This document shows, piece after piece, positions 1-64,000 of a stretch of DNA of 64,000 nt. This stretch comes from Halostella salina. Lineage in GTDB: Archaea; Halobacteriota; Halobacteria; Halobacteriales; Natronoarchaeaceae. Numbering within the stretch: the stretch's first letter is position 1; each line of letters opens with the position of its first letter. The translations under genes were made by a program, and so were the position numbers. The stretch is taken from NCBI RefSeq assembly GCF_003675855.1, contig NZ_RCIH01000002.1:62001-126000 (forward strand), in the 5' to 3' direction. Below the pieces are notes generated by a model. The model did not search any database. It saw nothing but the letters and a program-made list of their open reading frames with translations, and was not told the origin of the DNA.

Positions 1-1
1 G

Positions 2-1843
2 AGCCAGGGGGAGTACGACGCCGCCCGCGAGGTCGTCGGTGATGACTACTCCGACCGACTCGGGCAGCTCGTCGACGTGGCAGGCGAGACCAGCGGCGGT
101 GGGGGCGACGGGGGTGATGGGGGCGGTGGCGGCGACGATAACCAGAACGACAGCGCCTCGTTCGACCGCGCACAGGAGGAGCAAGCGGAGTACGTCTCCG
201 AGGTACAGGAGTACCGCGAGACGCGGGACCGATACGAGGCGGCCAAGGAGCGTGGTAACGAGACGGAGGCGCGGCGGGCCGCACGTCGGCTGGACCGGAT
301 CGCACAGAACGTGACGGCCACCGGTTCCGAGCTGACCGACGAGTACGAAGCGATCACGAACCGGACCGACGCCGATCTCACGGCGGAGATCCGGACCGTC
401 GGGAACATCAGCGCGAACGTCAGCCGGACACAGTCGGCGATCCGGACAGCGGAGTTCATCGAGACGCGGCTAACGATCACTGCCCGGACGAGCGAGATCA
501 CGTTCCTGAACCCGCTCGAAGTGACCGGTCGACTGACCGACGCCAACGGGTCGGCGCTGGCGAATCGGACGGTCGCAGTTCGGCTGGGGAGCCGGACGCA
601 ACTGACGACGACGAACGCGACCGGGTACGTCACCGCGTCGTTCAGACCGACGGTCCAGCCGCTCGGCGAGGGGAACGCCACCGTTCGGTACGTTCCGGAG
701 CCGGACTCGATCTATCTCGGCGACGCCACGTCGGTCCCCGTCGAGGTCGACCAGGTCACGCCGACGGTGACGCTCGACGAAACGCCGTCGACGACCGCCT
801 ACGACGAGCAGATCACCGTCTCCGGGTCGGTGGCGGCCGAGTCGGTGCCCGCGGCCGGCGTCCCAGTCGCTATCAGGCTCGGTGATACCCGACTCGGAAC
901 GGTTCGCACGGACGGTGACGGGGAGTTCACCTTCAGCGCGCGGACTCCGGCAGCAATTCCGACAGGAACGGCAGCACTCAACGCCTCGATACCGGTTCGG
1001 AACCGGGCACTCGCAGCCACGGGCACCGGGACGGAAGTGACAGTCGAGGAGACGGACGCATCGCTGACGGTCGCAGCCTCACAGGACGGAGCGGACGCCG
1101 TTCGGGCGACTGGCAGACTCACCGCGAACGGAACGCCCGTTTCGAACCAGCGCATCGAACTCCGCGTCAACGGGACTGTTGTAGAGACGGTACAGACGGA
1201 CGCTAACGGGCAGTACAATGCATCACTGGCGGTACCAGCGTCGATAGCAGACACGGGTGGAGCCGTCGAGGTCACTGCAGTCTACGCTACTGAGCGGACG
1301 AACCTCGACGATGCGAGTGCTCGGACAGCCATTGTGCTTCCGACTCCCGCCGAGGTGGCGGACGAGCAGCCGCTGTGGCAGGACTGGCGGGTCCGTGGCG
1401 GTATTGGCGTTGTTGGACTGCTCGTCCTCAGCGGCGCGGCGTACTGGTGGCGACGGCGTCGGCAAGAATCGGTCCCCGAGGAGGACGGGTCGTCGCAGTC
1501 GGATAGCGCTCCCGGCGATACCGACATCCCGGAGGACGAGGGTGACGAAGCGTTCCCGACAGATGTAATCACGAGCGACGTGCTTGAGAACGGACAGCCT
1601 GATCGTGCGGTCGAACTGGCCTACAGCGATGTTCGCCGGCGGATCTCGGACGCCCTCGATGTGCCGTCCGTCCGAACGCACTGGGAGTTCTATCAGGCCT
1701 GTCGGGATGCAGGACTCGATACGGAAGGAGTCAAAGCACTCGAACGGCTGACTGAAGCGTACGAACAAGCGGCGTACGCACCCGAAGAACTCTCGATCGC
1801 AGAAGCCGACGAGGCGCTTGAAGCCGTTGATGCAGTCAGGTGA
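2..1843 (+). CDS. DUF4129-type membrane-anchored protein, 5 prime end missing
   Basis: The frame is open from the window edge, so the first 613 residues or so seen here are a C-terminal part. After a Gly/Asp-rich linker (residues ~28-45) and a charged helical stretch come several beta-rich Ig-like or carboxypeptidase-regulatory-like repeats (about residues 160-440), then one transmembrane helix (GGIGVVGLLVLSGAAYWW) followed by an Arg-rich stop-transfer. The last ~90 residues form a cytoplasmic DUF4129 domain with the typical core RTHWEFYQACRDAGL. In haloarchaea this family usually sits next to MoxR ATPase, DUF58 and transglutaminase genes. Those would be upstream, outside the window. Topology suggests a large extracellular domain and a small cytoplasmic tail. 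The precise function is unknown; the family call is confident, the role is not. Confidence 0.8.
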   Translation, partial: SQGEYDAAREVVGDDYSDRLGQLVDVAGETSGGGGDGGDGGGGGDDNQNDSASFDRAQEEQAEYVSEVQEYRETRDRYEAAKERGNETEARRAARRLDRIAQNVTATGSELTDEYEAITNRTDADLTAEIRTVGNISANVSRTQSAIRTAEFIETRLTITARTSEITFLNPLEVTGRLTDANGSALANRTVAVRLGSRTQLTTTNATGYVTASFRPTVQPLGEGNATVRYVPEPDSIYLGDATSVPVEVDQVTPTVTLDETPSTTAYDEQITVSGSVAAESVPAAGVPVAIRLGDTRLGTVRTDGDGEFTFSARTPAAIPTGTAALNASIPVRNRALAATGTGTEVTVEETDASLTVAASQDGADAVRATGRLTANGTPVSNQRIELRVNGTVVETVQTDANGQYNASLAVPASIADTGGAVEVTAVYATERTNLDDASARTAIVLPTPAEVADEQPLWQDWRVRGGIGVVGLLVLSGAAYWWRRRRQESVPEEDGSSQSDSAPGDTDIPEDEGDEAFPTDVITSDVLENGQPDRAVELAYSDVRRRISDALDVPSVRTHWEFYQACRDAGLDTEGVKALERLTEAYEQAAYAPEELSIAEADEALEAVDAVR

Positions 1844-1891
1844 GAGATAACTGATTGCGGCGGGGTGTTCAGGTGTTTTGGACTGGACCGA

Positions 1892-2161
1892 TCAGTCAGC
1901 TGAAGCAGGCTGCTGGGACGGAGACGGCTTGACGTGAGACGTTCCGTCACCGTGGACGACCACCTGATACCCCATGTATCTGAATTCGATCCTCACCGAA
2001 TCGTCCGCGGTTTCGAGAACGTCACAGAGACTGTCCACATCAATGGTCTCCTGTAGTGGCGTGAGTTGAGTCGGATCGATGCCTTCCCGGGTTGCGACCT
2101 CTTCGACAACTTCAAGAAATAGATCGTCGGCGTTTCGGTCCGAAGGTTCTTCGGTTGACAT
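1892..2161 (-). CDS. HalOD1 output-domain protein
   Basis: An 89-residue protein that is almost entirely one HalOD1 domain, a small haloarchaeal module often attached to response regulators but also found alone. It shows the usual run: a helix LFLEVVEEVATREGIDPTQL, then LTPLQETIDVDSLCDVL, then a C-terminal beta pair around FRYMGYQVVVHGDG. The frame can be read 51 nt further upstream, but the ATG at 2161 is preferred because a TTTAAA box lies 25-30 nt before it and the family starts there. It stands alone, convergent with the DUF4129 gene. A signal-transduction role is inferred from the domain only. Confidence 0.8.
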   Translation of the reverse strand: MSTEEPSDRNADDLFLEVVEEVATREGIDPTQLTPLQETIDVDSLCDVLETADDSVRIEFRYMGYQVVVHGDGTSHVKPSPSQQPASAD

Positions 2162-2185
2162 GATAGGCTCGGCAACGTGATCTTG

Positions 2186-2191
2186 TTTAAA
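2186..2191 (-). promoter_or_regulatory. TATA (BoxA) element for HalOD1 gene
   Basis: TTTAAA lies 25-30 nt upstream of the ATG at 2161 on the minus strand, the spacing expected for a leaderless haloarchaeal transcript. Confidence 0.5.
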
Positions 2192-2302
2192 TCTAGGGGA
2201 CCAGCACATCACGACAGGACGGGATTTCCGGGGAGCACAAATGCACTACTGGGAGCTATCGACTCAACGAGAAACCGCCGGGCAATAGACAAGAGATTCA
2301 AC

Positions 2303-2667
2303 GAAGCCCACTACCTGCTTGGGGATTCGACTTCGCTTGAGTTCCTTGAGATGGCAGTTCGGCACAGCAGGCGCTACGACCTGTCGTTGCACTTCATCAC
2401 GCAGACTGACGGCGAGTTCTCGCTGATGCCCGAAGCGCGGACCATCGCGAATCTCCGTTCGATGACGGTCATTCACCGTGTCCAAGAGGAGGCTGAGAAA
2501 CTCGAGAGTGGTTCGGACTGAGCGAGCGTGAAGTGGAGTGGGTCCGGAGTGCGAAAGCCGGGAACGAGGAGGACGGGTATTCGGAGGCCTTGTTGGGTAT
2601 CGACGGTGAGAGGTGGTTTCCGCTTCGGGTGCGGGCGAGTGAGTACGAGGGGGAAATGGTTGATTGA
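2303..2667 (+). pseudogene. VirB4/HerA-type transfer ATPase, C-terminal relic A
   Basis: Reading from 2303 gives EAHYLLGDSTSLEFLEMAVR, a Walker-B-like DEAH segment altered to N-EAH, followed by SLHFITQTDGEFSL and IANLRSMTVIHRVQEEAEKL. The frame then breaks near 2508, where one base appears to be missing. It resumes one frame over as FGLSEREVEWVRSAKAG and ends PLRVRASEYEGEMVD with a stop at 2665-2667. This is the C-terminal third of the VirB4-like ATPases found on haloarchaeal conjugative plasmids and integrated elements. The N-terminal two thirds, including Walker A, are absent. A second, more damaged relic of the same region lies at 3646-3833. Confidence 0.75.
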
Positions 2668-2766
2668 GAAGATAAGTTCGAGATCTACCGACCAACGTTA
2701 CTGCTGGAACCTTGCTCAGTGAGGTCAGTGGTCCGTATTTGAGACAGTACGTAGCTTCGTTAGTTC

Positions 2767-3225
2767 TCACGACGACGCAGTAGCGGTGTCACCAGCCTCC
2801 GGATCGAACGGGAGGTTGATAACGAGTTCGTCGAACCAGACCACTGGACGCTTGCTCTGACCGTCTTCCTCGAAGAAGATGATACCGAGCTGGGCGAGCT
2901 GGCTGAGTTCTTCGTGGACGTTCTTCACGTCTCGGTCAACAACTCGTGCAGTCTCGTTGATACTGGCTGGCTCTTTCCGGCGAACGGCCTCGATGAGATC
3001 GAGGACGCGCGGCGTCAGGGTCCCCATGAGATCATCGTAACTCGTGAACGAGAGCGTCGGCGTGGAATCCACCGCATCACTCCGTTTGAGTGTCTCAATG
3101 CCCTCGGTAACGTCGTCGTGAAACTCGCGCGACGACTGTACAGTCACGACTAGGGTTGATTCGGATCGAAGCTGTTCGCGCTCCAGTGGATGCAGTGGCG
3201 GCGTGGTATCGTTCATGGGTGTCAC
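2767..3225 (-). CDS. HVO_A0114-family HTH DNA-binding protein (probable antitoxin)
   Basis: A 152-residue protein of the HVO_A0114 family of haloarchaeal winged-helix proteins. The N-terminal strand TLVVTVQSSREFHDDV is followed by SFTSYDDLMGTLTPRVLDLI, then the helix-turn-helix around EPASINETARVVDRDVKNVH and the wing QLGIIFFEEDGQSKRPVVWF. Starts at 3225 or at the second Met (3216) are both possible. It lies 15 nt downstream of the DUF6516 gene on the same strand. This is the standard gene pair in haloarchaeal genomes, where it is treated as a toxin-antitoxin module. The antitoxin and autoregulator role is inferred from the arrangement and the DNA-binding fold. Confidence 0.8.
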   Translation of the reverse strand: MTPMNDTTPPLHPLEREQLRSESTLVVTVQSSREFHDDVTEGIETLKRSDAVDSTPTLSFTSYDDLMGTLTPRVLDLIEAVRRKEPASINETARVVDRDVKNVHEELSQLAQLGIIFFEEDGQSKRPVVWFDELVINLPFDPEAGDTATASS

Positions 3226-3240
3226 CGTGGTGTGATGGTC

Positions 3241-3579
3241 TCACTTGACCTCGAACGCGGATTTCGGGATCTCGCTCCAGAACCGTTCCCAGAGTTCGAT
3301 CATGCCGGGAAACGTGATACTGTCTGGGTTGGGGTCCGGTGCAACATGCAGTTCGTGTCCTTTCGTGTCCTCGTGTGAATTATCGTATCGGCGAATTGTC
3401 CCATCGTCAAGCGTGTGGGGAGGGTTCGGCTCCGTTGCACCGTAATGGAGTTTGTAGGCCCACCCAGACGGATACGCGTCACGGTCAGTCCGCATGCAGA
3501 ACACGCGGACGACGGTCCCGTCGGGGTACTTCTCCCCTTCGCTTATGCCATCGAGGTCGTCGTCGGTCAGCGATCCCAT
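3241..3579 (-). CDS. DUF6516-family protein (probable toxin partner)
   Basis: A 112-residue protein with the hallmarks of haloarchaeal DUF6516. It has a positively charged beta strand region VVRVFCMRTDRDAYPSGWAY, the segment IRRYDNSHEDTKGHELH and a C-terminal helix MIELWERFWSEI. It is the first gene of a two-gene minus-strand unit with the HVO_A0114-type HTH gene. DUF6516 proteins are classed as putative toxins because of this conserved pairing; the biochemical activity is not known to me. The ATG at 3579 follows a region of short repeats (3587-3634) that may be the operator. Confidence 0.75.
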   Translation of the reverse strand: MGSLTDDDLDGISEGEKYPDGTVVRVFCMRTDRDAYPSGWAYKLHYGATEPNPPHTLDDGTIRRYDNSHEDTKGHELHVAPDPNPDSITFPGMIELWERFWSEIPKSAFEVK

Positions 3580-3586
3580 CCTCGCT

Positions 3587-3634
3587 TATTGGTACAGAGG
3601 CCAACGCAATAACTCTATTGGTACTCAAACCAAT
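3587..3634 (-). promoter_or_regulatory. Repeat-rich putative operator upstream of DUF6516/HTH pair
   Basis: TATTGGTAC occurs at 3587-3595 and again at 3616-3624, 29 nt apart. The second copy forms an inverted pair with ACCAAT at 3629-3634. The cluster sits directly upstream of the ATG at 3579. Autoregulation by the HTH partner is an inference from position. Confidence 0.4.
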
Positions 3635-3645
3635 GATAGAAACAG

Positions 3646-3833
3646 CACCACGTGCAAGAGGACATCAAGTGGATCAGACTTGACGAACGCAAGGTGAGTG
3701 CGGAGTGCGAAGGCCAGAGACAAAGAAGACTGATTTTTCGGCGTTGCTTTGGATCGACGGCGAAGGCGAGTTTCCGCTTCGGGTTCGGGTGAGTGAGTTT
3801 GAAACCGAACTAGTAGAGACAAAGCTAGAGTGA
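3646..3833 (+). pseudogene. VirB4/HerA-type transfer ATPase, C-terminal relic B
   Basis: A heavily damaged second copy of the same C-terminal segment as 2303-2667. Pieces in different frames read HHVQEDIKWIRLDERKV, then VRSAKARDKED, then DFSALLWIDGEGEFPLRVR and VSEFETELVE, with a stop at 3831-3833. It matches relic A over the string TTTCCGCTTCGGGT and its surroundings, but it has lost several bases and the upstream half. It lies on the other side of the HTH/DUF6516 pair from relic A, so the toxin-antitoxin module is bracketed by two relics of one conjugation gene. Confidence 0.65.
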
Positions 3834-3984
3834 GTCTTCTCGCTGTGCTGCGAGAGTGAGGAAGAGAACAGACAAAGACACTTGCAGACGCCAAAGAAGC
3901 CATCGCCTTGATCACGTGATGCTGAATCTTTCACAGTACTTACGGCGAAAAGTGAATGCTGCTTTGCCGGGGAGACCCCCCTAC

Positions 3985-4069
3985 GTCCGCATAATCACAG
4001 AGGAATGGATTGGATTGTGTCGTAACGAGTCACTTGTGTCGTGTGGATTCGGTAGTATATTATGCGGAC
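3985..4069. repeat. 11-bp perfect inverted repeat in origin region
   Basis: GTCCGCATAAT at 3985-3995 is repeated in inverse orientation at 4059-4069, 63 nt apart. Outside each arm lies a C (or G) run, giving the pair the look of protein-binding sites facing each other. It differs from the ORB repeat further downstream. Confidence 0.6.
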
Positions 4070-4181
4070 AGAGTGGGGATAGTCGTTCTTCACTCCCAGA
4101 ATGATATCTGTAACGCTTTGAAAATAGTATTATATTTATAACAAGTGGTAGGTTTATTGTAGCCAATCTATCGCTTCCCCT

Positions 4182-4205
4182 CCCACCCGTCGTTTCCGCT
4201 GTTCT
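4182..4205 (+). repeat. ORB-like origin repeat 1
   Basis: The core ACCCGTCGTTTCCGCTGTTC sits beside a C-run. The whole 24 nt are found exactly, in inverse orientation, at 5654-5677 on the far side of orc1/cdc6. Haloarchaeal ORBs have a comparable GGAAACGA-plus-G-run pattern, read here on the minus strand. Confidence 0.65.
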
Positions 4206-4240
4206 GGAAGACCCCACTCCGAATGAGGACTGAGAGAGAC

Positions 4241-4262
4241 ACCCGTCACTTCCGCTGTTCTT
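4241..4262 (+). repeat. ORB-like origin repeat 2
   Basis: ACCCGTCACTTCCGCTGTTC differs from repeat 1 at two positions and lies 59 nt downstream of it in the same orientation. Confidence 0.6.
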
Positions 4263-4396
4263 GAGGGTGGATAGCGGGGAACTATCTCGTCCAACAGTAG
4301 AAACTACTGAGGACCACAGAGGAATTCAAACACCGGAATCGACGGGTGCAAACAGTATATAAAATTTTGCGAACACAGGAAACAACGGAACGGAGG

Positions 4397-4405
4397 TATA
4401 ATATA
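4397..4405 (+). promoter_or_regulatory. TATA (BoxA) element for orc1/cdc6
   Basis: TATAATATA is centred 28 nt before the GTG at 4429, consistent with a leaderless transcript. It supports the GTG start, which is the only possible one because an in-frame stop lies at 4423-4425. Confidence 0.6.
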
Positions 4406-4428
4406 GATGTACTGTGATAGACTAGCGT

Positions 4429-5643
4429 GTGCCATCTGGATCGCCTTTCAATACTACGCAGAATATCTTCACAGATCGTGATGTCTTCGACATTGAAGGG
4501 TTCCAGCCAACCGAACTGATCGAGCGCGACGACCAAATCAACGAATATGCCGCTGCACTCGAACCAGTACTCAACGGCTGGAAGCCAAACAACATCTTCA
4601 TTTACGGGAAGACGGGGACTGGAAAAACAGCCACAACGCAGTACATGCTGGATTGGCTTCAAAAAGATGTTACAGAACATAACGAGAACCATGAGCAGCG
4701 CATCGATCTCTCTGTCGTCTATCTCAACTGTGAGGCACTCACGTCCTCGTATCAGATCGCCGTTGAACTCCTGAATGAACTCCGAGACGAGAACAGGCAA
4801 GTCTCAACGCGTGGGCATGCACCAAACGATATCTATAACTGGCTCTTTGAGGAACTCGATTCTAGAGGCGGGGTTGTTCTGATCGTCCTTGACGAGGTTG
4901 ATAACGTCGGTGAGGACGATACAGTCCTCTACAAACTTGCTCGTCCCGAGATCGAGAACGCGAATCTCGGGCTTATCGGCATTAGCAACGATTTCTCGTT
5001 CCGTGATGACCTTTCGGCCAAGGTCAAGGATTCACTCTGTGAAAAAGAGATCCTGTTTCCCGCCTACGAATCCGCTGAGCTCCGTGAAATTCTCTCGCAA
5101 CGCGCCGAGAAGGGACTTCACGAGACAGCCTACACCAATGGCCCAATAGCGTTGTCAGCTGCCTATGCCGCACAGGATAAAGGAAGTGCACGCCAGGCAA
5201 TTGATATCCTGCGCGAAGCCGGCGACATCGCTCGGCGTGAAGACGCCGATGAACTCACCGAGGATCACGTCGAAGCGGCCAAGGGTATCGTCGAACGGGG
5301 CCGTGTTTCTGAGATGATCGGCAGTCTCTCTCCACACGGAACGTACGCACTGCATGCGCTTGCGATCGCAGAACAGCACGATGAGACACCGATTCGAACT
5401 CGGGGCCTCTATGAGATCTATTCCGTTGTTTGTTCGCAACATGCTGCTGATCCCCTTTCAGACCGGGCTCTCCGCGACCATCTATCAGAGATCGACTTGA
5501 TCGGTCTGGCCGCAGTCAACAAGAAGAATATCGGACGGGCTGGTGGGAAGTACAAGCAGTACGAACTGGATGTCAAGACAGAGTGTGTGATCGAAGCGTT
5601 TCAACGAACTGATGGTGTCGATGTCTCGGAAGTGGACCCATAG
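4429..5643 (+). CDS. Orc1/Cdc6-family origin-binding initiator
   Basis: A 404-residue AAA+ initiator, the usual length for archaeal Orc1/Cdc6. Walker A is IYGKTGTGKTATTQYML (~residues 59-75), and Walker B is VLIVLDEVDN, followed by the sensor-1 stretch LGLIGISNDF. The sensor-2/lid region reads AAYAAQDKGSARQAIDILREAGDIA. The last ~110 residues form the winged-helix DNA-binding domain (SPHGTYALHALAIAEQHDE onward, ending GGKYKQYELD). It starts with GTG directly after an in-frame stop. The protein should bind the ORB repeats on either side and load the MCM helicase. Surrounding plasmid-like relics suggest an accessory origin gained by integration rather than the main chromosomal origin. Confidence 0.93.
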   Translation: MPSGSPFNTTQNIFTDRDVFDIEGFQPTELIERDDQINEYAAALEPVLNGWKPNNIFIYGKTGTGKTATTQYMLDWLQKDVTEHNENHEQRIDLSVVYLNCEALTSSYQIAVELLNELRDENRQVSTRGHAPNDIYNWLFEELDSRGGVVLIVLDEVDNVGEDDTVLYKLARPEIENANLGLIGISNDFSFRDDLSAKVKDSLCEKEILFPAYESAELREILSQRAEKGLHETAYTNGPIALSAAYAAQDKGSARQAIDILREAGDIARREDADELTEDHVEAAKGIVERGRVSEMIGSLSPHGTYALHALAIAEQHDETPIRTRGLYEIYSVVCSQHAADPLSDRALRDHLSEIDLIGLAAVNKKNIGRAGGKYKQYELDVKTECVIEAFQRTDGVDVSEVDP

Positions 5644-5653
5644 CTATCTAGGA

Positions 5654-5677
5654 AGAACAGCGGAAACGACGGGTGGG
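5654..5677 (-). repeat. ORB-like origin repeat 3 (inverted)
   Basis: The exact reverse complement of 4182-4205 over 24 nt, ten nt after the orc1/cdc6 stop. It is followed by a G-run at 5674-5679. Its presence makes the initiator gene lie between oppositely oriented repeats. Confidence 0.65.
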
Positions 5678-5789
5678 GGTCCTCAATTCCACCCACGATG
5701 TATGGCGGTCCATTCTGTTTTTGTATGTACGTGAACTATCCTGCGCTGTTTACCGCTGCCGTCTTTTGGGACGTTCGCAATGCTACTCA

Positions 5790-5990
5790 AGCAGGGGACT
5801 GCATCGCCCCACAATTCCTGGAAGTGACGTTCAAATTCCCTAACAGCTTTTTCGGAGGATGTAATTCCGCTCTGTGCGGCGATGGCAGCGCAGGACAAGG
5901 GATCAGCGCGGCAGGCGATTCGGTATCTGTACAAGGCGGGTGAACTGGCGTCGAACGGCGGCGACGAACCCGTCACAGGACTTTGCGACG
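5790..5990 (+). pseudogene. Relic of a second orc1/cdc6 gene
   Basis: One frame reads CDAVPHNSWK, an in-frame stop, then SNSLTAFSEDVIPLCAAM and AAQDKGSARQAIRYLYKAGEL, continuing ASNGGDEPVT. This is the lid/sensor-2 part of an Orc1/Cdc6 protein, clearly related to but different from the intact gene next door (which has IDILREAGDIA at the same place). Only about 65 codons remain, with a stop inside and no Walker motifs. It may be what is left of another plasmid origin gene or of a duplication. Confidence 0.7.
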
Positions 5991-6031
5991 CGACCTATTC
6001 GTTACAGATGTGGACTGTAGTCCGAGGGAGC

Positions 6032-7192
6032 CTAGTCATCCAGCGCAACCTCATAGAGCTGCAGGTGGGACTCGACCAACGAGTCTAGACTGAAGTTCTC
6101 CTCGACGAGTTCTCGGGCTCTAGCTGTGAGACGGTCAGTGTTTCCAGTTGCCGAAATTGCGTCCAGTATCGCCGCCTCCAGTTCGGGAACATCCTCCGGG
6201 TCGACGAGCCACAGGTGCCGTCCATCGACAGCCTGCTCCGCAACGGCCCCGACACGAGTCGACACGACTGGGCACTCCATCGCCATCGCCTCGAGAGCGA
6301 CCATGGGTCCCGTCTCCGATCGAGACGATACGACGAGCAAGTCCAGGCCCGAGAGAATCCGAGGAATGTCCGACCGCCAACCGAGAAACTCGACCGCGGA
6401 TTCGAGATCGTGCGTTCGGATCTTCGAACGGACTCGCTTTGCATACCCCCGTTGCGAGTCGAGTTCGGAACCGGCGATCACCAGTTTGCTGTCTGGCTGA
6501 CGCTCGTGAACGGCAGCGAACGCGTCGATTAGTACGTCGAACCCCTTGACCGGGTTGATATTTCCGATCGCACCGATCAGGAACGTCGAGGGATCGACAT
6601 CAAGTTCCGAGCGCAGGTCCCTCCTGCCCTCGGGATAGTTCTCCGGATCGAACTCCTCGAGATCGACAGGTGGATAGAGCGGGACGATCGTGTCGCTGTC
6701 GAGACCGAAATACTCGATTGCCGAATCGCACGAGATACCAATACCGTCCGCATATCGGTTCGCAAGCGATCCAGCGATGGAATTGACGGGCCAGGGCGTG
6801 AGCACGTCATTGAAGTGCCAGACGAGAGTTGCCGACGACCTGGCGGTTCCAATAGCTGGTTGAAAGTTATACGGCGTGTTTACGTGAACGAGATCGTACC
6901 CTTCAGAATCTATGAGCTGTCGAACGCCACGGATCTTTTTCGGGAGCGTCGAAACGAAGCGGACGTTTTCCCGAAGTCTTCGAGGAGATCTCAGTCTAGG
7001 AATCCGCATCCGATGCACCGTGGCGCCAATGTCGCGCGCTGCGTCAGCAAAATCGTCGTCTCCCGTGGGGATGAGGAAGTCCACATCGACGTTTCGGTCC
7101 GAAAGTCGGTCCGCCACCGGGATGGCCCTCGCTCCTGGCCCACCCATTCTGGGGTCTGTAAAACACGCGAGGACGCGCATGCTATCCGTCAT
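6032..7192 (-). CDS. GT4-family glycosyltransferase
   Basis: A 386-residue GT-B glycosyltransferase. The N-terminal domain starts MRVLACFTDPRMGGPGARAI and holds the acceptor-side Rossmann fold, with VHVNTPYNFQPAIGTARSSA. The C-terminal nucleotide-sugar domain has FLIGAIGNINPVKGFDVLID, SKLVIAGSELDSQ and the GT4 E-x7-E signature in SSRSETGPMVALEAMAMECP. Start at 7192 overlaps the preceding gene by 11 nt; a second ATG at 7180 starts just past that stop and is nearly as good. It is the last gene of a two-gene minus-strand unit with the O-antigen-ligase-like protein. It probably adds a sugar to a lipid-linked glycan on the cytoplasmic face; donor and acceptor cannot be read from sequence. Confidence 0.88.
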   Translation of the reverse strand: MTDSMRVLACFTDPRMGGPGARAIPVADRLSDRNVDVDFLIPTGDDDFADAARDIGATVHRMRIPRLRSPRRLRENVRFVSTLPKKIRGVRQLIDSEGYDLVHVNTPYNFQPAIGTARSSATLVWHFNDVLTPWPVNSIAGSLANRYADGIGISCDSAIEYFGLDSDTIVPLYPPVDLEEFDPENYPEGRRDLRSELDVDPSTFLIGAIGNINPVKGFDVLIDAFAAVHERQPDSKLVIAGSELDSQRGYAKRVRSKIRTHDLESAVEFLGWRSDIPRILSGLDLLVVSSRSETGPMVALEAMAMECPVVSTRVGAVAEQAVDGRHLWLVDPEDVPELEAAILDAISATGNTDRLTARARELVEENFSLDSLVESHLQLYEVALDD

Positions 7193-8591
7193 ACAGCTCA
7201 CCCTCTGAGGCAATCTTCTGAGACACATCCTCCCGTCGTTCGAACTGCACCACGGCAATCGGAAGTGCGATTGCGATCCAGAACCATGGAGAGAGGGTCG
7301 TCGTAATCGACTTTGCGACAAGGCTTACAATGATCATAGTAATCGCGCCGTTTACAAGTGCAAGCGTGACGTCCGGCATTCGAAGGTTCTTGTTCAGGTG
7401 GAAGCCCACTGCTTCCCATGAGCTCGTAGTCACAGCCCCCAGGAAACTGATCAGTCCGAGCAGTCCAGTTTCGGCTAGAATAGTCCCGAAAAGAGACATC
7501 GGATAGTAGGACCCGACGCCGACGCCGAAGAGTGGACGGCGGAGCCACACCTCGACGCTCCGAACGAGATATCGGGCTCTGTAAGAACCCGAGCCATCCT
7601 GAAACTGCAACTTCTCGAATACGTATTCGACGACCGAGCTACTCTCTGTCACCAAAACCACAGATACGAGTCCGATACCGAATACTATCGCACATCCCAA
7701 AAGTCGTATGACTCGGGTCCGCTCGAAATCAGTAGTCAGGACACCCAGACCCGCCGTCACGGCAGCGAGGACCAACAACCCACCGTACCCGGTCGAACTG
7801 GTGGTGAGCAGGAGAAGCGTGAACAAAGCGACGACGACTCCGAACAGCGTCCGGTCTCTAAACACCCTGTTCGAGCCGGTCAAATAGAGCGTGGAACACA
7901 CTGCCAGCAGATACAGCAAGAACTGAGCCGTATGTCCGGGTTCGCCGGAGACCGTTCCCATTCTCGGGAGAGGGCCGAGGAAGCCATATCCTTGCCCTGC
8001 CGGCCACATGTCGCCAAATATGATACCAATATTCACCAGCTGCTGGATACCAGTGAGGATAGAAAGTTGGTATAGTATTCCTGATAAACCCGCGAGGAAA
8101 CCACCAAAGACGAGGGTTCGAAGGTAGAGCGGCAGTTCCTTAATCCGCATATTCATTGCAGTGAATACAATGACGACCACCGTGAAGATCCTGAGAGCGA
8201 GCTGAGTAATGTTTGAGTTCTGGAAGGAGAGAAGTACCCAATCGAAATTGCCTGCGTATTTTCCATACGGGTTGATTTCAACCGGAGCGGGATTGATAGC
8301 GACATGGGCCACCGAAATTGCGGCCACGATCAAGAACACACCAAACCAAGAATACGACTGACTCCATTGTAGTTCTGCTTCACCGCCCTTCGCCCATCGA
8401 TACAACTGGTTGAACATGAGTCCGAAGAACGCGATCTCTGGAGGGGTAAATCGATGACTGATCGCGACTATCACCGTGATGCCGAAGAACGGTACCGTCG
8501 CGAGAAAATAAAGAATAGAACGCTTCCTGGATCCAATTGTAACTAAGAGAATCGGCAAGAACACTAGAACCGAGGGGTAAATTTTCACCAT
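7182..8591 (-). CDS. O-antigen ligase/polymerase-like membrane protein
   Basis: A 469-residue polytopic protein with about ten or eleven transmembrane helices. One large external loop carries the weak signature of the O-antigen ligase/Wzy superfamily. The stretch GVGVGSYYPMSLFGT followed by LAETGLLGLISF matches the usual G-x-G...E-x-G-x-x-G pattern near the C terminus, and RARYLVRSVEVWLRRPLFG precedes it. In a locus with a flippase and many glycosyltransferases, its likely job is joining or polymerising lipid-linked oligosaccharides on the outer face of the membrane. Ligase and polymerase members cannot be told apart by sequence alone. It is co-transcribed with the GT4 gene that overlaps its 3 prime end. 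Confidence 0.8.
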   Translation of the reverse strand: MVKIYPSVLVFLPILLVTIGSRKRSILYFLATVPFFGITVIVAISHRFTPPEIAFFGLMFNQLYRWAKGGEAELQWSQSYSWFGVFLIVAAISVAHVAINPAPVEINPYGKYAGNFDWVLLSFQNSNITQLALRIFTVVVIVFTAMNMRIKELPLYLRTLVFGGFLAGLSGILYQLSILTGIQQLVNIGIIFGDMWPAGQGYGFLGPLPRMGTVSGEPGHTAQFLLYLLAVCSTLYLTGSNRVFRDRTLFGVVVALFTLLLLTTSSTGYGGLLVLAAVTAGLGVLTTDFERTRVIRLLGCAIVFGIGLVSVVLVTESSSVVEYVFEKLQFQDGSGSYRARYLVRSVEVWLRRPLFGVGVGSYYPMSLFGTILAETGLLGLISFLGAVTTSSWEAVGFHLNKNLRMPDVTLALVNGAITMIIVSLVAKSITTTLSPWFWIAIALPIAVVQFERREDVSQKIASEGELYDG

Positions 8592-9017
8592 CGCTATTGG
8601 GTTTCGTCGGTCAAGACATTACTACCTGCTATCAAAGGCCTTGTGATAGCAGTGTGGGGTTGGACTCGCTGTCATCACTCGAGTCTTCGGTGTCCAAAGA
8701 AATGTATGAAGGTAGGAAGGTTTCATTAGGATCGTACTCTGATATGAGCGTCTGGATCCACTCGCACGGGATATCACCAAACGTCATAGCGTTTTAGACT
8801 GTCGGCTCATGAACATCGTCCAGGATCAACCGGGCGCGACTCCCGCAACATCGTCTATTGTCCGGAGCCTCCAATAATCCCAGTACAGACGAGGAGCGGA
8901 CCCTCTCCGGCTCAGTGCCGCGTTTCTCTGTTATTGAGAATACCCGACGGAGGGAATCCTTGATAAGAAATATGGCGCAAAGTCGAAACACTCAATGAGG
9001 CGTACAAGGACTAGCAG
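8592..9017. other. Intergenic region between divergent glycan operons
   Basis: No convincing gene is seen. A 66-codon plus-strand frame (8597-8797) and a minus-strand frame (8794-8991) match no family I recognise and lack the usual codon bias. The region must hold the promoters for the minus-strand ligase-like operon and the plus-strand GT2 operon. It also carries the palindrome at 8626-8652. Confidence 0.5.
8626..8652. repeat. 27-nt palindromic hairpin
   Basis: CTGCTATCA (8626-8634) and TGATAGCAG (8644-8652) are perfect inverted arms around a 9-nt loop that itself contains AAGGCCTT. It lies 35 nt upstream of the ATG at 8591 on the minus strand. It could be a regulatory site or the end of a lost element. 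Confidence 0.5.
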
Positions 9018-9839
9018 ATGATGGAGAAGCCGCTTGTCTCGATAGTCACGCCTTCATATCAACAAGAGGCCTACATCGAAGACACAATCCGATCCGTTCG
9101 GAAGCAAGAGTACGATCGAATCGAACACATCGTCGTCGACGGAGGCTCGACCGACGGTACAGTCGATATCTTGAAAGAGTACGAAGAGACCTACAATCTT
9201 CGCTGGATTTCCGAAGATGACGACGGTCAGTCCGACGCCATCAACAAAGGGTTCTCGATGGCAGACGGAGAGATCGTCGGGTGGATCAATTCGGACGACT
9301 TCTACTACGATTCCGATGTCGTCCCTACTGCAGTCGACCGATTCGAATCGGAGCCAGAGCTGGACGTCTTGTACGGTGGAATCGCTTTCATCGATGGTAA
9401 AGGCCTCATCGATCGATTCCAGCCATCAGCCAAGTTCGCTCCAACAATCTTGGCAGGTCACACGTATCTCCCGCAACCTGGCGTATTTTTCCGATCCGAT
9501 GTCGTCAAGTCAGAACAGTTGAGGACTGACCTCGTCTTCTGTATGGACCTCGAGTACTGGCTCAGACTGGCAAACGAGGGGTACAATTTTGCCTCGACTT
9601 CGAAGATTATGGCAGCCTATCGGATGCACGACGAGGCCAAAGGACCTACATTGGGGGACGATACGCGGATTACGGAACGAGAATCAGTCGTCCAAGAGTA
9701 CAATGAACCGACGTTCATTGAGGAAACATCATTTAAGGTTCTGAGAAATATAAATGAACTAATATTTAATCTTCGGAATCGAAGTGAACGGAGGGAACAT
9801 CCACCGATATTCCAAGAAGACCATGATGCTACAATATGA
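9018..9839 (+). CDS. GT2-family glycosyltransferase
   Basis: A 273-residue GT-A glycosyltransferase. The N terminus PLVSIVTPSYQQEAYIEDTI is the GT2 start. It is followed by HIVVDGGSTDGTVDILKEY and the metal-binding region ADGEIVGWINSDDFYY, which supplies the DxD-type acid pair. The C-terminal acceptor part includes FCMDLEYWLRLANEGYNFAS, where the ED/D-Y-W motif holds the catalytic base. There is no membrane anchor. The 3 prime end overlaps the next gene by 4 nt (ATGA), so the two are translationally coupled. It probably transfers a sugar to a membrane lipid-linked intermediate; the donor is unknown. Confidence 0.88.
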   Translation: MMEKPLVSIVTPSYQQEAYIEDTIRSVRKQEYDRIEHIVVDGGSTDGTVDILKEYEETYNLRWISEDDDGQSDAINKGFSMADGEIVGWINSDDFYYDSDVVPTAVDRFESEPELDVLYGGIAFIDGKGLIDRFQPSAKFAPTILAGHTYLPQPGVFFRSDVVKSEQLRTDLVFCMDLEYWLRLANEGYNFASTSKIMAAYRMHDEAKGPTLGDDTRITERESVVQEYNEPTFIEETSFKVLRNINELIFNLRNRSERREHPPIFQEDHDATI

Positions 9840-11017
9840 CGGATACTATCCCCAAAGAACCGATTGACGTCGCTATTCTCTATAGTATCCCGAGTCCCTA
9901 TCAAGAGAACTTATTCGAGCTTGTGGGCAACAGAGAGGGAATCAATCTCCACGTATACTACTGTAAAGAACGCCCCGCAGATCGAGACTGGAACATCGAT
10001 AGCGGAGAATACAGTTACGAGTCGCTTCCGGGTGTTACAATACATAGTCAATATCTTAATCCCAGCATCGTCCGACGCGTTGCGGACAAGCAGCCGGACG
10101 TGGTCATCGTCGGAGGGTACTCGCATCCGACGATGCAACTGGGTATCGTAACGGCTCGGACCCTCGGCCTTCCGGTCATCCTCTGGAGCGAGAGTCACGA
10201 CCGGGACTGGTCGAATAGAGAAGGAGGCGTTAGTACGAAGCTAAAGAATCGGTTATTACCTCTCCTAATCAAGCAGTGTTCAGGGTTTCTCGTTCCGGGG
10301 GGTCTACAACGCCAGTATCTTGAGAGGCGAGGCGCTGCAACCAATTCGATATTTCGCGGGACCCATGCGTGTAACGTCGAACAATTCTACGTAGCCGCGC
10401 GACAGTCTGAGCGGGCAGAGACCCACGACAGGTACGGGATTACAGAGGACATCGTTTTGACGTTCGTCGGAAGACTCATTGAGGAAAAAGGACTATCTGA
10501 ACTCATTGATGCTGCGGCTTCGGTATCCACTGAGCATGGGGATGTTGGATTCGTGATTGCGGGAAGTGGATCGTATGAGGACGAATTACGGCGACGTTGT
10601 GAGACGCATGGCCTCACCAACGTCTACTTCCCCGGTTTCGTACATCGGGAGCAACTCCCGCCCCTCTACGGGGCAAGTGACGTGTTTGTATTCCCTTCCC
10701 GAGGAGACCCCTGGGGCGTCGTCGTAAATGAAGCGATGGCGTGCGAACTGCCTGTGATCACTACGGATGCCGTTGGCGCGGGATACGACCTCGTAAACGA
10801 CGGAGTCAACGGTGCTATCGTCCCACCGAACGATGCTGATGCACTTGCCGAGGCGATCACGGAAGTCGTTACGTCCGATTACGTCGACATGGGACGACGA
10901 TCCTCCCAGATCATCGAGAAGTGGACGCACGAGCATGCGGCCGACAGTGTCGTCGATGCAGTCAGATGGTCGGTTGACAGTCCCGATCTAGCTGGTTCCC
11001 CCAATCAGGCTCACTGA
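9836..11017 (+). CDS. GT4-family glycosyltransferase
   Basis: A 393-residue GT-B enzyme coupled to the upstream GT2 gene. It begins with IDVAILYSIPSPYQENLF and has PDVVIVGGYSHPTMQL in the first domain. The second domain carries LTFVGRLIEEKGLSELIDA, GFVIAGSGSYEDELRRR and the donor-phosphate/E-x7-E signature FVFPSRGDPWGVVVNEAMAC. All expected blocks are intact and the length is normal. The 3 prime end meets the convergent remains of a phosphodiesterase-type gene. Role in assembly of the surface glycan is inferred from context. Confidence 0.88.
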   Translation: MTDTIPKEPIDVAILYSIPSPYQENLFELVGNREGINLHVYYCKERPADRDWNIDSGEYSYESLPGVTIHSQYLNPSIVRRVADKQPDVVIVGGYSHPTMQLGIVTARTLGLPVILWSESHDRDWSNREGGVSTKLKNRLLPLLIKQCSGFLVPGGLQRQYLERRGAATNSIFRGTHACNVEQFYVAARQSERAETHDRYGITEDIVLTFVGRLIEEKGLSELIDAAASVSTEHGDVGFVIAGSGSYEDELRRRCETHGLTNVYFPGFVHREQLPPLYGASDVFVFPSRGDPWGVVVNEAMACELPVITTDAVGAGYDLVNDGVNGAIVPPNDADALAEAITEVVTSDYVDMGRRSSQIIEKWTHEHAADSVVDAVRWSVDSPDLAGSPNQAH

Positions 11018-11019
11018 AG

Positions 11020-11858
11020 TTCCTCAGGAGACGGCCGACCATCGCATCGGACGCCGAAATCGAGAGCAACGGATCCTCATCAGAGGTATCCGAGATCTTC
11101 GAGGCGATCTCAACCTCCTCGTCCGTGCTCCTTTCGTCGTGTGAGACTGTCGCTTGCTCGGACATAGATGTCCGTCGAACATCAGGGTACTCAAGCGAGT
11201 CATCCGCGAATATCGACGTTCGGACCGCACCAGTCATCGAGGTAGGAACTGGGAGGCCCTGGAGGTGAAGCAGCGTCGAACCCACATCCACAGCGTCCAC
11301 CTCGATCTCTCCTTGCTCGAACGACGGCCCTGACGTACGAAGATTCCAGTGGGCTCGTGATCCGCGATCCGGTCGGTCGGCGGCTGCAGCCACTCCTCGG
11401 CAAAGTTACCGTACATCATCGCATTCCAGTCTATCGGTTCGAGAATTACGTCCGGAATCGACGGTCCGCGACTCCCGTAGACCTCGTCTACAGTCCGTGC
11501 GTTCTGGATGAGCTGCTGGCCAGTCTCGGGGTGCTGAAGGTCCTCGAAGCGGTCGACGACGTCGGAGCGGACGCCCTCGTAGTCTGGATTGACCGTCCCT
11601 CACCCGTACCAGTCGCTGCGGTACACGTACAGGTGGCCCACGTAGCCGTAGGCGAACACAGAGATCTCCTCCCACGGGATTTCCTCGTAGAGTGAGAACT
11701 GCCCCCTGCCGGCCGCCCGCTGCAGTAGGTGGTTACCCTCGCTCGACACAGTGCATTTGAGAAGGTCCTTGACATCTCGAGAGAGCCGAGATGCCATCGA
11801 GAGCGCGACGCTGCTCACCGTTTGGGAGATCCAAGCCTCACGGGTGCAGAACAGGATG
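11020..11858 (-). pseudogene. Alkaline-phosphatase/phosphodiesterase-family gene, decayed
   Basis: Pieces of a type I phosphodiesterase/alkaline-phosphatase-like protein can be read in order, in different frames. First comes DILFCTREAWISQTVSSVA with NHLLQRAAGRGQFSLYEEIP and VFAYGYVGHLYVYRSDWYG (to about 11600). Then comes MMYGNFAEEWLQPPTDRI, and last GPSFEQGEIEVDAVDVG with TLLHLQGLPVPTSMTGAV near the C terminus. The N-terminal half, with the metal-binding Asp/Thr nucleophile, is absent. The sequence starts abruptly at the stop of the GT4 gene at 11861, so the loss looks like a deletion plus at least two frameshifts. Related enzymes in glycan loci are thought to modify glycans with phosphate or sulfate. 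Confidence 0.7.
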
Positions 11859-11860
11859 TC

Positions 11861-13096
11861 CTATATAAGTTCGCTGTATACCTCTTGATACTGACGCGCG
11901 ACCGTTGTATAGTGATATTGCTCCTCAGCACGTCTACGGGCATTTACTTCTAACTGCTCCCTCAGATCCTCATCTCGTAATATCCATTCAATACCGTTAG
12001 CAAAATCAATTGGATCGTATGGCTCCGCCAAATAACCTGTATCCTTATGCACTACAGTATCTGAGGGCCCAGTCGCATCGAACGCCACAACCGGTGTACC
12101 ACATGCCATCGATTCGGTTACCGTTTGTCCAAATCCCTCATAACGCGATGGCACCGCCATGACATCGAGACACGAGTAGAGGAGAGATAAACTCTGCTCA
12201 TCGTTTAGATATCCCACGTAATGTGTCGGGAGACCGAAATCCGGTGGATCCTCAGGTTCGCTCGCGCCGAATACAACGAGTTCGATATCGTCATGATCGG
12301 CAGCTAAAGACTTGATTGCATTCTGGAAGGGTTCAAATCCCTTCCGTGGGTTGCTAAGGGGACCTACGGAACCAAATCCAATTAACCGGGAATTGGTTGG
12401 GAGGTCGAATAGATTGCGTCCAGTCTTGGAATCATTTGGGCGGAACACGTCAGTATCGAGCCCATTTGGAATCACTTCGATACGACAGCCACCGAACAGA
12501 GCACTCTCTTCGGCGCACGACGCTAGCCAGTTGCTAGGGGCTACGACAGTCACGTCAGTATCATCAAGGGCACGCTGTTTCCGCTTCATCGTCACTCGCG
12601 ATAGATCCAACGAACGCTTGCTATCGAGCTTTGGACAGTCTCCACAGGCGTCACGGTATCGATCACAGCCATCGCTGTAGTGGCAGCCGCCAGTCATGGG
12701 CCACATATCAGGAAATCTCCATACGAGAGGTGCGTCGAAGTCTGAGAGGGACGATATGCTGATATACCCGCCTGCTATCCAATTGAGATGAACCAGGTCT
12801 GGGTCCATCTGTGAAATTCGACTCGGTATTCGATCGGGTACCCAATCAAGAGAAAATGGGCCAACATCTTCGTAGAGTTGCAACGGGAGTGTATCCGCCA
12901 TAGGACGAATTCGAGCTAATGCCTTGCCAACTTTCGAGCGTGGTCCTACGATGTATGGGCTATCACGTGATTGTTGTCGAACAAGCATTCGGGATTCGAC
13001 ACCAATGTCACGAAGTCCTTCGTGAATCCGACGTGTCGCATTGGCAGCTCCACCCGTATCCACCGCGTTTAACAATACGGGACGAAGTTTAGACAT
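11861..13096 (-). CDS. GT4-family glycosyltransferase (WcaC-like)
   Basis: A 411-residue GT-B enzyme of the subgroup with a Cys/Trp-rich loop: RFPDMWPMTGGCHYSDGCDR followed by DACGDCPKL, as in WcaC/WbaZ-type transferases. The C-terminal domain has LIGFGSVGPLSNPRKGFEPF and the E-x7-E block PSRYEGFGQTVTESMACGTP. The frame can be extended upstream, but the ATG at 13096 begins the family-typical SKLRPVLLNAVDTGGAANAT and has a TATA box 25-31 nt ahead. It sits in the A+T-rich part of the locus. It probably adds one residue to the glycan; specificity unknown. Confidence 0.88.
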   Translation of the reverse strand: MSKLRPVLLNAVDTGGAANATRRIHEGLRDIGVESRMLVRQQSRDSPYIVGPRSKVGKALARIRPMADTLPLQLYEDVGPFSLDWVPDRIPSRISQMDPDLVHLNWIAGGYISISSLSDFDAPLVWRFPDMWPMTGGCHYSDGCDRYRDACGDCPKLDSKRSLDLSRVTMKRKQRALDDTDVTVVAPSNWLASCAEESALFGGCRIEVIPNGLDTDVFRPNDSKTGRNLFDLPTNSRLIGFGSVGPLSNPRKGFEPFQNAIKSLAADHDDIELVVFGASEPEDPPDFGLPTHYVGYLNDEQSLSLLYSCLDVMAVPSRYEGFGQTVTESMACGTPVVAFDATGPSDTVVHKDTGYLAEPYDPIDFANGIEWILRDEDLREQLEVNARRRAEEQYHYTTVARQYQEVYSELI

Positions 13097-13120
13097 GCAT
13101 AAATTCACCACGCGGAGACA

Positions 13121-13127
13121 ATATAAG
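13121..13127 (-). promoter_or_regulatory. TATA (BoxA) element for GT4 gene
   Basis: CTTATAT on the minus strand lies 25-31 nt before the ATG at 13096, fitting a leaderless transcript and supporting that start. Confidence 0.5.
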
Positions 13128-13300
13128 GACGACGATGCAGAAAACATCCCATAGTTCCCAGACACCATATTAAATACATTAATAATCAATTAGGACAGTC
13201 ATATCACTTCCCACCAATACCTCCTGAGAACCGTGAATTATAATATTGTCATTATAATCTCAAAATATCCATTATATTCAAACTATAGTCCGACTTTTGT

Positions 13301-14281
13301 TCAAACATAACCCAACGCTTTGAGTGTCTCCTCAACTGTTCGTTCGGGAGTGGACTCATCAATTGATTCGGGACTGTATTCTCCAGTATCCTCCGCAGAG
13401 GTCTTTACCCAAGGAACTCTTCGGACATGGGGGTGTAAACTACCCCATGCATGACCAAACACTCCGAACTCCCCGAATGCTTCTCCGTGGTCTGCAGTTA
13501 TCAATACGTTTTCTCTGTCTATATTCTGTAACAATGTCTCGACCTCGTCTAAGACAGATCTCAAGTCATCAAGATATGAATCAAAAACTGTTTGCTTATC
13601 ACCAGTTCTCTTGATATATTCACCGGGGTCGCTCTCATACTGTTTCAATGACCTTTGTTCCCTTAGAGCATTGGAGGTGTATGGGCTATGAGGCTGGTTA
13701 TAATGGAGAATTATAGTGTCGAAATCATAGGTACGGTCAACCGTGATTCCCCGATCAGTCACGTATCTAGGGGGTGAATGTCCTTCGACGTGCCCGTATC
13801 TACCTTCTTCTCCCTTCGATTCGTATCTCCAGAGATGTTCTAGCCGGCCCAATTCAGAGGCGTCAACTGTATCCCAATCCATGAGTCTCGAATGAAACCG
13901 AGAATCCACATGTACATTCATGTCATCGAATTCTCCCCTCCCCTCTTCTTCTAAAATCACTTTAGCGTAACCGTTTGCAGCTAGATATGCCGTTTGTTTG
14001 ATTTTCGCCGAGTGCCGCTTGTCAAATGTTGCAGCGATCCACTCCCCGGATGTTCCTCCTACAGAGATGCGACTCTCGACCTTATTTATGAAATCATATT
14101 CCTCGGAGACGATCCTTAGTGCGTCTACTCGACAGGTATCTAGTAATATTACTAAATCGAAATTAGTTGAAAACACATTTGTACCCAATAGCCCCCTTGA
14201 TGACAACATTAGAGCTGGCCACGCCAATACATGGTTTGCGGCTAGTCCAGGATTTTTAATCCCTTTCAGAATCTTCTCCAT
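13301..14281 (-). CDS. Sulfatase-like hydrolase/transferase
   Basis: A 326-residue protein of the alkaline-phosphatase/sulfatase superfamily, haloarchaeal short type. FDLVILLDTCRVDALRIV contains the first metal ligand and a Cys/Arg pair at the nucleophile position. NVLITADHGEAFGEFGVFGH holds the C-terminal Asp-His metal ligands. IILHYNQPHSPYTS gives the middle His ligand. Proteins of this kind recur in haloarchaeal glycan and S-layer glycosylation loci. They may add or remove sulfate or phosphate groups from sugars, or transfer phospho-groups. There is no signal peptide, so the active side of the membrane is unclear. It is very A+T-rich compared with flanking genes, pointing to transfer. Confidence 0.78.
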   Translation of the reverse strand: MEKILKGIKNPGLAANHVLAWPALMLSSRGLLGTNVFSTNFDLVILLDTCRVDALRIVSEEYDFINKVESRISVGGTSGEWIAATFDKRHSAKIKQTAYLAANGYAKVILEEEGRGEFDDMNVHVDSRFHSRLMDWDTVDASELGRLEHLWRYESKGEEGRYGHVEGHSPPRYVTDRGITVDRTYDFDTIILHYNQPHSPYTSNALREQRSLKQYESDPGEYIKRTGDKQTVFDSYLDDLRSVLDEVETLLQNIDRENVLITADHGEAFGEFGVFGHAWGSLHPHVRRVPWVKTSAEDTGEYSPESIDESTPERTVEETLKALGYV

Positions 14282-14395
14282 ATCTCGCTAGTAGACTATA
14301 CGCGATAATGATTGTAATGAAATGATATGGGCTTGGGCACTATCTAGTTGGGTCAGTTTGAGAAGTGAGCAGGTCGTTGAGTTTCTTGTCCAAAG

Positions 14396-15074
14396 ATGCT
14401 CGCAGACCTACTCTGCGAAAACTGTACGGCGGATTTTCATGAATCTTTGGAGGGTGAGCGAACGGCAACGCCCAATAGGGCGTTCGCCGGCTGATTTTAT
14501 GTGACCGGCTGTTCACTCAGAGAAACAACAACGATTCTCTCGGAATTAGCCGTGGAATGCTCGTGTCAAGCGGTTTGGCAGTGGGTTCACAGACTCGCTG
14601 ACAGCGGCTGCGACCCGCCGACGGCATCGCCGTCGGCGGGTCGCAGTTAACGAAACCGCTGTCAAGATTAACGGCGAGTGGTCTTGGTTGTCCGCTGCAA
14701 TCGACCTCGACACATAATTGAGTCTCGACGTCCGGTTGTTTGGTCGGCATGACACCGATCCAGCGGTTGCGTTTCTGCATGGACTCCGAGAGAAACACGG
14801 TCTCTCCGATGTCATGTTTCGCGTGGACCAGTTCGGCGAACGGACTGCTCTCAATCGATTAGGACTGAACGGTCAGACGGACTATACCGACCGTAACCTC
14901 ATCGAAAAGTGATTCCACACACTCAAAATGGGCATCGACCGTTTCCATAACTCCTAGGTGGGCAGTCGGTCAAGCGCACGCGAATGGCTTGAACAGTTCG
15001 CGCACTACCACAATCATCAGAGACCGCATCAATCTCTCGATGGAAGAACGCCAGTTGAGGAGGGGCTAAAATAA
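14396..15074 (+). pseudogene. IS6-family transposase, frameshifted and with stops
   Basis: A near full-length IS6-type DDE transposase broken by several lesions. It begins MLADLLCENCTADF, then ERTATPNRAFAG, an in-frame stop, then TGCSLRETTTILSELAV and QAVWQWVHRLADS. One extra base near 14636 shifts the frame. After it the frame gives VAVNETAVKINGEWSWL, a stop, VRLFGRHDTDPAVAFLHGL and DYTDRNLIEKWF, HTLKMGIDRFHNSWVGS (with a stop), EWLEQFAHYYNHQRPHQSL and the end at 15072-15074. The catalytic region (AVNETAV first Asp replaced by Asn) is inactive. No terminal inverted repeats were confirmed. It separates two sulfatase-like genes. Confidence 0.8.
14608..14646. repeat. Perfect 18-bp hairpin inside IS6 relic
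   Basis: The 18-nt arms 14608-14625 and 14629-14646 are exact reverse complements with a 3-nt loop (ATC). The frame of the transposase shifts by one base inside the right arm. Removing one G from GTCGGCGGG would restore both the reading frame and a slightly imperfect palindrome. Confidence 0.8.
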
Positions 15075-15103
15075 TCAGTACCGCCAGACACAGTACCAAC
15101 ACT

Positions 15104-15111
15104 CATATAAT
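15104..15111 (+). promoter_or_regulatory. TATA (BoxA) element for sulfatase-like gene
   Basis: CATATAAT lies 23-30 nt before the ATG at 15134. It argues for that start over the earlier in-frame ATG at 15110, which overlaps the box itself. Confidence 0.5.
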
Positions 15112-15133
15112 GCTATGCCTAAATAAGTTGTGT

Positions 15134-16561
15134 ATGGATAGACCAAACATTATTTGTGTTTCTGTCGACAGCCTTCGCTCAGATTTTTGTTCATTTTCTG
15201 AGAATCCAGGTGAAAATACCACACCATTTCTACAATCATTAATCGATGAGGCGACATTATTTACAAATACTATTAGCCCTTCAATTTGGACGCTCCCTGT
15301 CCATACATCCATCTTTTCCGGATTATTTCCTCCTGAACACGGGGTTCTTACAGGTTCAGATGTCCTTAGCGAAAGTCACCCAACATTTGCAGAGATCCTT
15401 TCGGAAAGTGGCTATTCAACGAACGCATTCTATACAAACGCGTGGTTGGATACGGCCGATATTCTTCGCGGATTCGATAAAAAAAACACTGAGGATGTAT
15501 CTGATTCTGAGACACAGGGATTTTCAATAAAACATAAGATAGCTCATGCCGCAGGGCTTCTTTCTCCAAAAATTAAATATTTTCTTACCAGAAGCTATAG
15601 GGGGCAAAAGCAATATCGAGAATGGCGTGGCCATGACCCAATTGATGGGACGAAAGGCACCGGAGGGGAAAAAACAATCTCAGCCGCTATTAGGGAAACC
15701 GGTGTTCAAAACGCGCCTTTCTGTTGGTTCGTCCATTTAAATGATGCGCATCATTTATATACTCCCCCCAATCCGTATCACCGGTTGTTCACAAACCGAA
15801 ACACTGCTGCACTAACATATAATGTTGAATGGTGGCAGAAGCGGCTGTATTATAGTCGGTCTAAACGGCTAAAGGCAACTGCTGGAGATATTACACCCCC
15901 GGCGTATGAGGTGGATACCTTCAAAAATCTGTATAGAGGGGCGATTCGCTACTGCGATTCGCTCATTGAACGACTTACTGATGAGCTGAAACAGGTAGGT
16001 GAATGGGAGAATACTATATTAATCGTATTCGGCGATCACGGTGATGGTTTTGGTGAAGATGGTGTATATGGGCACCACTTCTCCTTACATGAATCTGTAA
16101 CAAGCGTTCCATTATTGATTCGAGATCCGACTGGTCAAATCCCACCGGAGACTGTTCCATCGCCGACCTCACTTGTGGATATCTATGCAACAGTGTTAGG
16201 ACTAACTGGAATTGACGGTCCAGAAACAAACTCGGTTGATCTCACAGAGGAATCTCGTGAATATGCCTATTCGTACTACGACATATCTGGGCACGATTAT
16301 TATACAGATGCAGCAAGCTATGGGGTTGAACAAGATCGCTTGCCGCCGGCAAAGCAGTATGGTATTTGGGGTCCGAACGGCGAGAAAGTTATCAGTTATC
16401 CTGACCGGGGCGACTACGTAATGAGTCAGGACGCTGACGAGGCTCTGCGAAAGCAGCTTGATGCTCACACTCAGCAATTAGAACTGATTGAATCTGAAGA
16501 TCGTGAACTAACAGACTCAGTAGAACGGCGCCTCGTTGAGATGGGATATTTGCGCGAATGA
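15134..16561 (+). CDS. Sulfatase family enzyme
   Basis: A 475-residue sulfatase-fold enzyme. The N terminus RPNIICVSVDSLRSDFCSF has the first metal-binding Asp and a Ser-Leu-Arg at the nucleophile. SPSIWTLPVHTSIFSGLFPP is the characteristic second block, VHLNDAHHLYTPPNPYH the third, and ILIVFGDHGDGFGEDGVYGH the metal-binding D-H block. The Cys/Ser-x-Pro-x-Arg sulfatase signature is not in its classical form, so it may act on phosphate rather than sulfate esters. No signal peptide is seen. It overlaps the flippase gene by 4 nt, so both are translated together. Low G+C and codon use unlike the flanking housekeeping genes suggest recent acquisition. Confidence 0.85.
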   Translation: MDRPNIICVSVDSLRSDFCSFSENPGENTTPFLQSLIDEATLFTNTISPSIWTLPVHTSIFSGLFPPEHGVLTGSDVLSESHPTFAEILSESGYSTNAFYTNAWLDTADILRGFDKKNTEDVSDSETQGFSIKHKIAHAAGLLSPKIKYFLTRSYRGQKQYREWRGHDPIDGTKGTGGEKTISAAIRETGVQNAPFCWFVHLNDAHHLYTPPNPYHRLFTNRNTAALTYNVEWWQKRLYYSRSKRLKATAGDITPPAYEVDTFKNLYRGAIRYCDSLIERLTDELKQVGEWENTILIVFGDHGDGFGEDGVYGHHFSLHESVTSVPLLIRDPTGQIPPETVPSPTSLVDIYATVLGLTGIDGPETNSVDLTEESREYAYSYYDISGHDYYTDAASYGVEQDRLPPAKQYGIWGPNGEKVISYPDRGDYVMSQDADEALRKQLDAHTQQLELIESEDRELTDSVERRLVEMGYLRE

Positions 16562-18000
16562 ACCTATCGAATAAGGTTCTTTCAGACTCGGCAGCGTCTG
16601 CTGTGCGATTGCTTCTAAAGACAGTCAGGAGTCTGGTTGTTATTCCACTTATAACGAATCTATTGGGTACCGGAAGCTACGGCGTTTGGGCAACTGTGTT
16701 GCCGTTTATCGGGTTGCTAAGTTCAGCAGGAGGGATTCATCTTCACGGATCGCTTGTCAGATACTTCCAATCAAACGATTACCAAACGTACAGCGATGTA
16801 TTGTCTCTGAGCATCTTTGTCAGCAGCTTGTTAGCTATCTGTTTCGTTATACTAGGGCTCTGGGTCGATCTCTCAGCGATATTTAATGGAGAGGTTGCTA
16901 GTCAACAGACGCTCGTTTTGACGTCGGCGATGCTTATCGCCACGAACATTTTGCTTCAAGTGAATTTGAACTTCCCTCGAGCGACAGGAAATATAAAATT
17001 ATACGAAATTGGAAAGATAACTAGGTTAGTTCTAGAAACAACCAGTCTAATTGCAATATTTATTCTTGGTGGAACAGTAACCGACGGAATAATTGGACTA
17101 GTTGTCGTTTCAGTAATTCTTAATATCGGTATATTATTTGGGATTCTACGAACACATAATCTCCCATGGCCTAGTGTGACCAACTACCCGGTATATGTGC
17201 GATATGGCATCCCAATGTTGCCAAAAGCCGTTTCATCAGGCCTATTAGCCCAAATGGATCGCTATCTAATTCTTGTACTCATTTCTCCGGTAGCAGCGGG
17301 AACATACGCGATAGGGCGAGGACTGTCGGCATTCATCACAAATATCAGTCGGGTGCTCAACCCAACCTTATATCCCTCTGTATCGGGTGCTTGGGAAGAA
17401 GACCGATTTGACGAAATTTCAAAGTTATACACCGATATCATCCGCTATTATTTTCTTATCGCAATCCCTGCTATCGTGGGGCTTTCGTATTTGGCCCAGC
17501 CGATTATCACTTTAATTTCAACTCCTAGTATTTCGAATGAGAGTTGGATTCTTGTGCCAATCTTAGGGGTAGGATTCTTTCTACGCGGTATTGATAATAT
17601 GTTAAGTTATATTCTCACAGCAGCTGAAAATACGCAAAAGATAGCAAAATCCGTAATGATTGCAGTCTGTATCAATATTCCAGCAAATCTTATTCTCATA
17701 CATGAGTACGGTATTACTGGTGCGGCAATCGCTACGGTCGTCGCTCAATCCACCGCATTCATTCTTATTTATCGCTACGCCACATCCGAGATCGCGTTTG
17801 CTATCCCGTGGTGGTCACTCAGCCGGAGCCTCCTAGCTGCTGGCATTATGCTTACTAGTCTTTATTATTTACCGCTTCACTTCTCTATTGTTCTGGAAAT
17901 TATCACGTCTGTATCAATCGGTGCAACCATTTACGCAACTGGGTTAGTTTTAATAGGGGAATTTACACCTAGTGAATTAATTGCTCTATTGAATCGATAG
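16558..18000 (+). CDS. Wzx-type polysaccharide/oligosaccharide flippase
   Basis: A 480-residue membrane protein of the MOP flippase superfamily (polysaccharide biosynthesis protein). About 12-14 hydrophobic helices run through the whole length. The N-terminal block VRLLLKTVRSLVVIPLITNL with LLGTGSYGVWATV is the typical first helix pair, and VLISPVAAGTYAIGRGLS in the middle matches the family repeat. It probably moves lipid-linked glycan units across the membrane for the ligase/polymerase encoded at 7182-8591. Coupled by ATGA to the sulfatase-like gene upstream. Strongly A+T-rich for a haloarchaeal gene. Confidence 0.88.
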   Translation: MNLSNKVLSDSAASAVRLLLKTVRSLVVIPLITNLLGTGSYGVWATVLPFIGLLSSAGGIHLHGSLVRYFQSNDYQTYSDVLSLSIFVSSLLAICFVILGLWVDLSAIFNGEVASQQTLVLTSAMLIATNILLQVNLNFPRATGNIKLYEIGKITRLVLETTSLIAIFILGGTVTDGIIGLVVVSVILNIGILFGILRTHNLPWPSVTNYPVYVRYGIPMLPKAVSSGLLAQMDRYLILVLISPVAAGTYAIGRGLSAFITNISRVLNPTLYPSVSGAWEEDRFDEISKLYTDIIRYYFLIAIPAIVGLSYLAQPIITLISTPSISNESWILVPILGVGFFLRGIDNMLSYILTAAENTQKIAKSVMIAVCINIPANLILIHEYGITGAAIATVVAQSTAFILIYRYATSEIAFAIPWWSLSRSLLAAGIMLTSLYYLPLHFSIVLEIITSVSIGATIYATGLVLIGEFTPSELIALLNR

Positions 18001-18279
18001 GTAGCGTCGAGATAGTTCGGTAAATCGAAGCAGTTGTATTGCACGGGTGGTGTTACGAATTTCGGGAGCTTGCCCAGACATATCTGGTCTACAGCATCAA
18101 ATAGTTTGTTACCTCGTAGACTCCGCGTAATATATAAGTTCAATAGAGCCGTACGTTGGAAGCAATAGCCTATTCAGGCAAATATTAACAAGAGAATCTG
18201 TACCGGCTGTAAGGATCAGCACAAGAAGTTGCCGCCGATGTTAAGTTAAGAATAAGGCGGTCGGTGTTTCGAATGATCT

Positions 18280-18663
18280 ATGTCTAATTCCAGCCACCTC
18301 AACGGTTCTGCTGAATTGATAGACTTAGAGTTTATGGAGCGAAAGTGGACACCCTACGAAATCATTAAAACAGGTATTCAGCTCCATCCTGCTGGACTAT
18401 CATTTTCGAATGCCAAACAGTATCTTGTGAGGTTGGGCATCGATCGGAGTCAAACAGTAATTCACAATTGGATTCAAAAGACTGATTTGCAGCCATCCAA
18501 CGGTCCGAGCCTGAATCGCATTGCAGTCAATGAGACTGCGATTCAGATCAACTCAGACAGATTCTGGCTGTATGCCGCCGCAGATCTTCGTACAAACGAA
18601 TACCTCACGCTAACGTATTTCGCGTTCAAAATACTCATACTATTACTTCTCTGCTTTGTATAA
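18280..18663 (+). pseudogene. IS6-family transposase, C-terminally truncated
   Basis: An intact N-terminal part of an IS6-type transposase, different from the one at 14396-15074. It has the zinc-less HTH region YEIIKTGIQLHPAGLSFSNA, VIHNWIQKTDLQP and the start of the DDE domain IAVNETAIQINSDRFWLYAA with ADLRTNEYLTL. Similarity stops around residue 112. The frame then runs through unrelated sequence to a stop at 18661, overlapping the end of the convergent FkbM gene. The second catalytic Asp and the Glu are missing, so it is dead. The first Asp is again Asn (VNET for VDET). Confidence 0.75.
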
Positions 18664-19479
18664 TATTTCACCGTTTCTGCTACAAATTCTGTTAACTGTG
18701 AACCCAAAGTCTTCTAGTCGTTGCTGCAGGTCTTGGGGAGAACTTCCAAAATCCCCGATAGATGGTCGACGATCTCCTGATTGTACGTGAACCTCGTAGT
18801 AAACAGAGCGACAATCTGGAGCAGATAGTGCTTTTTCTAATCCATCGATAACAAGCGGTTCAGACCCTTCTACATCTATTTTTACCACGTTCGGTGGAGG
18901 GATTTCTCCGTCATCGATTAGCTGATCTCCGGTTATGGTCGTAACTTCAGTCGTTCCTTCCGAGGCATTTGTTACTATTGACGACGATCCATAACCCACA
19001 TCATCCGTATCTGGTTGACTAAATTCGATGCTTCCATCAGAATCCGAAAGAGCCACCCCAAGGACCTCAATATTCTGTAACTGGTTCTGATCGATATCGT
19101 GTTTCAATAGTTCGAGGTTCGGAGAATATGGTTCAAACGCGATTACCTCCCCCTCCGAACATTCTTTTGCAGCAAAAAGTGTGTAGAGTCCAGTATTCGC
19201 CCCAATATCGTATACAACGTCATCATCTCCGATCTCGTTCATGAAGTCGCGGAGTTCCTGCTGTTCAAACTCAAACCGTTGCCGATTACGTTGTACCATC
19301 CTCTTGGTCGGAGCTGAAAACGTTACAGTGCTATCTGCCACCGTCAACGAATAATGGCCTCGAATAGATATCAATTTATAGTATATATCCTGCCGGACTT
19401 TTCCATGAATTATTTGAAATAGTCTTTTTGCACCTTCATTCTTATAGATGGATAGACAACGCCGCATGCGAGATATCAT
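18643..19479 (-). CDS. FkbM-family methyltransferase
   Basis: A 278-residue SAM-dependent methyltransferase. Motif I is VVYDIGANTGLYTLF (~residues 87-101), the acidic loop is GEVIAFEPYSPNLELLK, and the FkbM signature VVKIDVEGSEPLVIDGLEKA follows. FkbM enzymes O-methylate sugars or polyketides, so here methylation of a glycan residue is likely. The N-terminal ~70 residues are basic and partly hydrophobic (QDIYYKLISIRGHYSLTV), as often in this family. It is a single minus-strand gene between IS6 debris and the GDP-sugar genes. It is less G+C-rich than the latter, so it belongs to the transferred segment. Confidence 0.88.
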   Translation of the reverse strand: MISRMRRCLSIYKNEGAKRLFQIIHGKVRQDIYYKLISIRGHYSLTVADSTVTFSAPTKRMVQRNRQRFEFEQQELRDFMNEIGDDDVVYDIGANTGLYTLFAAKECSEGEVIAFEPYSPNLELLKHDIDQNQLQNIEVLGVALSDSDGSIEFSQPDTDDVGYGSSSIVTNASEGTTEVTTITGDQLIDDGEIPPPNVVKIDVEGSEPLVIDGLEKALSAPDCRSVYYEVHVQSGDRRPSIGDFGSSPQDLQQRLEDFGFTVNRICSRNGEILYKAEK

Positions 19480-19560
19480 TAATATTCAAAGGATGCAACG
19501 ATGGTTTATGAAAATCATTTTATGCCTACGAGACCAAACCATATGAGGTATCTAGTCTCT

Positions 19561-21575
<2,015 letters not shown>

Positions 21576-21713
21576 CGATACGCAATACTGCGAGTCCTGA
21601 GCTGTATGTAGTATTCGGTTGCCGATCGATAATCGCAGATTGCCCGAGCCATATGGGAGATCAAGGGTACTAAGGCCGTCCTTCGATCACGTTGGATACC
21701 GACTAACTCAGCG

Positions 21714-22160
21714 ATGTCCGATGACCCCATCCCCCACGAAGACTGGCGCACCATCGTCGCGAACGTCCCTCTCGTCTCCGTCGACCTCGTCGTCGAGCAC
21801 GACGGCGGCGTCCTCCTCGGCCGCAGGACGAACGAACCGGCGAAGGGCGAGTGGTTCCTGCCCGGCGGCACCGTCCACAAGAACGAGCGCCGACGCGAGG
21901 CGGTCCACCGGGTCGCCGAGGCGGAACTCGGCGAATCGGTCACGATCCAGGACCAACTGGGCACCGTCGAGCACTTCTACGACACGTCGGAGTTCGACGA
22001 CGTCGACTCCAAGCACTACCTCTCGACGGCCTATCACTGTAGGCCAGTCGCCGACGAGCCGGCCTTCGAGCTTGACGACCAGCACGGCGCCCTCCGGGTC
22101 GTCGAGCCGCCATACGACGACCTGCACGAGTACGTGCGGACAGCGCTCGAGTTGGCCTGA
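21714..22160 (+). CDS. Nudix hydrolase, GDP-mannose mannosyl hydrolase-like
   Basis: A 148-residue Nudix protein resembling Gmm. The opening WRTIVANVPLVSVDLVVEHD and RRTNEPAKGEWFLPGGTVHK are characteristic of Gmm enzymes. The Nudix box runs GGTVHKNERRREAVHRVAEA and then ELGE, and the late helix DDLHEYVRTAL is present. Gmm enzymes split GDP-mannose or GDP-glucose and differ from standard Nudix boxes by a missing Glu; here the box reads R-V-A-E-A-E-L. It is divergent from the GMD-like operon and probably tunes GDP-sugar pools. Confidence 0.85.
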   Translation: MSDDPIPHEDWRTIVANVPLVSVDLVVEHDGGVLLGRRTNEPAKGEWFLPGGTVHKNERRREAVHRVAEAELGESVTIQDQLGTVEHFYDTSEFDDVDSKHYLSTAYHCRPVADEPAFELDDQHGALRVVEPPYDDLHEYVRTALELA

Positions 22161-22305
22161 CCGTCTACTTCGCAGTCATCGTGAGCGTCGGACGGGCGAT
22201 AGACCGTTCCCCAGATAGCTCACAACGTATGAGAGTGTCATAGGACTCTTCTCACACCGTGATGATCGTGCTTCCCGGATTGTCTCCGCGTTCGTGATTG
22301 GTGAT

Positions 22306-22487
22306 TGCGATGACGAGACGAAGACACAGGGCGAGAACTTTCAGCAGCAATATTGGATGCATTAGAGCGCCTGGATGAACGCGAACGGCGAGCAACGTTG
22401 GCCAAAAAACGAGTCAGAGAGACACTGTCTCTTACGGCTGCAGCTGACCGCCACAAAGACCTCTACCGCTCTCTTGACTCGAAGTGA
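22306..22487 (+). pseudogene. C-terminal relic of a GT4 glycosyltransferase
   Basis: One frame gives DTGRELSAAILDALERLDER, then ATLAKKRVRETLSLTAAADR and HKDLYRSLDSK before a stop at 22485-22487. This is the C-terminal helix pattern of GT4 enzymes (loop over remaining residues, then AAADRHKDLYRSL). Nothing upstream matches the donor-binding domain, so only about 60 codons survive. The rest of the 22161-22528 gap holds no gene that I can see; it must carry the promoter of wecB. Confidence 0.55.
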
Positions 22488-22528
22488 GAAGAGTAAAGAA
22501 TTTAGCTACTCTTTAGTAACTGAGAATA

Positions 22529-23626
22529 GTGACAGATATAACGATCGTTCTTGGAACACGTCCAGAGATAATCAAGTTATCACCGGTCGTAAGAGCCTGC
22601 GAGGAAAGGGAAATTCCGTGTACTGTTATTCATACAGGGCAACACTACTCTGATGAACTCGATTCTGTCTTCTTCGAACGCCTTGAACTGCCTGAACCGG
22701 ATGTTAATTTGAAAGTCGGCTCAGAGAACCATGGGAAACAGACGGGGGAAATGCTCATTCATCTTGAAGAAGTTCTACTCGACAAAACCCCCGACGTTGT
22801 TCTGGTTCAGGGCGACACCAATTCCGTTTTGGCGGGTGCAATCGCAACGAGCAAGCTCAACGCAGAGGTCGCACACGTTGAGGCAGGCTTACGGAGCTTT
22901 GACCGTGATATGCCAGAGGAAGTGAATCGAATCGTTGCTGACCACGTTGCGGACTATCTCTTTGCCCCGACTGAAGAGACACAAGAGCTGCTTCTGGAGG
23001 AAGGTATCCCGGAAGAGCGCATCTACGTTACCGGAAACACGATCGTCGATGCAGTGATCGCCAATCGGGAACTCGCCGCTGAAAAAAGTACTATTTTGGA
23101 GGACCTCAACCTGAAAAGCGGGCAGTATATCCTCATGACGGCCCATCGGGCAGAGACGGTCGACGACCAAGATGTATTCCGATCCGTCCTCGATGGAGTC
23201 GATAGAGTCGCTACTGCACTAGACGTGCCCGTCGTCTACCCCATTCATCCACGGTCACGGAACAAGATAGGAGAATTTGACATCGCTGTCCCCGATTCGA
23301 TAAGGCTGATCGATCCAGTCGACTTTCTCGATTTCCTTCGTCTGGAAGACGATGCGATGTTGGCGATGACCGATTCCGGTGGCGTGCAGGAGGAAACCTG
23401 TATTATGGGCACTCCGTGTGTCACGTTCCGCGATTCGACAGAACGCCCCGAGACCGTAGATGTTGGTTCAAACGTAGTCGTCGGAACAGCCTCAAACGCG
23501 ATTCTCGACGGTGCTAAGTCTCAAGTCGAGAAATCGAACGACTGGGAGAATCCGTTCGGCGAAGGTGATGCGGCAACGCGTATTCTCGATGCTATTCTAC
23601 AGTCTACTCAGGAAAGCAAAAGATAA
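22529..23626 (+). CDS. wecB: UDP-N-acetylglucosamine 2-epimerase (non-hydrolysing)
   Basis: A 365-residue GT-B-fold epimerase that interconverts UDP-GlcNAc and UDP-ManNAc. Key blocks are IVLGTRPEIIKLSPVV at the N terminus, VLVQGDTNSVLAGAIATSKL, AHVEAGLRSFDRDMPEEVNR, ILMTAHRAETVDD and LAMTDSGGVQEETCIMGTPC. All match the family closely. It starts with GTG. It leads an operon: an SDR epimerase follows 27 nt later, then a WecC-like dehydrogenase and a WbuB-like transferase. The combination points to production and use of UDP-ManNAcA. Confidence 0.93.
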   Translation: MTDITIVLGTRPEIIKLSPVVRACEEREIPCTVIHTGQHYSDELDSVFFERLELPEPDVNLKVGSENHGKQTGEMLIHLEEVLLDKTPDVVLVQGDTNSVLAGAIATSKLNAEVAHVEAGLRSFDRDMPEEVNRIVADHVADYLFAPTEETQELLLEEGIPEERIYVTGNTIVDAVIANRELAAEKSTILEDLNLKSGQYILMTAHRAETVDDQDVFRSVLDGVDRVATALDVPVVYPIHPRSRNKIGEFDIAVPDSIRLIDPVDFLDFLRLEDDAMLAMTDSGGVQEETCIMGTPCVTFRDSTERPETVDVGSNVVVGTASNAILDGAKSQVEKSNDWENPFGEGDAATRILDAILQSTQESKR

Positions 23627-23653
23627 TCATACCCTCTCTCCAGATAACCGACA

Positions 23654-24571
23654 ATGGCAACCATTCTGGTGACTGGCGGGCTGGGAAGTGTCGGAGCTCC
23701 GCTCGTGGACGAACTCGAGTCCCGCGGTCACGACGTCTGGGTAGTTGACCTCCCCTGGAACGAGCGTGAGAAGTATTACAGAGCGGACATCAGCGAGTAC
23801 AGGCAGATAGAATCGGTCTTCGAGGATCGGTCGTTCGATTACGTGTACCATCTGGCGGGGGAGTTCGGGAGGAAAAACGGGGAGGACTACTACGAGACGA
23901 TGTGGAACTCGAACGCGGTCGGGACCAAGAACATTCTACGTCTACAGCAGGCACACGATTTCCGACTGGTCTTTTTCTCCAGTAGCGAGGTATACGGCGA
24001 CTACGACGACGTGATGGAGGAAAGCGTCCCCCTGAAGGAAAACCCGAGACAACTCAACGACTACGCCATCTCTAAATGGGTGAACGAGCAGCAGATCCTC
24101 AATGCGGAAGATAGACACGGGATAGAGGCCGTTCGAGTGCGACTGTTCAACACGTACGGCCCGGGTGAGAAGTACAGCGACTATCGTAGCGTCGTCTGTA
24201 AGTTCTGCTACAGGGCCTTGCACGATCTTCCGTATCACGTGTACGAGGATCACCACCGATCGTTCACCTACGTCGCTGACACGGTACGCACCCTCGCAAA
24301 CATCGTAGACAACTTCCACCCGGGAGAGGCATACAATATCGCAGGTGACGAGTACCACAACATCAAGGATCTGTCGGACCTCGTTCTAGATTATCTCGAT
24401 AAGGACGACACCGACGTTGAGTACAGAGGAACCGAGGAACACAACACTCTGAACAAGAAAGCGAGTACCGAGAAAGCCAAACGTCACCTCGACCACGAGC
24501 AGCGGATCCCACTGGAAGAAGGGGTTCCGAAGACGATCGAGTGGATGCGGGAGTACTACGATGTCGAATAG
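23654..24571 (+). CDS. NAD-dependent sugar epimerase/dehydratase (extended SDR)
   Basis: A 305-residue extended SDR protein. ILVTGGLGSVGAPLVDELES is the nucleotide loop (the second Gly-x-x-Gly slightly altered), FFSSSEVYGDYDDVM holds the catalytic Ser, and NDYAISKWVNEQQIL has Y-x3-K. VRLFNTYGPGEKYSDYRSVV and SFTYVADTVRTLANIV match the substrate-binding part. Substrate unknown; UDP-HexNAc or UDP-HexNAcA are plausible because wecB and wecC flank it. Its 3 prime end overlaps the wecC-like start by 11 nt. Confidence 0.85.
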   Translation: MATILVTGGLGSVGAPLVDELESRGHDVWVVDLPWNEREKYYRADISEYRQIESVFEDRSFDYVYHLAGEFGRKNGEDYYETMWNSNAVGTKNILRLQQAHDFRLVFFSSSEVYGDYDDVMEESVPLKENPRQLNDYAISKWVNEQQILNAEDRHGIEAVRVRLFNTYGPGEKYSDYRSVVCKFCYRALHDLPYHVYEDHHRSFTYVADTVRTLANIVDNFHPGEAYNIAGDEYHNIKDLSDLVLDYLDKDDTDVEYRGTEEHNTLNKKASTEKAKRHLDHEQRIPLEEGVPKTIEWMREYYDVE

Positions 24572-25835
24572 GGTACAGACAGATCCGATCGCGGCAGATG
24601 GAGTCGATCCCATCGACAACGTAGTAGTGATCGGAACCGGGTTTGTCGGCTTGCCGCTCGCACTGCTACTCGCCCACAACGAAAAGGAGGTCGTGGGCGT
24701 GGATCTGGACGAAAATCTTGTCGAAGCGATTAATGACCAGTCACTCCGACTTGACGATTCGGAACTACAGAGACTACTCGAATCCGAGGAGGTACAGCGA
24801 AACCTGAAGGCACAGACGTCGCCGACGTCGGGCGATGCGTTCGTGATTTCCGTCCCTACGCCGCTTACCGAACCGAACAAGAGTCCAGATCTTTCACACA
24901 TCGAGGCGGCTATCGAATCGATCTTTCCTTATCTAGAGGACGGGGACCTCATCAATATCGAGTCGACCATCCCACCGCTCACGCTGTGTGAAGTTATCAT
25001 TCCCAAACTTCGAGACGCCGGGTTTGAGCCCGGAGAAGACATCCAACTGGCACACTCCCCCGAACGGATCCTCCCTGGAAACGTCTTTGAGGAGATCATC
25101 GAAAACGATCGGGTGATCGGCGGGGTCGACAGGGAAAGTGTGGAAAGAGCCGAGAAGATCTACGAACCGTTCCTACAGGGGGAGGTCTACAGAACCGATC
25201 TCGTTTCGGCGGAACTCTGTAAACTGATGGAAAACACGTATCGCGACGTAAACATTGCATTAGCCAACGAATTTGCACTCATTGGCGAAGAACTTGAAGT
25301 GGACATCAGCCACGTTATTGAACTAGCAAACAACCACCCGAGAGTGGACATCCTTCAACCCGGGATTGGTGTCGGTGGCCACTGCCTCCCGGTAGACCCG
25401 TGGTTTCTGAACGAGGTTGATCCCGAACACACGAACCTGATCACGACCGCTCGGCGGATCAACGATATGATGCCGTCTGTTGCAGCCCGTAACATAAGGA
25501 GAGCGTTGCGCGGCTCAAACGATCCCCACATCCTCGCACTAGGTGCCGCATACAAACCAGATACGTACGACGTTCGGAACAGCCCCGCAAAACGAATAGT
25601 ACGTGATCTCCGACTTGACGGGTACGAAATAGACCATTATGACCGCCACGTTGAGGGAATGGAATACGAAAGACTTCAGGAACTGCTTGAATCGAACGCG
25701 CCGGACGTACTCCTGCAGTTAGTTCCACATCAAGAAACGTTATCCGAACTCGAATTGCTGGAGTCGTGGCTCCAAGATAACGACATACAACTTCTTCAGT
25801 TCGGCGTTGGAGATCCGTTGGATCCGAGTAAGTAA
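24561..25835 (+). CDS. wecC: UDP-N-acetyl-D-mannosaminuronate dehydrogenase-like enzyme
   Basis: A 424-residue nucleotide-sugar dehydrogenase. NVVVIGTGFVGLPLALLLAH is the NAD site. SVPTPLTEPNKSPDLSHI and the WecC/WbpA-type block LAHSPERILPGN follow. SAELCKLMENTYRDVNIALA carries the catalytic Lys, and GIGVGGHCLPVDPWFLNE the catalytic Cys. The C-terminal domain has GAAYKPDTYDVRNSPA. It oxidises C6 of a UDP-HexNAc; next to wecB, UDP-ManNAc to UDP-ManNAcA is the natural assignment. It overlaps both neighbours and is translated with them. The symbol is given by context rather than a proven ortholog. Confidence 0.85.
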   Translation: MSNRVQTDPIAADGVDPIDNVVVIGTGFVGLPLALLLAHNEKEVVGVDLDENLVEAINDQSLRLDDSELQRLLESEEVQRNLKAQTSPTSGDAFVISVPTPLTEPNKSPDLSHIEAAIESIFPYLEDGDLINIESTIPPLTLCEVIIPKLRDAGFEPGEDIQLAHSPERILPGNVFEEIIENDRVIGGVDRESVERAEKIYEPFLQGEVYRTDLVSAELCKLMENTYRDVNIALANEFALIGEELEVDISHVIELANNHPRVDILQPGIGVGGHCLPVDPWFLNEVDPEHTNLITTARRINDMMPSVAARNIRRALRGSNDPHILALGAAYKPDTYDVRNSPAKRIVRDLRLDGYEIDHYDRHVEGMEYERLQELLESNAPDVLLQLVPHQETLSELELLESWLQDNDIQLLQFGVGDPLDPSK

Positions 25836-27049
25836 TGACCGATACATCTGTACTTGTTATTTCACAGGTTTTTCCCCCGGAGCCGCTCGGCGGCGCTCAC
25901 AGGTGGGAAAAACTTGCCAAGAACCTTCCAGACGAGTACGAGTGCCGTGTTTTAGCACCACCACCATCGTATCCGGCCGGCGAGTTCGAGAAGACGTATC
26001 GTCCACTGTCCAGAGAGGTACAAAATGGCGTCCCTGTAACTCGGCTCTATACGTATCAACCCGGGTCGGATCCATCAACACTCGAACGCATGCTTTATTA
26101 TGGGATCTTCGCTCTTCTGTGTACTATCTATGTCCTGGCAAATTTCTGGCGATATAGGATCGTCGTTACGGTGTCTGCCCCCCACACTACCTTTCTTACC
26201 GGGATCGTCGCGAAGCTTCTGGGACGCACTTGGATCGTCGATATATACGACCTCTGGATAGATAACGCAGCCCAGATCGAGGGGATCAATACTGATTCGA
26301 TCCCGTACCAAGCAGTTGCAGCACTCGAATCGGTCGCCATCAGACGATCCGATCACGTGATCGTCCTAACGCCAACTATGGGGGAGTTCTACCAAGAGAA
26401 ATACGGAATCTCCGAGGCCCGGTTGACGGACGTGCCCTTCGGCGTCGACACAGATCTCTTCACTCAGAAGGTGGACGGTGAAAATAAGTCAAACACCTTG
26501 ATATACACCGGTAATTTCGGAAAGGCACACGCGTTTGTTCCCTTTTTCAAAGCACTCGAGAAGGTTGAACACGACGTTCGCCTGAAAATGGTAGGATCAG
26601 GAAGACGGAACACTGAGTTGCAGAATTTGAGTCAGGATCTAGACCTAGAGGATCGGATAGAATTTGTGGGGACGGTCTCTCGATCCACGATCCCGGAATT
26701 GCTGGGGGAAACGACCGTGAGTTTGGTGCCCCTGCAAACAGAGTACGACCTCGACTACGCTCGCCCGAACAAGTTGTTGGAGACGATGGCTGTGGGAACA
26801 CCGTTTGTCGCTAGTTCCGTCGGCGAGATCCAGTACGTTACGAACGCTTCGAACGCCGGGATAGCAGTAGCAAACGATCCGAAGGAGATCGCAGAAGCCA
26901 TCGATGCCCTCTTGCGCAAGCCACAGCGACGAAAACAGATGGGCGAAAACGGTATCGAATTTATCGAAACACATCACTCTTGGCCACAGTTAGGAGAGAG
27001 AGTAGCGCGGATCTTCGACGAAACGACCGGGACGGGAGCACCAGACTGA
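25835..27049 (+). CDS. GT4-family glycosyltransferase (WbuB-like)
   Basis: A 404-residue GT-B enzyme. The opening VLVISQVFPPEPLGGAHRWE and a hydrophobic segment around YYGIFALLCTIYVLANFW are typical of WbuB-type transferases, which use N-acetylated deoxyhexosamines or uronates. The donor domain has TLIYTGNFGKAHAFVPFF, LKMVGSGRRNTELQNL and ARPNKLLETMAVGTPFVASS, in place of the classic E-x7-E. It begins one base into the stop codon context of wecC and ends the wecB operon. It probably transfers the ManNAcA-type residue made by its operon mates. Confidence 0.87.
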   Translation: MTDTSVLVISQVFPPEPLGGAHRWEKLAKNLPDEYECRVLAPPPSYPAGEFEKTYRPLSREVQNGVPVTRLYTYQPGSDPSTLERMLYYGIFALLCTIYVLANFWRYRIVVTVSAPHTTFLTGIVAKLLGRTWIVDIYDLWIDNAAQIEGINTDSIPYQAVAALESVAIRRSDHVIVLTPTMGEFYQEKYGISEARLTDVPFGVDTDLFTQKVDGENKSNTLIYTGNFGKAHAFVPFFKALEKVEHDVRLKMVGSGRRNTELQNLSQDLDLEDRIEFVGTVSRSTIPELLGETTVSLVPLQTEYDLDYARPNKLLETMAVGTPFVASSVGEIQYVTNASNAGIAVANDPKEIAEAIDALLRKPQRRKQMGENGIEFIETHHSWPQLGERVARIFDETTGTGAPD

Positions 27050-27139
27050 TTCTACCTCTCCGGATCATCCGATAGAACAGTCTACCGACTGTATTATCTA
27101 ACCGATGTTCTTATCTACGCTCATCTTACACGTAATTCC

Positions 27140-28117
27140 ATGCAGACGCTCGTCACCGGCGGCGGGGGCTTCATCGGATCGCACCTCGCCGACTTCCTCC
27201 TTGACGAAACAGGGGACAGCATCCTCCTCCTGGACGACTTCTCGACCGGCCAGCGCGACAACGTCGCCCACCTCGTAGATCAGGACCGCGTCGAGTTGAT
27301 CGAGGGCGACGTAACGGACGACGAAACCGTCACCGAACTCGTCACCCATTCCGACCGCGTGTTCCACCTCGCGGCCGCCGTCGGCGTCCAGCGGATCGTC
27401 GACCAACCCCTCCAGTCGATGCGAACCAACCTCGTCGGCACCGAGAACGTCCTCGACGCCGCCGCCGAGGACGGCACGCCCGTCTTCCTCGCTTCCTCCT
27501 CGGAGCTGTACGGCAAGTCCGAGGACGTGCCCTTCGCCGAGTCGGACGACCGCATCCTCGGTCCCACCTCAGCGCTGCGCTGGAGCTACGCCTCGGCGAA
27601 GGCCATCGACGAGTCGCTCGCACTCGCCTACCACCGCGACCGCGACCTCCCGGTCGCAGTCGGTCGCTACTTCAACATCGTCGGCCCCCGACAGACGGGA
27701 CAGTACGGGATGGTGATCCCGACGTTTGTCGAGCAGGCGCTGGACGACAAGCCACTCACAGTCTACGGCGACGGCACGCAGACGCGGAGCTTCACGCACG
27801 TCGCCGACGCCGTCGAGGCGACGTACGAACTCCTCACCACACCGGCGGCCCACGGCGAGGTCGTAAACATCGGCGCACCCGAACCGACGACGATCAACGC
27901 GCTGGCCGAGCGCGTCGTGGAACTCACGAATTCGAACTCCGAGATCACCCACGTCCCCTACGAGGAGGCGTACGACGAGGACTTCGAGGAGCCACAGCAG
28001 CGCGAGCCGGACGTCTCCAAGCTGGAAGCCACCCTCGGCTGGCATCCCTCGACCGACCTCGACCGCATTCTCGAAGACATTATCGACGAGCGGACGGAGG
28101 CGGTGGTCGCCGAATGA
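27140..28117 (+). CDS. NAD-dependent UDP-sugar 4-epimerase-like enzyme
   Basis: A 325-residue extended SDR epimerase. It has TLVTGGGGFIGSHLADFLL, FHLAAAVGVQRIVDQPLQSM, the catalytic ASSSELYGKSEDVPF and SYASAKAIDESLAL (Y-x3-K). The FNIVGPRQTGQYGMVIPTFV block is typical of UDP-glucose 4-epimerase and UDP-glucuronate decarboxylase relatives. G+C and codon use are back to the normal haloarchaeal pattern here. It overlaps the next dehydrogenase by 4 nt; the pair would make and epimerise a UDP-uronic acid. Choice between epimerase and decarboxylase is open. Confidence 0.85.
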   Translation: MQTLVTGGGGFIGSHLADFLLDETGDSILLLDDFSTGQRDNVAHLVDQDRVELIEGDVTDDETVTELVTHSDRVFHLAAAVGVQRIVDQPLQSMRTNLVGTENVLDAAAEDGTPVFLASSSELYGKSEDVPFAESDDRILGPTSALRWSYASAKAIDESLALAYHRDRDLPVAVGRYFNIVGPRQTGQYGMVIPTFVEQALDDKPLTVYGDGTQTRSFTHVADAVEATYELLTTPAAHGEVVNIGAPEPTTINALAERVVELTNSNSEITHVPYEEAYDEDFEEPQQREPDVSKLEATLGWHPSTDLDRILEDIIDERTEAVVAE

Positions 28118-29466
28118 CCGGCCTCCAGAAGCGGATCGACGAGCGAGATGCAACGGTCGCCGTCGTCGGCCTCGGGTACGTCGGCCTCCCGCTCAGTTGC
28201 CACTTCGCCGACGCCGGGTTCGAGGTCGTCGGCTTCGACGTGGACGACGAACGCGTCGCCCGCCTCCGGGCAGGTGACAGCTACATCGACGACGTGGACG
28301 ACGACACGCTCGCCCACCGGCTCGAAGACGGCTTCGAGCCGACGACGGACCCCACGGCGCTCGCCGACTGCGACGCGTTCGTGCTGGCAGTCCCGACGGG
28401 CGTGACGGACGGCGAACCCGACATGAGCGCCGTCCGGCAGGCCACCCGGACCGTTGCCGAACACGCGCCCGACCGCGAGGTCCTGCTCGTCTGTTCCAGC
28501 ACCGTCTACCCGGGGACCACCGACGACGTGATCCGCCCTGCGCTCGAAACGGCCGGACGGTTCCCGGAAGCGGACACGCTCATCGCGGTCGTCCCGGAGC
28601 GTCTCAGCCCCGGCGGCGAGTACGACTTCGCTGATATCCCGCTCGTCGTGGGCGCGGACAGCGATCGCGAGCGCAGGGCCGCGCGGGCGCTGTTCGACGC
28701 CGTCCTCACGGAGACGGTGCCCGTCGACGCGACGGTCACGGCCGAGTCGACGAAGATGCTCGAAAACACCTACCGGATGGTCAACGTCGCCTTCGTCAAC
28801 CAGTTCGCGGCGTTCGCCGAGGACGCCGGGATCGACGCGTGGGACGTGATCGAGGCCGCCGGGACCAAACCGTTCGGGTTCCAGGCGTTCACGCCCGGCC
28901 CGGGCGTCGGCGGCCACTGCATCCCGGTCGACCCGCAGTTCCTCACCTGGCGGGCCAGACAGTCGGGCACCGCCCTGCCGCTCGTCGAGAGCGCGCGCGA
29001 GGTCAACGAGGAAATGCCCGACCACGTGTTCGACCGGATCGAGACGGCGCTGGCCGCCCGGGGCACCGACCTCGGCGACGCGTCTGTGGTGGCGCTCGGC
29101 GTCTCCTACAAACCCAACGTGGGGGACCTCCGGAACTCGCCCGCGCTCGCGGTCTGTGAGTCGCTCGTCGAGGCCGGCGCGTCCCTCCAGCCGGTCGACC
29201 CGCACGTCGACGCCGTCGATATCGCCGGCGGGCGGTACGAACCGACCGACGATGTCGACCGGGAGACGGTTCGGGCGGCGGACGCCGTCCTCCTGCTCGT
29301 CGATCACGACGCGTTCGACGCGGGCACCGTGGCTGCCGACGCGAACCTCGTGTTCGACGCGCAGAACGCGGTGCCGGAAGATACCGAAACGCCGGTGGTC
29401 AGGCTCGGCGACGGGAGCAGCGACCTGCGGCCGGCCGTCTCGGAGTCGACGGTCAGTCGTCTCTAA
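28114..29466 (+). CDS. Nucleotide-sugar dehydrogenase (UDP-uronate forming)
   Basis: A 450-residue dehydrogenase of the UDP-Glc/UDP-GlcNAc/UDP-ManNAc group. It has VAVVGLGYVGLPLSCHFADA, the second block LIAVVPERLSPGGEYDFADI, AESTKMLENTYRMVNVAFVN with catalytic Lys, and GPGVGGHCIPVDPQFLTW with catalytic Cys. LGVSYKPNVGDLRNSPA follows in the third domain. The SPGG-containing loop is like that of WbpA/AglM-type enzymes. Operon with the epimerase upstream. Its end overlaps the convergent sugar transferase gene by 14 nt. A role in uronic-acid supply for S-layer N-glycans, as AglM in Haloferax, is plausible but not proven. Confidence 0.87.
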   Translation: MTGLQKRIDERDATVAVVGLGYVGLPLSCHFADAGFEVVGFDVDDERVARLRAGDSYIDDVDDDTLAHRLEDGFEPTTDPTALADCDAFVLAVPTGVTDGEPDMSAVRQATRTVAEHAPDREVLLVCSSTVYPGTTDDVIRPALETAGRFPEADTLIAVVPERLSPGGEYDFADIPLVVGADSDRERRAARALFDAVLTETVPVDATVTAESTKMLENTYRMVNVAFVNQFAAFAEDAGIDAWDVIEAAGTKPFGFQAFTPGPGVGGHCIPVDPQFLTWRARQSGTALPLVESAREVNEEMPDHVFDRIETALAARGTDLGDASVVALGVSYKPNVGDLRNSPALAVCESLVEAGASLQPVDPHVDAVDIAGGRYEPTDDVDRETVRAADAVLLLVDHDAFDAGTVAADANLVFDAQNAVPEDTETPVVRLGDGSSDLRPAVSESTVSRL

Positions 29467-30856
29467 GCAGCCCGGACACGTCGACGAACACCTTGAACAC
29501 CTGCCGGATGACGATCTTCACGTCCAGCCACAGCGACTGGTTGCGGATGTACCGCAGGTCGTAGCGGAACTTCTCGGCGGGCTCGGTGCTCATCACGTCG
29601 TTGATCTGGGCGAGCCCCGTCAGCCCGGGCTTGACGAACCAGCGCTTTCGCCACTTCGGCTCGGCGGACTCGAATTCGTCTTCGATCTCGGTCTGGGCCG
29701 GACGCGGCCCGACGACGCTCATGTCGCCGACGAGGATGGACCACAGCTGTGGAATCTCGTCCAGGTGCGTCGTCCGGAGGAACTGACCGAGCGGCGTGTG
29801 GCGGTCCTCCTCGATGGTCGTCCCGACCTCGCCGCCCTTCTTTGGCTTCAGCGTCCGGAACTTGTAGACGGTGAACGTCTCGCCGAAGAGGTACGTCCGC
29901 TTCTGGTCGAACAGCACCGGCCCCTCGCCCTCCAGTTTGATCGCGGCGACGATGCAGACGATGACGGGCGACAGCACGAGCAGCGCGGCCCCGGCGAACA
30001 GCAGGTCGAACGCCCGCTTGAGGACGTAGTCCTGCCAGTCCCACGGTTCGACCTGCACGTCGACGAGCGGTCCCACGTCCGCGTCGGCGGTGAGCAGCGT
30101 GTCGGCGTAGTCGCGGTGGACCTTCGTGGCGACGCCGTGTTCGTAACAGGCGTCGAGCGTCCCGAAGAACTCGCCGCGGTCGGTATCCTCGAACGCGAGC
30201 ACTACGGTGTCCACGTCGTGGTCGACGAGCACGTCCTCCACGCGGGACAGGCCGCCGAGATGGTCCAGATCCTCCAGCCCTGCCACCACACCGCCGTCGG
30301 CGATGACCTTCCGCGGGTCCTCCACGGGAAGCGCGGCGGTCGGGCAGAGATACCCGAGCAGTTCGCCGTCCACGGCCTCCCGGACGCTGCGCATCTGTTC
30401 GATATCGTCGCCGACCAGAATGGTCCGGTCCAGTTCGCCCGGAACGGGTCGCCTGATCGCCACGAACCAGGCGGGCAGCGCAACGAGCAAGAGCCCGGTG
30501 AACAGCACGAGCGTCACCCGCGGCAGCCGGTGGGACCACTGGAAGAAGCCGAGCGTCGCCAGCGCCAGGCCGCTTACGAGCACCCGCTTCCCCGTGAGAA
30601 ACACCGCGTCGAGGATCCGCCGCGGCCGCGGCTTGTACATCGGCACGAGCGCCCCCACGGTGAAGGCGACGCTCAGCAGGAGCGTCCGGCGGAGGTACTG
30701 CCCCTCCATCACGGTCGGCTCCAGATTGTTGAACTGTGGGACGTACGTCGTGAAGAAGTGCTGCAGGAACGGATGGTTCGCCACGAGCACGGCCACGGCA
30801 GCCAGCGCCGTGACCCCACCCACCGAGAGCACCCGGTAGCGCCACCCCGTGGTCAT
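29453..30856 (-). CDS. Polyprenyl-phosphate sugar phosphotransferase (bacterial sugar transferase domain)
   Basis: A 467-residue membrane enzyme. The N-terminal half has about four transmembrane helices and a CoA-binding-like domain (DRTILVGDDIEQMRSV). The C-terminal ~190 residues are the PNPT catalytic domain: KRAFDLLFAGAALLVLSPVI as the membrane hairpin, KLEGEGPVLFDQKRTYLFG, YKFRTLKPKKGG, LGQFLRTTHLDEIPQLW and GDMSVVGPRPAQTEIED. It transfers a sugar-1-phosphate from a nucleotide sugar to dolichol or undecaprenyl phosphate and so starts the lipid-linked glycan. It faces the dehydrogenase gene and closes the glycan locus. ATG at 30856 has a TATA box 24-31 nt ahead. Confidence 0.9.
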   Translation of the reverse strand: MTTGWRYRVLSVGGVTALAAVAVLVANHPFLQHFFTTYVPQFNNLEPTVMEGQYLRRTLLLSVAFTVGALVPMYKPRPRRILDAVFLTGKRVLVSGLALATLGFFQWSHRLPRVTLVLFTGLLLVALPAWFVAIRRPVPGELDRTILVGDDIEQMRSVREAVDGELLGYLCPTAALPVEDPRKVIADGGVVAGLEDLDHLGGLSRVEDVLVDHDVDTVVLAFEDTDRGEFFGTLDACYEHGVATKVHRDYADTLLTADADVGPLVDVQVEPWDWQDYVLKRAFDLLFAGAALLVLSPVIVCIVAAIKLEGEGPVLFDQKRTYLFGETFTVYKFRTLKPKKGGEVGTTIEEDRHTPLGQFLRTTHLDEIPQLWSILVGDMSVVGPRPAQTEIEDEFESAEPKWRKRWFVKPGLTGLAQINDVMSTEPAEKFRYDLRYIRNQSLWLDVKIVIRQVFKVFVDVSGLLRDD

Positions 30857-30879
30857 TACACGTCACACATCGGTGTACA

Positions 30880-30887
30880 AATATAAA
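30880..30887 (-). promoter_or_regulatory. TATA (BoxA) element for sugar transferase gene
   Basis: TTTATATT on the minus strand lies 24-31 nt before the ATG at 30856, so the message should be leaderless. Confidence 0.6.
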
Positions 30888-30976
30888 CACTACGTTACTC
30901 GCGCCGCAGGACGTGATCGGTCTCCGCCGACCTCCGGATTCCTGTCGCTCGCCGGGAAACCAACGAAAACGCTTTA

Positions 30977-30999
30977 CCATGTGTAGATTCTACACATGG
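30977..30999. promoter_or_regulatory. Palindromic operator over the start of the RHH antitoxin gene
   Basis: CCATGTGTAGA (30977-30987) and TCTACACATGG (30989-30999) form a perfect 11-bp inverted repeat around one base. It covers the ATG at 30996. Ribbon-helix-helix antitoxins bind such palindromes, so autorepression by the gene product is likely. Confidence 0.7.
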
Positions 31000-31397
31000 A
31001 TATGTCCGGAGACAAAGCACGGGTCGATTTCAACGCCCCCGAAGACCTCGTGGAAGAGGCTGACGCCGTCGCGGACCTGCTCGACACGTCCCGGACGAAC
31101 CTCCTGATCGACGCGTTGCGGCAGCAACTCGACGAGATCGCAAACGACGAGTCCTTCCGCCGTCGGCTCAAGGAGGCGTACTACGAAGACCGGCTCGGCT
31201 TCGAGACGGTAGAGATGGTGCTCGGGCGTGAGGAAGCCACACGACTGCGACTGCTTCGGGAGTCACTGGACCGCGAGCCACCAGTCCCGGACACCGCCGA
31301 GATCGATCCGCCGTCCGAGTCGGAGTTCTACGACGGTGAGATCGCCGAGTGGACGCCTGATGAGCAGTCGGACGACGAGGAGTCGCAGTTCGCGTAG
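30996..31397 (+). CDS. Ribbon-helix-helix antitoxin
   Basis: A 133-residue protein with an N-terminal ribbon-helix-helix: strand ARVDFNAPEDLVEEADAVAD, then helices LLDTSRTNLLIDALRQQLDE. The middle region SFRRRLKEAYYEDRLGF and VEMVLGREEATRLRLL resembles the UPF0175/RHH antitoxins linked to DUF3368-type PIN proteins. The acidic C-terminal tail (EFYDGEIAEWTPDEQSDDEE) probably wraps the toxin. ATG at 30996, or 31002, is followed two nt after its stop by the PIN gene. Both starts lie in the palindrome. Confidence 0.85.
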   Translation: MDMSGDKARVDFNAPEDLVEEADAVADLLDTSRTNLLIDALRQQLDEIANDESFRRRLKEAYYEDRLGFETVEMVLGREEATRLRLLRESLDREPPVPDTAEIDPPSESEFYDGEIAEWTPDEQSDDEESQFA

Positions 31398-31399
31398 CG

Positions 31400-31960
31400 A
31401 TGGGACAGGACCCCGTCGCAGTCGTCGACACGAACGTCCTCCTGAACCTCGCAACGCCGGTCGTCGATGGCCGGCCTGACACGCCCTCAGGCGAGGACCC
31501 GTTTCGGACCGTGCTGACGGCGTACGACGTGCACGTTCCGGAGACGGTGCTCGGCGAGGTGGCCGAAGCCGCGGGGGACGATGACCTGCTCTCGGCAGCT
31601 GCCAATGCAGTGCTCGCTGCATCAGGCCGGCTCACGGCCCACGATGTCGTTACAGCTGGCGATGACCCTCTCGAATACGGTCTCGATCCCGGGGAGTCGA
31701 TGGGAATCAGATTGGCAAACGAGATCGGTGCTGACCTGTTCGTCACTGACGAGTTCAACACGAGCAACTACCTGCTCGTGGCGATGGCACTCGACGACCG
31801 GAACACGCTGTTTACGACGCCGCACATATTATGTGGCCTCGCCGACCGCGATATCCTGGACACGGCGTACGTAGACGGGCTACTCACCTATCTCTGTAAA
31901 TCCAAAAGCTGGGACGAACAGTACGTCGACCAGCTTCGGGCGAGATACCTCCGCGATTGA
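31400..31960 (+). CDS. PIN-domain (DUF3368-like) toxin
   Basis: A 186-residue PIN-fold protein. The first acidic pair is in VAVVDTNVLLNLATPVVDG, the second in VPETVLGEVAEAAGDDDL, and the last in LANEIGADLFVTDEFNTSN, where Asp-Glu closes the metal site. LGLDPGESMGIRL-like EYGLDPGESMGIRLANEI is the DUF3368 hallmark. PIN toxins of this sort cleave RNA. It is two nt from the RHH gene and in the same operon. The C-terminal helix block DEQYVDQLRARYLRD is also typical. Toxicity is inferred. Confidence 0.83.
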   Translation: MGQDPVAVVDTNVLLNLATPVVDGRPDTPSGEDPFRTVLTAYDVHVPETVLGEVAEAAGDDDLLSAAANAVLAASGRLTAHDVVTAGDDPLEYGLDPGESMGIRLANEIGADLFVTDEFNTSNYLLVAMALDDRNTLFTTPHILCGLADRDILDTAYVDGLLTYLCKSKSWDEQYVDQLRARYLRD

Positions 31961-32454
31961 TGCGGGAACAGGCAGCACTACCGCGCTTGCGACAAACGGA
32001 TTCGAGGACCGCGGCCAGTTCAAAAACGGGTCCAAATTGATCGACGATATCACCTGAACCATCGACCGAGCCGGCGAAGGCTGGCATTCTGGTTCGTACC
32101 GCTCTCGTCCTCCTGTCAGACCTTGGTATGCTGAATGGGCGAGGCGCGCTCGCGCTGGGGGAATTCGGCAGCCGTACGGTCCCGGACCCGATGCACCCAC
32201 TCCCGGCAACGACGCCTCGCATCCGAGAGACTGGGGGAATGTCCTCTCAGAGGTTCTTTCGGAGATCGAGGAACGTCAGCGCGGGTTCTGGAGCGGGTGA
32301 GATACCGTTCGAGCTCCGGGATGCCGAGCTGTCGCGTGGCAACCGCGGGCGCGCCGAGGGTGTTCGAAGACACCGAAGCAGTCGTTGGGTCGTTGGATCC
32401 ATCCCCGGCCAGGAGATGCTGCAGCCACCCGAACCCACAAAACGGAACCGACCG
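31961..32454. other. Gene-free stretch, 494 nt
   Basis: No gene is recognised on either strand. Open frames exist on both strands but none shows a start with TATA spacing, a known family or the acidic haloarchaeal composition. One minus-strand frame (32116-32373) is Arg-rich and ends WVHRVRDRTAAEFPQ; it could be decayed coding sequence, but I cannot name it. Confidence 0.5.
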
Positions 32455-33840
32455 CTACTCGACCATCGCCTCAACCACCTCGTCGACCGTAAACAGCCGT
32501 AGATCGTCGCGTTCCGCGGCGGCTTCCTCCACGGATGGCTTGAACCCGCTCCGGGAGAAGAGCGCGTAGTGCTCGTCTCGCTCACCACCATCGGGCGACC
32601 AGCGGAGTTCGTCGACGTGCCCCTGTAGCTTCGAGAAGGCGTCGTATCCGAGCGGCGAGCGCTGGAACTTGCACTCGCCCGCGATCAGCGTCTCACCGGC
32701 GGTTAGCCCGACGACGTCGATCTCGTGTTCGTCGTACCACCACTGACCAGTTTCCGTGATCGTCTGGTTCGGATAGAGCGTGCGGAGCGCCGAACAACAC
32801 AGGTCCTCGAACGACCGGCTCGCGAAGTCCGCCAGTTCCGGTTCGACGAGCACTTCATACGCGTCGTCGAGTTCGTCGTACTCCGTTCCGGTACCGTAGA
32901 CGAAGCGAAACCAGAAGCGGACGAACGGATCACGAATCCGATAGCGGCTGCGCTTGCTCCGCTCTTTCCGTTCGGTGATCGGAACGTGCTGTGCGACCAG
33001 CCGGAGCCGTGAGAGGCGGTCGAGATACTTCGAGAGCTGGTTGTAGTCGATACCCGTCGTTCCCGCGATCTCGTTCCGGCTGGTACTCCCGCCGGCAATG
33101 GCCTCCAGTATCGAGAAGTATCGAGTCGGTTCAGTGAGTTCCATCCGGAGCACGTAGTCCGGCTCGTCGTGGAGCGTGCCGTGGCGCGAGAGGATCGTTC
33201 GCCGGACGTTCTCCCCGAGCGTCGCATCCGGCGAGACTTCCTCAAGATAGTACGGAACGCCGCCGAAAACGCTCCACGTCAGCACTTGCTCCTCGGCGGT
33301 GAAGGCGTCGTCGAAGAACGCCATCGCCGCGTCGAACGGGAGCTGTCTGATGTCGAGTTTCAACGACGAGCGGCCGTACAGCGGACTGTTGCCGAGCAGC
33401 GCGGCCTCTTCCATCATGCTGATCGACGACCCGACGAGCACGACCGTTGCGGCCGAGTCGTCGAGTTCATGGTCGAACATCGCCTGCAACACGGACGGAA
33501 GACTTTCGTTCTGCTCGACGAGGTAGGGGAACTCGTCAAGGACGATGATCGCGTCCTGTTCGGCGAGATACCCGAGGACATCTTCCCAGTCCTCGCGTAT
33601 CCGTGTCACACCGGGATACGACTCGGAGGCAGTTTCGATGAACTGTCGGAGCTGAAGCGCGCCCGTCTTTTGCTTCGCCTGGTGGACGATAGCGTCGTCG
33701 TACCCCTCAAGCGACTGCTTGACGAGCGCCGTTTTCCCGAGTCGACGACGACCGTATATCACGGCGAGTTCCGCCTCGTCGGACTCGTAGAGAGTGTGGA
33801 GCCGCGAGAGTTCCTCCGTCCGGTTCACGAAGTCGACCAT
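32455..33840 (-). CDS. Archaeal ATPase (AAA) with C-terminal DUF234 nuclease-like domain
   Basis: A 461-residue protein of the archaeal ATPase/DUF234 family. VNRTEELSRLHTLYESD opens the ATPase, Walker A is IYGRRRLGKTALVKQSL and Walker B is AIIVLDEFPYLVEQN. A winged helix (RNEIAGTTGIDYNQLSKYLD) follows. The C-terminal domain carries a PD-(D/E)xK-like motif, EIDVVGLTAGETLIAGECK. Similar genes are scattered in archaeal genomes next to mobile and toxin-antitoxin loci; the role is unknown, perhaps a defence or mobile-element function. The ATG at 33840 is chosen because of the TATA box at 33862-33867 and because the family starts there; a longer frame exists upstream. Confidence 0.88.
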   Translation of the reverse strand: MVDFVNRTEELSRLHTLYESDEAELAVIYGRRRLGKTALVKQSLEGYDDAIVHQAKQKTGALQLRQFIETASESYPGVTRIREDWEDVLGYLAEQDAIIVLDEFPYLVEQNESLPSVLQAMFDHELDDSAATVVLVGSSISMMEEAALLGNSPLYGRSSLKLDIRQLPFDAAMAFFDDAFTAEEQVLTWSVFGGVPYYLEEVSPDATLGENVRRTILSRHGTLHDEPDYVLRMELTEPTRYFSILEAIAGGSTSRNEIAGTTGIDYNQLSKYLDRLSRLRLVAQHVPITERKERSKRSRYRIRDPFVRFWFRFVYGTGTEYDELDDAYEVLVEPELADFASRSFEDLCCSALRTLYPNQTITETGQWWYDEHEIDVVGLTAGETLIAGECKFQRSPLGYDAFSKLQGHVDELRWSPDGGERDEHYALFSRSGFKPSVEEAAAERDDLRLFTVDEVVEAMVE

Positions 33841-33861
33841 GTGTACCCTACGATCTGGCCC

Positions 33862-33911
33862 ATTATAGTACTCTCGATAATCGTACTTTGAAGTACAATA
33901 CTTTAGAGTAT
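33862..33911 (-). promoter_or_regulatory. TATA box and palindromes upstream of archaeal ATPase
   Basis: TATAAT (33862-33867) lies about 22-28 nt before the ATG at 33840. Just upstream are two small palindromes, GTACTT-TG-AAGTAC (33883-33896) and ATACT-TTAG-AGTAT (33898-33911). Their closeness to the core promoter suggests a regulator binding site. Confidence 0.5.
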
Positions 33912-34017
33912 CATTATTGGTTCGGTCGGGTCGACATAGACCGCCGCCAGATCGAGCGTACCGCCAAACCCTGCCCCCGACGACGCTTACAAACCGTCCC
34001 CGCACCTACCCTGGTGC

Positions 34018-34632
34018 ATGACCGCCGACGACTTCCTCGATGCGCTCCGGGACGACAACGAAACCGCGCTCTCGCGGCTGGGCTCCTCGAAGTCGCTGTA
34101 CGCCGCGACGGGCGGCGAGATGAACGCCGACGCCGTACTCGAAGCGGCGGCCGACGACGCCCACGCCGCCGCGGAGACGTACGAGACGTGGGCGGACGAG
34201 TCCGACCACGCCGTCTTCGCCGACGCCGCCGAAGCGGAGCGCGACCACTACGACGACGTGACCGACCAACTCGGCGACCACGACACCACCGCGACGCCGG
34301 CCATCTACGTCTATCTCGGCGGACTGGACGACACGGTCGCCCGCCTCGGCGGTCTCGTCGGCGCGGCGCTCGCGGGGAAACAGCGCGCCACCCAGACCTC
34401 CGGCTTCTTCACGGGCGAGGCCGACCCGCAGACCGCTTCGCTGTTCCGTGGATACGGGTCGACGCTGGAGGAGCGCCGGGACGCCGCTCTCGACGCGCTC
34501 GACGACGTCGCCGCGGACGACGGGGACTATGACCGCGCCGCCGAGGCCGCAAGCGGCGCGGTCCAGGCGGCCTACGACGACTACGTCGAGAAGCTGGAGT
34601 CGATGGGCGTCAACCCCAAACCGGTGTGTTGA
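34018..34632 (+). CDS. Rubrerythrin-family/ferritin-like haloarchaeal protein
   Basis: A 204-residue helical protein found widely in haloarchaea and annotated as rubrerythrin family. FLDALRDDNETALSRLGSSK and LYAATGGEMNADAVLEAAAD begin the first helix pair, and AEAERDHYDDVTDQLGDHD supplies an E-x-x-H pair like that of ferritin-like metal sites. The second half repeats a helical bundle (AALDALDDVAADDGDYDRAA). It ends NPKPVC. Metal binding is predicted from the motif only and the exact role is unknown. It is alone on the plus strand. Confidence 0.75.
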   Translation: MTADDFLDALRDDNETALSRLGSSKSLYAATGGEMNADAVLEAAADDAHAAAETYETWADESDHAVFADAAEAERDHYDDVTDQLGDHDTTATPAIYVYLGGLDDTVARLGGLVGAALAGKQRATQTSGFFTGEADPQTASLFRGYGSTLEERRDAALDALDDVAADDGDYDRAAEAASGAVQAAYDDYVEKLESMGVNPKPVC

Positions 34633-34650
34633 AGCGCCAAGAACCGGTCG

Positions 34651-34923
34651 CTACACCCCGGGCAGGTCCTCGCGGTACTCCGTGATCGCTTCCTTCGCCT
34701 CGTCGATGTGCTCGCCGACGGCGTCGTTGCCGTTCTTTTTGATCTCCGCCAGGATGTTCTCGTGGCGCGCCAGCCGGCCGTGGTCGGGACCACGGTCGGC
34801 CGTCGCCATGCGGGCGAACTCGTCTGACTGGTCGTACAGGCGGTCGCGGACCGTCTCCCCGTCGGCCGCTTCGCTGGCCTCTCGGAGTCGGTCGCTTGCG
34901 CGCTGTAGTTCCTCGCGGACCAT
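34651..34923 (-). CDS. Small conserved haloarchaeal helical protein
   Basis: A 90-residue acidic protein made of three helices (VREELQRASDRLREASEAAD, TVRDRLYDQSDEFARMATAD, GRLARHENILAEIKKNGNDA). It has no signal, membrane segment or known catalytic motif. The ATG at 34923 is preferred over a start nine codons further up. Similar short helical proteins are common in haloarchaea without a known function. It is 42 nt downstream of the methyltransferase gene, on the same strand. Confidence 0.7.
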   Translation of the reverse strand: MVREELQRASDRLREASEAADGETVRDRLYDQSDEFARMATADRGPDHGRLARHENILAEIKKNGNDAVGEHIDEAKEAITEYREDLPGV

Positions 34924-34965
34924 GCGTGACGGTACGGCGACGGCGAACATAAGCCCCGGGCCGCC

Positions 34966-35589
34966 TCAGCGGTCGAGCACGGCGGCGAAGAAGGGCGGTT
35001 TCGGCGGTTCGTCGGCGGCCGTCTCCGGGGCTGCCCACTCGGACTCGACGCGAAACCCCGCGGCACGCAGCTGATCCCGGGTCGCCTCGGCCCCGGCCAT
35101 GTGCCAGGTCATCTCGACGCCGTCGCCGAGCCAGTCCGGGTTCGTGCGCTCGAACTCAGCGGGCGCTTCGGAGAGCAACACCCGTCCGCCGGGACGCAGG
35201 ACGCGGGCGAACTCGTCGACGACAGCCTGATGGTCGGGAAGCGGCACGTGGATCAGCGAGTCGACCGCCGTCACGGCGTCGAACGCGTCGGCCCGGAACG
35301 GGAGATCCGTCATGTCACCTTGCACGAGCCGGGCGGCGGGAACGCCGTCGGCGGCGAGCCGGAGCTGGCCCGCGGCGAAGTCGAGGCCGACGGCTGTCGC
35401 TCCCTCAGAAAGCCGTCGGAGGACCGGCTCGCCGTGTCCACAGCCGGCGTCAAGCACGCGAGTCGGGTCGGCGAGCGAGTCGAGAAACGCATCCAGGATA
35501 GCTCGCTCGCGCTCGTCGCCGGAGCGGTTCGCGGCGTACGCCTCGGCGAGTTCGTCGTACCCCCGACGGACGGTCTCCCTGTCTGCCAT
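34966..35589 (-). CDS. Class I SAM-dependent methyltransferase
   Basis: A 207-residue methyltransferase of the UbiE/COQ5-like type. Motif I is TRVLDAGCGHGEPVLRRLS, followed by GLDFAAGQLRLAADGVPAAR (Asp binding ribose), DAVTAVDSLIHVPLPDHQAV and LRPGGRVLLSEAPAEFE. The substrate is unknown; nothing nearby names it. Codon use is standard haloarchaeal. Confidence 0.88.
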   Translation of the reverse strand: MADRETVRRGYDELAEAYAANRSGDERERAILDAFLDSLADPTRVLDAGCGHGEPVLRRLSEGATAVGLDFAAGQLRLAADGVPAARLVQGDMTDLPFRADAFDAVTAVDSLIHVPLPDHQAVVDEFARVLRPGGRVLLSEAPAEFERTNPDWLGDGVEMTWHMAGAEATRDQLRAAGFRVESEWAAPETAADEPPKPPFFAAVLDR

Positions 35590-35658
35590 CGGGGGGCGTT
35601 CGTCCCCCCGGTGGTTGAACGTTCGGTCCGGCCGCGGTGACGGCGGCTGCGGTGCCGC

Positions 35659-37014
35659 CTACTCCTCCGTGCGGTCCGAGACCGTCACGCCGAACGCCGC
35701 GCGGTCGGCGTCCGCCACTGCGGGCAGACCGAACAGACGCGGCCGGACGAGGAAATAGATCCCCGTAAAGCCGAAGCCGAGGGCCGCAAGCGCCATCGTG
35801 GTCGTCACGCCCAGCAGTTCGGCGACGACGCCGCCGAGGAGCGAGCCGAGCGGGAGCGTCGCCCCCGAGGCCGTCCCCTTGACCGACGAGACCCGCCCGA
35901 GGAGGTCCCCCGGGAAGACGGTCTGGTTCAGCGTCGCCGTGAGCACGCCGTCGACCCCGGCCGGCACCCACGCCAGCCCGAACAGCACGACGGTGAGCGC
36001 GGGCGAGGGGACGACCGCCGCGGCGAGCCAGCTGCACGCGCCGAGCGTGTGCATCACCGGCTTCAGCCGGCCGTAGGCGACGCCCTCCAGATACGGCGCG
36101 ACGACCGACCCGACGAGCCGGCCGATGCCGAGCGCGCCGAGCATGAGGCCGTAGAGGGCGGGACCGCCCAGCCCGTCGCCGAACGCCGGCAGGATCGCGA
36201 GCGTCACGCCCGTCGCGAGGTTGGCGACAGCGGTCATGGCGATCAGCGGGACGAAGGCGCTCCCGCGGAGCGCGTCGACGCCCGCACGAAGGTCGTCGAC
36301 GTACGAGGCGAACACGGCCCGCAGCGACTGCCCGTCGTCAGTCGGCGCGTCGGCGTCGGCCGTCTCCGAACGGTCGGCGGTCGCCTCGCCCCCGCGGGAA
36401 ATCACGATGCCGGCGAACAGCAGCGCGGCGACGCCGAACGTGGCCGCGTCGAGCAGGAACAGCGCCGTCGCGCCGAAGACGGCGATGAACGCGCCGCCCA
36501 GCGCGTCGAATATCATGTCCAGCCCGAGCGTGACGGTGTGGAGCGCGGAGTTGGCCTGCGATAACTGCCCGTCGTCGACGATCCGCGGGACGAGCGTCGC
36601 CTGCATCGGGGCCATCGGTAACGTCGCGAGCATCAGGATCGGGAGCACGGCGAAGATGACGCCGACGCTCAGGTGCCCCGTCGCCGCAGCGAGCGGGAGA
36701 ACCAGCACGACGATTCCCTGAACGACCTGTGACCCGACGAGCACGGGCCGGAGCGGGAGCCGGTCGACAAGGGGACCGGCGAACATCTGCAACAGCCACG
36801 GGAGCAACAGGATGGCGTTGGCGACGCCCGTCAGGAACGTCGATCCGGAGAGTTCGAAGACCAGCCAGAGGACGGCGACGCTGTAGAGGCTGTCGCCGGC
36901 GTTGGTGACGAACTGGCCCGCGAAAAAGCGCAGGAAGTCGCGGTTGCGCCAGATCGACGGCTTCTCGGCAGTCGGTTCCGCTTCGGTCGTCTCGACTGAC
37001 TCGGCCGCCGTCAT
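35659..37014 (-). CDS. MFS transporter
   Basis: A 451-residue major facilitator with about 12 transmembrane helices. The first helices run DFLRFFAGQFVTNAGDSLYS and AVLWLVFELSGSTFLTGVA. The loop PLVDRLPLRPVLVGSQVVQG matches the G-x-x-x-D-R-x-x-R-R region between helices 2 and 3. It is of the MFS_3/enterobactin-exporter-like type. A loop of ~45 residues, rich in Asp/Glu/Gly, follows helix 6. The substrate is not evident. Confidence 0.87.
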   Translation of the reverse strand: MTAAESVETTEAEPTAEKPSIWRNRDFLRFFAGQFVTNAGDSLYSVAVLWLVFELSGSTFLTGVANAILLLPWLLQMFAGPLVDRLPLRPVLVGSQVVQGIVVLVLPLAAATGHLSVGVIFAVLPILMLATLPMAPMQATLVPRIVDDGQLSQANSALHTVTLGLDMIFDALGGAFIAVFGATALFLLDAATFGVAALLFAGIVISRGGEATADRSETADADAPTDDGQSLRAVFASYVDDLRAGVDALRGSAFVPLIAMTAVANLATGVTLAILPAFGDGLGGPALYGLMLGALGIGRLVGSVVAPYLEGVAYGRLKPVMHTLGACSWLAAAVVPSPALTVVLFGLAWVPAGVDGVLTATLNQTVFPGDLLGRVSSVKGTASGATLPLGSLLGGVVAELLGVTTTMALAALGFGFTGIYFLVRPRLFGLPAVADADRAAFGVTVSDRTEE

Positions 37015-37463
37015 CGGCGACCACCCCTACGGGCCGTCGGGCGTTCACGAGGCGGTCGCCACAACCGCGAGCGATGCAACTGGTGATTGCGAAGCGATCC
37101 GTCGTCGTCTCCGTAAATCGGTACGTGGTCGGACGAGCCGCGGGGCGTCCCCAGCGGCTCAGCGAATGTCGGCATATGCGTGCGTGTTCGATCGAGAGAC
37201 TGCGACTACAGGACGTAGCGAAGCGGCGCGAACCCGAGTGCTGCAGCTATCGGGCCCGCCGCGCGGCGGGAGGCGAACGCGGATCGAACACCGGACGGCC
37301 CGCGAGCCGACGGATCATAGAACGGTTCGTCCGAGGAATCGGCGACCCGAGAAATAAATCTGGTGGACCTATGAGACGGTCAACCGTGGTCGTTCACCCG
37401 AGACGCGCGGTTGGTGGTGGAAACACGACAACGGCTACGTGCCCAGGAGTACAGCGTACAACT
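37015..37463. other. Gene-free stretch, 449 nt
   Basis: I see no gene here. A frame continuous with the downstream RHH gene can be read from 37074, but its N-terminal ~130 residues (Arg-rich, VVVSVNRYVVGRAAGRPQ) look non-coding. A TATA-like AATAAAT lies at 37353-37359. The stretch carries a hairpin GCCCGCCGCGCGGCGGG. Confidence 0.45.
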
Positions 37464-37766
37464 GTGAGCCCAAACAGGGAGCAGGTCCAGTTCCGAGTCC
37501 CGGTTCCCCTCATCGACCGAGCGGATGCACTGGCGACAGCTCTCGAAACGGACAGAACGGATGTCCTCGTAACTGCACTCCGTGAATACTTGCAGGACGC
37601 AGTCCACGACGACACGCTTGTTCAGGAGATCGCTGCCGCCTACTACGACGACGAGATCAGCGACGAGCAACTCGAAGCACTTGTCGGTGCGGAAGAGACC
37701 GCCAACCAGCGCGTCCTGAAACAGCAACTCGACGAGGAGTTCGTCGACGAACTCGCTGAGCGATAA
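37464..37766 (+). CDS. Orphan ribbon-helix-helix antitoxin-like protein
   Basis: A 100-residue RHH protein resembling the antitoxin at 30996-31397: strand VQFRVPVPLIDRADALATAL, helices DRTDVLVTALREYLQDAV, then EIAAAYYDDEISDEQLEALV. No PIN toxin follows; the 214 nt to the next gene hold none that I can see. It may be the leftover of a toxin-antitoxin pair, or an orphan that regulates elsewhere. The GTG at 37464 is chosen because homology starts there; an in-frame ATG at 37371 exists but adds a non-conserved stretch. Confidence 0.65.
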   Translation: MSPNREQVQFRVPVPLIDRADALATALETDRTDVLVTALREYLQDAVHDDTLVQEIAAAYYDDEISDEQLEALVGAEETANQRVLKQQLDEEFVDELAER

Positions 37767-37950
37767 CTACGTTCCACAGACTCGGACTCGTACGTGCCTC
37801 GCTGGCGAACGTTCACCGACCGTGTGATGCGCACAATCGCCGGGCGAGGACGGCCTCCATTATTCGAGGAGATCAGCACTGTTCGACGCGGGAGACACAA
37901 AGCGACATCCAACGAGCGGTCTCGTTGGGAGTGGGATTCTGAACCGAACA

Positions 37951-37979
37951 GTTATATCTTTCCCACTCAAAGTGGGAAA
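37951..37979 (+). promoter_or_regulatory. TATA box and palindromic operator for AbrB/PIN operon
   Basis: GTTATAT (37951-37957) lies 24-30 nt before the ATG at 37981. Between them TTTCCCACT (37959-37967) and AGTGGGAAA (37971-37979) form a perfect 9-bp inverted repeat with loop CAA. Binding here would cover the start of transcription, the expected autoregulation site of an AbrB-type antitoxin. Confidence 0.75.
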
Positions 37980-37980
37980 C

Positions 37981-38262
37981 ATGCCGACGGTGGATTCCAA
38001 AGGGCGGGTAGTGCTTCCGAAGGAGGTCCGGGAACAGATAGGGATCGCGCCCGGGACGGAGGTCACCGTTCACGAGGAAGACGGGAAAGTGATCGTCAAA
38101 CCGGAGGACGACCCGGAACGGATCGTAGAGGACCTGGTCGAGCGGATCGAGGCCGCCGCCTCCGCGGACCGAACGACGACGCCGTACGAGGACCTGGACC
38201 CGCACGCGAAGAAGCACGTCGACGCCGTTCAGGACGGGGCAAACGGTGACGGCGATGAGTGA
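37981..38262 (+). CDS. AbrB/SpoVT-type antitoxin
   Basis: A 93-residue protein that starts with the AbrB swapped-hairpin motif PTVDSKGRVVLPKEVREQIG, then APGTEVTVHEEDGKVIVKPE. The acidic C-terminal tail RTTTPYEDLDPHAKKHVDAV likely binds the toxin. The ATG at 37981, three codons inside a longer frame, is supported by the TATA box 24-30 nt ahead. It overlaps the PIN gene by 8 nt. This is a VapB-type partner in a VapBC module. Confidence 0.88.
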   Translation: MPTVDSKGRVVLPKEVREQIGIAPGTEVTVHEEDGKVIVKPEDDPERIVEDLVERIEAAASADRTTTPYEDLDPHAKKHVDAVQDGANGDGDE

Positions 38263-38716
38263 AGGGCCGTACCTCTTTGACGTCGGCGTGACGGCGCTCG
38301 CACACGCCGGGACGCCGGTGAGCGATACTCCACAGTCGTACGTCCGCGAGGCGATCCAGGGGTCGATCGATGCGGTCGTGCCGTACGCCTCACTCGTCGG
38401 CGCACATCACGTCCTCTCGTCGGTGTATGGGTTCTCGAACGACGAGGCGGCCGGGCTCATGCAGCGGTTCATGGACGCAAAGCGGATCCACTGGTACGCG
38501 GACCTCCCGGAGCGCATCGTCCGGAACGGGTTCGACCGGTCGGGGAACTTGAACATCGACGGCTGGGACGGCTACTACGCGCAAGTGGCTCTCGAGGAGG
38601 GGGTCGAAACGATCCTGACGCTTGACGACGACTTCGAGCGAGTCGACGACGTCGCGACCGAAGTCGTCCTGTCGTCCGAGGAGTTCGCCACGCTGAACGA
38701 GTATCTGGGGTACTGA
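38255..38716 (+). CDS. PIN-domain toxin (VapC-like)
   Basis: A 153-residue PIN domain. The first acidic residue is in PYLFDVGVTALAHAG, the middle in VVPYASLVGAHHVLSSVYG and the last in VALEEGVETILTLDDDFERV, a typical D-D-D-F ending. A D-x-W loop (NLNIDGWDGYYAQVALEEG) fits the third metal position. The first Asp is followed by VGVTALA instead of the usual D-T/S-x-x, a variant. The ATG at 38255 overlaps the AbrB stop by 8 nt. Probable ribonuclease toxin. Confidence 0.8.
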   Translation: MSEGPYLFDVGVTALAHAGTPVSDTPQSYVREAIQGSIDAVVPYASLVGAHHVLSSVYGFSNDEAAGLMQRFMDAKRIHWYADLPERIVRNGFDRSGNLNIDGWDGYYAQVALEEGVETILTLDDDFERVDDVATEVVLSSEEFATLNEYLGY

Positions 38717-38794
38717 CGAGTCACGAAGCGAAGGGCGGCCGCCGACCGGCCCCGACGCCCCGCCTTTTTGCCCGTCTCTCCCGTACGGCTAGCG

Positions 38795-39631
38795 ATGGTC
38801 GAACGGGCCGCGGGCCACGGCGAACCGCCCGAGCACGACACCGAGGACCACGGCGGGGAGGGCGGTCACGAACACCGGAGCCGCTGGCCCATCCTCGCGG
38901 CGGGCGGCGCTGGCGTGCTGTACGCGGGCATTGCGCTGTACGCGCTGGCAGCCGCGGCGGGCATCGCGCCGACGTGGATCGGCGGCGGTCTCGCCGTCCT
39001 CGGCACGCTCGGCGTTGTCGGCGGGCTCACCGGCTGGGCCGTCGAGGCGTACGCGCCGCCGGGCGGGAAGGACCGCCGGACGTACCGCGCGACGATGGCG
39101 CTGTTCCTCGCGACGGACGTGGGCACGTTCGGCGCGGGCTTCATCTACTACTTCTTCGTCCGTGTCGGCACGTGGCCGCCCTCGGAACTGCCCGACCTCG
39201 TCGGCTCGCTCGTACTGGCGAACACGGCGATACTGCTCGTCTCCAGCGTCACGCTCCACTACGCCCATGTCTCGCTGGAGCGCGACAAACGGCGGCGCTT
39301 TCTCGGGCTGCTCGGGGCGACCGTGTTGCTCGGCGTCGTCTTCCTCGCCGGCCAACTCTACGAGTACTACGAGTTCGTCGTCGCGGAGGGCTTTGCCCTC
39401 TCCTCTGGCGTCTACTGGAGCGCGTTCTACGGGCTGACGGGGCTGCACGGCCTGCACGTCGCGCTCGGCGTCGTCCTGCTGTCGGTCGTGCTCTTCCGGG
39501 GATACCGCGGGCGGTACGGGGCGGAGCGTGACACGGGCGTCACGACGGCGTCGCTGTACTGGCACTTCGTCGACGTCGTGTGGATCTTTCTGGTGGCGGT
39601 GCTGTACGTGGGCGCGGTTGTGGAGTTGTAG
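38795..39631 (+). CDS. Haem-copper oxidase subunit III
   Basis: A 278-residue protein with seven transmembrane helices, matching cytochrome c oxidase subunit III. After a hydrophilic N-terminal stretch (HGEPPEHDTEDHGGEGGHEH) the first helix is AAGGAGVLYAGIALYALAAA. Family blocks include MALFLATDVGTFGAGFIYYF, LLVSSVTLHYAHVSL, LGVVFLAGQLYEYYEF and SAFYGLTGLHGLHVALG, ending ASLYWHFVDVVWIFLVA, the subunit III signature. It is alone on the plus strand and separated from subunit I and II by toxin-antitoxin genes. The ATG at 38795 follows a T-rich run 26-31 nt ahead. Confidence 0.9.
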   Translation: MVERAAGHGEPPEHDTEDHGGEGGHEHRSRWPILAAGGAGVLYAGIALYALAAAAGIAPTWIGGGLAVLGTLGVVGGLTGWAVEAYAPPGGKDRRTYRATMALFLATDVGTFGAGFIYYFFVRVGTWPPSELPDLVGSLVLANTAILLVSSVTLHYAHVSLERDKRRRFLGLLGATVLLGVVFLAGQLYEYYEFVVAEGFALSSGVYWSAFYGLTGLHGLHVALGVVLLSVVLFRGYRGRYGAERDTGVTTASLYWHFVDVVWIFLVAVLYVGAVVEL

Positions 39632-39686
39632 GGAGGGTAAACACAGTGGTTGTGCCATGATATAGATCAGGGAGGTCTAATATGAA

Positions 39687-39696
39687 CTTTAAGTAG
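39687..39696 (+). promoter_or_regulatory. TATA (BoxA) element for HTH-MNT gene
   Basis: CTTTAAGTAG lies 23-32 nt before the ATG at 39719, fitting a leaderless transcript. Confidence 0.5.
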
Positions 39697-39718
39697 TTAG
39701 CACAACGAATGGTTTTCT

Positions 39719-40411
39719 ATGAAAAGCAAATCGAATATTGATCCGGGGAGCGGAGCAACGATAACGCTCGATATCCCCACACAGGACGCGGGCCTGTTCA
39801 AGAGTCAGGCTGTACACGAGGTTCTCTCCTTCTTATCTCGGTACTACAGCAACGAGTTCTCCATCACGGAACTGACTGATGCTGTCGACTACTCACAGCC
39901 GAGTGTCTCCAAAGCCATCGATGTCCTCGCCGCCAACGACCTCGTCACAGAGCGGCGACAAGGAAACGCTCGGTTGGTGCAGATAAACCGTGAACGGTTG
40001 TTCCAGCCCGACGATCCGCTGCTCCAGATCCCGCAGGGGGAGTTCCACGCGCCAGTTCGAAGCGCAGTCGAGGAATTAGTCGAGCAGCTCGACAGTATCA
40101 TCGGTGTCGTTCTGTACGGCAGTGTGGCGCGAGGGGAGGCCGACAGACGAAGCGACATCGACCTGTGGGTCCTCGTCGAAGAAGACCGAATGACGAACCA
40201 ACGAACGGCGAACCGCATCCGGCAGGATCTCGAAGATCGGGAGTTCGATACCGGCCGGTATGCATACGAGATCGATATCGAATCGCTTCCGGCCGTGCCG
40301 AACTACACCGACGAGTTGCAGGAGATACTCGGCGATGGTCTCGTGGTCTACGACACGGAGAAGTTCGAAACGGTCCGAGAGATGGTGTTCCACGGTGAGC
40401 TCGATGAGTAG
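39719..40411 (+). CDS. HTH-MNT nucleotidyltransferase antitoxin
   Basis: A 230-residue fusion of an N-terminal winged helix-turn-helix (AVHEVLSFLSRYYSNEFSIT, DAVDYSQPSVSKAIDVLAAN, DLVTERRQGNARL) with a minimal nucleotidyltransferase. The MNT active site is VVLYGSVARGEADRRSDIDL, with G-S-x9-D-x-D, fully conserved; a further acid lies in YEIDIESLP. It overlaps the HEPN gene by 8 nt. MNT/HEPN pairs are toxin-antitoxin modules in which MNT neutralises the HEPN ribonuclease by AMP transfer. The HTH fusion adds a DNA-binding function in one protein, possibly autoregulation. Confidence 0.83.
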   Translation: MKSKSNIDPGSGATITLDIPTQDAGLFKSQAVHEVLSFLSRYYSNEFSITELTDAVDYSQPSVSKAIDVLAANDLVTERRQGNARLVQINRERLFQPDDPLLQIPQGEFHAPVRSAVEELVEQLDSIIGVVLYGSVARGEADRRSDIDLWVLVEEDRMTNQRTANRIRQDLEDREFDTGRYAYEIDIESLPAVPNYTDELQEILGDGLVVYDTEKFETVREMVFHGELDE

Positions 40412-40919
40412 GGAGTCGGACCCACAGGCCATCACGGACGCGCTCATCGCAGCGGTCGACGCGTTCAACGAGGAGGGATACGGCGTTCCGACGCGGGAGG
40501 ACGCGATCGATCCAGACGCCGACTGGAAAACGCAGTTGACGAAGGCCTGTCGGTTACTGTCCGCGGTCGATACGATCGCCGACCAGGGGTTCTGTACTGC
40601 CACTATCGAACTGTGCTTCGGCGCGACAGAACGGTCGATCGAGGCCTACGCGTTGGCTGAAGGTGGCGATGAGCTCGTTGACTTTCACGACCACACTACC
40701 TGCTACGACCGCGCAACCGACCTTGGGCTGCTATCTACTACGACGACACGCAAACTACGGCAACTGTACGACACCAACCGCACGGACAGTTACTACGGTG
40801 GACGACGCCCAACGGAACGCCAAGCCGACACGATGCAGCAACTTGCCCAAAGCGTCCACGGGTACGTCACAAACCAGATCAGGGAAGGCGGAGTCTGCGT
40901 CTGCGACACACCGCACTAG
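40404..40919 (+). CDS. HEPN-domain toxin, partner of MNT
   Basis: A 171-residue helical protein. It contains TQLTKACRLLSAVDTIADQG, ATIELCFGATERSIEAYALA and DFHDHTTCYDRATDLG, and the HEPN-like end RKLRQLYDTNRTDSYYGGR with AQSVHGYVTNQIREGG. HEPN toxins use an R-x4-6-H motif; here the helix reads R-T-D-S-Y-Y and no clear His follows, so the catalytic centre may be altered as in some haloarchaeal HEPN families. ATG at 40404, 8 nt inside the upstream gene. Ends CVCDTPH, with two Cys. Confidence 0.75.
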   Translation: MSRESDPQAITDALIAAVDAFNEEGYGVPTREDAIDPDADWKTQLTKACRLLSAVDTIADQGFCTATIELCFGATERSIEAYALAEGGDELVDFHDHTTCYDRATDLGLLSTTTTRKLRQLYDTNRTDSYYGGRRPTERQADTMQQLAQSVHGYVTNQIREGGVCVCDTPH

Positions 40920-40940
40920 TGCGGTCCCACCGAACCTAAG

Positions 40941-41450
40941 TTACCCCTGCCGTCGCTCGAACGCCGCGTACCGCCGGTACAGCGGCGGCGTCAGTACGCC
41001 GAGCGCGCCGAAGGCCATCGCGGCCAGCCCGAGCGGGAGCAGGATCGGGTCGACGGACGTGCACGGCCGGGTCGAGCGCAGCGTCGCGTAGTACGTCTCG
41101 CCCTCGTACGCGACAAGGACGCCGTCTTCGAACGCCTCACGGTTCGGGAACGCCCCGTCGACCGCCCCTTCGCCGTCGAACGCGTCGACGCCGTCCGCGA
41201 ACGCCGCGCGCTCGGCCGGCGAGAGGTCGTCGAACGGCAGCGTGCGGAGCGTCGGGCCACCGTCGCCGTACCCCGAGCGCAGGCGTTCGGTGTCCGCGGG
41301 CGACTCGACGCCGATGGTCGGCGCGCCACAGAGGCCGGCCTCGGCCTGGACCGCGCCGTAGCCGCCGAGCACCGCCGCGCCGATGCCGGCCGCGAGCAGC
41401 ACGGTCCCGAGGAACGGCACGCCGTAGGTCAGCAGGGCGTCGCGGACCAT
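40941..41450 (-). CDS. Membrane protein downstream of cytochrome oxidase subunit I
   Basis: A 169-residue protein with an N-terminal helix (LTYGVPFLGTVLLAAGIGAA) and a C-terminal helix (ILLPLGLAAMAFGALGVLTP), with an external acidic domain between (FDDLSPAERAAFADGVDAFD). It begins one base into the stop of subunit I, so it is translated with it. I do not recognise an enzymatic motif; similar small two-helix proteins occur in haloarchaea. A role in oxidase assembly is possible by position only. The domain has two Cys (CGAPT and PCTS). Confidence 0.65.
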   Translation of the reverse strand: MVRDALLTYGVPFLGTVLLAAGIGAAVLGGYGAVQAEAGLCGAPTIGVESPADTERLRSGYGDGGPTLRTLPFDDLSPAERAAFADGVDAFDGEGAVDGAFPNREAFEDGVLVAYEGETYYATLRSTRPCTSVDPILLPLGLAAMAFGALGVLTPPLYRRYAAFERRQG

Positions 41451-43768
41451 CAGCGGTCGCCCTCCGGCGGGTCGCCCGATCCGCCCCCGGACATCCCACT
41501 CCCTTCCAGGTCTCGGCGGTACTCCGCGTACCGGAGCGTCCCCGCCAGCCCGATCCCGTAGAGCCAGTGGGCGACGAGGACGAAGGCGAGATAGCCCACG
41601 AGCGCCAGCCCGGACTGGCCGGTGTAAAAGGCGACGGCGAAGCCAAGGGACATGATCGTCGCGTAGGAGACGCCGGTGACGACCAGCAGGCGGCCGGGGA
41701 GATACTCCGCGAGCGCCCGGAAGAGGATGGCCCAGGTCGTCATCCCGCCGAGCAGGAACACGGCGTAGCCAGCGGCGATGCTTCCCTCGACGCCGACGAG
41801 TTCGGACAGTTCGACGAACCCTCGCAGGTCGAACACGCCGACCAGCGCGCCGGTGAAGAGCACGCCGGTCATGGCGAGCGTGCCGAGCAGGCCGCCGAGC
41901 GCGCCGTACAGCGTGTCCGCGAGGACCGACCGCACCAGCCCCCGCGGGTCCCGGAGCACGTCGGGGCTGCCGACCGACGGGTCGTCGGTGCTCGACGGGC
42001 GCACGGTCTCCGGATCCGGCTCCGTCGGCTCGACGGCGTAGCGGCGTTCGAGGCGGTCCTCGAACCACGCCCACTCGCGGGTGAACTGCCCCGTCCGCTT
42101 CAGGTCCCACACGTCGGCGTCCTCGACCGGTTTGCCGTTCCAGTACGACCACACCATGTTGTACAGCCACAGCAACACCGCGACGCCGATGACGAACGCG
42201 CCGACCGAGGCGACGCGCTGGAGCGGCGCGAACTCGACCGGGTAGTTGGCGTACCGGCGCGGGAGTTCGCCGAAGCCGAGCGCGAGCAGGGAGCCAAAGG
42301 TGACGACCGAGCCGACGATGAAGAGGCCGGCCTGGAACTTCGCCAGCCGGCGGTCGTACAGCCTGCCGGTGATCAGCGGATACCAGTAGTACGACGCCGC
42401 GAGCATCATCATCGGGATGATGCCCATGACGATCATGTGGAAGTGGCCGACGACGTAGTAGGTGCCGTGGTAGATGATGTCGACCGGGATCGCCGCGAGG
42501 AACACGCCGGTGACGCCGCCGACGACGAACGTGCCGATGGAGCCAAGACAGAGCAGCATCGGCGCGGCCAGCCGCACCTCCCCGTCCCAGATCGTCGTGA
42601 TCCAGTTGAACGTCTTGATCGCGCTCGGGACGGCGATGGCGATGGAGATGCCCATGAACGACGCCTTCAGCCGCGGGTCGATCCCCGTCGTGAACATGTG
42701 GTGCGCCCAGACGCCGAAGGAGAGCACGCCGATGGCGAGCGTCGAGTAGACGATGTAGCGAAAGCCAAAGAGGCTCCGCCCGACGAATTTCGGGAGGAGG
42801 AAGCTCATCAGCCCCGCCGACGGGAGGAAGATGATGTACACCTCCGGGTGGCCCCAGAACCAGAACAGGTGCTGCCAGAGGATCGCCCCGCCCCCGGAGA
42901 CGGCGTAGAACGTCGTGGCGAAGTTGCGGTCCAGCAGGAGCATGACGATCGCACTGCCCAGCAGCGGGAACGCAAACAGCACCAGCCCGCTGGTCACGAG
43001 GAAGTTCCACGAGAGGATGTCGAGGTTCGACCAGCCCACGTCCTCGCCACGCTCGTAGACGATGGTCACGACGAAGTTGATCGCGCCGATGACGGTCGCG
43101 ATCCCCGAGAGATGGAGCCCGAGCAGGAGGAAGTCGATCTGGGGGTTCGCCTGCGTCGTCGACAGCGGCGTGTACAGCGTCCAGCCGATCCCCGGCTCCT
43201 CCATGACGCCGAACAGCGTCGCTAGCTGGCCGGGCGACACCGCGCCGAGCACCTGCGCTGCCACCTGCGCGACCAGCCCGAACCGGGCGAGCAACAGCGC
43301 CGGCGGGAGCAACCAGAACCCGACGGCGTTGAGCCGCGGGAACGCCATGTCGTCGGCGTCCAGCAGCAGCGGCAGGACGTAGTTCCCGACGCCGAAGAAC
43401 ACGGGGAGAACGAAGAAGATCAGCATCGTCAGCCCGTGGGTCGTGAACAGCGCGTTGTACGTCTGCTCGCTCCACACGGTCGCTTCGGGCGTCAGCAGTT
43501 CCAGGCGCATCATCATCCCGTCGACGCCGCCCCACAGCGCGGCGACGGTGCCGAAGAGGATGTACAGGATCCCGATCTCCCGGTGGTCCGTCGTCGTCGT
43601 CCACCGCAGGAGTTGCTCGCGGAGGAACGACCGGTCGAACACCGACCGTCGACTGTACCCCCCGTCGGCGCGGGGGCGGTCCCCGCACCGGCGGGCGTAC
43701 AGGACGAACGCCACCAGCAGGAGCGCCAGCGCGGCGAGCGCGCCACCCTCGACGAGGACGCGGTTCAT
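41450..43768 (-). CDS. Haem-copper oxidase subunit I, with C-terminal extension
   Basis: A 772-residue subunit I of an A-type haem-copper oxidase. Metal ligands are visible: low-spin haem His in FTTHGLTMLIFF (~111), Cu-B His and the Tyr cross-link in FWGHPEVYIIFLP (~307-311), the His pair in WAHHMFTTG (~356-357) and the haem His residues in VVGHFHMIVMG (~442 and 444). The K-channel Lys sits in PSAIKTFNW. Beyond the usual ~560 residues come about 190 more with four helices (TLYGALGGLLGTLAMTGVLF to LAFVLVAHWLYGIG), so this is a fused extra membrane domain. Reduces oxygen to water and pumps protons. The gene is alone in its unit with the small protein after it. Confidence 0.92.
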   Translation of the reverse strand: MNRVLVEGGALAALALLLVAFVLYARRCGDRPRADGGYSRRSVFDRSFLREQLLRWTTTTDHREIGILYILFGTVAALWGGVDGMMMRLELLTPEATVWSEQTYNALFTTHGLTMLIFFVLPVFFGVGNYVLPLLLDADDMAFPRLNAVGFWLLPPALLLARFGLVAQVAAQVLGAVSPGQLATLFGVMEEPGIGWTLYTPLSTTQANPQIDFLLLGLHLSGIATVIGAINFVVTIVYERGEDVGWSNLDILSWNFLVTSGLVLFAFPLLGSAIVMLLLDRNFATTFYAVSGGGAILWQHLFWFWGHPEVYIIFLPSAGLMSFLLPKFVGRSLFGFRYIVYSTLAIGVLSFGVWAHHMFTTGIDPRLKASFMGISIAIAVPSAIKTFNWITTIWDGEVRLAAPMLLCLGSIGTFVVGGVTGVFLAAIPVDIIYHGTYYVVGHFHMIVMGIIPMMMLAASYYWYPLITGRLYDRRLAKFQAGLFIVGSVVTFGSLLALGFGELPRRYANYPVEFAPLQRVASVGAFVIGVAVLLWLYNMVWSYWNGKPVEDADVWDLKRTGQFTREWAWFEDRLERRYAVEPTEPDPETVRPSSTDDPSVGSPDVLRDPRGLVRSVLADTLYGALGGLLGTLAMTGVLFTGALVGVFDLRGFVELSELVGVEGSIAAGYAVFLLGGMTTWAILFRALAEYLPGRLLVVTGVSYATIMSLGFAVAFYTGQSGLALVGYLAFVLVAHWLYGIGLAGTLRYAEYRRDLEGSGMSGGGSGDPPEGDR

Positions 43769-43987
43769 CGGTGTCTCACCGTGCCCCGCAGGCGTGCACC
43801 GACCGGATTGGTCATGTCCGCGGGACCACGGCGAGTCAAATAAACGTGGACCCGACCGACGATCCCGCAGTCGTCCTCGCAGTATCGAACCGAGATCCCT
43901 CGCTACGCCAGCCGGTCCAGCAACTGCGCGACGTAGGGGCTGTTCTCCCAGCTTCGGTGAAAATGGCGAAGGCGCTTCTTGTTCCCC

Positions 43988-44419
43988 TCAGTTGAACGGA
44001 TCGTCGGGCGTCTCCAGTCGCGTTATCCCCTCGACCACGTCGAAATCGTCGTCGAAGGAGTACAGGTACTCGACATCCGTCCGCTCCATGTACGCGGCGA
44101 TAGTCGCGTCGCCGAACGCGAGTTCCTCGTAGGTCTCGAAGAGTTCGACTGCGCGGTGAAAGTCCGTCTGTGCCGAGTGAACCAACTCGAAACCCGCCGA
44201 CTCGGAGAGGCGGGTGCGCAGGTCGACCGCGATATCGTGGCGCTGCCGCTCGTGAATCCAGTTCAGCGCCTCCAAGAGCGCATAGTTCGTGACTCTGGCG
44301 CTCGGGAGCGTGCCGCGGTCGATGGCGTAGACGATCGCCTCCGCCCGTTCGTGCCGGTCGGTGGCGCTCGTGTCCTTGTAGTCGATGAGAACGTTGGAAT
44401 CGAGGACGGCGACGCCCAT
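43988..44419 (-). CDS. PIN-domain toxin (VapC-like)
   Basis: A 143-residue PIN protein, the toxin of a VapBC pair. The first Asp is in GVAVLDSNVLIDYKDTSATD, the acidic middle in ARVTNYALLEALNWIHERQR, and the last in ELAFGDATIAAYMERTDVEY with SFDDDFDVV. It follows directly after the AbrB stop. It sits in the gap between cytochrome oxidase subunits I and II. Probable site-specific ribonuclease. Confidence 0.85.
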   Translation of the reverse strand: MGVAVLDSNVLIDYKDTSATDRHERAEAIVYAIDRGTLPSARVTNYALLEALNWIHERQRHDIAVDLRTRLSESAGFELVHSAQTDFHRAVELFETYEELAFGDATIAAYMERTDVEYLYSFDDDFDVVEGITRLETPDDPFN

Positions 44420-44692
44420 TCAGATGTCCTCCGCGAACGCGGGGTCGTCCTCGTGCCCGGCTACGTCGTGTGTGTCGAGGCCGTCGCCACCCAGCGGCGC
44501 TTTCATGTCGTCGTCCTCGAACGCTCCGTATCGCTGTCGGACGACTTCCACGGCGAGATCCCCGTCCTCGTCGATATCCCAGCGAAGCTTGTCGCCGGGT
44601 TCGATGTCGAGCCGACGGCGGAACGACGCCGGGATAGTCACCATCCCCCGGTCGCTGACCGTGGTTTCCTCGGGGGCGTCCTCGGTTGCCAT
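44420..44692 (-). CDS. AbrB/SpoVT-type antitoxin (VapB-like)
   Basis: A 90-residue AbrB protein. The swapped hairpin is TTVSDRGMVTIPASFRRRLD, followed by IEPGDKLRWDIDEDGDLAVE. The acidic tail (DTHDVAGHEDDPAFAEDI) contacts the toxin. The start at 44692 is chosen because homology starts at TEDAPEETT; a longer frame exists upstream that overlaps subunit II on the other strand. It is directly followed by the PIN gene. Confidence 0.85.
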   Translation of the reverse strand: MATEDAPEETTVSDRGMVTIPASFRRRLDIEPGDKLRWDIDEDGDLAVEVVRQRYGAFEDDDMKAPLGGDGLDTHDVAGHEDDPAFAEDI

Positions 44693-44825
44693 GCGCGATA
44701 GTACGGGTCCTCGCGCCATACATGTTCCGCCACATGTGCTGGTCGAACCGAACACAGCCGACGGGGAGCGCCATCGAGCCAATCCTCGGCCCGAGCTATT
44801 TACGCGACGACGTGGGACGGCACCC

Positions 44826-45620
44826 ATGCCGGTCCGCTTCCGACGCGCCGCGCTCGCGACACTCGCCGCGGCCGGGCTGCTGACGCTGTTCGTCGCGCCG
44901 GCGGCGGCCCAGTCGGTAAACCGGGAACTGATCGACGACCTCAACACGCAACTGCTGTACGTCGCGCTCCCGCTGACGGTGTTCGTCGAGGTGATCCTCA
45001 TCTACGCCGTGGTGCGGTTCCGGGACAACGAGACCCCGAAGCCGACCATCGACTCGCCGCCGCTGGAGGTCACCTGGACCATCGCGACGGCGATCATCCT
45101 CCTGTTCGTCGGCGTCTCGGCGTACGTCGTGCTCACCAGCCCGTACATCTCGACGGCGAACGACGAGGTCGGCCCGACCGACGAGCGGGTCCACGCGCTC
45201 GGCTACCAGTGGGGCTGGCAGTTCACCTACCCCGAGGCGAACGTCACGACACAGGACCTGCTCGTGATCCCTGCCGAGCGGAACGTGAGCGTCGGGGTGA
45301 CTTCCGCGGACGTGTTGCACTCGCTGTTCGTCCCGGAGCTGGGGGTCAAGCAGGACGCCTTCCCCGGGAAGAACACGACGATCCGAACCTACGCGACCGA
45401 GACCGGCACCTACCGCGCGTACTGCACCGAGATCTGTGGCGCGGGGCACTCGCGGATGCGTGCCGACGTGGTCGTCGTCGACAACGAAACCTACCGCGAG
45501 TGGCTGGCCGCCCACGAGGGCGAGACGGGCGTGACCGCCGCGCCCGGCGAAGGGGGCAACGAAACCGCCGCGAATGCGACGCCGGCGCAGTCGCTCGGCG
45601 TCAGCGTCCAGCGAAGCTAG
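44826..45620 (+). CDS. Haem-copper oxidase subunit II
   Basis: A 264-residue subunit II. A signal-like first helix ([20 protein letters not shown]) is followed by two membrane helices ([20 protein letters not shown] and [20 protein letters not shown]) and an external cupredoxin domain. The Cu-A ligands are there: His in [20 protein letters not shown], and the Cys pair, His and Met in [17 protein letters not shown]. The pre-CuA aromatic block [14 protein letters not shown] is present. A C-terminal disordered tail ([20 protein letters not shown]) follows. It receives electrons from a copper protein and feeds subunit I, encoded on the other strand. Confidence 0.93.
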
Positions 45621-45636
45621 AGGAAAGCGCCGGGTC

Positions 45637-46032
45637 TCAGGCCGTCGTCCGGCGACGACGCGCGTCGTCGGCGAACAGGCCGTACGCGCCGGAGCCGAGG
45701 AGAGCGGCGGCCGCGATGGCCGTGGTGACGAGCCCGAGGCCGGGGTTGGTTCCGGCGTGGAGCCCCACGGCCAGCCCGGCGACGCCGAGCGTGACGATGA
45801 GGCCGACGCCGCTCATGAGGGCGCGGGTGCGGACCCGCCAGCCCCAGGCGAGCACCGCCGCGAAGGCGACGAGGCCGAGGAGGGCGGTCACACCGCCGAG
45901 GTAGCCGTAGCCGATACCGGAGGTGGAGACGCGACCGAGTCCCTGGGTCGTCCAGGGGAGGAACGCGGAGAGGACGACGGTCAGGGAGGCCGTCATCCCC
46001 ACCTTTTCGGAGCGGGTGAATCTGAACTGCAT
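45637..46032 (-). CDS. Small haloarchaeal membrane protein
   Basis: A 131-residue protein with about four membrane helices ([78 protein letters not shown]) and short polar loops. There is no catalytic motif. The ATG at 46032, which begins [10 protein letters not shown], is chosen over a longer frame; a TATA-like stretch lies 25-32 nt ahead. Function unknown. Divergent from uvrB. Confidence 0.6.
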
Positions 46033-46167
46033 CGTATCCGTATGGACCCCGCGGAGCGGCATAAGTATTGTCGTACTGATATGTTTGTGTACGTTTGCCA
46101 CGTGAGCGTTGCACACACCGTCGCGACCGAGCCGGTAAAGTCGCTCCGCGCCCAACCGACGGACAAC

Positions 46168-48231
46168 GTGAGCGACGCCAACTCCGGCCCGCTGTCACCC
46201 GACCGCCCCGACCGGGAGCGCCCGTTCCGTGTCGACGCGCCCTTCGACCCCGCGGGCGACCAGCCCGAAGCGATCGAACAGCTCGCCGAGGGGTACCGCC
46301 AGGGGATGGACCGCCAGACGCTGCTCGGCGTGACCGGCTCCGGCAAGACCAACACCGTCTCGTGGGTCATCGAGGAGATACAGCAACCGACGCTCGTCAT
46401 CGCCCACAACAAGACGCTGGCGGCACAGCTGTACGAGGAGTTCCGGGAGCTGTTCCCCGACAACGCCGTCGAGTACTTCGTCTCCTACTACGACTACTAC
46501 CAGCCCGAGGCCTACGTCGAGCAGACGGACACCTTCATCGACAAGGACGCCTCGATCAACGACGAGATCGACCGCCTGCGCCACTCCGCGACGCGCTCGC
46601 TGCTGACCCGTGACGACGTGATCGTCGTCGCCTCGGTCTCTGCCATCTACGGCCTCGGCGACCCGTCGAACTACGTCGACATGTCGCTGCGGCTCGAAAC
46701 CGGACAGACGATCGACCGCGACGACCTGCTCGGTCAGCTGGTCGACCTGAACTACGAGCGCAACGACGTGGACTTCACGCAGGGCACGTTCCGGGTGCGG
46801 GGCGACACCGTCGAGATCTACCCGATGTACGGCCGGTACGCCGTCCGCGTGGAGTTCTGGGGCGACGAGATAGACCGCATGGTGAAGATCGACCCGCTGG
46901 AGGGCGAGGTCAAAAGCGAGGAACCCGCGGTGCTGGTCCACCCGGCTGAACACTACTCCATCCCGGAGGAGCGCCTCGAACGCGCGATGGAGGAGATCCG
47001 CGAGGACTTAGATAGCCGGATCTCCTACTTCGACCGCAAGGGCGACGCTGTCGCCGCCCAGCGCATCGAGGAGCGCACGACGTTCGACCTGGAGATGATG
47101 CAGGAGACGGGCTACTGCTCGGGCATCGAGAACTACTCCGTCTACCTCGCGGACCGCGAACCGGGCGACCCGCCGTACACCCTGCTCGACTACTTCCCCG
47201 ACGACTTCCTCACCGTCATCGACGAGTCCCACCAGACGATCCCCCAGATCAAGGGCCAGTACGAGGGCGACAAGTCGCGGAAGGACTCGCTCGTCGAGAA
47301 CGGCTTCCGCCTCCCGACGGCGTACGACAACCGCCCGCTCACCTTCGAGGAGTTCGAGGACCGGGTCGACCAGACGATGTACGTCTCCGCGACGCCGGGG
47401 GACTACGAGCGCGAACACAGCGACCAGGTGGTCGAACAGATCGTCCGCCCGACCCACCTCGTCGACCCCGAGGTCGAGGTCGCCGACGCGACCGGGCAGG
47501 TCGACGACCTCATGGACCGCATCGACGAGCGCGTCGAGCGCGACGAGCGCACGCTGGTGACGACGCTCACCAAGCGCATGGCCGAGGACCTCACCGAGTA
47601 TCTGGAGGAGGCCGGCGTCGACGTGGCGTACATGCACGACGAGACGGACACCCTGGAACGCCACGAACTGATCCGGTCGCTCCGGCTCGGCGAGATCGAC
47701 GTGCTCGTCGGCATCAACCTCCTGCGGGAAGGGCTGGACATCCCCGAGGTGAGCCTCGTCGCCATCCTCGACGCCGACCAGGAGGGCTTCCTGCGCTCGG
47801 AGACCACGCTCGTCCAGACGATGGGCCGAGCCGCCCGCAACGTCAACGGCGAGGTCGTGCTGTACGCCGACGAGCGCAGCGCCGCGATGGAGCGCGCCAT
47901 CGAGGAGACCCGCCGCCGCCGCGAGATCCAGCGCGAGTACAACGAGGAGCACGGGCTGGAGCCGACCACCATCGAGAAGGCCATCGGCGAGACGAACCTC
48001 CCCGGCTCCCAGACCGACACCAGCGACGTGGCCGGCGACGGCCCCGCGGACGCCGAGGAGGCCGCCCGCCGGATCGAGCGGCTGGAGGAGCGCATGGGCG
48101 AGGCCGCCGACAACCTGGAGTTCGAACTGGCGGCGGACATCCGCGACCGCATCCGGGAACTCCGCGAGGAGTTCGACATCGAGGGCGACGAGGACGACGG
48201 CGTCGCGCCCGAGGTCGACCCCGAGTTCTGA
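46168..48231 (+). CDS. uvrB: UvrB, excinuclease ABC subunit B
   Basis: A 687-residue UvrB of normal length, the helicase-like DNA damage-recognition subunit of nucleotide excision repair. Walker A is [19 protein letters not shown]. The damage-probing beta hairpin is [19 protein letters not shown], then [15 protein letters not shown]. The DEAD-like Walker B reads [14 protein letters not shown], with helicase motifs [19 protein letters not shown] and [19 protein letters not shown]. The C-terminal UVR motif ([20 protein letters not shown]-like, here [19 protein letters not shown]) binds UvrC. GTG at 46168 is preferred; earlier in-frame ATG/GTG codons (46081, 46102) exist. Confidence 0.97.
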
Positions 48232-48240
48232 CGCCCCAAC

Positions 48241-48615
48241 TCACTCGTACAGGTCGCCCTTGCTGAACACGTAGCCGAACACGACCAGTCCGACGAGGAG
48301 GCCGACGGCGTTCAGCTCGTACAGATCGAGGACGATCCCGAGCCCCTCCAGTATCAGCGCCCACTTCCACGCCCACCCCGCGAGCGTCCAGAGTCCGGCG
48401 TACACGACGAACTGGCCGAGCGAGAGAAACAGGAACACGAGGCCGAGGGAGCCAGCGGCTCCGCCGACACCGAGTAGTCTGAAGGCGGCCAGCAGGGCAA
48501 AGAGGGCCCCGAGGAAGCCGATGACGCAGATGATCTTGATACCGAGCGGCGCTGAGTCGCGGTCGGGTCGAGACGCGGGCGAGGTGGAGGGGGTGGTGGG
48601 CGGCGTGGTGCTCAT
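48241..48615 (-). CDS. Small haloarchaeal membrane protein
   Basis: A 124-residue protein with a Ser/Thr/Pro-rich N terminus (STTPPTTPSTSPASRPDRDS) followed by four membrane helices (GIKIICVIGFLGALFALLAA, AAGSLGLVFLFLSLGQFVVY, WTLAGWAWKWALILEGLG, AVGLLVGLVVFGYVFSKGDL). No enzymatic motif. Function unknown. Convergent with uvrB, 9 nt away. Confidence 0.65.
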   Translation of the reverse strand: MSTTPPTTPSTSPASRPDRDSAPLGIKIICVIGFLGALFALLAAFRLLGVGGAAGSLGLVFLFLSLGQFVVYAGLWTLAGWAWKWALILEGLGIVLDLYELNAVGLLVGLVVFGYVFSKGDLYE

Positions 48616-48661
48616 TCTGTTCGTCGTTTCGATCGGCAGAAAATAATATTTCTGCTCCCGG

Positions 48662-49894
48662 TCAGCGAACGCCGAACCCGAAGACTGGCATGCCGAGCAC
48701 CGGGCCCCACAGGAAGTGGAGCCCGATGCCGACCACGAGCGCGGGCACGGTCGTGTACACGGTCGCCACGATGGCGGCCTTCTTGTCGATGGCCAGCAGC
48801 GGGAACAGCGCGTCGCCGTCCTGGCTGATGGCGTTTGCCGTCAGCGCCGAGAACGGGAGGCTGCCCTCCGCGTAGACGGTCGAGAGGACGATCTGGGGGC
48901 CACAGCCCGGAATGAGGCCGACGACGGCCCCCGCGATGGGCGCGAGCACGCCCGCGGCAGCGGCGAGCGACGCGATGTCCGCGCCCGTCAGGAGCAGGCC
49001 GTACTCGTAGATCAGGTACGCACCGAGCACCCAGACCGTGACGAAACTCGTTTCCATGGCCGCGTGGACCAGCGTGTCGTACGCGGAGGCAAAGGAGTCG
49101 CGCGCCCGGCCGACGCTCCCCTCGCCGACGTAGTGGCGGCCGACCGCGTAGAGGTACAGCGACAGGAGCGATCCGGCGAGGCCGATGACGGTGAACGCGC
49201 CGGCGAACGTCGCCCCGAGCGCCAGCGGCACGTCGGGCGCGCCCCGGAGGAGGTAGGTGACCCCCAGCGTCAGCGCCGCGGCGGCCGCGAGCCACCAGGC
49301 GACGTGGGCCGCGTGCGAGAGCGGCGTGAGGACGGCTGAGCGGCGGTCCGGCCCCTCGTCGTGGACGTGCGTCGGCGGGTCGGTGGGGTACTCGTGGGTC
49401 GGGTTCGGAACGGGGTTGGGGCCCGCCCCGTGGACGACGCTCCCGCCGTCAGTCGTCGCGGGAGATATCCGCGCGACGGCCGCGTCGACCCGCTCGACGC
49501 CGACGCCGAACGCGTCGATCAGGTAGCCCGTCGCCACCGCGGCGACAAAGGCGATGCCGTAGGCGTACAGCGCCGCCTCCGGCGCGAGCGCGATGATGAC
49601 GAACGCGGCGTCGCCCGCCGTCGCGGCCAGCGTCGCGACGACGGTGCCGAAGCTGACCGTCCCGCGGACGTACAGCGGCATCATCACGATCGCGCCGCCA
49701 CAGCCGGGCGTCAGCCCCAGCAGCGCGCCGAACAGCGGCTGGCCCCGCTCGTGCTCCTCGACGTAGCGAAGCAGCGCGCCGCCGGTCCAGTACTGCGCCA
49801 GTCCGAACAGCAACACCGTCACGGCGACGAAGGCGCTGACCTGCACGTAGCCGTCCCGGAGGGAGGTGACCAGCACCTCGACCGCTTCATTCAC
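48662..49894 (-). CDS. Putative manganese/arsenic-type exporter permease
   Basis: A 410-residue polytopic protein with two homologous halves. Each carries the hallmark of the putative manganese-transporter/arsenic-efflux family: LGLTPGCGGAIVMMPLYVRG with GTVVATLAATAGDAAFVIIA in the first half, and VGLIPGCGPQIVLSTVYAEG with LTANAISQDGDALFPLLAID in the second. The Cys-Gly pairs and conserved Asp in both halves suggest a pseudo-symmetric transporter. A His/Asp-rich loop (EYPTDPPTHVHDEGPDRR) connects them and could bind metal. The start is GTG at 49894. A palindrome upstream (49921-49936) suggests metal-dependent control. The substrate, manganese or another cation or oxyanion, is inferred from family names only. 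Confidence 0.8.
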   Translation of the reverse strand: MNEAVEVLVTSLRDGYVQVSAFVAVTVLLFGLAQYWTGGALLRYVEEHERGQPLFGALLGLTPGCGGAIVMMPLYVRGTVSFGTVVATLAATAGDAAFVIIALAPEAALYAYGIAFVAAVATGYLIDAFGVGVERVDAAVARISPATTDGGSVVHGAGPNPVPNPTHEYPTDPPTHVHDEGPDRRSAVLTPLSHAAHVAWWLAAAAALTLGVTYLLRGAPDVPLALGATFAGAFTVIGLAGSLLSLYLYAVGRHYVGEGSVGRARDSFASAYDTLVHAAMETSFVTVWVLGAYLIYEYGLLLTGADIASLAAAAGVLAPIAGAVVGLIPGCGPQIVLSTVYAEGSLPFSALTANAISQDGDALFPLLAIDKKAAIVATVYTTVPALVVGIGLHFLWGPVLGMPVFGFGVR

Positions 49895-49920
49895 GGCGGG
49901 TCGACCCCGCAGAACAGAGA

Positions 49921-49965
49921 ATTAGACTCATCTAAATCTGTCTTTAGGATACTCAAATATAAAAC
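49921..49965 (-). promoter_or_regulatory. Promoter and metal-regulator-like palindrome for exporter gene
   Basis: TTAGA-CTCA-TCTAA (49922-49935) is a perfect 5-bp-arm palindrome, and TTTAGG at 49943-49948 is another half-site-like stretch. A TATA box (minus strand TTATATTTG, 49955-49963) lies about 20-30 nt upstream of the palindrome, so a regulator bound there would sit at the start of transcription. Confidence 0.5.
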
Positions 49966-50055
49966 TGCCGCCGGCCCGCACTCGCGGGCGGACAGCGGTC
50001 GGAAAACGGGATGACGATCTGCGGCGGTCGAATCGGACCGGAAGACGGTCCCCCG

Positions 50056-50592
50056 CTACCCGAGGAGGTAGCGGAGCTTCGGCCGCTGTTGCACGAACTC
50101 GGTCGCCTCGAGGTAGGCGTCCACGCCGAGGAACCGGCCCGCGGCGAACGTCCCGATGAGGACGAACATCAGGAGGCCGAGCAGGTCGCCGTTGACGTAG
50201 CCGTGGGCCCAGTCGGCGTTCCCGAGGTAGAACAGGGTCATGAGGACCCCGCCGAAGAACGCCGCCAGCCGGGTGAGCGCCCCGACGATCAGCCCGAGGC
50301 CGATGAGGAACTCACCGACCGGGATCATGAAGTTGGTGAACTCCAGGAGCCACGGGGTCTCGGCGACGAAGGCCAGCAGCCCGGCGATGGGGCTCCCGCC
50401 GGCGTTCGCCAGGTAGCCCTCCGCGCTGAACGGCGTGCCCGCGACGAACGCGAACTTCGTCCAGCCGGACATGAGGAACCAGTACCCCACCACCAGCCGG
50501 ACCAGCACCGTCACGTAGCCGGCGACCGACCCCGCGTATTCGAACTCCTGTTCCCGCCCGAGCCAGTCGACGGTTGCTTCGTTGGTTGCCAT
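50056..50592 (-). CDS. DoxX-family membrane protein
   Basis: A 178-residue DoxX family protein with four helices: VTVLVRLVVGYWFLMSGWTK, then GLLAFVAETPWLLEFTNFMI, PVGEFLIGLGLIVGALTRLA and LMFVLIGTFAAGRFLGVDAY. The conserved WTKF at the end of the first helix and the GE in the third are family marks. The start ATG at 50592 has a Shine-Dalgarno-like GAGGTGA on the minus strand eight to ten nt ahead, unlike the leaderless genes around it. DoxX proteins have links to thiosulfate:quinone oxidoreductase and redox stress; the role here is unknown. Confidence 0.85.
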   Translation of the reverse strand: MATNEATVDWLGREQEFEYAGSVAGYVTVLVRLVVGYWFLMSGWTKFAFVAGTPFSAEGYLANAGGSPIAGLLAFVAETPWLLEFTNFMIPVGEFLIGLGLIVGALTRLAAFFGGVLMTLFYLGNADWAHGYVNGDLLGLLMFVLIGTFAAGRFLGVDAYLEATEFVQQRPKLRYLLG

Positions 50593-50687
50593 AGCGGTCA
50601 CCTCACATGCGAAGTTTGGCGGGACTATCACTTATACCGGGAGACCGATTCCCAGCTCCTGAGAACATGTTCCCCCGGAGATTAACC

Positions 50688-51797
50688 TCAGATGGGTGAA
50701 ACCGGGCGGACCGCGGACCCGCTACGGCGGCGGTCAGCGTCCCCGTCGCCGGAGTCGGTGACGGTGAGCCACAGGTAGACGGTCCGGTAGGCGTTTCCGA
50801 CCGTCGGGTCGTCCGGGGCGTCGCCCCTGTACAGCAGGTAGGCGAGGCGGACGCGCTCGCCCGCGAACGGCGGCGACACGGTGTGCTGTCGCCGCCACGT
50901 CCCGTCCGAGTCCAGCCGGGGCGTGTAGCGGTGGAGCACGGTCCGCTCCACGACGCGGCCCCCGGCCGGGCCGGGACGCGACGCCCTCGCCGTCACCCGC
51001 TCGTCGGCCGTCCCGTTCCCTCTCGCGACGCGCTGCAGTTGCACGACGACCGTGTAGTCGGTCGCCGTTCCTTCTCGGTTTCGGACGCCGAGCGTGAGGT
51101 CGCGCTCCGAGCCGACACTGACGTTCCGCGGGTAGCCGTCGGCGACGAGGGCACCGGACTCGTTCTCGGTCACGAGGTACAGTTCCGTGTACCCGCCGTC
51201 GTCCGACGGGGCGAGCGCCGCGACGCCGACGCCGGCGAGCGCCAGGACGACCGCGGCGGCGAGCACGAGGTCGAGCGCCGTCCAGTCCCGACCCGTTCGG
51301 TCGACGGCGTCGGCGGACGCCGCGGGTCCGCGCGACGGCGGGTCGGGACGGACGCGCCCGGGGAGCCGCGACCGACGGACCGCCGCGTAGCCCGTCACGC
51401 CGACCGTCACGGCGGTCAGGCCGGCGACCAGCGGGAACAGCCGCACGCCGACGGGCGTGAACGTGAGCGCGATGCCGAGCGCGGCGGCGACGAGCGCGCT
51501 CGTCACGACGGCGAGCGCGATGCGTACGGCCGCCGTCGGCCTGCCGGCGTCGGCGTCGTCGCTCGCTCCCCCGCCCGACGGCCGCGGGAACAGCGCGGTG
51601 ACGACGGCGTACCCCGGCACGAACAGGACGAAGACGAGCCCGAACACCGGGCGCGCGGGCGTCCCGTTCAGCCCCGGCACCAGCACGAACAGGTCGGCGG
51701 CGGCCGTCAGGGCGAGGACCGCGATCAGGTCCGCACCGAGCCGCCGCTGGAGCTCGGCGAGCCGCGCGCCGCCGCCGGGTCGCGTGGGGCGTGTCAT
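50688..51797 (-). CDS. DUF1616 membrane protein
   Basis: A 369-residue protein with four N-terminal helices (AVLALTAAADLFVLVPGLNG, VFGLVFVLFVPGYAVVTALF, AVVTSALVAAALGIALTFTP, LVAGLTAVTVGVTGYAAVRR), a further helix (LDLVLAAAVVLALAGVGVAA) and a ~150-residue external beta domain (YTELYLVTENESGALVADGY, ERDLTLGVRNREGTATDYTV, RHTVSPPFAGERVRL). DUF1616 is an archaeal and bacterial family near surface-assembly genes; function unknown. It is the last gene of the FtsX/GT-C/ABC operon, seven nt after the ATPase stop. Confidence 0.82.
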   Translation of the reverse strand: MTRPTRPGGGARLAELQRRLGADLIAVLALTAAADLFVLVPGLNGTPARPVFGLVFVLFVPGYAVVTALFPRPSGGGASDDADAGRPTAAVRIALAVVTSALVAAALGIALTFTPVGVRLFPLVAGLTAVTVGVTGYAAVRRSRLPGRVRPDPPSRGPAASADAVDRTGRDWTALDLVLAAAVVLALAGVGVAALAPSDDGGYTELYLVTENESGALVADGYPRNVSVGSERDLTLGVRNREGTATDYTVVVQLQRVARGNGTADERVTARASRPGPAGGRVVERTVLHRYTPRLDSDGTWRRQHTVSPPFAGERVRLAYLLYRGDAPDDPTVGNAYRTVYLWLTVTDSGDGDADRRRSGSAVRPVSPI

Positions 51798-51804
51798 GGG
51801 TGGA

Positions 51805-52467
51805 TCAGTCCGGTGTGAGGGAGCCGTCCGCGAGCGTGAACCGGCGGTCGAACGACCCCGCGAGTCGCGGGTCGTGGCTCACCAGCAAGACCGCCGTGTC
51901 GAACGTCTCGTGGACGGTGAACAGGGTGTCCAGCACGTCGTCGGTCGTCTCGGGGTCCAGCTGGCCGGTCGGTTCGTCGGCGAGGACGACGCTCGGCCGG
52001 TTGGCGAGCGCGCGTGCGATGGCGACCCGCTGGCGCTCGCCGCCGGACAGCGCCGGCGGCCGCCTGTCGGCAAGCGGGGTGATCCCGAGCCGGTCGAACA
52101 GCGTGTCGAGCCACGCCTCGTCCACGTCGCCGGCGTGTTCCTGCGGGACGCGCGCGTTCTCGTAGGCCGTGAGGTCGTCGATGAGCCGGAACCCCTGGAA
52201 CACGAACCCGAGGTGGTCGCGCCGCAGCGCGGCGCGTTCGCGTTCGGACGCCGCGGTCGCGTCGGTCCCCCGGACCTCGACGGTCCCGCTGTCCGGCGCG
52301 GTGAGCAGGCCCAGCACCTCGAACAGCGTCGACTTCCCGGCCCCGCTCGCGCCGCGGACGAGCAGCCGGGCGTCGGGCGGCACCGCGACCGAAACGCCGT
52401 CGAGGACGCGCCGGTCGCCGCGGGCGAGCGTCACGTCGCGGGCGGCCAGCACGGGGGCGTCGCTCAC
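51805..52467 (-). CDS. ABC transporter ATPase (MacB/LolD type)
   Basis: A 220-residue ABC ATPase of the MacB/LolD/FtsE kind. Walker A is LVRGASGAGKSTLFEVLGLL, the Q-loop is LGFVFQGFRLIDDLTAYEN, the signature is ALSGGERQRVAIARALANRP, Walker B is VVLADEPTGQLDPET, and the H-loop is LLVSHDPRLAG. GTG at 52467 is used because it overlaps the previous stop by 4 nt. It should drive the FtsX-type permease two genes upstream. Translationally coupled in one operon. Confidence 0.92.
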   Translation of the reverse strand: MSDAPVLAARDVTLARGDRRVLDGVSVAVPPDARLLVRGASGAGKSTLFEVLGLLTAPDSGTVEVRGTDATAASERERAALRRDHLGFVFQGFRLIDDLTAYENARVPQEHAGDVDEAWLDTLFDRLGITPLADRRPPALSGGERQRVAIARALANRPSVVLADEPTGQLDPETTDDVLDTLFTVHETFDTAVLLVSHDPRLAGSFDRRFTLADGSLTPD

Positions 52468-54089
52468 GGGCCACCCCCCGGGAGCCCCGCGTCGCACCGG
52501 CCCGGCTCCCACCGCAGGACGATAGACGAGTCGGCTCCGCCGGCGTACACCACGTCGCCCGTCATCACCCACTCGTCGTAGGCCGACCGGGAAATGTCGA
52601 GCGGTTCGGTGGGACCGGGCGCGCCGACGGTCTTCCACGAACTCCGGGCGACGACTGGGCAGTCGGGCGGCGGCGCGTCGCCCCGGAGCCAGGCGGTCGT
52701 CGGCAGGTCGGTCACGCCGGCACCGCGGTAGTTGTACGCGACGAGCGCGACGTGGTCGTCGCTCGTCCAGCCGCCGTCGACGCGGTCCGTGGCGAACGTC
52801 GCCGCGTCGAGTTCGGCGGGGTCGGTGACGGGCTCGAACGGGAACGCCGCCAGCCCGGCGAAGGGGAGCGGGGCCGAGACGAGCACGGCGACGACGGCCG
52901 CCGCGGCGGCGACGCGCCCGAACGCCGGCCGCCGGCGGACCAGCACGGCGAGGCCGACCGCCGCGGCGACGACCAGCCCCGGGTGGACGAACGTCACCGA
53001 CCTGACGACCAGGTCCTCGTACACCGGCGTCCGGCCGGCCGTGAGCGCGAACCCGACCGCCGCGAGCGGGCCGAGGACGAGCGCGAACATCGCGAGACCC
53101 CGGTCGGAGGCGAGGCGGGACAGACCGACCCCGGCGGCGGCGAGCACGACGACCAGCGGCAGGGTCAGCGTCAGGAGCAGCGACGACGTCGTCGCGGTCC
53201 CCGGGTAGACCGCGACCGCCGCGTTCAGCACGAAGACGGCCACGCCAGCGCCGAAGACCGCGACCGCCGCGCCGCGCCGGACGGCGGCGGAGGCGGTGTC
53301 GAGCCACCTGGCCAGCGCGACGACGAGCACCACCCACGCGAGGAACAGCCCGAGCGAGGCGGAGACGCTGCCGGCCTTCGGGAGGTCGGCGGCCGCGTAG
53401 TAGCCGAACGTCAGCAGCCAGAAGCCGGCCGTCCCGAGCGCCCCGTACGCGAGCCGCCGCGTCGTGGGCCGCCGTGCGACCCCGAGAGCGACCAGCGTCG
53501 TCCCGACGAGCCCGGCGACGAACGCGCTCAGGCTGTGGACGACCGGCACCGTGACGGCCAGGGCCGCGGTCAGCGCGAGCCAGCGGCGGCGCTCCGTCCG
53601 CAGCGTCCGGCCGAGCGCGAGAGCGAGGCAGGCGACGACCGCCAGCCCGAACACCTCCGCGTTGACCGACATCGACCGGAACAGGTAGGGCCCCTCGACG
53701 GCCAGGGCGAGCCCCGCGAACGCGGCCGCGCCGCGCCGGACGGGGGCCGAAAAGTCGGCCGCGAGCGAGCGGGCGTACGCCATCGCGACCAGCGAGGGGA
53801 CGGTCGCCAGACAGGCGACGAGCGCCTGGGCCACGTACAGCGGGGCGACCCCCGTGACCTCGCTCACGACCGCGAGCAGCGTCGCGAACAGGTACTCGTC
53901 GGGTGCCGGCGCGGCCGGGCCGGCCAGCGCGACGCCGTCGGTCGCGAGGATCCGCTCCGCGCTGCTCACGAAGACGAACCCGTCGGTGTTGAACGGCAGC
54001 GGCGAGGCGTACAGCGACGAGAGGCGGGTCGCCGCGCCGACCGCGAGGACGGCCACAACCAGCAGCCAGTCGGGGCGGCGTCGGCTCAT
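52464..54089 (-). CDS. Large polytopic membrane protein, GT-C-like
   Basis: A 541-residue protein with about 12 helices and a ~120-residue C-terminal soluble domain. The first external loop SPLPFNTDGFVFVSSAERIL with an Asp after the first helix, and the next loop PAPDEYLFATLLAVVSEVTG, have the layout of GT-C glycosyltransferases (GT39/STT3 relatives), whose catalytic acid sits in the first loop. The tail (TSDDHVALVAYNYRGAGVTD, RSSWKTVGAPGPTEPLDISR) is typical of nothing I know. Lipid-linked sugar transfer is a guess from fold. It lies between the FtsX permease and ABC ATPase genes, coupled to both by 4-nt overlaps. Confidence 0.68.
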   Translation of the reverse strand: MSRRRPDWLLVVAVLAVGAATRLSSLYASPLPFNTDGFVFVSSAERILATDGVALAGPAAPAPDEYLFATLLAVVSEVTGVAPLYVAQALVACLATVPSLVAMAYARSLAADFSAPVRRGAAAFAGLALAVEGPYLFRSMSVNAEVFGLAVVACLALALGRTLRTERRRWLALTAALAVTVPVVHSLSAFVAGLVGTTLVALGVARRPTTRRLAYGALGTAGFWLLTFGYYAAADLPKAGSVSASLGLFLAWVVLVVALARWLDTASAAVRRGAAVAVFGAGVAVFVLNAAVAVYPGTATTSSLLLTLTLPLVVVLAAAGVGLSRLASDRGLAMFALVLGPLAAVGFALTAGRTPVYEDLVVRSVTFVHPGLVVAAAVGLAVLVRRRPAFGRVAAAAAVVAVLVSAPLPFAGLAAFPFEPVTDPAELDAATFATDRVDGGWTSDDHVALVAYNYRGAGVTDLPTTAWLRGDAPPPDCPVVARSSWKTVGAPGPTEPLDISRSAYDEWVMTGDVVYAGGADSSIVLRWEPGRCDAGLPGGGP

Positions 54090-56944
54090 CGCGACCCCCC
54101 GAGCAGCCGCGATGGAGCCACCGAACTGTACCGCCAGGCGACGACGCCCGCGCTGACGAGCGCCAGCGCGAGCGAGCCGAGGGCCAGCGGCCCGACGACG
54201 GAGAGCGGGACGCGGGGGGTCACGCGGACGCCGAACACGGTGAGCGTTCCGACGACGGAGAGCGTCCAGACCGTCGCCGCGGCGAGGGCGATGCTGACCG
54301 CCGCCGCCGGCAGCCCGATCCGGAGCGCGTCGCCGAGCACCAGCCGTCCGATCCGGCGCGGGCCAGCGCCCACCGCCCGGTGGACGCCGATGTCGCCGCG
54401 GCGGGCCTGGACGGCGTCGGCGAACGCCGCGACCGTGCTGCCGACCGTCATCACCACGCCCAGCGCCACGAGCGTCGCCAGCACGAGCCAGAGGTTGCCG
54501 AACACCCGCGAAAGCAGGCCGCCGGCTCCGACCCCGCCGGGAGCCTCGTCGCTCGACGCGACGGCGCTTGCCAGCCGTTCGTCGCCGGTCACGCGGTACG
54601 TCCCCGTCGCTGCCCCGCCGCCGGCGGTCACCTGAACGGTGTACTCGCCGGGCGGGCGTCGGTCGAGCGTCGCCGAGACGGTCCGGTCGCGTCCCGGAGC
54701 CAGTTCCAGCGGTTCCGAGACGGCCACGCCGGGACCGTCGACCGACAGCGTCCGGTCGAGCGACACCCCCCACGGGTTCCTGACGCGGACCCGGACGGAC
54801 GGGGTCGTGAACACGCCCGTCCGGTTCGGCGTCACGAGGCGGACGACGGGCTCGCGCCGCGCCCCGCGCTCGACGCGCAGCGCCTGCGTCGCGGAGCGGT
54901 TCCCCGCCGTGACCCGGACCGCGTACTCGCCGGGCGCGCTCGGCAGCCGGACCCGCGTCCGCCCGTCGTCGCCGACGCGCGCCGTCCGGTCGCCGAGCCG
55001 GACGGTCGCGTTCCCGACGGGCGCGCCGCCCGCCGTTCCGACGCCGACCCGGAGCGTCGCGTTCGGCGGGCCGACCTCGGGGAGCGGGGCGAGCACGAGC
55101 GTGTCGGCCGAGAGGACCCGGACCGTCCGCGTCAGGTCGCCGACCGTCACGACCCGGGTGCCTGCGCCGGGCGCGTCGAACCGGAGTTCGACCGTCCGGC
55201 GCTCGCCCCCGTCGAGCGTGACCCGCTTCGTCCGGCGCTGGTCGCCGAGCGTGGCACGGACCGTCCGCGACGCCGGCCCGGAATCGACGTTCCGGAGGCG
55301 GACCTCGACCGGGACCGTCTCGTCCGTGGCGACCCGCCGCGGCGCGCTCGTCCCGAGCACGACGACGCCCTCGGTCGTGCGGTTCGCGGCGGGCTCGCCG
55401 TAGCGGACGAGGTTCACCGACCCCTCGGGGACGCCCTCGAGGTGCCGCGCGAGCGGGAGGCTGACGAGGAGGTGGTCGTCGCTCGCGCCGTCGGCCGCGA
55501 ACGTGCCGACCACCTCGACGGTGCCGACCGCCGGCGTCGTGCTGCCGCCGAGCGCGAGTTCGTCGCCCGGGGCGAGGCCGTGGGTCCGCGCGAAGGCGGT
55601 CCCGACGGCCGCCTCGTCGGTCGCGTTCGGTGCCCGCCCGTCGACGACGCGGGCGTCGGTCACGGCGCTGTACGCGTCGAACTCCACCCCGCGGGCGGGG
55701 ACCGGCCGGCCGTCGTGGGCCAGGAACAGCAGGATCTCGGGGCTGGCGGCGACGCCGGAGCGCCGGAGCCGGTCGGCGTCCGCCGCCGGGACGTGGCTGT
55801 CGACCGGGTGGACGGCCCCGGGCTCGACGACCATCCCGCCGGACGCGCCGCCCGTGGCGCCGATCCCGCCGACGACGCCGGCCAGCGCGACCACAACGAG
55901 GACGAACGCGGCGAACACCGCGAGCGTGGCCGTCGTCGGGACGGCGGCCCCCGCCGGGAGAAACGATGGGCCGCCCGGCCACCGTCGGGTCGTCGCCGCC
56001 CCGGAGTCGAGCGGCGCGCCGCGAACCGCCGACCGGGCGGCCAGCGCGCCGGCGAGCAGTCCCACGCCGACGAGGGCGAGGAGGACGAGAGGGATCAGGC
56101 CGGCGGCGCGGGGGGTCACGCCCAGCGGGAGCCCGACCGGGAACCCGAGCGTCACGGCGGCGGTGACGGCGGCGTTCGGGACGACGACGCCGACCGCGTA
56201 GCCGAGCGTGACGCCGGCGAGCGTGAGCAGTCCCGCGCGGGCCGTCACGAGCAGGGCGACCCGTCGCCGGCTCGCGCCCGTCGCCCGGAGCACGGCGATC
56301 GACGACCGGCGGTCCCGGACCGTCATCCGGGTCACGCTGAACACGACGACGCCGACGAGCACGGCCACGCCGAGACAGACGACGCCGAGCACGCCGAGCA
56401 TCTGCCGGGTGCCGACGAGGAAGAAGGCGAGCGCGCCGGTGAGCGGCGCGCCCGACGCCGGGACCGGCGACGCCGACGCGCGCAGTGTCAGAGCGCGGTC
56501 GCTCCCCAGCGACGTCGCCGTCCCGGCGTCGGTCACGAGCCACGGGTCCGGGAACGGCGTCTCGCCGCTTCGCTCCCGGACCGTTCGCTCCAGAGTCGCC
56601 CGGTCGCCGACGAGCGTGCCCGTCCCGTTCGACGCCGGCCCGGCGACGCCGTCGGGCGGGTCCATCCCGAACGCGCCGCCCCGCGGGACGCCGACGACCG
56701 TTCGCTGGACGCCGTCGACGGTCGCGGTCGCCAGCGGGAACGTCGTCCCCTCGGCCCCCGTGGTCGTCGTGAGCGACACGGCCGTCTCGGAGCCGTGGTC
56801 GGCCGCCATCACCGTCGTCTGTCCGGAGACAGCGAGCAGGACGACGACTGCACCGACGAGGAAGGCGGCGGTCACGGCGACGACGAGGACGGCGAGGCGG
56901 TCCCGGCCGGACCACCGCACCACGAGCGACTGCCGGTAGCTCAT
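54086..56944 (-). CDS. FtsX-type ABC permease with two FtsX domains and Ig-like ectodomains
   Basis: A 952-residue permease. One N-terminal helix (LAVLVVAVTAAFLVGAVVVL) is followed by an ectodomain and a first FtsX domain, whose cytoplasmic loop reads RRSSIAVLRATGASRRRVAL. Another helix and a ~400-residue ectodomain follow, including Ig-like/CARDB-like units (VEVRLRNVDSGPASRTVRAT, NATVRLGDRTARVGDDGRTR). A second FtsX domain has the loop RRGDIGVHRAVGAGPRRIGR, so the protein carries both halves fused. This is much larger than MacB permeases. It should work with the ATPase at 51805-52467 in export or in pulling on surface components. It leads the operon; the palindrome at 56997-57014 lies 53 nt upstream. 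Confidence 0.87.
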   Translation of the reverse strand: MSYRQSLVVRWSGRDRLAVLVVAVTAAFLVGAVVVLLAVSGQTTVMAADHGSETAVSLTTTTGAEGTTFPLATATVDGVQRTVVGVPRGGAFGMDPPDGVAGPASNGTGTLVGDRATLERTVRERSGETPFPDPWLVTDAGTATSLGSDRALTLRASASPVPASGAPLTGALAFFLVGTRQMLGVLGVVCLGVAVLVGVVVFSVTRMTVRDRRSSIAVLRATGASRRRVALLVTARAGLLTLAGVTLGYAVGVVVPNAAVTAAVTLGFPVGLPLGVTPRAAGLIPLVLLALVGVGLLAGALAARSAVRGAPLDSGAATTRRWPGGPSFLPAGAAVPTTATLAVFAAFVLVVVALAGVVGGIGATGGASGGMVVEPGAVHPVDSHVPAADADRLRRSGVAASPEILLFLAHDGRPVPARGVEFDAYSAVTDARVVDGRAPNATDEAAVGTAFARTHGLAPGDELALGGSTTPAVGTVEVVGTFAADGASDDHLLVSLPLARHLEGVPEGSVNLVRYGEPAANRTTEGVVVLGTSAPRRVATDETVPVEVRLRNVDSGPASRTVRATLGDQRRTKRVTLDGGERRTVELRFDAPGAGTRVVTVGDLTRTVRVLSADTLVLAPLPEVGPPNATLRVGVGTAGGAPVGNATVRLGDRTARVGDDGRTRVRLPSAPGEYAVRVTAGNRSATQALRVERGARREPVVRLVTPNRTGVFTTPSVRVRVRNPWGVSLDRTLSVDGPGVAVSEPLELAPGRDRTVSATLDRRPPGEYTVQVTAGGGAATGTYRVTGDERLASAVASSDEAPGGVGAGGLLSRVFGNLWLVLATLVALGVVMTVGSTVAAFADAVQARRGDIGVHRAVGAGPRRIGRLVLGDALRIGLPAAAVSIALAAATVWTLSVVGTLTVFGVRVTPRVPLSVVGPLALGSLALALVSAGVVAWRYSSVAPSRLLGGSR

Positions 56945-56996
56945 GGCGCACCAGCACCGGTCGGTGGGCTCCGGACGCCGGCGGACATTGGGGCCG

Positions 56997-57014
56997 TTTT
57001 TGGGCAGCCTAAAG
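56997..57014. promoter_or_regulatory. Iron-box-like palindrome between FtsX operon and plus-strand genes
   Basis: TTTTTGG-GCAG-CCTAAAG differs at two positions from the perfect palindrome at 59019-59036. TATA-like ATAAAT follows at 57015-57020. It could serve the minus-strand FtsX operon (start 56944) or the plus-strand unit (start 57123), or both. Confidence 0.5.
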
Positions 57015-57122
57015 ATAAATAGCACGGTTCGATACCGCGGCTTCAGCGGCGTGTCAGTCGGACCGGACACAACCGTCGGCTCGGACCCGACAGTTAAGCG
57101 GCCGGTTACCGACGTTCACACC

Positions 57123-57197
57123 ATGGGCGAGTCGAGGCTTGGGCGGTTCGTGGAGGGGCTTCGAGACGGAGGGCGACACGGGGGGCAATCTGCATGA
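57123..57197 (+). CDS. 24-residue small protein, upstream-coupled
   Basis: ATG at 57123 opens a frame MGESRLGRFVEGLRDGGRHG with four more residues, QSA before TGA, overlapping the next ATG (57194) by 4 nt. A TTAAG stretch at 57091-57095 lies about 28-32 nt ahead of it. It is Arg/Gly-rich and not obviously a membrane segment. Its 4-nt coupling to the membrane-protein gene supports translation, but no homolog is known to me. Confidence 0.4.
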   Translation: MGESRLGRFVEGLRDGGRHGGQSA

Positions 57198-57550
57198 CGG
57201 GAGTCCTCCAGTCGCTGTTCGACAGCTACATCGAGATCCACACCGCACAGCTGGGCGTCCTGCTCGGCCTGTTCGTCGGCGTTATCTACCGGGAGCGGCC
57301 GACGCTTGCCTACGCGGTGCTCACCGTCGGCGTGCTGTCGGCGTTCGGGTACGTCCCCACCATCGGGTTCGTGCTGTACGACCACGTCGCGGCGGTCATC
57401 ACGGTGAAGCCCTGGTACTTCCTGTCGGCGCTGTACGTCTCCACCGTCGCGAACCTGCTTGCGGTCGACTACGGGCCGGCGCTGTGGCGGCAGACGCTGG
57501 GCTCGTCCGACCTGCGGCGGGACGGCGTGGTAGAAGACGACAACGGGTAA
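57194..57550 (+). CDS. Small membrane protein
   Basis: A 118-residue protein with three helices: LQSLFDSYIEIHTAQLGVLL with LGLFVGVIYRE, LAYAVLTVGVLSAFGYVPTI, and WYFLSALYVSTVANLLAVDY. The polar ends suggest an inner-membrane protein. No family is recognised with confidence. Its stop codon at 57548 lies only a few nt from the end of the TnpB element, so the element is inserted right behind this gene. Confidence 0.65.
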   Translation: MTGVLQSLFDSYIEIHTAQLGVLLGLFVGVIYRERPTLAYAVLTVGVLSAFGYVPTIGFVLYDHVAAVITVKPWYFLSALYVSTVANLLAVDYGPALWRQTLGSSDLRRDGVVEDDNG

Positions 57551-57700
57551 ACTACCCCACCCTACTCGCTCACGGCTTCGCCGTTCGCTTCGTTGAGGGT
57601 GGGGCTTTCGCGTGGACTCCCGCTCTGGCCGGAACCCCCGGCAGGAGAGTCATATTCTCCGTTCGCGTTCAACATCCCGCGATTCAGGCGCACGCCTACG
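57551..57700 (-). ncRNA. Candidate omega-RNA (right end of TnpB element)
   Basis: The 3 prime end of tnpB and the sequence just past it fold into a nested hairpin. CCCCACCCT (57555-57563) pairs with AGGGTGGGG (57596-57604), and inside it ACGGC-TTC-GCCGT forms a smaller stem. TnpB systems make a guide RNA from exactly this place: scaffold from the element's right end, guide from the flanking host DNA. Extent into tnpB is estimated. Confidence 0.5.
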
Positions 57701-58839
57701 GGTGCGCCTCCGCCGTCTCCAGTTTGGTTACGGCGGAGATACCGTAGTCCGATGTTTTTCGCCGCGTTGTAGTCGGCGTGGTTCTCGTACCCGCATTTCA
57801 GGCACTCAAAGTCCTCACCTTCGCGGTTGTCTGGGTGGGTGAATCCACACGTTGAACACCGCCACGACGTATTCTCCGGGTCCACCTGCACTACGTCGAT
57901 GCCGTGGAGTTCGGCCTTGTATTCGACGTACTCGTACAACCGCTCAAACGCCCACTTGTGCCCCCACGACGCACCCGAGAGCCGGTCGCGGATGCCGGTC
58001 AACTTCTCGAAGGCGATAACCGTACAGCCGTTTTCGGCGGCTTCTTCGATGATGCCGTTCGTAATCCGGTGGAGCATCATCTTGAACCGCCCCGTCTCTT
58101 TGCGCCCGACCGACTGGATGTTTTCGTGGGCGTGACGCGACCCACACTGCTGGAGTGAGGCCCGCCGCTTCTCGTACTCCCGTCGCCAGTGGTCGAACTC
58201 GTGACCGCTCCAGAACGTACCCATCGACGTGACCGCGAGTTGGTTCACGCCGAGGTCAACGCCGAGGACTGTGCTGTGCCCGGTCGTTGCCTGCTCCGGC
58301 GTGTCGGTCTCCATCTCCGCCTTTGTGCGGAGGTGAAGGAACCACTCGCCGTCCTTGTTGTGGAGTTCCGCTCCCGTCACCTCGTAGTCGTCGTTGTCGA
58401 GATACCGACTGTGAGGTGTGTCGCGATCTGCGTCGGGCAGGACGTACTCAACTTCGATACGTCCGCCCACGGTTGCCAGCGACACGTACTCGTCGTGGAA
58501 TGTCGCACACCGCTTGTCGTAGACGACAGTAGGCTTCGAGAAGTGTGGTTTGCCCGCATACTTGCCCTGTTTCCAGCGGGCGACGACGCTCTGTACGGCG
58601 TCGGCGGCCTTGTTGCGAGCGTTCTGGACGAGATTCGCGTGCAATCGTGTCCGGTCGCGTACCTCGTCGTAGGTTTCCTCCTGCAACTGCGCCTTGCTTG
58701 TGGTTTTGTAGTCGCCCTGCCATGCGTGGTCCACGACGTAGTTGGCGGCCCACAGAAACTCGTCAACAGTTTCGCGGAGAAGTGCGGCATCGTCGCTGTC
58801 CACATCGAGTTTCACCGGGACAGTTCGCCGCATCTCCAT
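57562..58839 (-). CDS. tnpB: TnpB-family RNA-guided nuclease (IS200/IS605, IS1341 type)
   Basis: A 425-residue TnpB. The N-terminal wedge/REC part ([40 protein letters not shown]) precedes the RuvC nuclease. The RuvC acids are Asp in [18 protein letters not shown] (~195), Glu in [16 protein letters not shown] (~278) and Asp in [16 protein letters not shown] (~356). The zinc ribbon is [13 protein letters not shown] with FECLKCGYE. All are intact, so the nuclease may be active. No tnpA is seen nearby, so it depends on a transposase elsewhere. The GC-rich tail [20 protein letters not shown] is typical of haloarchaeal IS1341 proteins. ATG at 58839. Confidence 0.9.
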
Positions 58840-58860
58840 ACGTCAGATGTACCCCCGATA

Positions 58861-58869
58861 GTTTATTAA
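58861..58869 (-). promoter_or_regulatory. TATA (BoxA) element for tnpB
   Basis: TTAATAAAC on the minus strand lies 22-30 nt before the ATG at 58839, fitting a leaderless message. Confidence 0.5.
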
Positions 58870-58926
58870 CGTTGTGGAGAAAGGGCGGCAACAGTTCGTG
58901 GGACGTGGTGGGATTGTCGGCTTCCT

Positions 58927-58979
58927 CTCCGGCCTACTCACTCGCTTCGCTCGCTCCTTGAGGCCGGAGGCTCCGCCTC
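58927..58979. repeat. Two adjacent hairpins at the upstream end of the TnpB element
   Basis: CTCCGGCCT (58927-58935) pairs with AGGCCGGAG (58961-58969), with CGCTTCGCTCG in the loop. It is directly followed by GAGGC-TCC-GCCTC (58967-58979). The loop and edges (CCTACTC ... TTGAGG) resemble those of the hairpin at 57555-57604, so both ends of the element carry related structures. Confidence 0.6.
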
Positions 58980-59018
58980 GAATACGCTGACTCACGCCGA
59001 CTGCGGATGTAAAAGGTT

Positions 59019-59036
59019 TTTTAGGACGGCCTAAAA
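59019..59036 (+). promoter_or_regulatory. Perfect iron-box-like palindrome upstream of asparagine-synthetase-like gene
   Basis: TTTTAGG-ACGG-CCTAAAA has 7-bp perfect arms. Its right half overlaps the position where a TATA box for the ATG at 59063 would lie (26-31 nt ahead). DtxR/IdeR-type regulators bind TTAGG..CCTAA palindromes; binding here would block transcription. Confidence 0.65.
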
Positions 59037-59062
59037 CGACGGGTAACCGGAGCGACTCGCAC

Positions 59063-59137
59063 ATGCACAGCAACAGGCGGCCAGTCGGCGGAACCGGGCG
59101 GCGGACAGCGGACGCGGATCGAACCGGGCGGTGGTGA
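59063..59137 (+). CDS. 24-residue leader-like small ORF
   Basis: ATG at 59063 reads MHSNRRPVGGTGRRTADADR and TGRW before TGA at 59135-59137, one nt before the next ATG. It is Arg-rich and has no membrane segment. It would be the first frame on the transcript that starts beside the palindrome at 59019-59036. Translation is unproven. Confidence 0.35.
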   Translation: MHSNRRPVGGTGRRTADADRTGRW

Positions 59138-59138
59138 G

Positions 59139-60962
59139 ATGGTCGGACTATCCGGCGTCGTGGGCGACCACGTCGACGCCAGCGTCGAGACGATCCCGCC
59201 GACGGTCGACGACGAGCGGGCGAGCACGTATCGGGACGAGGGGATCGCGGTACGGTCGGCGTTCCACGAGGGGACGGCGACCGACCAGCCGGTCGAGGCG
59301 GCCGACGGGTCGCTCGTGTGGGTGTGGGGCGAGGTGTTCACCGTCACGGACGAGCGTGGCGGACGGCGGCGGGTCGATCCAGCGGAGACGGCGCGGGTGT
59401 GTGCCGGCCAGTACGACGAGTACGGCGACGGCTTCGTGGAGCGACTCGACGGCGAGTTCGTCGGGCTGCGCTACGACCCCGACGACGGGACCGCGACGTT
59501 CTTCGCCGACCGCGTCGGCGCGCGCCCCCTCTACTATGCCGTCGGCGACGGCTGTCTCGCGTTCTCGACGACCATCCAGACGGTCCCCGAAGTGCCGGGG
59601 TTCGAGCCCGCGTTCGCGGAGCCGTACCTCGCGGAGTATCTCTACTCACGTCGGGTTCAGGGGACGAAGACGCCGGTCGAGGGCGTCGAACAGATCGCGC
59701 CCGCGACGCTGCTGACGTACGACCCCGACTCCGGCGGGTTCGACGAGCGACAGTACTGGGAACCGCGGTACGACCCGGTCGACAAGCCACTGTCGTACTT
59801 CGTGTACGAACTGGCGAAGCGGTTCGAGCGGGCCGTCGCGGACCGGATGCCGAGGGAGGACGGCGACTACGGCCTCCTGCTGAGCGGCGGGAGCGACTCC
59901 CGGACGGTGCTCGCCGCCGGCGGGTCGGCGCTGGACTGCTATCACATGGGCGACGGGTGGAACCGCGAGGCGCGGGCCGCAAAGCGGGCGGCCGACGCCG
60001 CAGGGGCCGATTTCGAGCTGCTGGAGCGGGGGCTCGACTATCACGAGACGCTGCTGGAGCGGGCCGCGCCCATCCAGGAGTTCATCGGGCAGTTCCAGTC
60101 GGGGCACATGCTCGGGTACGCCGAGAAGCTCGCGGAGACCGACGCCCTGCTCACCGGGCTGTACTGCGACGTGCTGTTCGGGTCGTGGGGCGTCCCGCAG
60201 CGGGAAATCGACCTGCCGTTCGGCGTCACGCTGTGGCCGCCGGTCCCGGACGTACCGGTGACGCCCGCCGGGCACGTCGCCCAGCGGGAGGCCGACGGGA
60301 TGGCGCGCGACCCGGCCTTCGTCGACGCGCCGCCGTACGGGGAACTCATCGACGCGAACCTCCGCGACCGGGGGGGTCGGGTCGACGCGCACGGCGTCGA
60401 GTACGAGTCCGTCGGGACGCTGGCGCTCAGCCAGTACCTCTACCCGGTCACGAACGGGATCGGCTTCGACCTGTTCGCCGCCCTCCAGATCACGCCCACC
60501 CGGAACCCGCTGCTGGACCGCCGGCTGATCGACCTCCACCTCTCGATGCCGCTGAAGTACCGGCTGCGGTCCGACCCGGTCCACCGGGCGATGGAGGCGC
60601 TCGACCCGTCGCTGGCCGACATCCCCCACGCGTCGACCGGCGTCCCGGTCAGTTCCCACAAGGCGGCACACGTCGTCGGCGACCGCGCCCTCAACCAGGT
60701 CGCGAAGCTCACCAGTTCGGCCACCCACCGGACCGACGGCCCGATGCAGGACAAAAACGAGGTCATCCGGAACCACGACTTCTTCGAGCGCGCGCTCGAC
60801 CGGAACGAACAGCGGGGGAGGGCGCTCCCCTGTCTCGACTGGGCGGCCGTGCGGGAGACGTACCGGCGACATCAGGCGGGCGAGATACACGCCGGCGAGG
60901 AACTGTACCGGCTGGTGACGGTGCTGGAGACCCCGCTCGCGGAGCGGATCCTCGACGGGTAG
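59139..60962 (+). CDS. Asparagine-synthetase-like protein
   Basis: A 607-residue protein with the asparagine-synthetase-B architecture. The N-terminal Ntn-type domain starts VGLSGVVGDHVDASVETIPP; the catalytic Cys normally at residue 2 (MCG) is Val, so glutaminase activity should be lost. GEFVGLRYDPDDGTATFFAD and RPLYYAVGDGCLAFSTTIQT follow. The synthetase domain has the PP-loop YGLLLSGGSDSRTVLAAGGS (~residue 250), then GLYCDVLFGSWGVPQ. It may use ammonia, or activate a carboxyl group for another nucleophile. The convergent GT2 gene next door and the iron-box upstream hint at amide modification of a glycan or metallophore. No partner is proven. Confidence 0.85.
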   Translation: MVGLSGVVGDHVDASVETIPPTVDDERASTYRDEGIAVRSAFHEGTATDQPVEAADGSLVWVWGEVFTVTDERGGRRRVDPAETARVCAGQYDEYGDGFVERLDGEFVGLRYDPDDGTATFFADRVGARPLYYAVGDGCLAFSTTIQTVPEVPGFEPAFAEPYLAEYLYSRRVQGTKTPVEGVEQIAPATLLTYDPDSGGFDERQYWEPRYDPVDKPLSYFVYELAKRFERAVADRMPREDGDYGLLLSGGSDSRTVLAAGGSALDCYHMGDGWNREARAAKRAADAAGADFELLERGLDYHETLLERAAPIQEFIGQFQSGHMLGYAEKLAETDALLTGLYCDVLFGSWGVPQREIDLPFGVTLWPPVPDVPVTPAGHVAQREADGMARDPAFVDAPPYGELIDANLRDRGGRVDAHGVEYESVGTLALSQYLYPVTNGIGFDLFAALQITPTRNPLLDRRLIDLHLSMPLKYRLRSDPVHRAMEALDPSLADIPHASTGVPVSSHKAAHVVGDRALNQVAKLTSSATHRTDGPMQDKNEVIRNHDFFERALDRNEQRGRALPCLDWAAVRETYRRHQAGEIHAGEELYRLVTVLETPLAERILDG

Positions 60963-60964
60963 AG

Positions 60965-61837
60965 CTACGCGACGGCGGCCGGCAGGTGCTGGCGCAGGTA
61001 GCCCGCCGTCCGCGCCCACTTCAGCACGCAGGCGAGCAGGTACCACAGCGGCAGCGCGGTCGCCGGGGCGGACGCGTCCGCCACCGTCTCGCGGAACCCG
61101 AGGGGGTTGACCGGGAGGTAGTTCCGCGGGTCCAGCGTACTCCGCACGTCCAGCCGGTCGCCGTGATACCGGCGGATCTGCCCGCGGCCGCGGCCGATGC
61201 GGACGTTCTGTGCGAGCAGTTCACGCACGGTCGACCTGGCGGGGTGGTACAGCGTCACCGACGGCTCGAACGCCAGTTCGTACCCCGCCTCGTCGACCCG
61301 GCGGCCGAACTCCAGGTCCCCGTTCGACAGCAGGCGCTCGTCGAAGCGGCCCACGTCCTCGAACACCCGGCGTCGGGTGACGAGACAGCACGTCGGCGCG
61401 AAGCGGTGCTCCCTGACGTACCGCTCGACGGGGAACCCCGTCGCGCGCCGGAACCGCGAGACGGTTCCCTCGGCGGCGACGACCTCGACGCGACAGCCCA
61501 TGTAGTCCCGGTCGTCGGCCAGCATCCGCTCGGTGACCGACCGGACGTAGTCCGGCTCGACCCACATGTCGGCGTCGACGAAGCCGAGGACCTCCCCTCG
61601 TGCGGCCTCGATGCCGGCGTTCCGCGCCGCGTACGACCCCTGCACCGCGTCCTCGACGACGTGGCGGACGCGGTCCGACCGCGCGAACGCCCGGGCGACG
61701 GCGGTCGTCCCGTCGGTCGAGCCGTTGTCCGCGATGACGACCTCGTAGTCGGTCGCGGTCTGGTCCAGCAGCGAGTCGACCGTCGTCCGCAGGCCCTCGG
61801 GGTCGTTGTACACGGGGACGATGATGCTCGTTTGCAC
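60965..61837 (-). CDS. GT2-family glycosyltransferase
   Basis: A 290-residue GT-A enzyme. TSIIVPVYNDPEGLRTTVDS opens it, VVIADNGSTDGTTAVARAFA holds the UDP-binding Asp, and LGFVDADMWVEPDYVRSVTE supplies the D-x-D. The acceptor part has APTCCLVTRRRVFEDVGRFD and DLEFGRRVDEAGYELAFEPS with the base Asp. The C-terminal helix LPLWYLLACVLKWARTAGYL may anchor it. Start is GTG. It ends two nt from the convergent asparagine-synthetase-like gene. It probably adds a sugar to a surface glycan. Confidence 0.87.
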   Translation of the reverse strand: MQTSIIVPVYNDPEGLRTTVDSLLDQTATDYEVVIADNGSTDGTTAVARAFARSDRVRHVVEDAVQGSYAARNAGIEAARGEVLGFVDADMWVEPDYVRSVTERMLADDRDYMGCRVEVVAAEGTVSRFRRATGFPVERYVREHRFAPTCCLVTRRRVFEDVGRFDERLLSNGDLEFGRRVDEAGYELAFEPSVTLYHPARSTVRELLAQNVRIGRGRGQIRRYHGDRLDVRSTLDPRNYLPVNPLGFRETVADASAPATALPLWYLLACVLKWARTAGYLRQHLPAAVA

Positions 61838-61933
61838 GCGCTCGTCATCCGGATCGACCGGCCCGGCGTTAACTGCATCGCTTCCGACCCGGACCGCCGT
61901 CGCCCGGCCGCTCCGCCGCCGAATGTAAAGTCA

Positions 61934-61951
61934 TTTTAGGCCGGCCAAAAA
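61934..61951 (+). promoter_or_regulatory. Iron-box-like palindrome overlapping promoter of iron ABC importer
   Basis: TTTTAGG-CCGG-CCAAAAA lies 12-29 nt before the ATG at 61963, in the TATA position. It differs by one base from the perfect palindrome at 59019-59036. A DtxR/IdeR-type regulator here would control the ABC importer. Confidence 0.65.
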
Positions 61952-61962
61952 ACACCACTGGT

Positions 61963-63195
61963 ATGACCGGAAACGCGGACGACGCAGGCGGCGACGAGCA
62001 CCGGACCGTCTCCACTCGGCGCGGTCGTCGTGGGTTCCTGAAGCTCACCGGCGGCGTGACCGGCGCGGCCGCGCTCGCGGGCTGTCTCGGGAACGACGAC
62101 GAGGGGTCGACGTACTCGCGGGAGGGGTCGATCCCCGACGCCAAGACGTACGCCGCCGACGAGCTGTTCAACATCGAGGAGTGGCGGGGCTCCGGGCCGC
62201 TGATCGACGACCGCCCCACGGAGTACGAGGGCCGGTCGATGCTCGACCTGCCGGACCTCAGGGGCGAGCTGACGATCTACCTCGGCGGCGGCGAGGGCGG
62301 GCTGTACGAGAACCTGATGCGGCGGATCCAGCACACGTACCGCGACTTCACCGTCGACATCAGGAAGGCCCCCTCCTCGCAGCACGCGAACACCATCGTC
62401 GAGGAGGTCAACGCCGGCCAGAGCCCGGCGGACATCTTCTGGGCGATCGACGCCGGGTCGGTCGGGATCGTCTCCGAGAACGACGCGACCGTCGAACTCC
62501 CGGACCACCTCGTCTCCGAGATCCCGGACACGTACCACCCGACCGACCAGTGGGTCGGCACCATGGGCCGCGCACGGAGCATCCCGTTCAACACCAACGA
62601 GTTCTCGAAGTCGGAGATCCCAAACGACATATTCACGTTCGCGCGGGATCCACGGTTCGACAACGCGATGGGCTGGGCTCCGACCTACGGCGCGTTCCAG
62701 GCGTTCGTCACGGCGATGCGCCTCATCAACGGGGAGAGCGAGGCGCGCCAGTGGCTCAACGGGATGCAGGACCAGGGCGTCGGTACGTACGACAACGAAC
62801 TGGTCGTCGCCAATCGGGTCGCGAGCGGCGAGTTGAACGCGGGATTCGGGAACCACTACTACTCGCGGCTCGTGTACGAGGAGCGGCCCGACGCCCCGCT
62901 GGACCTCGCCTTCACGCAGGCCGACGCCGGCGCGCTCGTGAACTGCTCGGGGGCCGAGATCATCAAGAACACGCCGAACGAGACGCTGGCGGTGGACTTC
63001 ATCCACCACCTGCTCAGCATCGAGGCCCAGGAGTTCCTGACGACCCGCGGGTACGAGTACCCGCTGCTCCCGAGCATCCCGCCGGTCGGGGACCTCCCGA
63101 CGATCGACGAACTGAACCCGCCGGAGTTCGACCTCTCGCGGCTCGCGGACCTCGAACCGACGCTGCAACTCATGCGCGAGGTGGGCGTCCTGTAA
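61963..63195 (+). CDS. Iron-type ABC transporter substrate-binding lipoprotein
   Basis: A 410-residue extracellular binding protein. The Tat signal RRGRRGFLKLTGGVTGAAAL ends in the lipobox LAGC, so it is a Tat-exported lipoprotein. The mature part has LPDLRGELTIYLGGGEGGLY, NAGQSPADIFWAIDAGSVGI, WAPTYGAFQAFVTAMRLI and GAEIIKNTPNETLAVDFIHH, the order of iron(III)/thiamine-type binding proteins (FbpA-like). It precedes the permease by one nt of spacing beyond the stop. The upstream palindrome and the permease type support iron. Other substrates such as thiamine are possible. Confidence 0.87.
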   Translation: MTGNADDAGGDEHRTVSTRRGRRGFLKLTGGVTGAAALAGCLGNDDEGSTYSREGSIPDAKTYAADELFNIEEWRGSGPLIDDRPTEYEGRSMLDLPDLRGELTIYLGGGEGGLYENLMRRIQHTYRDFTVDIRKAPSSQHANTIVEEVNAGQSPADIFWAIDAGSVGIVSENDATVELPDHLVSEIPDTYHPTDQWVGTMGRARSIPFNTNEFSKSEIPNDIFTFARDPRFDNAMGWAPTYGAFQAFVTAMRLINGESEARQWLNGMQDQGVGTYDNELVVANRVASGELNAGFGNHYYSRLVYEERPDAPLDLAFTQADAGALVNCSGAEIIKNTPNETLAVDFIHHLLSIEAQEFLTTRGYEYPLLPSIPPVGDLPTIDELNPPEFDLSRLADLEPTLQLMREVGVL

Positions 63196-63196
63196 C

Positions 63197-64000
63197 ATGT
63201 CGGTGGCCGACAGGGTAGTTGCACAGTTCGACCGCGAGGACGCCGACGGGTATCCGGTCGGTCTCACCCTCCTGAGCGGTGCGATCGCCGCGGCGGTGCT
63301 CTCGCCGCTCGCGTGGATCGTCATCCGCGTCCTGCAGGTCGACACCGACTACGCGCTGTCGATCATCGCGCGCCCGACGATCGTCGAGATCCTGGTGACG
63401 AGCCTCGGCCTCGTCGCCGCCGTCACCGGGGCGTCGATCGGCATCGGCGTGCCGCTCGCGTTCCTGACGGTGCGGACGGACCTCCCGTTCCGCCGGTTCT
63501 GGACCGTCGCCGTCGCCCTGCCGCTTGTCATCCCAAGTTACCTGGGCGCGTTCACGTTCATCTCGGCGTTCGGTCCGGGCGGGGTACTCGCGGACGCGCT
63601 CGCGCCCCTCGGCGTCGAGTCGATCCCCTCGATCTACGGGTTCTTCGGGACGACGCTCGTGCTCACGCTGTACACCTACCCCTACGTGTTCATCACCACG
63701 CGGGCGTCGCTGCTGTCGTTCGACCAGCAGCTCGTCGAGGCCGCGCGGACGCTCGGGACGACGCGCTGGGAGGCGTTCAAACGCGTGACGCTCCGGCAGC
63801 TTCTGCCCGGCATCACGTCGGGCGCGCTGCTGGTCGCGCTGTACACGCTCTCGGACTTCGGCACGCCGTCGCTCATGCGGCTGGACGTGTTCACGCGCGT
63901 CATCTTCGTCGAGTACAACACGTTCGGCCGCGAGACCGCCGCCATGCTCTCCCTGCAGCTGCTGGCGATCACCGCGGTGATCCTCGCCATCGAGTCGCGC
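63197..64000 (+). CDS. Iron-type ABC transporter permease, 3 prime end outside window
   Basis: The frame from ATG at 63197 stays open to the window edge (268 codons). It is an FbpB-like permease: helices SGAIAAAVLSPLAWIVIRVL, TSLGLVAAVTGASIGIGVPL, FWTVAVALPLVIPSYLGAFT, then YGFFGTTLVLTLYTYPYVFI. The EAA loop for ATPase contact is LVEAARTLGTTRWEAFKRVT. These proteins have two such halves fused, so about half is missing. Operon with the binding protein; an ATPase probably follows. Confidence 0.9.
   Translation, partial: MSVADRVVAQFDREDADGYPVGLTLLSGAIAAAVLSPLAWIVIRVLQVDTDYALSIIARPTIVEILVTSLGLVAAVTGASIGIGVPLAFLTVRTDLPFRRFWTVAVALPLVIPSYLGAFTFISAFGPGGVLADALAPLGVESIPSIYGFFGTTLVLTLYTYPYVFITTRASLLSFDQQLVEAARTLGTTRWEAFKRVTLRQLLPGITSGALLVALYTLSDFGTPSLMRLDVFTRVIFVEYNTFGRETAAMLSLQLLAITAVILAIESR

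Follow-up and report, generated by a model that had tools for sequence, protein, structure and literature searches.

A tandem FtsX permease encoded in overlap with a candidate GT-C glycosyltransferase in haloarchaea

Among the Type VII ABC systems described so far, two are close to the haloarchaeal operon considered here. In the YbbAP-TesA system of E. coli, the transporter, whose fold comprises 10 helices, is proposed in the passages cited to pass membrane lipids on to an enzyme outside the cytoplasm (PMC12646458). The same passages present BceAB-S as a Type VII ABC with a membrane-embedded partner, part of a system for sensing antibiotics that sequester undecaprenyl pyrophosphate (PMC12646458). 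For the archaea, the relevant passages of Makarova et al. 2015 predict a secretion or membrane-remodelling system containing arCOG01314 (DUF4350) and arCOG02884 (DUF1616) (PMC5898192). They also describe membrane-remodelling loci of arCOG01994, with a SalXY-family ABC transporter, an AAA+ ATPase, and S-layer proteins, and arCOG00563 (HVO_2052), an oligosaccharyltransferase-like distant relative of PMT/STT3 in a glycosylation neighbourhood; the passage on arCOG01994 names no GT-C protein and that on arCOG00563 no ABC partner (PMC5898192). In Haloferax volcanii, HVO_2173 is reported, in the passage cited, as a DUF1616 glycoprotein in a cluster of five N-glycoproteins (PMC8241124), and a passage on the hvo_2160-2173 region, which includes the ABC transporter HVO_2163, ties it to cell shape (PMC10869688).

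The window analysed is a stretch of 64,000 nucleotides from Halostella salina. Between positions 50688 and 56944 it holds four open reading frames, all on the minus strand, for a permease, a GT-C-like protein, an ABC ATPase, and a DUF1616 protein (Table 1). An earlier note on this DNA described the genes as coupled by overlaps or gaps of 4 to 7 nt, and this is what is found: two 4-nt overlaps and one gap of 7 nt, the latter between the ATPase and DUF1616 genes. Third-position GC is 0.93-0.95 in the permease, ATPase, and DUF1616 genes, the three genes counted in frame. We consider it about equally likely to be right or wrong that the operon is a Type VII ABC system with a membrane-embedded GT-C glycosyltransferase as its effector; this is our best reading, and it is modelled by analogy on YbbAP working with TesA.

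Table 1. Features of the operon, in positions of the window
Feature	Position	Strand	Remarks
Tandem FtsX (Type VII ABC) permease	54086..56944	(-)	952 aa; PF02687 in two stretches, predicted model, YbbAP best match
Candidate GT-C-fold membrane glycosyltransferase	52464..54089	(-)	541 aa; predicted fold and conserved residues
ABC ATPase, LolD/YbbA/MacB type	51805..52467	(-)	220 aa; GTG start
DUF1616 (PF07760) membrane protein, C-terminal ectodomain	50688..51797	(-)	369 aa
Overlap of permease stop and GT-C start, 4 nt	54086..54089	(-)	overlap kept in 27/30 adjacent pairs
Overlap of GT-C stop and ATPase start, 4 nt	52464..52467	(-)	

What kind of transporter would the permease and ATPase form? Pfam FtsX (PF02687) matches the permease in two stretches, with 62.7 bits. 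In the predicted model (pTM 0.44), the N-terminal part is made up of a transmembrane (TM) helix, ectodomain 1, and FtsX unit 1 (residues ~170-308), and the remainder of a TM helix, ectodomain 2 (~387-540), an Ig/CARDB-like region of about three beta-sandwich domains (~541-786), and FtsX unit 2 (~807-940). This region has a CARDB match (Z 12.5, 97 aligned residues, rmsd 2.3), and the two FtsX domains and Ig-like ectodomains that the earlier note had read from the sequence can be recognized in the PF02687 stretches and the beta-sandwiches. The permease is so large because Ig-like domains have been added to a tandem double FtsX unit of the YbbP kind. Its best structure match is E. coli YbbAP (Z 21.7, 478 aligned residues within residues 2-950, rmsd 9.4), which is also the best match in Foldseek; BceAB, YtrEF, MacB, and LolC/E follow. 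With an ectodomain between TM helices 1 and 2, the modelled protein is a permease of the Type VII ABC (MacB) superfamily. As for the ATPase, the Walker A, signature, Walker B, and H-loop motifs are all present, the best NCBIfam profile is that of LolD (TIGR02211), followed by YbbA, and LolD, MacB, and YbbA are among the best PDB matches; judged by its sequence, it is a MacB/LolD-type ATPase with intact motifs. The equivalog cut-offs of LolCDE are not reached, the scores being 176.4 bits versus 307.75 for TIGR02211 and 17.9 versus 362.45 for TIGR02212. A role in anti-phage defence was considered and rejected: PADLOC matches only the ATPase (mad3, mad8, AriA), which is read as a generic P-loop signal, and finds nothing for the permease, GT-C, or DUF1616 protein.

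Compared with the systems above, the operon shares with YbbAP-TesA a separate LolD-like ATPase, a tandem double FtsX permease with two ectodomains, and an extracytoplasmic enzyme partner (here the GT-C protein, as predicted) encoded next door. It differs in that the partner is membrane-embedded, whereas TesA is a soluble esterase, and in that the permease has extra Ig/CARDB-like domains and some 8-9 predicted TM segments. No hydrolase profile matches any of the four window proteins, and a GT-C protein stands in the place of a TesA-type hydrolase. With BceAB-BceS the operon has in common a Type VII ABC with a membrane-intrinsic partner, but BceS, a sensor kinase, is not a GT-C protein, and BceAB lacks the first ectodomain. 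MacB, unlike the products of the window operon, combines ATPase and permease in one chain.

And what is the putative partner? No Pfam family matches the GT-C-like protein of the window. Its predicted model (mean pLDDT 73.7, most of the C-terminal domain below 65) matches yeast STT3 (8agb_A) with Z 21.6 (VIA) and rmsd 5.1 over 401 residues, and the top 48 rows of structure matches are GT-C-fold proteins, the next row having Z 6.0. Foldseek ranks the same families first, its E values running from 1.5e-4 to 7.9e-4 across seven chains, of which one is ArnT and the other six are catalytic chains of oligosaccharyltransferases; its TM-scores are ~0.3-0.5, with rmsd >9. The protein thus has, in its predicted structure, the membrane fold of the GT-C superfamily that the earlier note's name for it implied. 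GT-C glycosyltransferases carry an acid in the first extracellular loop and a second acid in a later loop. In an alignment of 37 family members (the window protein and 36 relatives), R22, D36, H185, R363, and C532 are invariant, an acid is found at positions 143-145 in all 37, and R138 in 34. The window protein has Asp36 in its first loop and Arg138 and Glu145 in its second, as well as Arg363 and, in the C-terminal domain, a conserved Cys477/Cys532 pair. By alignment, then, the family has the two-acid feature, and the acidic residues that had been noticed in the first loops are conserved throughout.

Could the protein have retained the fold as a noncatalytic scaffold? Three of the 48 rows are subunits of GPI transamidase (Z 13.7 to 14.1), which are not known to be transferases or other enzymes, and they would suit such a role. 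The loop-1 Asp and the loop-2 acid, present in 37 of 37 members, argue against it, and we consider a scaffold very improbable. Even harder to credit is the identity given in six of the seven annotated plasmid records with a GT-C match, where the product name is "sodium/phosphate symporter." This label is rejected on the predicted GT-C fold and the absence of such a profile: none of the 37 members has an Na/Pi cotransporter Pfam match at E 0.1, and transporter rows among the 50 Foldseek matches listed have a probability of 0.23 or less. One of the 37 members matches YfhO (PF09586; E 0.00018), and the window protein does not.

Membership in the STT3/AglB family is rejected on sequence grounds. 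PF02516 (STT3/AglB) finds no match in the window protein or any of the 37 members at E 0.1, and hhalign of the family against haloarchaeal AglB gives a probability of 1.4% or less. The catalytic residues of PglB/AglB are therefore not mapped residue by residue, and because sequence-profile similarity to haloarchaeal AglB is absent, the case for candidate catalysis rests on the fold and the conserved acids. Shared with STT3, PglB, and AglB are the GT-C fold, predicted here, with a C-terminal ectodomain. The loop-1 acid, likewise shared, lies in an N-x-D-[G/A]-[F/Y] context in 20 of the 37 family members (those with N at its position); the corresponding context in AglB of the H. salina genome, in which two STT3-profile matches occur elsewhere, is N-D-A-[F/Y]-Y. 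The window protein departs from STT3, PglB, and AglB in its length of ~540 aa, its small C-terminal domain, its conserved Cys pair, and its lack of profile similarity.

How regularly do permease and GT-C occur together? In 391 genomes of the class, both are found in 66, the permease only in 6, the GT-C only in 3, and neither in 316; the corresponding counts for 86 genera, with labels assigned by hand from the genome match lists, are 24, 0, 1, and 61. Permease matches weaker than E 1e-20 were omitted from the counts, as were second pieces of one gene; one omitted permease piece (in G338) sits nearer its GT-C than the row used. Omitted from the GT-C places discussed below were 13 GT-C rows (nine second pieces, one short fragment in G313, and three weak matches) and, from the 69 GT-C genomes, G004, which has a weak match only. 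In a phylum-wide draw of 392 genomes, 11 match at E 1e-10, namely that of the window and ten others from the same order, and none of 16 pattern matches on viral contigs was confirmed as a relative; a spread beyond Halobacteria within this draw and a viral origin were accordingly rejected. The genus richest in GT-C copies (15 of the 69 genomes) is, judged by a ribosomal sequence, probably Haloarcula: the uL2 sequence from one of these genomes and that in PDB 1s72, presumably Haloarcula marismortui, are the same at all but 1 of 240 residues.

Among the 30 fetched loci with adjacent permease and GT-C genes, 27 have the permease stop overlapping the start of the GT-C gene, and the GT-C/ATPase overlap is also 4 nt in 6 of 19 relatives with an ATPase following within 400 nt, the start codons for these counts having been picked by script near the aligned start. 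Since the overlap is kept so often and genomes tend to carry both genes or neither, the arrangement is more than chance. Permease and GT-C trees agree as well (their distances correlate at 0.85 over 30 pairs, a value reached in none of 299 shuffles), and this agreement and the co-occurrence owe something to shared ancestry. At 18 of the 72 GT-C places the two genes are not neighbours: in 10 the permease lies on the same contig, 4 to 86 kb off, in 5 it is on another contig, and in 3 none is found at E 1e-20. In G286, one of the five, a permease start lies also on the same 4.3-kb contig. Judged by these 18 places, contact between the two proteins is not obligatory in every species. They fit an exporter or lipid extractor of the ordinary Type VII kind, similar to LolCDE or MacB, which would serve a surface molecule with no direct coupling of ATP use to glycosyl transfer; the GT-C would work on that molecule separately, in the same pathway. 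The MacB/Lol-type ATPase and the FtsX signals are equally in keeping with such an exporter, as is a second permease paralogue, found at ten tree loci in one branch of the tree and usually adjoining the ATPase. Yet where two permeases exist, one specific permease travels with the GT-C, and this, together with the overlap in 27 of 30 pairs, makes an exporter without direct coupling unlikely in our view.

Neighbourhoods were compared in 49 loci, the window and 48 of 50 fetched regions picked for spread from the 72 places; L082 (weak match) and L083 (remnant) were omitted, their GT-C match being absent at 1e-10. In two cases a pair of loci comes from one genome, contig ends cut several regions short, and the neighbour search, by tblastn, reaches ~8 kb, farther genes being missed. 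The folding drew on 14 of 16 named loci, L095 and L098 (cut or broken) being omitted. The permease lies within the fetched region of 42 of the 49 loci, a close ATPase is found in 30, and DUF1616 in 22. The conserved core is permease and GT-C. The four-gene block of the earlier note therefore stands only in part. Relatives do exist across Halobacteria, but the ATPase and DUF1616 are often absent nearby, for which reason the four genes are rejected as an obligate unit. For the same reason "four-gene machine" overstates the case, while the other half of that claim, that the machine is previously undescribed, agrees with the literature searched, the listings and passages retrieved by full-text search giving no description of a permease, GT-C, ATPase, and DUF1616 combination.

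Other neighbours fall into two contexts. Sugar genes (GT2, GT4, epimerase, nucleotidyltransferase) occur in 20 of the 49 loci, GT2 in 8, and a MoxR-DUF58-DUF4350 cluster, by a two-of-four rule, in 16 (DUF4350 in 13, MoxR in 13). Sixteen loci, the window included, have neither in the fetched region; the sugar and MoxR-cluster genes looked for are all absent from the 19 kb of the window locus. No support emerged for the suggested roles in exporting or glycosylating lipoproteins or remodelling the S-layer. The neighbours of relatives point to sugar genes and to the MoxR-DUF58-DUF4350 cluster; for part of this cluster, the passage cited predicts a system for secretion or membrane remodelling (PMC5898192). 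The sugar genes, and a Haladaptatus copy flanked by sulfatase, flippase, and GT genes, are what would be expected of a polysaccharide or glycolipid pathway, in which the GT-C would add sugars outside the cell to an exopolysaccharide or lipid-linked unit and the ABC transporter would release or clear the finished chain or, BceAB-like, the spent dolichol phosphate. However, 16 of 49 loci lack either context, and polysaccharide export is known for permeases of the Wzm type, whereas this one belongs to the FtsX type. Also in favour of this pathway is Haloarcula hispanica, in which dolichol-phosphate-glucuronate feeds exopolysaccharide by a pathway that its authors, in the passage cited, call unknown (PMC9943897). 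On balance, we find the pathway distinctly unlikely.

What of the fourth gene? The DUF1616 profile matches its product over positions 1-307 of 307 (271.9 bits, cut-off 31.6). DUF1616 is common to the operon and the arCOG01314/arCOG02884 system, and relatives of the operon adjoin DUF4350, MoxR, and DUF58 genes. The window has DUF1616 only, with no DUF4350 or MoxR in 19 kb, and the published table, in the part cited, gives no ABC permease, ABC ATPase, or GT-C for that system (PMC5898192). The hvo_2160-2173 region likewise combines a DUF1616 protein with an ABC transporter, a likeness drawn from the published descriptions.

If the operon is a Type VII ABC system with a GT-C effector, how might it work? 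An ATPase dimer would power the tandem permease and, by mechanotransmission, move its extracellular domains. These would bring to the GT-C a membrane-held substrate, which could be an acceptor with a lipid anchor or a sugar linked to dolichol; alternatively, they may act as a switch for the GT-C. The GT-C would employ Asp36 and the loop-2 acid to move sugar from its carrier, dolichol phosphate or dolichol pyrophosphate, onto a glycan, glycolipid, or protein of the cell surface, and DUF1616 and, in relatives, the DUF4350, MoxR, and DUF58 proteins may be ectodomain adaptors or assembly factors. The physical complex, catalysis, donor, acceptor, and direction of coupling are what we infer. That this is an ATP-powered glycosyltransferase, an oligosaccharyltransferase-like GT-C output of a Type VII ABC gated or fuelled by cytoplasmic ATP hydrolysis, we regard as plausible and somewhat doubtful.

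Archaeal surface glycosylation is generally regarded as independent of ATP on the outer side of the membrane. The overlapping ABC and GT-C genes suggest that, in some haloarchaea, ATP drives or controls the attachment of sugars outside the cell. If true, cytoplasmic ATP would control sugar transfer on the other side of the membrane, a link without description in the literature searched, as far as its texts were available, and a family annotated as a phosphate symporter would become a candidate enzyme. For Haloarcula hispanica, in which, according to the same passages, gene deletion has been published, the GT-C family would be a candidate for the outer-face transferase of the exopolysaccharide pathway (PMC9943897).

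Encoded on the minus strand in the order permease (952 amino acids), GT-C-like protein (541), ABC ATPase (220), and DUF1616 protein (369), the four genes are separated by two 4-nt overlaps and one 7-nt gap. The tightly coupled operon of the earlier note is therefore real. Pfam detects two FtsX stretches in the permease as well as the ABC ATPase, and it matches DUF1616 over its full length; the GT-C-like protein (here, GT-C) has no Pfam match. None of the four proteins has an NCBIfam match above the curated cutoff (for the ATPase, among the best 25 of 192 matches). The ATPase carries Walker A, signature, Walker B, and H-loop motifs.

Positions in the window of the operon and nearby genes
Feature	Position	Remark
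ArsP_2-type gene	48665-49894	putative exporter of metal or arsenic with 10 TM segments (389.8 bits)
DoxX-family gene	50059-50595	directly downstream of DUF1616; the related loci L035 and L036 have the same sequence cluster close to their permease
Four-gene operon	50688-56944	
TnpB/OrfB_IS605-type gene	57562-58839	just upstream of operon; Cas12f1-like TNB domain

The permease model (pLDDT 71.5, pTM 0.44) consists of one unit present twice, namely a TM helix, an ectodomain, and a three-helix FtsX bundle, with about three predicted beta-sandwich domains (about 541 to 786) after the second ectodomain. Of the features read earlier from the sequence, the two FtsX domains thus reappear in Pfam and the Ig-like ectodomains in the model. 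Its best solved match is Escherichia coli YbbAP (Z 21.7, residues 2 to 950, 478 aligned, rmsd 9.4), followed by BceAB, YtrEF, MacB, and LolC/E. For the sandwich region, the matches are CARDB and transglutaminase C-terminal barrels. Judged from this model and the YbbAP match, the protein belongs to the double YbbP kind of Type VII ABC permease, enlarged on its outer side, and its size needs no further explanation.

What kind of protein is its neighbor? The GT-C AlphaFold2 model, built with 14 relatives from named genomes (mean pLDDT 73.7, pTM 0.76), shows membrane helices in an array and a C-terminal domain that is poorly resolved. In VIA structure comparison, the 48 best matches are proteins that we take to share the GT-C fold. 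They are led by yeast STT3 (Z 21.6, rmsd 5.1, 401 residues) and include PglB, human STT3, archaeal AglB, Pmt4, ArnT, arabinosyltransferases, and three GPI transamidase chains at a Z of about 14; the next match drops to Z 6.0. The same families head the Foldseek ranking, at low TM-scores (about 0.3 to 0.5) and large rmsd. The catalytic fold on which the earlier proposal turned is thus predicted. Six of seven matching plasmid records (H1 and H3 to H7, three of which are loci L107 to L109) name the product a sodium/phosphate symporter, an identity contradicted by the predicted fold; the seventh record is unannotated. One of 37 members has a weak YfhO Pfam match (E 0.00018).

Aligning the window protein with 36 relatives (31 to 66% identity) revealed R22, D36, Q88, P182, H185, Y230, R363, W441, W485, and C532 in all 37, C477 in 36, and R138 in 34. 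The acids expected in the first loops were borne out by D36 and an acid at 143 to 145, each in 37 of 37. By inferred topology, D36 would sit in the first extracellular loop; acids of loops 1 and 2 are catalytic in the GT-C superfamily. In many members its context, N-x-D-[GA]-F, resembles the N-D-A-[FY]-Y of haloarchaeal AglB. No profile similarity was found between GT-C and haloarchaeal AglB, and membership of the STT3 family was therefore rejected: GT-C has the predicted fold, and probably the kind of chemistry, of AglB outside that family.

How regularly do permease and GT-C occur together? Among 391 evenly drawn genomes of Halobacteria, GT-C matched 70 at E 0.001 (69 without one weak match) and the permease ectodomain 95, of which the 72 reaching E 1e-20 were counted. 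Of the 391 genomes, 66 have both, 6 have the permease without GT-C, 3 have GT-C without the permease, and 316 have neither; by genus the counts were 24, 0, 1, and 61, all treating related genomes or genera as independent, with genera read by hand from match lists. Among 72 GT-C places, the permease precedes GT-C on the same strand in 38, its ectodomain match being within 1.2 kb. In 14 it lies downstream at a distance of about 2 kb, the genes running GT-C, ATPase, permease; this class counts 15 with the overlapping remnant in genome G096. It is 2 kb upstream in 1, farther away on the contig in 10, on another contig in 5, and absent in 3. The permease stop overlaps the GT-C start by 4, 8, or 11 nt in 27 of 30 fetched adjacent loci; the others have gaps of 0, 79, and 136 nt.

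Split, fragmentary, or remnant GT-C copies occur in G197 (locus L076), G338 (L081), G317, G096 (L083), and G313. In G037, G403, and G265 the aligned stretch contains stops; these matches reach the C-terminal end, and the stops are probably where the genes themselves end. Very large proteins of about 1944 to 2201 amino acids are encoded downstream of GT-C in L049 and L076; in the genomes of these loci (G294 and G197), no permease of this family was found at E 1e-20.

Tree distances correlate with those of GT-C at 0.85 for the permease (30 pairs) and at 0.99 for permeases of the downstream type (9); for the ATPase (29) the value is 0.75 and for DUF1616 (21) it is 0.50. None of 299 shuffles reached any of these values, to which shared ancestry remains a contributor. 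Ten tree loci (L040, L043 to L046, L052, L061, L062, L065, and L069) carry two full-length permease genes, one upstream of GT-C and the other after the ATPase or on the far side. The second copies, all ten of them, cluster in a single branch, which also contains the lone downstream permeases of five loci and the lone upstream ones of L055 and L070. Under midpoint rooting the window clade, with its single permease, groups beside it. The two paralogues of a locus possibly share one ATPase.

The proposed conservation of the four-gene block holds in part of the class for the permease and GT-C core. Across 49 loci, the window and 48 fetched regions, the permease is found in 42, a close ATPase in only 30, and DUF1616 in only 22. 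At least two MoxR/DUF58/DUF4350/DUF4129-type genes occur in 16 loci (the DUF4129 match being under its cutoff, the other names backed by Pfam). At least one of five sugar-gene families occurs in 20 (GT2, backed by Pfam; GT4, epimerase, nucleotidyltransferase, and GlmS, read from sequence by eye). Three loci have both contexts and 16, including the window, neither. A haloarchaeal cluster of MoxR, DUF58, DUF4350, a 91-amino-acid membrane protein, and a roughly 700-amino-acid protein that has Ig-like parts and weakly matches DUF4129 recurs beside the module (L038, L039, L055, L057 to L060, L064, L066, L072, L075, and others). On a Haladaptatus caseinilyticus plasmid, one run comprises GT4, methyltransferase, DUF1616, permease, GT-C, small protein, DUF4350, MoxR, two unnamed genes, DUF58, a large unnamed protein, and GT2. 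On a plasmid of Haladaptatus halobius, the pair has sulfatases, a flippase, and several glycosyltransferases as neighbors. For the copy on a Natrononativus plasmid, no permease of the family lies within 14 kb, nor is any glycosyltransferase listed.

How did Halostella salina come by the operon? Its GC content is 76.5%, versus 60.4% in the remainder of the window, and the nearest flanks are intermediate (65 to 71% on the 44- to 50-kb side, 60 to 64% at 57 to 59 kb). The four further genomes of this genus in the sample lack the permease and any real GT-C match; the single weak hit in G004 is to another protein. This GC difference and this absence make horizontal gain likely. The closest relatives (51 to 67% identity) belong to other families, the named ones including Halosimplex, Halarchaeum, Halorubrum, and Halomarina.

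Makarova and co-workers predicted a secretion or membrane-remodeling complex from DUF4350, DUF1616, MoxR, and vWA genes; the published table for that system lists neither an ABC transporter nor a GT-C enzyme (PMC5898192). Their paper also mentions a SalXY family ABC transporter for other predicted membrane-remodeling loci, those of arCOG01994, and places arCOG00563, a distant PMT/STT3 relative, in glycosylation neighborhoods. Further papers repeat the secretion prediction for arCOG02884 (2019; PMC6393860), put the DUF1616 protein HVO_2173 of Haloferax volcanii within a cluster of five N-glycoproteins (PMC8241124), and link that region to cell shape (PMC10869688). Full-text searches, with subscription journals mostly outside their scope, gave no description of the permease and GT-C pairing among the papers and passages listed.

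What might the pair do? YbbAP-TesA offers a model of a Type VII ABC system that is proposed to pass membrane lipids to an enzyme outside the cytoplasm, and BceAB-BceS is a precedent for a membrane-intrinsic partner (PMC12646458); here the partner is a candidate membrane-embedded transferase. By its predicted fold, GT-C should use a dolichol-linked sugar. ATP would drive movement of the permease ectodomains, which would present a membrane-held acceptor or donor to GT-C or gate it. This is the simplest model, in which the complex, chemistry, substrate, and direction of coupling are inferred; what the analysis shows is the genes and their linkage, the conserved acids, and, by prediction, the folds. 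In the operon, parts of known kinds are combined in a new way, and the mechanism proposed for it is directly testable.

Follow-up and report, generated by a model that had tools for sequence, protein, structure and literature searches.

A DtxR-type palindrome appears to link a ferric importer of Halostella salina to an unusual iron-scavenging pathway

The window, by which we mean the whole 64,000-nt stretch of H. salina DNA analyzed here, carries three copies of the palindrome TTTTAGG-N4-CCTAAAA at the promoters of an asparagine-synthetase-like gene (AsnB1), an iron-type ABC importer, and an operon headed by an FtsX-family permease (Table 1). The preliminary description of this DNA had listed these copies with zero, one, and two mismatches, and we reproduced both their positions and their mismatch counts. 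Its assignment of the copies to genes generally held as well, with corrections concerning the FtsX copy and a short leader open reading frame (ORF) in front of AsnB1.

Table 1. Features in and next to the window
Feature	Position	Strand	Match or remark
DUF1616 protein, last gene of FtsX operon	50688..51797	-	PF07760 8.2e-81
LolD-like ABC ATPase, FtsX operon	51805..52467	-	PF00005 3.8e-31; 77-83% identical in islands
Membrane protein, 541 aa, FtsX operon	52464..54089	-	No Pfam match
FtsX-family permease, 952 aa, first operon gene	54086..56944	-	PF02687 4.4e-17
Palindrome copy, 2 mismatches	56997..57014	.	Between TATA-like TTTATC and leftward FtsX operon start
Palindrome, perfect copy TTTTAGGACGGCCTAAAA	59019..59036	.	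At AsnB1 promoter
Leader ORF, 24 codons (MHSNRRPVGGTGRRTADADRTGRW)	59062..59136	+	Between box and AsnB1; stop 2 nt before AsnB1 start
AsnB1, asparagine-synthetase-like, 607 aa	59139..60962	+	PF00733 1.1e-11, GATase_7
GT2-family glycosyltransferase	60965..61837	-	PF00535 5.1e-33
Palindrome copy, 1 mismatch	61934..61951	.	12 nt before start of ferric importer operon
Ferric-iron-binding protein, FbpA/HitA type	61963..63195	+	Best solved relatives iron-binding: 7w3w E 1.4e-47; FbpA, HitA
Importer permease, 550 aa	63197..64000	+	PF00528; extends past window end
Importer ATPase, after permease	C2:126853-128013		PF00005, TOBE_2

Allowing up to three mismatches, the window contains four palindrome matches, whereas 100 dinucleotide shuffles averaged 0.32 and never reached four. 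The genome-wide search proposed beforehand as a check returned 18 sites in H. salina versus 3 for a reversed control pattern (≤2 mismatches), and 12 related genomes contained 1 to 18 sites each versus no control site in any of them (≤1 mismatch). The AT-rich arms of the palindrome overlap TATA positions, as might be seen with chance matches or with a TATA-like promoter decoration that no regulator reads. However, with control counts of zero in the 12 genomes as well as in the islands described below, functionally coherent target genes, and palindrome positions that are kept across genera, we regard such an origin as extremely improbable; the counts already exclude chance in practice.

Rather than being common at unrelated places, the sites mainly precede iron genes, and they occur above chance at the promoters of iron-homeostasis genes. 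Other H. salina copies stand before the genes for a DtxR-family regulator, ferritin, a NifU-like protein, a diaminobutyrate-type aminotransferase, two siderophore-type binding proteins (Peripla_BP_2), and a FecCD permease. Boxes also precede the siderophore operons of Hbt. salinarum and Haloferax larsenii, and the nine IucA/IucC-type loci examined carry them, too. These iron-gene targets and siderophore operons, combined with conservation across species and a regulator gene beside its own box, strongly support the proposal of the preliminary description that the palindrome is a DtxR/IdeR-type iron box common to the window promoters.

The regulator in question is a 147-aa protein of the DtxR family (PF01325, 4e-12), encoded by a gene with a box ~106 nt ahead of its start. 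Orthologues at ≥50% identity occur in 10 genomes, each of which carries a box within ~1.5 kb of the orthologue, and only 2 of 20 loci of other DtxR paralogues have one nearby. We infer that this protein binds the box and represses in response to iron. Some boxed genomes, G040 for example, lack an orthologue at this level of identity, such that another family member may bind the box there. The best-scoring models for the 147-aa protein are of the MntR type, though all fall far below cutoff, and the histidine usual at the metal site near residue 125 is absent from its alignment, features that would suit a box responding to manganese or another metal. Yet the targets are iron genes (FbpA-type importer, siderophore operons, FecCD, ferritin, NifU-like), and the siderophore operon of Hfx. 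volcanii is reported as induced by iron limitation (PMC11349517, PMC7407949), with the same box preceding the Hfx. larsenii operon, leaving a metal other than iron quite improbable as the signal.

Iron control is to be expected for the importer, given its FbpA/HitA type. Its binding protein resembles solved ferric-binding proteins, with permease and ATPase genes adjoining, and the box recurs at the importer promoter in all six other islands, at a spacing of 11 to 13 nt from the start in G208, G128, and G169. The earlier call of an iron-type ABC importer behind the box is thereby borne out by sequence. Like the importer boxes, those at AsnB genes are conserved across species.

The evidence is weaker for the FtsX operon. 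Its box fits the leftward promoter, with TTTATC just upstream and the FtsX start ~53 nt away, and the FtsX gene of G218 has TTTATCTTTAGGCTATCCAAAAA at the matching place in the same layout. No box was found at the FtsX genes of G128, G169, G203, and G208, which puts conservation at two of six orthologues. The operon itself keeps company with the island: FtsX orthologues lie in or near it in G208, G218, G128, and G169, and three of these genomes (G208, G218, G128) have both a 63 to 67% identical relative of the 541-aa membrane protein next to FtsX and the DUF1616 gene beside LolD. The preliminary description had also tied this box to a small membrane protein gene, which lies at 57194. That part found no support: the gene begins well away from the box, preceded by a short leader ORF of its own at 57124, which itself starts ~110 nt past the box, and it has no relatives in the loci compared. 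Hence, this gene is probably not controlled by the box.

Just beyond the window, AsnB2, a protein 68% identical to AsnB1, is encoded in one operon with a siderophore-type N-monooxygenase and an acetyltransferase, and this operon is part of the island. The acetyltransferase-monooxygenase-AsnB operon is present in H. salina (G000), G149, G208, G040, G218, G128, and G169, and the island is common to seven haloarchaea from six families, with boxes at matching promoters (27 in the seven islands versus 0 for the reversed control, ≤2 mismatches). It further comprises the FbpA-type importer, an exporter, glycosyltransferases, and, in six of the seven, a polyisoprenyl-phosphate sugar transferase. The genes for the N-monooxygenase (PF13434, 5e-113) and the acetyltransferase (Acetyltransf_8, PF13523, 4e-53) overlap by 4 nt, and the closest solved relatives of both proteins are siderophore or diamine enzymes.

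Known hydroxamate siderophores are put together by NRPS or by synthetases of the IucA/IucC type. The IucA/IucC family (PF04183) is present in 51/51 genomes that have only the IucA/IucC-linked monooxygenase clade, from which the island monooxygenases separate at 100/100. No such synthetase was detected in H. salina, G040, G218, G128, or G169, that is, in five of the seven island genomes, which is why we do not file the island as an NIS pathway, though it may work alike; G149 and G208 carry IucA/IucC elsewhere in the genome. As for the usual pathway's diaminobutyrate decarboxylase, H. salina has only a weak partial match. One further genome, G129, possesses an island-type monooxygenase without AsnB or boxes.

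What, then, might the AsnB-like proteins do? Every island AsnB protein has valine in place of the catalytic cysteine of the glutaminase domain (MVG for MCG in 9/9 aligned proteins), and the PP-loop synthetase motif SGGxDS is retained, SGGSDS being invariant in the alignment. With the cysteine missing and a score of 86 bits against a cutoff of 267, we rejected AsnB1 as a canonical asparagine synthetase. Loss of the N-terminal cysteine is known for beta-lactam synthetase; nor is it an island-only mark, as distant haloarchaeal AsnB-like proteins outside the islands have valine or another residue there, and it does not by itself prove a new function. The best solved match of the AsnB profile is 7ylz, named a hydroxyamidotransferase (E 3e-16), with beta-lactam synthetase at 2e-8; structure prediction for AsnB1, from nine sequences, was poor (mean pLDDT 57). 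A search of genome contigs with AsnB1 returned one named relative, and the plasmid and phage collections searched held no island AsnB copy above 60% identity. Likewise, we found no paper on AsnB-like siderophore enzymes or hydroxamate glycans in the literature searched.

The perfect box lies 102 nt upstream of AsnB1 but only ~26 nt upstream of its leader ORF. In G149 and Halostagnicola sp. A56, too, an AsnB1 orthologue has a box at matching distance, 102 to 105 nt ahead of the MVG start; both genes sit at unrelated places without tnpB, and we therefore rejected the palindrome as part of the adjoining TnpB element. Such leaders, ORFs of 21 to 36 aa with a stop that touches or overlaps the start behind it, were seen ahead of 3 AsnB1 genes and 7 acetyltransferase operons (9 observed versus 1.15 expected in a shuffle test). 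As the leader protein sequences show no conservation between genera, we dismissed them as ribosomal-peptide precursors; nor did we see a peptidase gene next to AsnB1 or AsnB2, as would be expected for a lasso-type or other ribosomal-peptide pathway.

The AsnB-like proteins could be ordinary glycan modifiers, such as enzymes that amidate uronic acids, whose only tie to the neighboring uptake genes is a common control by iron. Relatives at 35 to 45% identity do occur at other haloarchaeal loci, and some model matches are to exopolysaccharide-type amidotransferases, far below cutoff. Such a role seems unlikely to us, though, considering that 2 nt separate AsnB2 from the monooxygenase gene of its operon in 7/7 islands, that in other species AsnB1 has kept an iron box of its own at two unrelated loci, and that the glutaminase cysteine is gone. 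The preliminary description had an amidotransferase gene joining an iron regulon; the iron box at an AsnB-like gene stands, but not its reading as an unrelated amidotransferase, for a protein without the glutaminase cysteine that is a paralogue of the siderophore-operon AsnB is better read as an iron-scavenging amide ligase. We infer that the product of these ligases is a hydroxamate chelator, which may be bound to a surface glycan.

Taken as a whole, we consider it probable that a DtxR/Idr-type operator governs an iron-acquisition island with AsnB-like ligases in the place of IucA/IucC. The box overlaps or lies next to the TATA/start region of promoters that are mostly leaderless. When iron is plentiful, a metal-dependent repressor would occupy it and block transcription; upon iron starvation, the boxed genes would switch on. 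Those in and just beyond the window would then constitute one island, made up of the FbpA-type ferric importer, the acetyltransferase, N-monooxygenase, and AsnB2 operon, the paralogue AsnB1, and the polyisoprenyl-phosphate sugar transferase with neighboring glycosyltransferases and exporter. Acting on a diamine or diamino acid, monooxygenase and acetyltransferase would yield an N-acetyl-N-hydroxy (hydroxamate) unit, which the glutaminase-dead AsnB-like proteins would join to a carboxylate by an amide bond, the step carried out by IucA/IucC in other haloarchaea. Both the reaction of these enzymes and the pathway product are predictions from gene content.

More tentatively, the glycan genes may share in this product. 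In this picture, the boxed sugar transferase and the glycosyltransferases would assemble a lipid-linked oligosaccharide with an acidic sugar, an AsnB-like ligase would attach the hydroxamate unit to that sugar, and the MsbA/PglK-like exporter would flip the product outward; the hydroxamate glycan would stay at the cell surface, to be relieved of its iron there by the FbpA-type importer. Consistent with this, conserved glycosyltransferase genes accompany the acetyltransferase-monooxygenase-AsnB operon in seven genomes from six families, in G040 and G218 the GT2 orthologue comes after AsnB as part of one operon, with 4-nt overlaps (loci L069 and L070), and a box precedes the sugar-transferase gene in every island having one (H. 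salina, G149, G040, G218, G128, G169). Related glycan genes without hydroxamate genes (G034, G061, G085) showed no box in ~77 kb, although this comparison comprises only three control loci, two of them poorly called. Moreover, the island importer is of the FbpA type, binding ferric iron itself, and not of the siderophore-binding type. On the other hand, glycan and siderophore genes can adjoin without a common product, G208 lacks the sugar transferase, and the boxed Peripla_BP_2/FecCD uptake genes elsewhere in H. salina would fit a soluble siderophore. A siderophore tethered to the haloarchaeal surface, in the form of a lipid-linked or cell-wall glycan whose hydroxamates are attached by AsnB-like ligases, produced solely under iron starvation and unloaded by an FbpA-type importer, is thus a doubtful, if possible, extension.

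If true, the pairing of an AsnB-like amide ligase with both hydroxamate-forming enzymes under iron control in one operon would represent a new, third assembly route, missed by current genome-mining rules built on IucA/IucC; should the glycan genes contribute to that product, archaea would moreover have a new means of keeping iron on their cell surface. Since the box offers a ready readout, the question is testable in a genetically tractable haloarchaeon.

Among known systems, the importer is akin to FbpABC/HitABC (binding protein with clear similarity to FbpA and HitA, fused permease, TOBE_2 ATPase) and otherwise ordinary, except that it lies in the island and uses the island's box. The regulon resembles the haloarchaeal DtxR/Idr/SirR regulons (Halobacterium Idr1 and Idr2; Haloferax Idr, SirR, and TroR) in its dyad box at iron promoters, in covering iron uptake, storage, and siderophore genes, and in having a regulator gene adjoining a box. 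It differs by including AsnB-like enzymes, the polyisoprenyl-phosphate sugar transferase, and possibly the FtsX operon, genes for which the literature searched, which did not include the main comparative study (Leyn and Rodionov 2015), yielded no description as iron-controlled. The AsnB-like proteins share the PP-loop synthetase domain of amide formers of the AsnB family (beta-lactam synthetase, lasso cyclases, 7ylz), but they match far below every curated cutoff and are linked here to a monooxygenase and an acetyltransferase under an iron box. Finally, the island looks like a relative of the schizokinen-type NIS cluster of Hfx. volcanii (dat-bdb-iucABDC), with related N-monooxygenase and acetyltransferase genes, 4-nt overlaps, and iron boxes as in clusters related to it. 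In contrast to that cluster, it has no IucA/IucC, its monooxygenase falls into a separate clade, and an AsnB-like gene takes the synthetase's place, with glycan genes and an FbpA-type importer attached; the palindrome thus seems to connect the iron importer with an unusual iron-scavenging pathway that has AsnB-like and surface-sugar genes in place of siderophore synthetases.

The three TTTTAGG-N4-CCTAAAA palindromes (boxes) previously noted before the window's asparagine-synthetase-like gene (asnB1), the FbpA-type importer and the FtsX operon were confirmed at their positions, with 0, 1 and 2 mismatches, respectively. The window holds four matches at ≤3 mismatches versus 0.32 expected, and the genome-wide search proposed in the preliminary description returned 18 sites at ≤2 mismatches versus 3 for the reversed pattern, used as control (3.74-Mb genome). 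Twelve related genomes carry 1 to 18 boxes each at ≤1 mismatch, with the control at 0 in all.

As for the nature of the box, its neighbours in Halostella salina include genes for a DtxR-family regulator, two Peripla_BP_2 binding proteins, a FecCD permease, ferritin, a diaminobutyrate-type class-III aminotransferase and a NifU-like protein; a metallo-beta-lactamase-like/DUF7553 pair and an alcohol-dehydrogenase-like gene are less clear targets. Regulator orthologues of at least 50% identity have a box at their locus in 10/10 genomes; more distant paralogue loci do in 2/20, these being the best matches of genomes G169 and G128. In addition, two boxes lie directly upstream of the first gene of the siderophore operon on Halobacterium salinarum pHSAL1, two precede iucA in the Haloferax larsenii operon, and all nine IucA/IucC-type loci examined have boxes. 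Iron limitation is reported to induce the counterpart operon of Haloferax volcanii (Niessen and Soppa 2020, PMC7407949, as cited in PMC11349517). Based on these neighbours, regulator-locus and siderophore-operon boxes and this induction, the box is very probably a DtxR-type iron operator. The genome's densest cluster comprises three box-like sites in ~105 nt upstream of the NifU-like gene, and two boxes separate the metallo-beta-lactamase-fold and DUF7553 genes, neither obviously iron-related.

Box conservation differs among the three window promoters. The asnB1 orthologues of G149 and Halostagnicola sp. A56 occupy unrelated loci and keep the box, 102 to 105 nt upstream; in both genomes, asnB1 is a single gene with its own box, outside the island described below and among unrelated neighbours. 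The importer box is kept in all islands, several times 11 to 13 nt upstream of the start, the spacing expected of a leaderless transcript. At FtsX, the window and G218 share TTTATC plus CTTTAGGCTNNCCAAAAA, and no box was found at the FtsX genes of G128, G169, G203 and G208; iron control is therefore plausible here, but not general. For the small membrane protein, it is unsupported. A 24-codon ORF (MGESRLGRFVEGLRDGGRHGGQSA) overlaps that gene by 4 nt, a leader layout as at asnB1 and the acetyltransferase operon, but its own promoter lacks a box.

Leader ORFs of 21 to 36 codons, whose stop touches or overlaps the next start, lie between box and asnB1 or acetyltransferase operon at 10/10 promoters (shuffle test, 9 versus 1.15 expected; the tenth was observed separately). 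They show no sequence conservation between genera and possibly launch leaderless translation.

Coordinates of boxes, genes and leader ORFs (window positions unless a contig, C, or locus, L, is named; the window is C2:62001-126000)
Feature	Position	Strand
Box, FtsX operon	56997-57014	
24-codon ORF	57124-57197	
Small membrane gene	from 57194	
TnpB-family gene	57562-58839	
Box, asnB1	59019-59036	
Leader ORF, asnB1	59062-59136	
asnB1	59139-60962	plus
Box, importer	61934-61951	
Acetyltransferase (PF13523)/Lys/Orn-type N-monooxygenase (PF13434)/AsnB2 operon, beyond window	C2:128026-131783	minus
Leader ORF, same operon	C2:131802-131882 (L019:10803-10883)	
Box, same operon	C2:131908	
Boxes, polyisoprenyl-phosphate sugar transferase	C2:141274; C2:141386	
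Boxes, metallo-beta-lactamase-fold/DUF7553	C6:225103-225155 (L022:6104-6156)	
Aminotransferase with box	C8:90.9k	
Box-like sites, NifU-like gene	C8:163862-163966 (L024:11363-11467)	
asnB1, G149	L115:9102-10928	
Leader ORFs, G149; Halostagnicola; others	L115; L155; L067-L072	
Solitary monooxygenase, G129	L073:9300-10652 (C1)	

AsnB1 is 68% identical to AsnB2, and around both lie the importer, an MsbA-like exporter, DUF4330, a polyisoprenyl-phosphate sugar transferase, three GT4 and one GT2 glycosyltransferase, and PMT_2-like and sulfatase-like proteins. This island set recurs, rearranged, in six genomes of five further families (G149, G208, G040, G218, G128, G169). Together, the seven islands contain 27 boxes at ≤2 mismatches (control, 0). 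Boxes lie upstream of the acetyltransferase operon and the iron-binding protein gene in 7/7 and of the sugar transferase in all six having that gene. Three loci with related glycan genes and without hydroxamate genes have no box in ~77 kb. Downstream of asnB in G040 and G218 comes a GT2 gene that overlaps it by 4 nt; such overlaps in Haloferax have been read as signs of translational coupling (PMC7407949). Any functional link to the glycan genes would be conjectural. Within the window's part of the island, the FtsX side is separated from asnB1 by a TnpB-family gene (IS200/IS605 OrfB).

The island monooxygenases form a single clade, split from the IucA/IucC-adjoining ones with 100/100 support. 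Genomes with the other clade only have the IucA/IucC synthetase domain PF04183 in 51/51 cases; it is absent from 5/7 island genomes, Halostella salina included, and present in G149 and G208, but outside the island. G129 has a solitary island-clade monooxygenase, without AsnB, acetyltransferase or box, and a normal IucA/IucC cluster.

The boxes, their targets and conservation, the operon, the lost AsnB cysteine and the IucA/IucC absence, are all read from sequence. In the most likely model, an iron-loaded repressor would cover the TATA/start region. Iron starvation would release an uptake programme, within which acetyltransferase, monooxygenase and AsnB may make a hydroxamate chelator. As to the diamine source, the aminotransferase gene has a box ~11 nt from its start, but for the decarboxylase of the usual pathway the genome offers a weak partial match only.

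In the AsnB-like proteins, the SGGSDS loop is intact and Val replaces the catalytic Cys. Since more distant haloarchaeal AsnB-like proteins likewise lack this Cys, the loss means "not a glutamine-dependent amidotransferase" rather than "new enzyme". The predicted AsnB1 structure was of too low quality for use. Against solved structures, the AsnB profile best matches hydroxyamidotransferase 7ylz, followed by asparagine synthetase and beta-lactam synthetase. The monooxygenase is similar to hydroxylases of cadaverine, putrescine and lysine, and the acetyltransferase to BH2621, AAC(6')-Ib, MbtK and DfoC.
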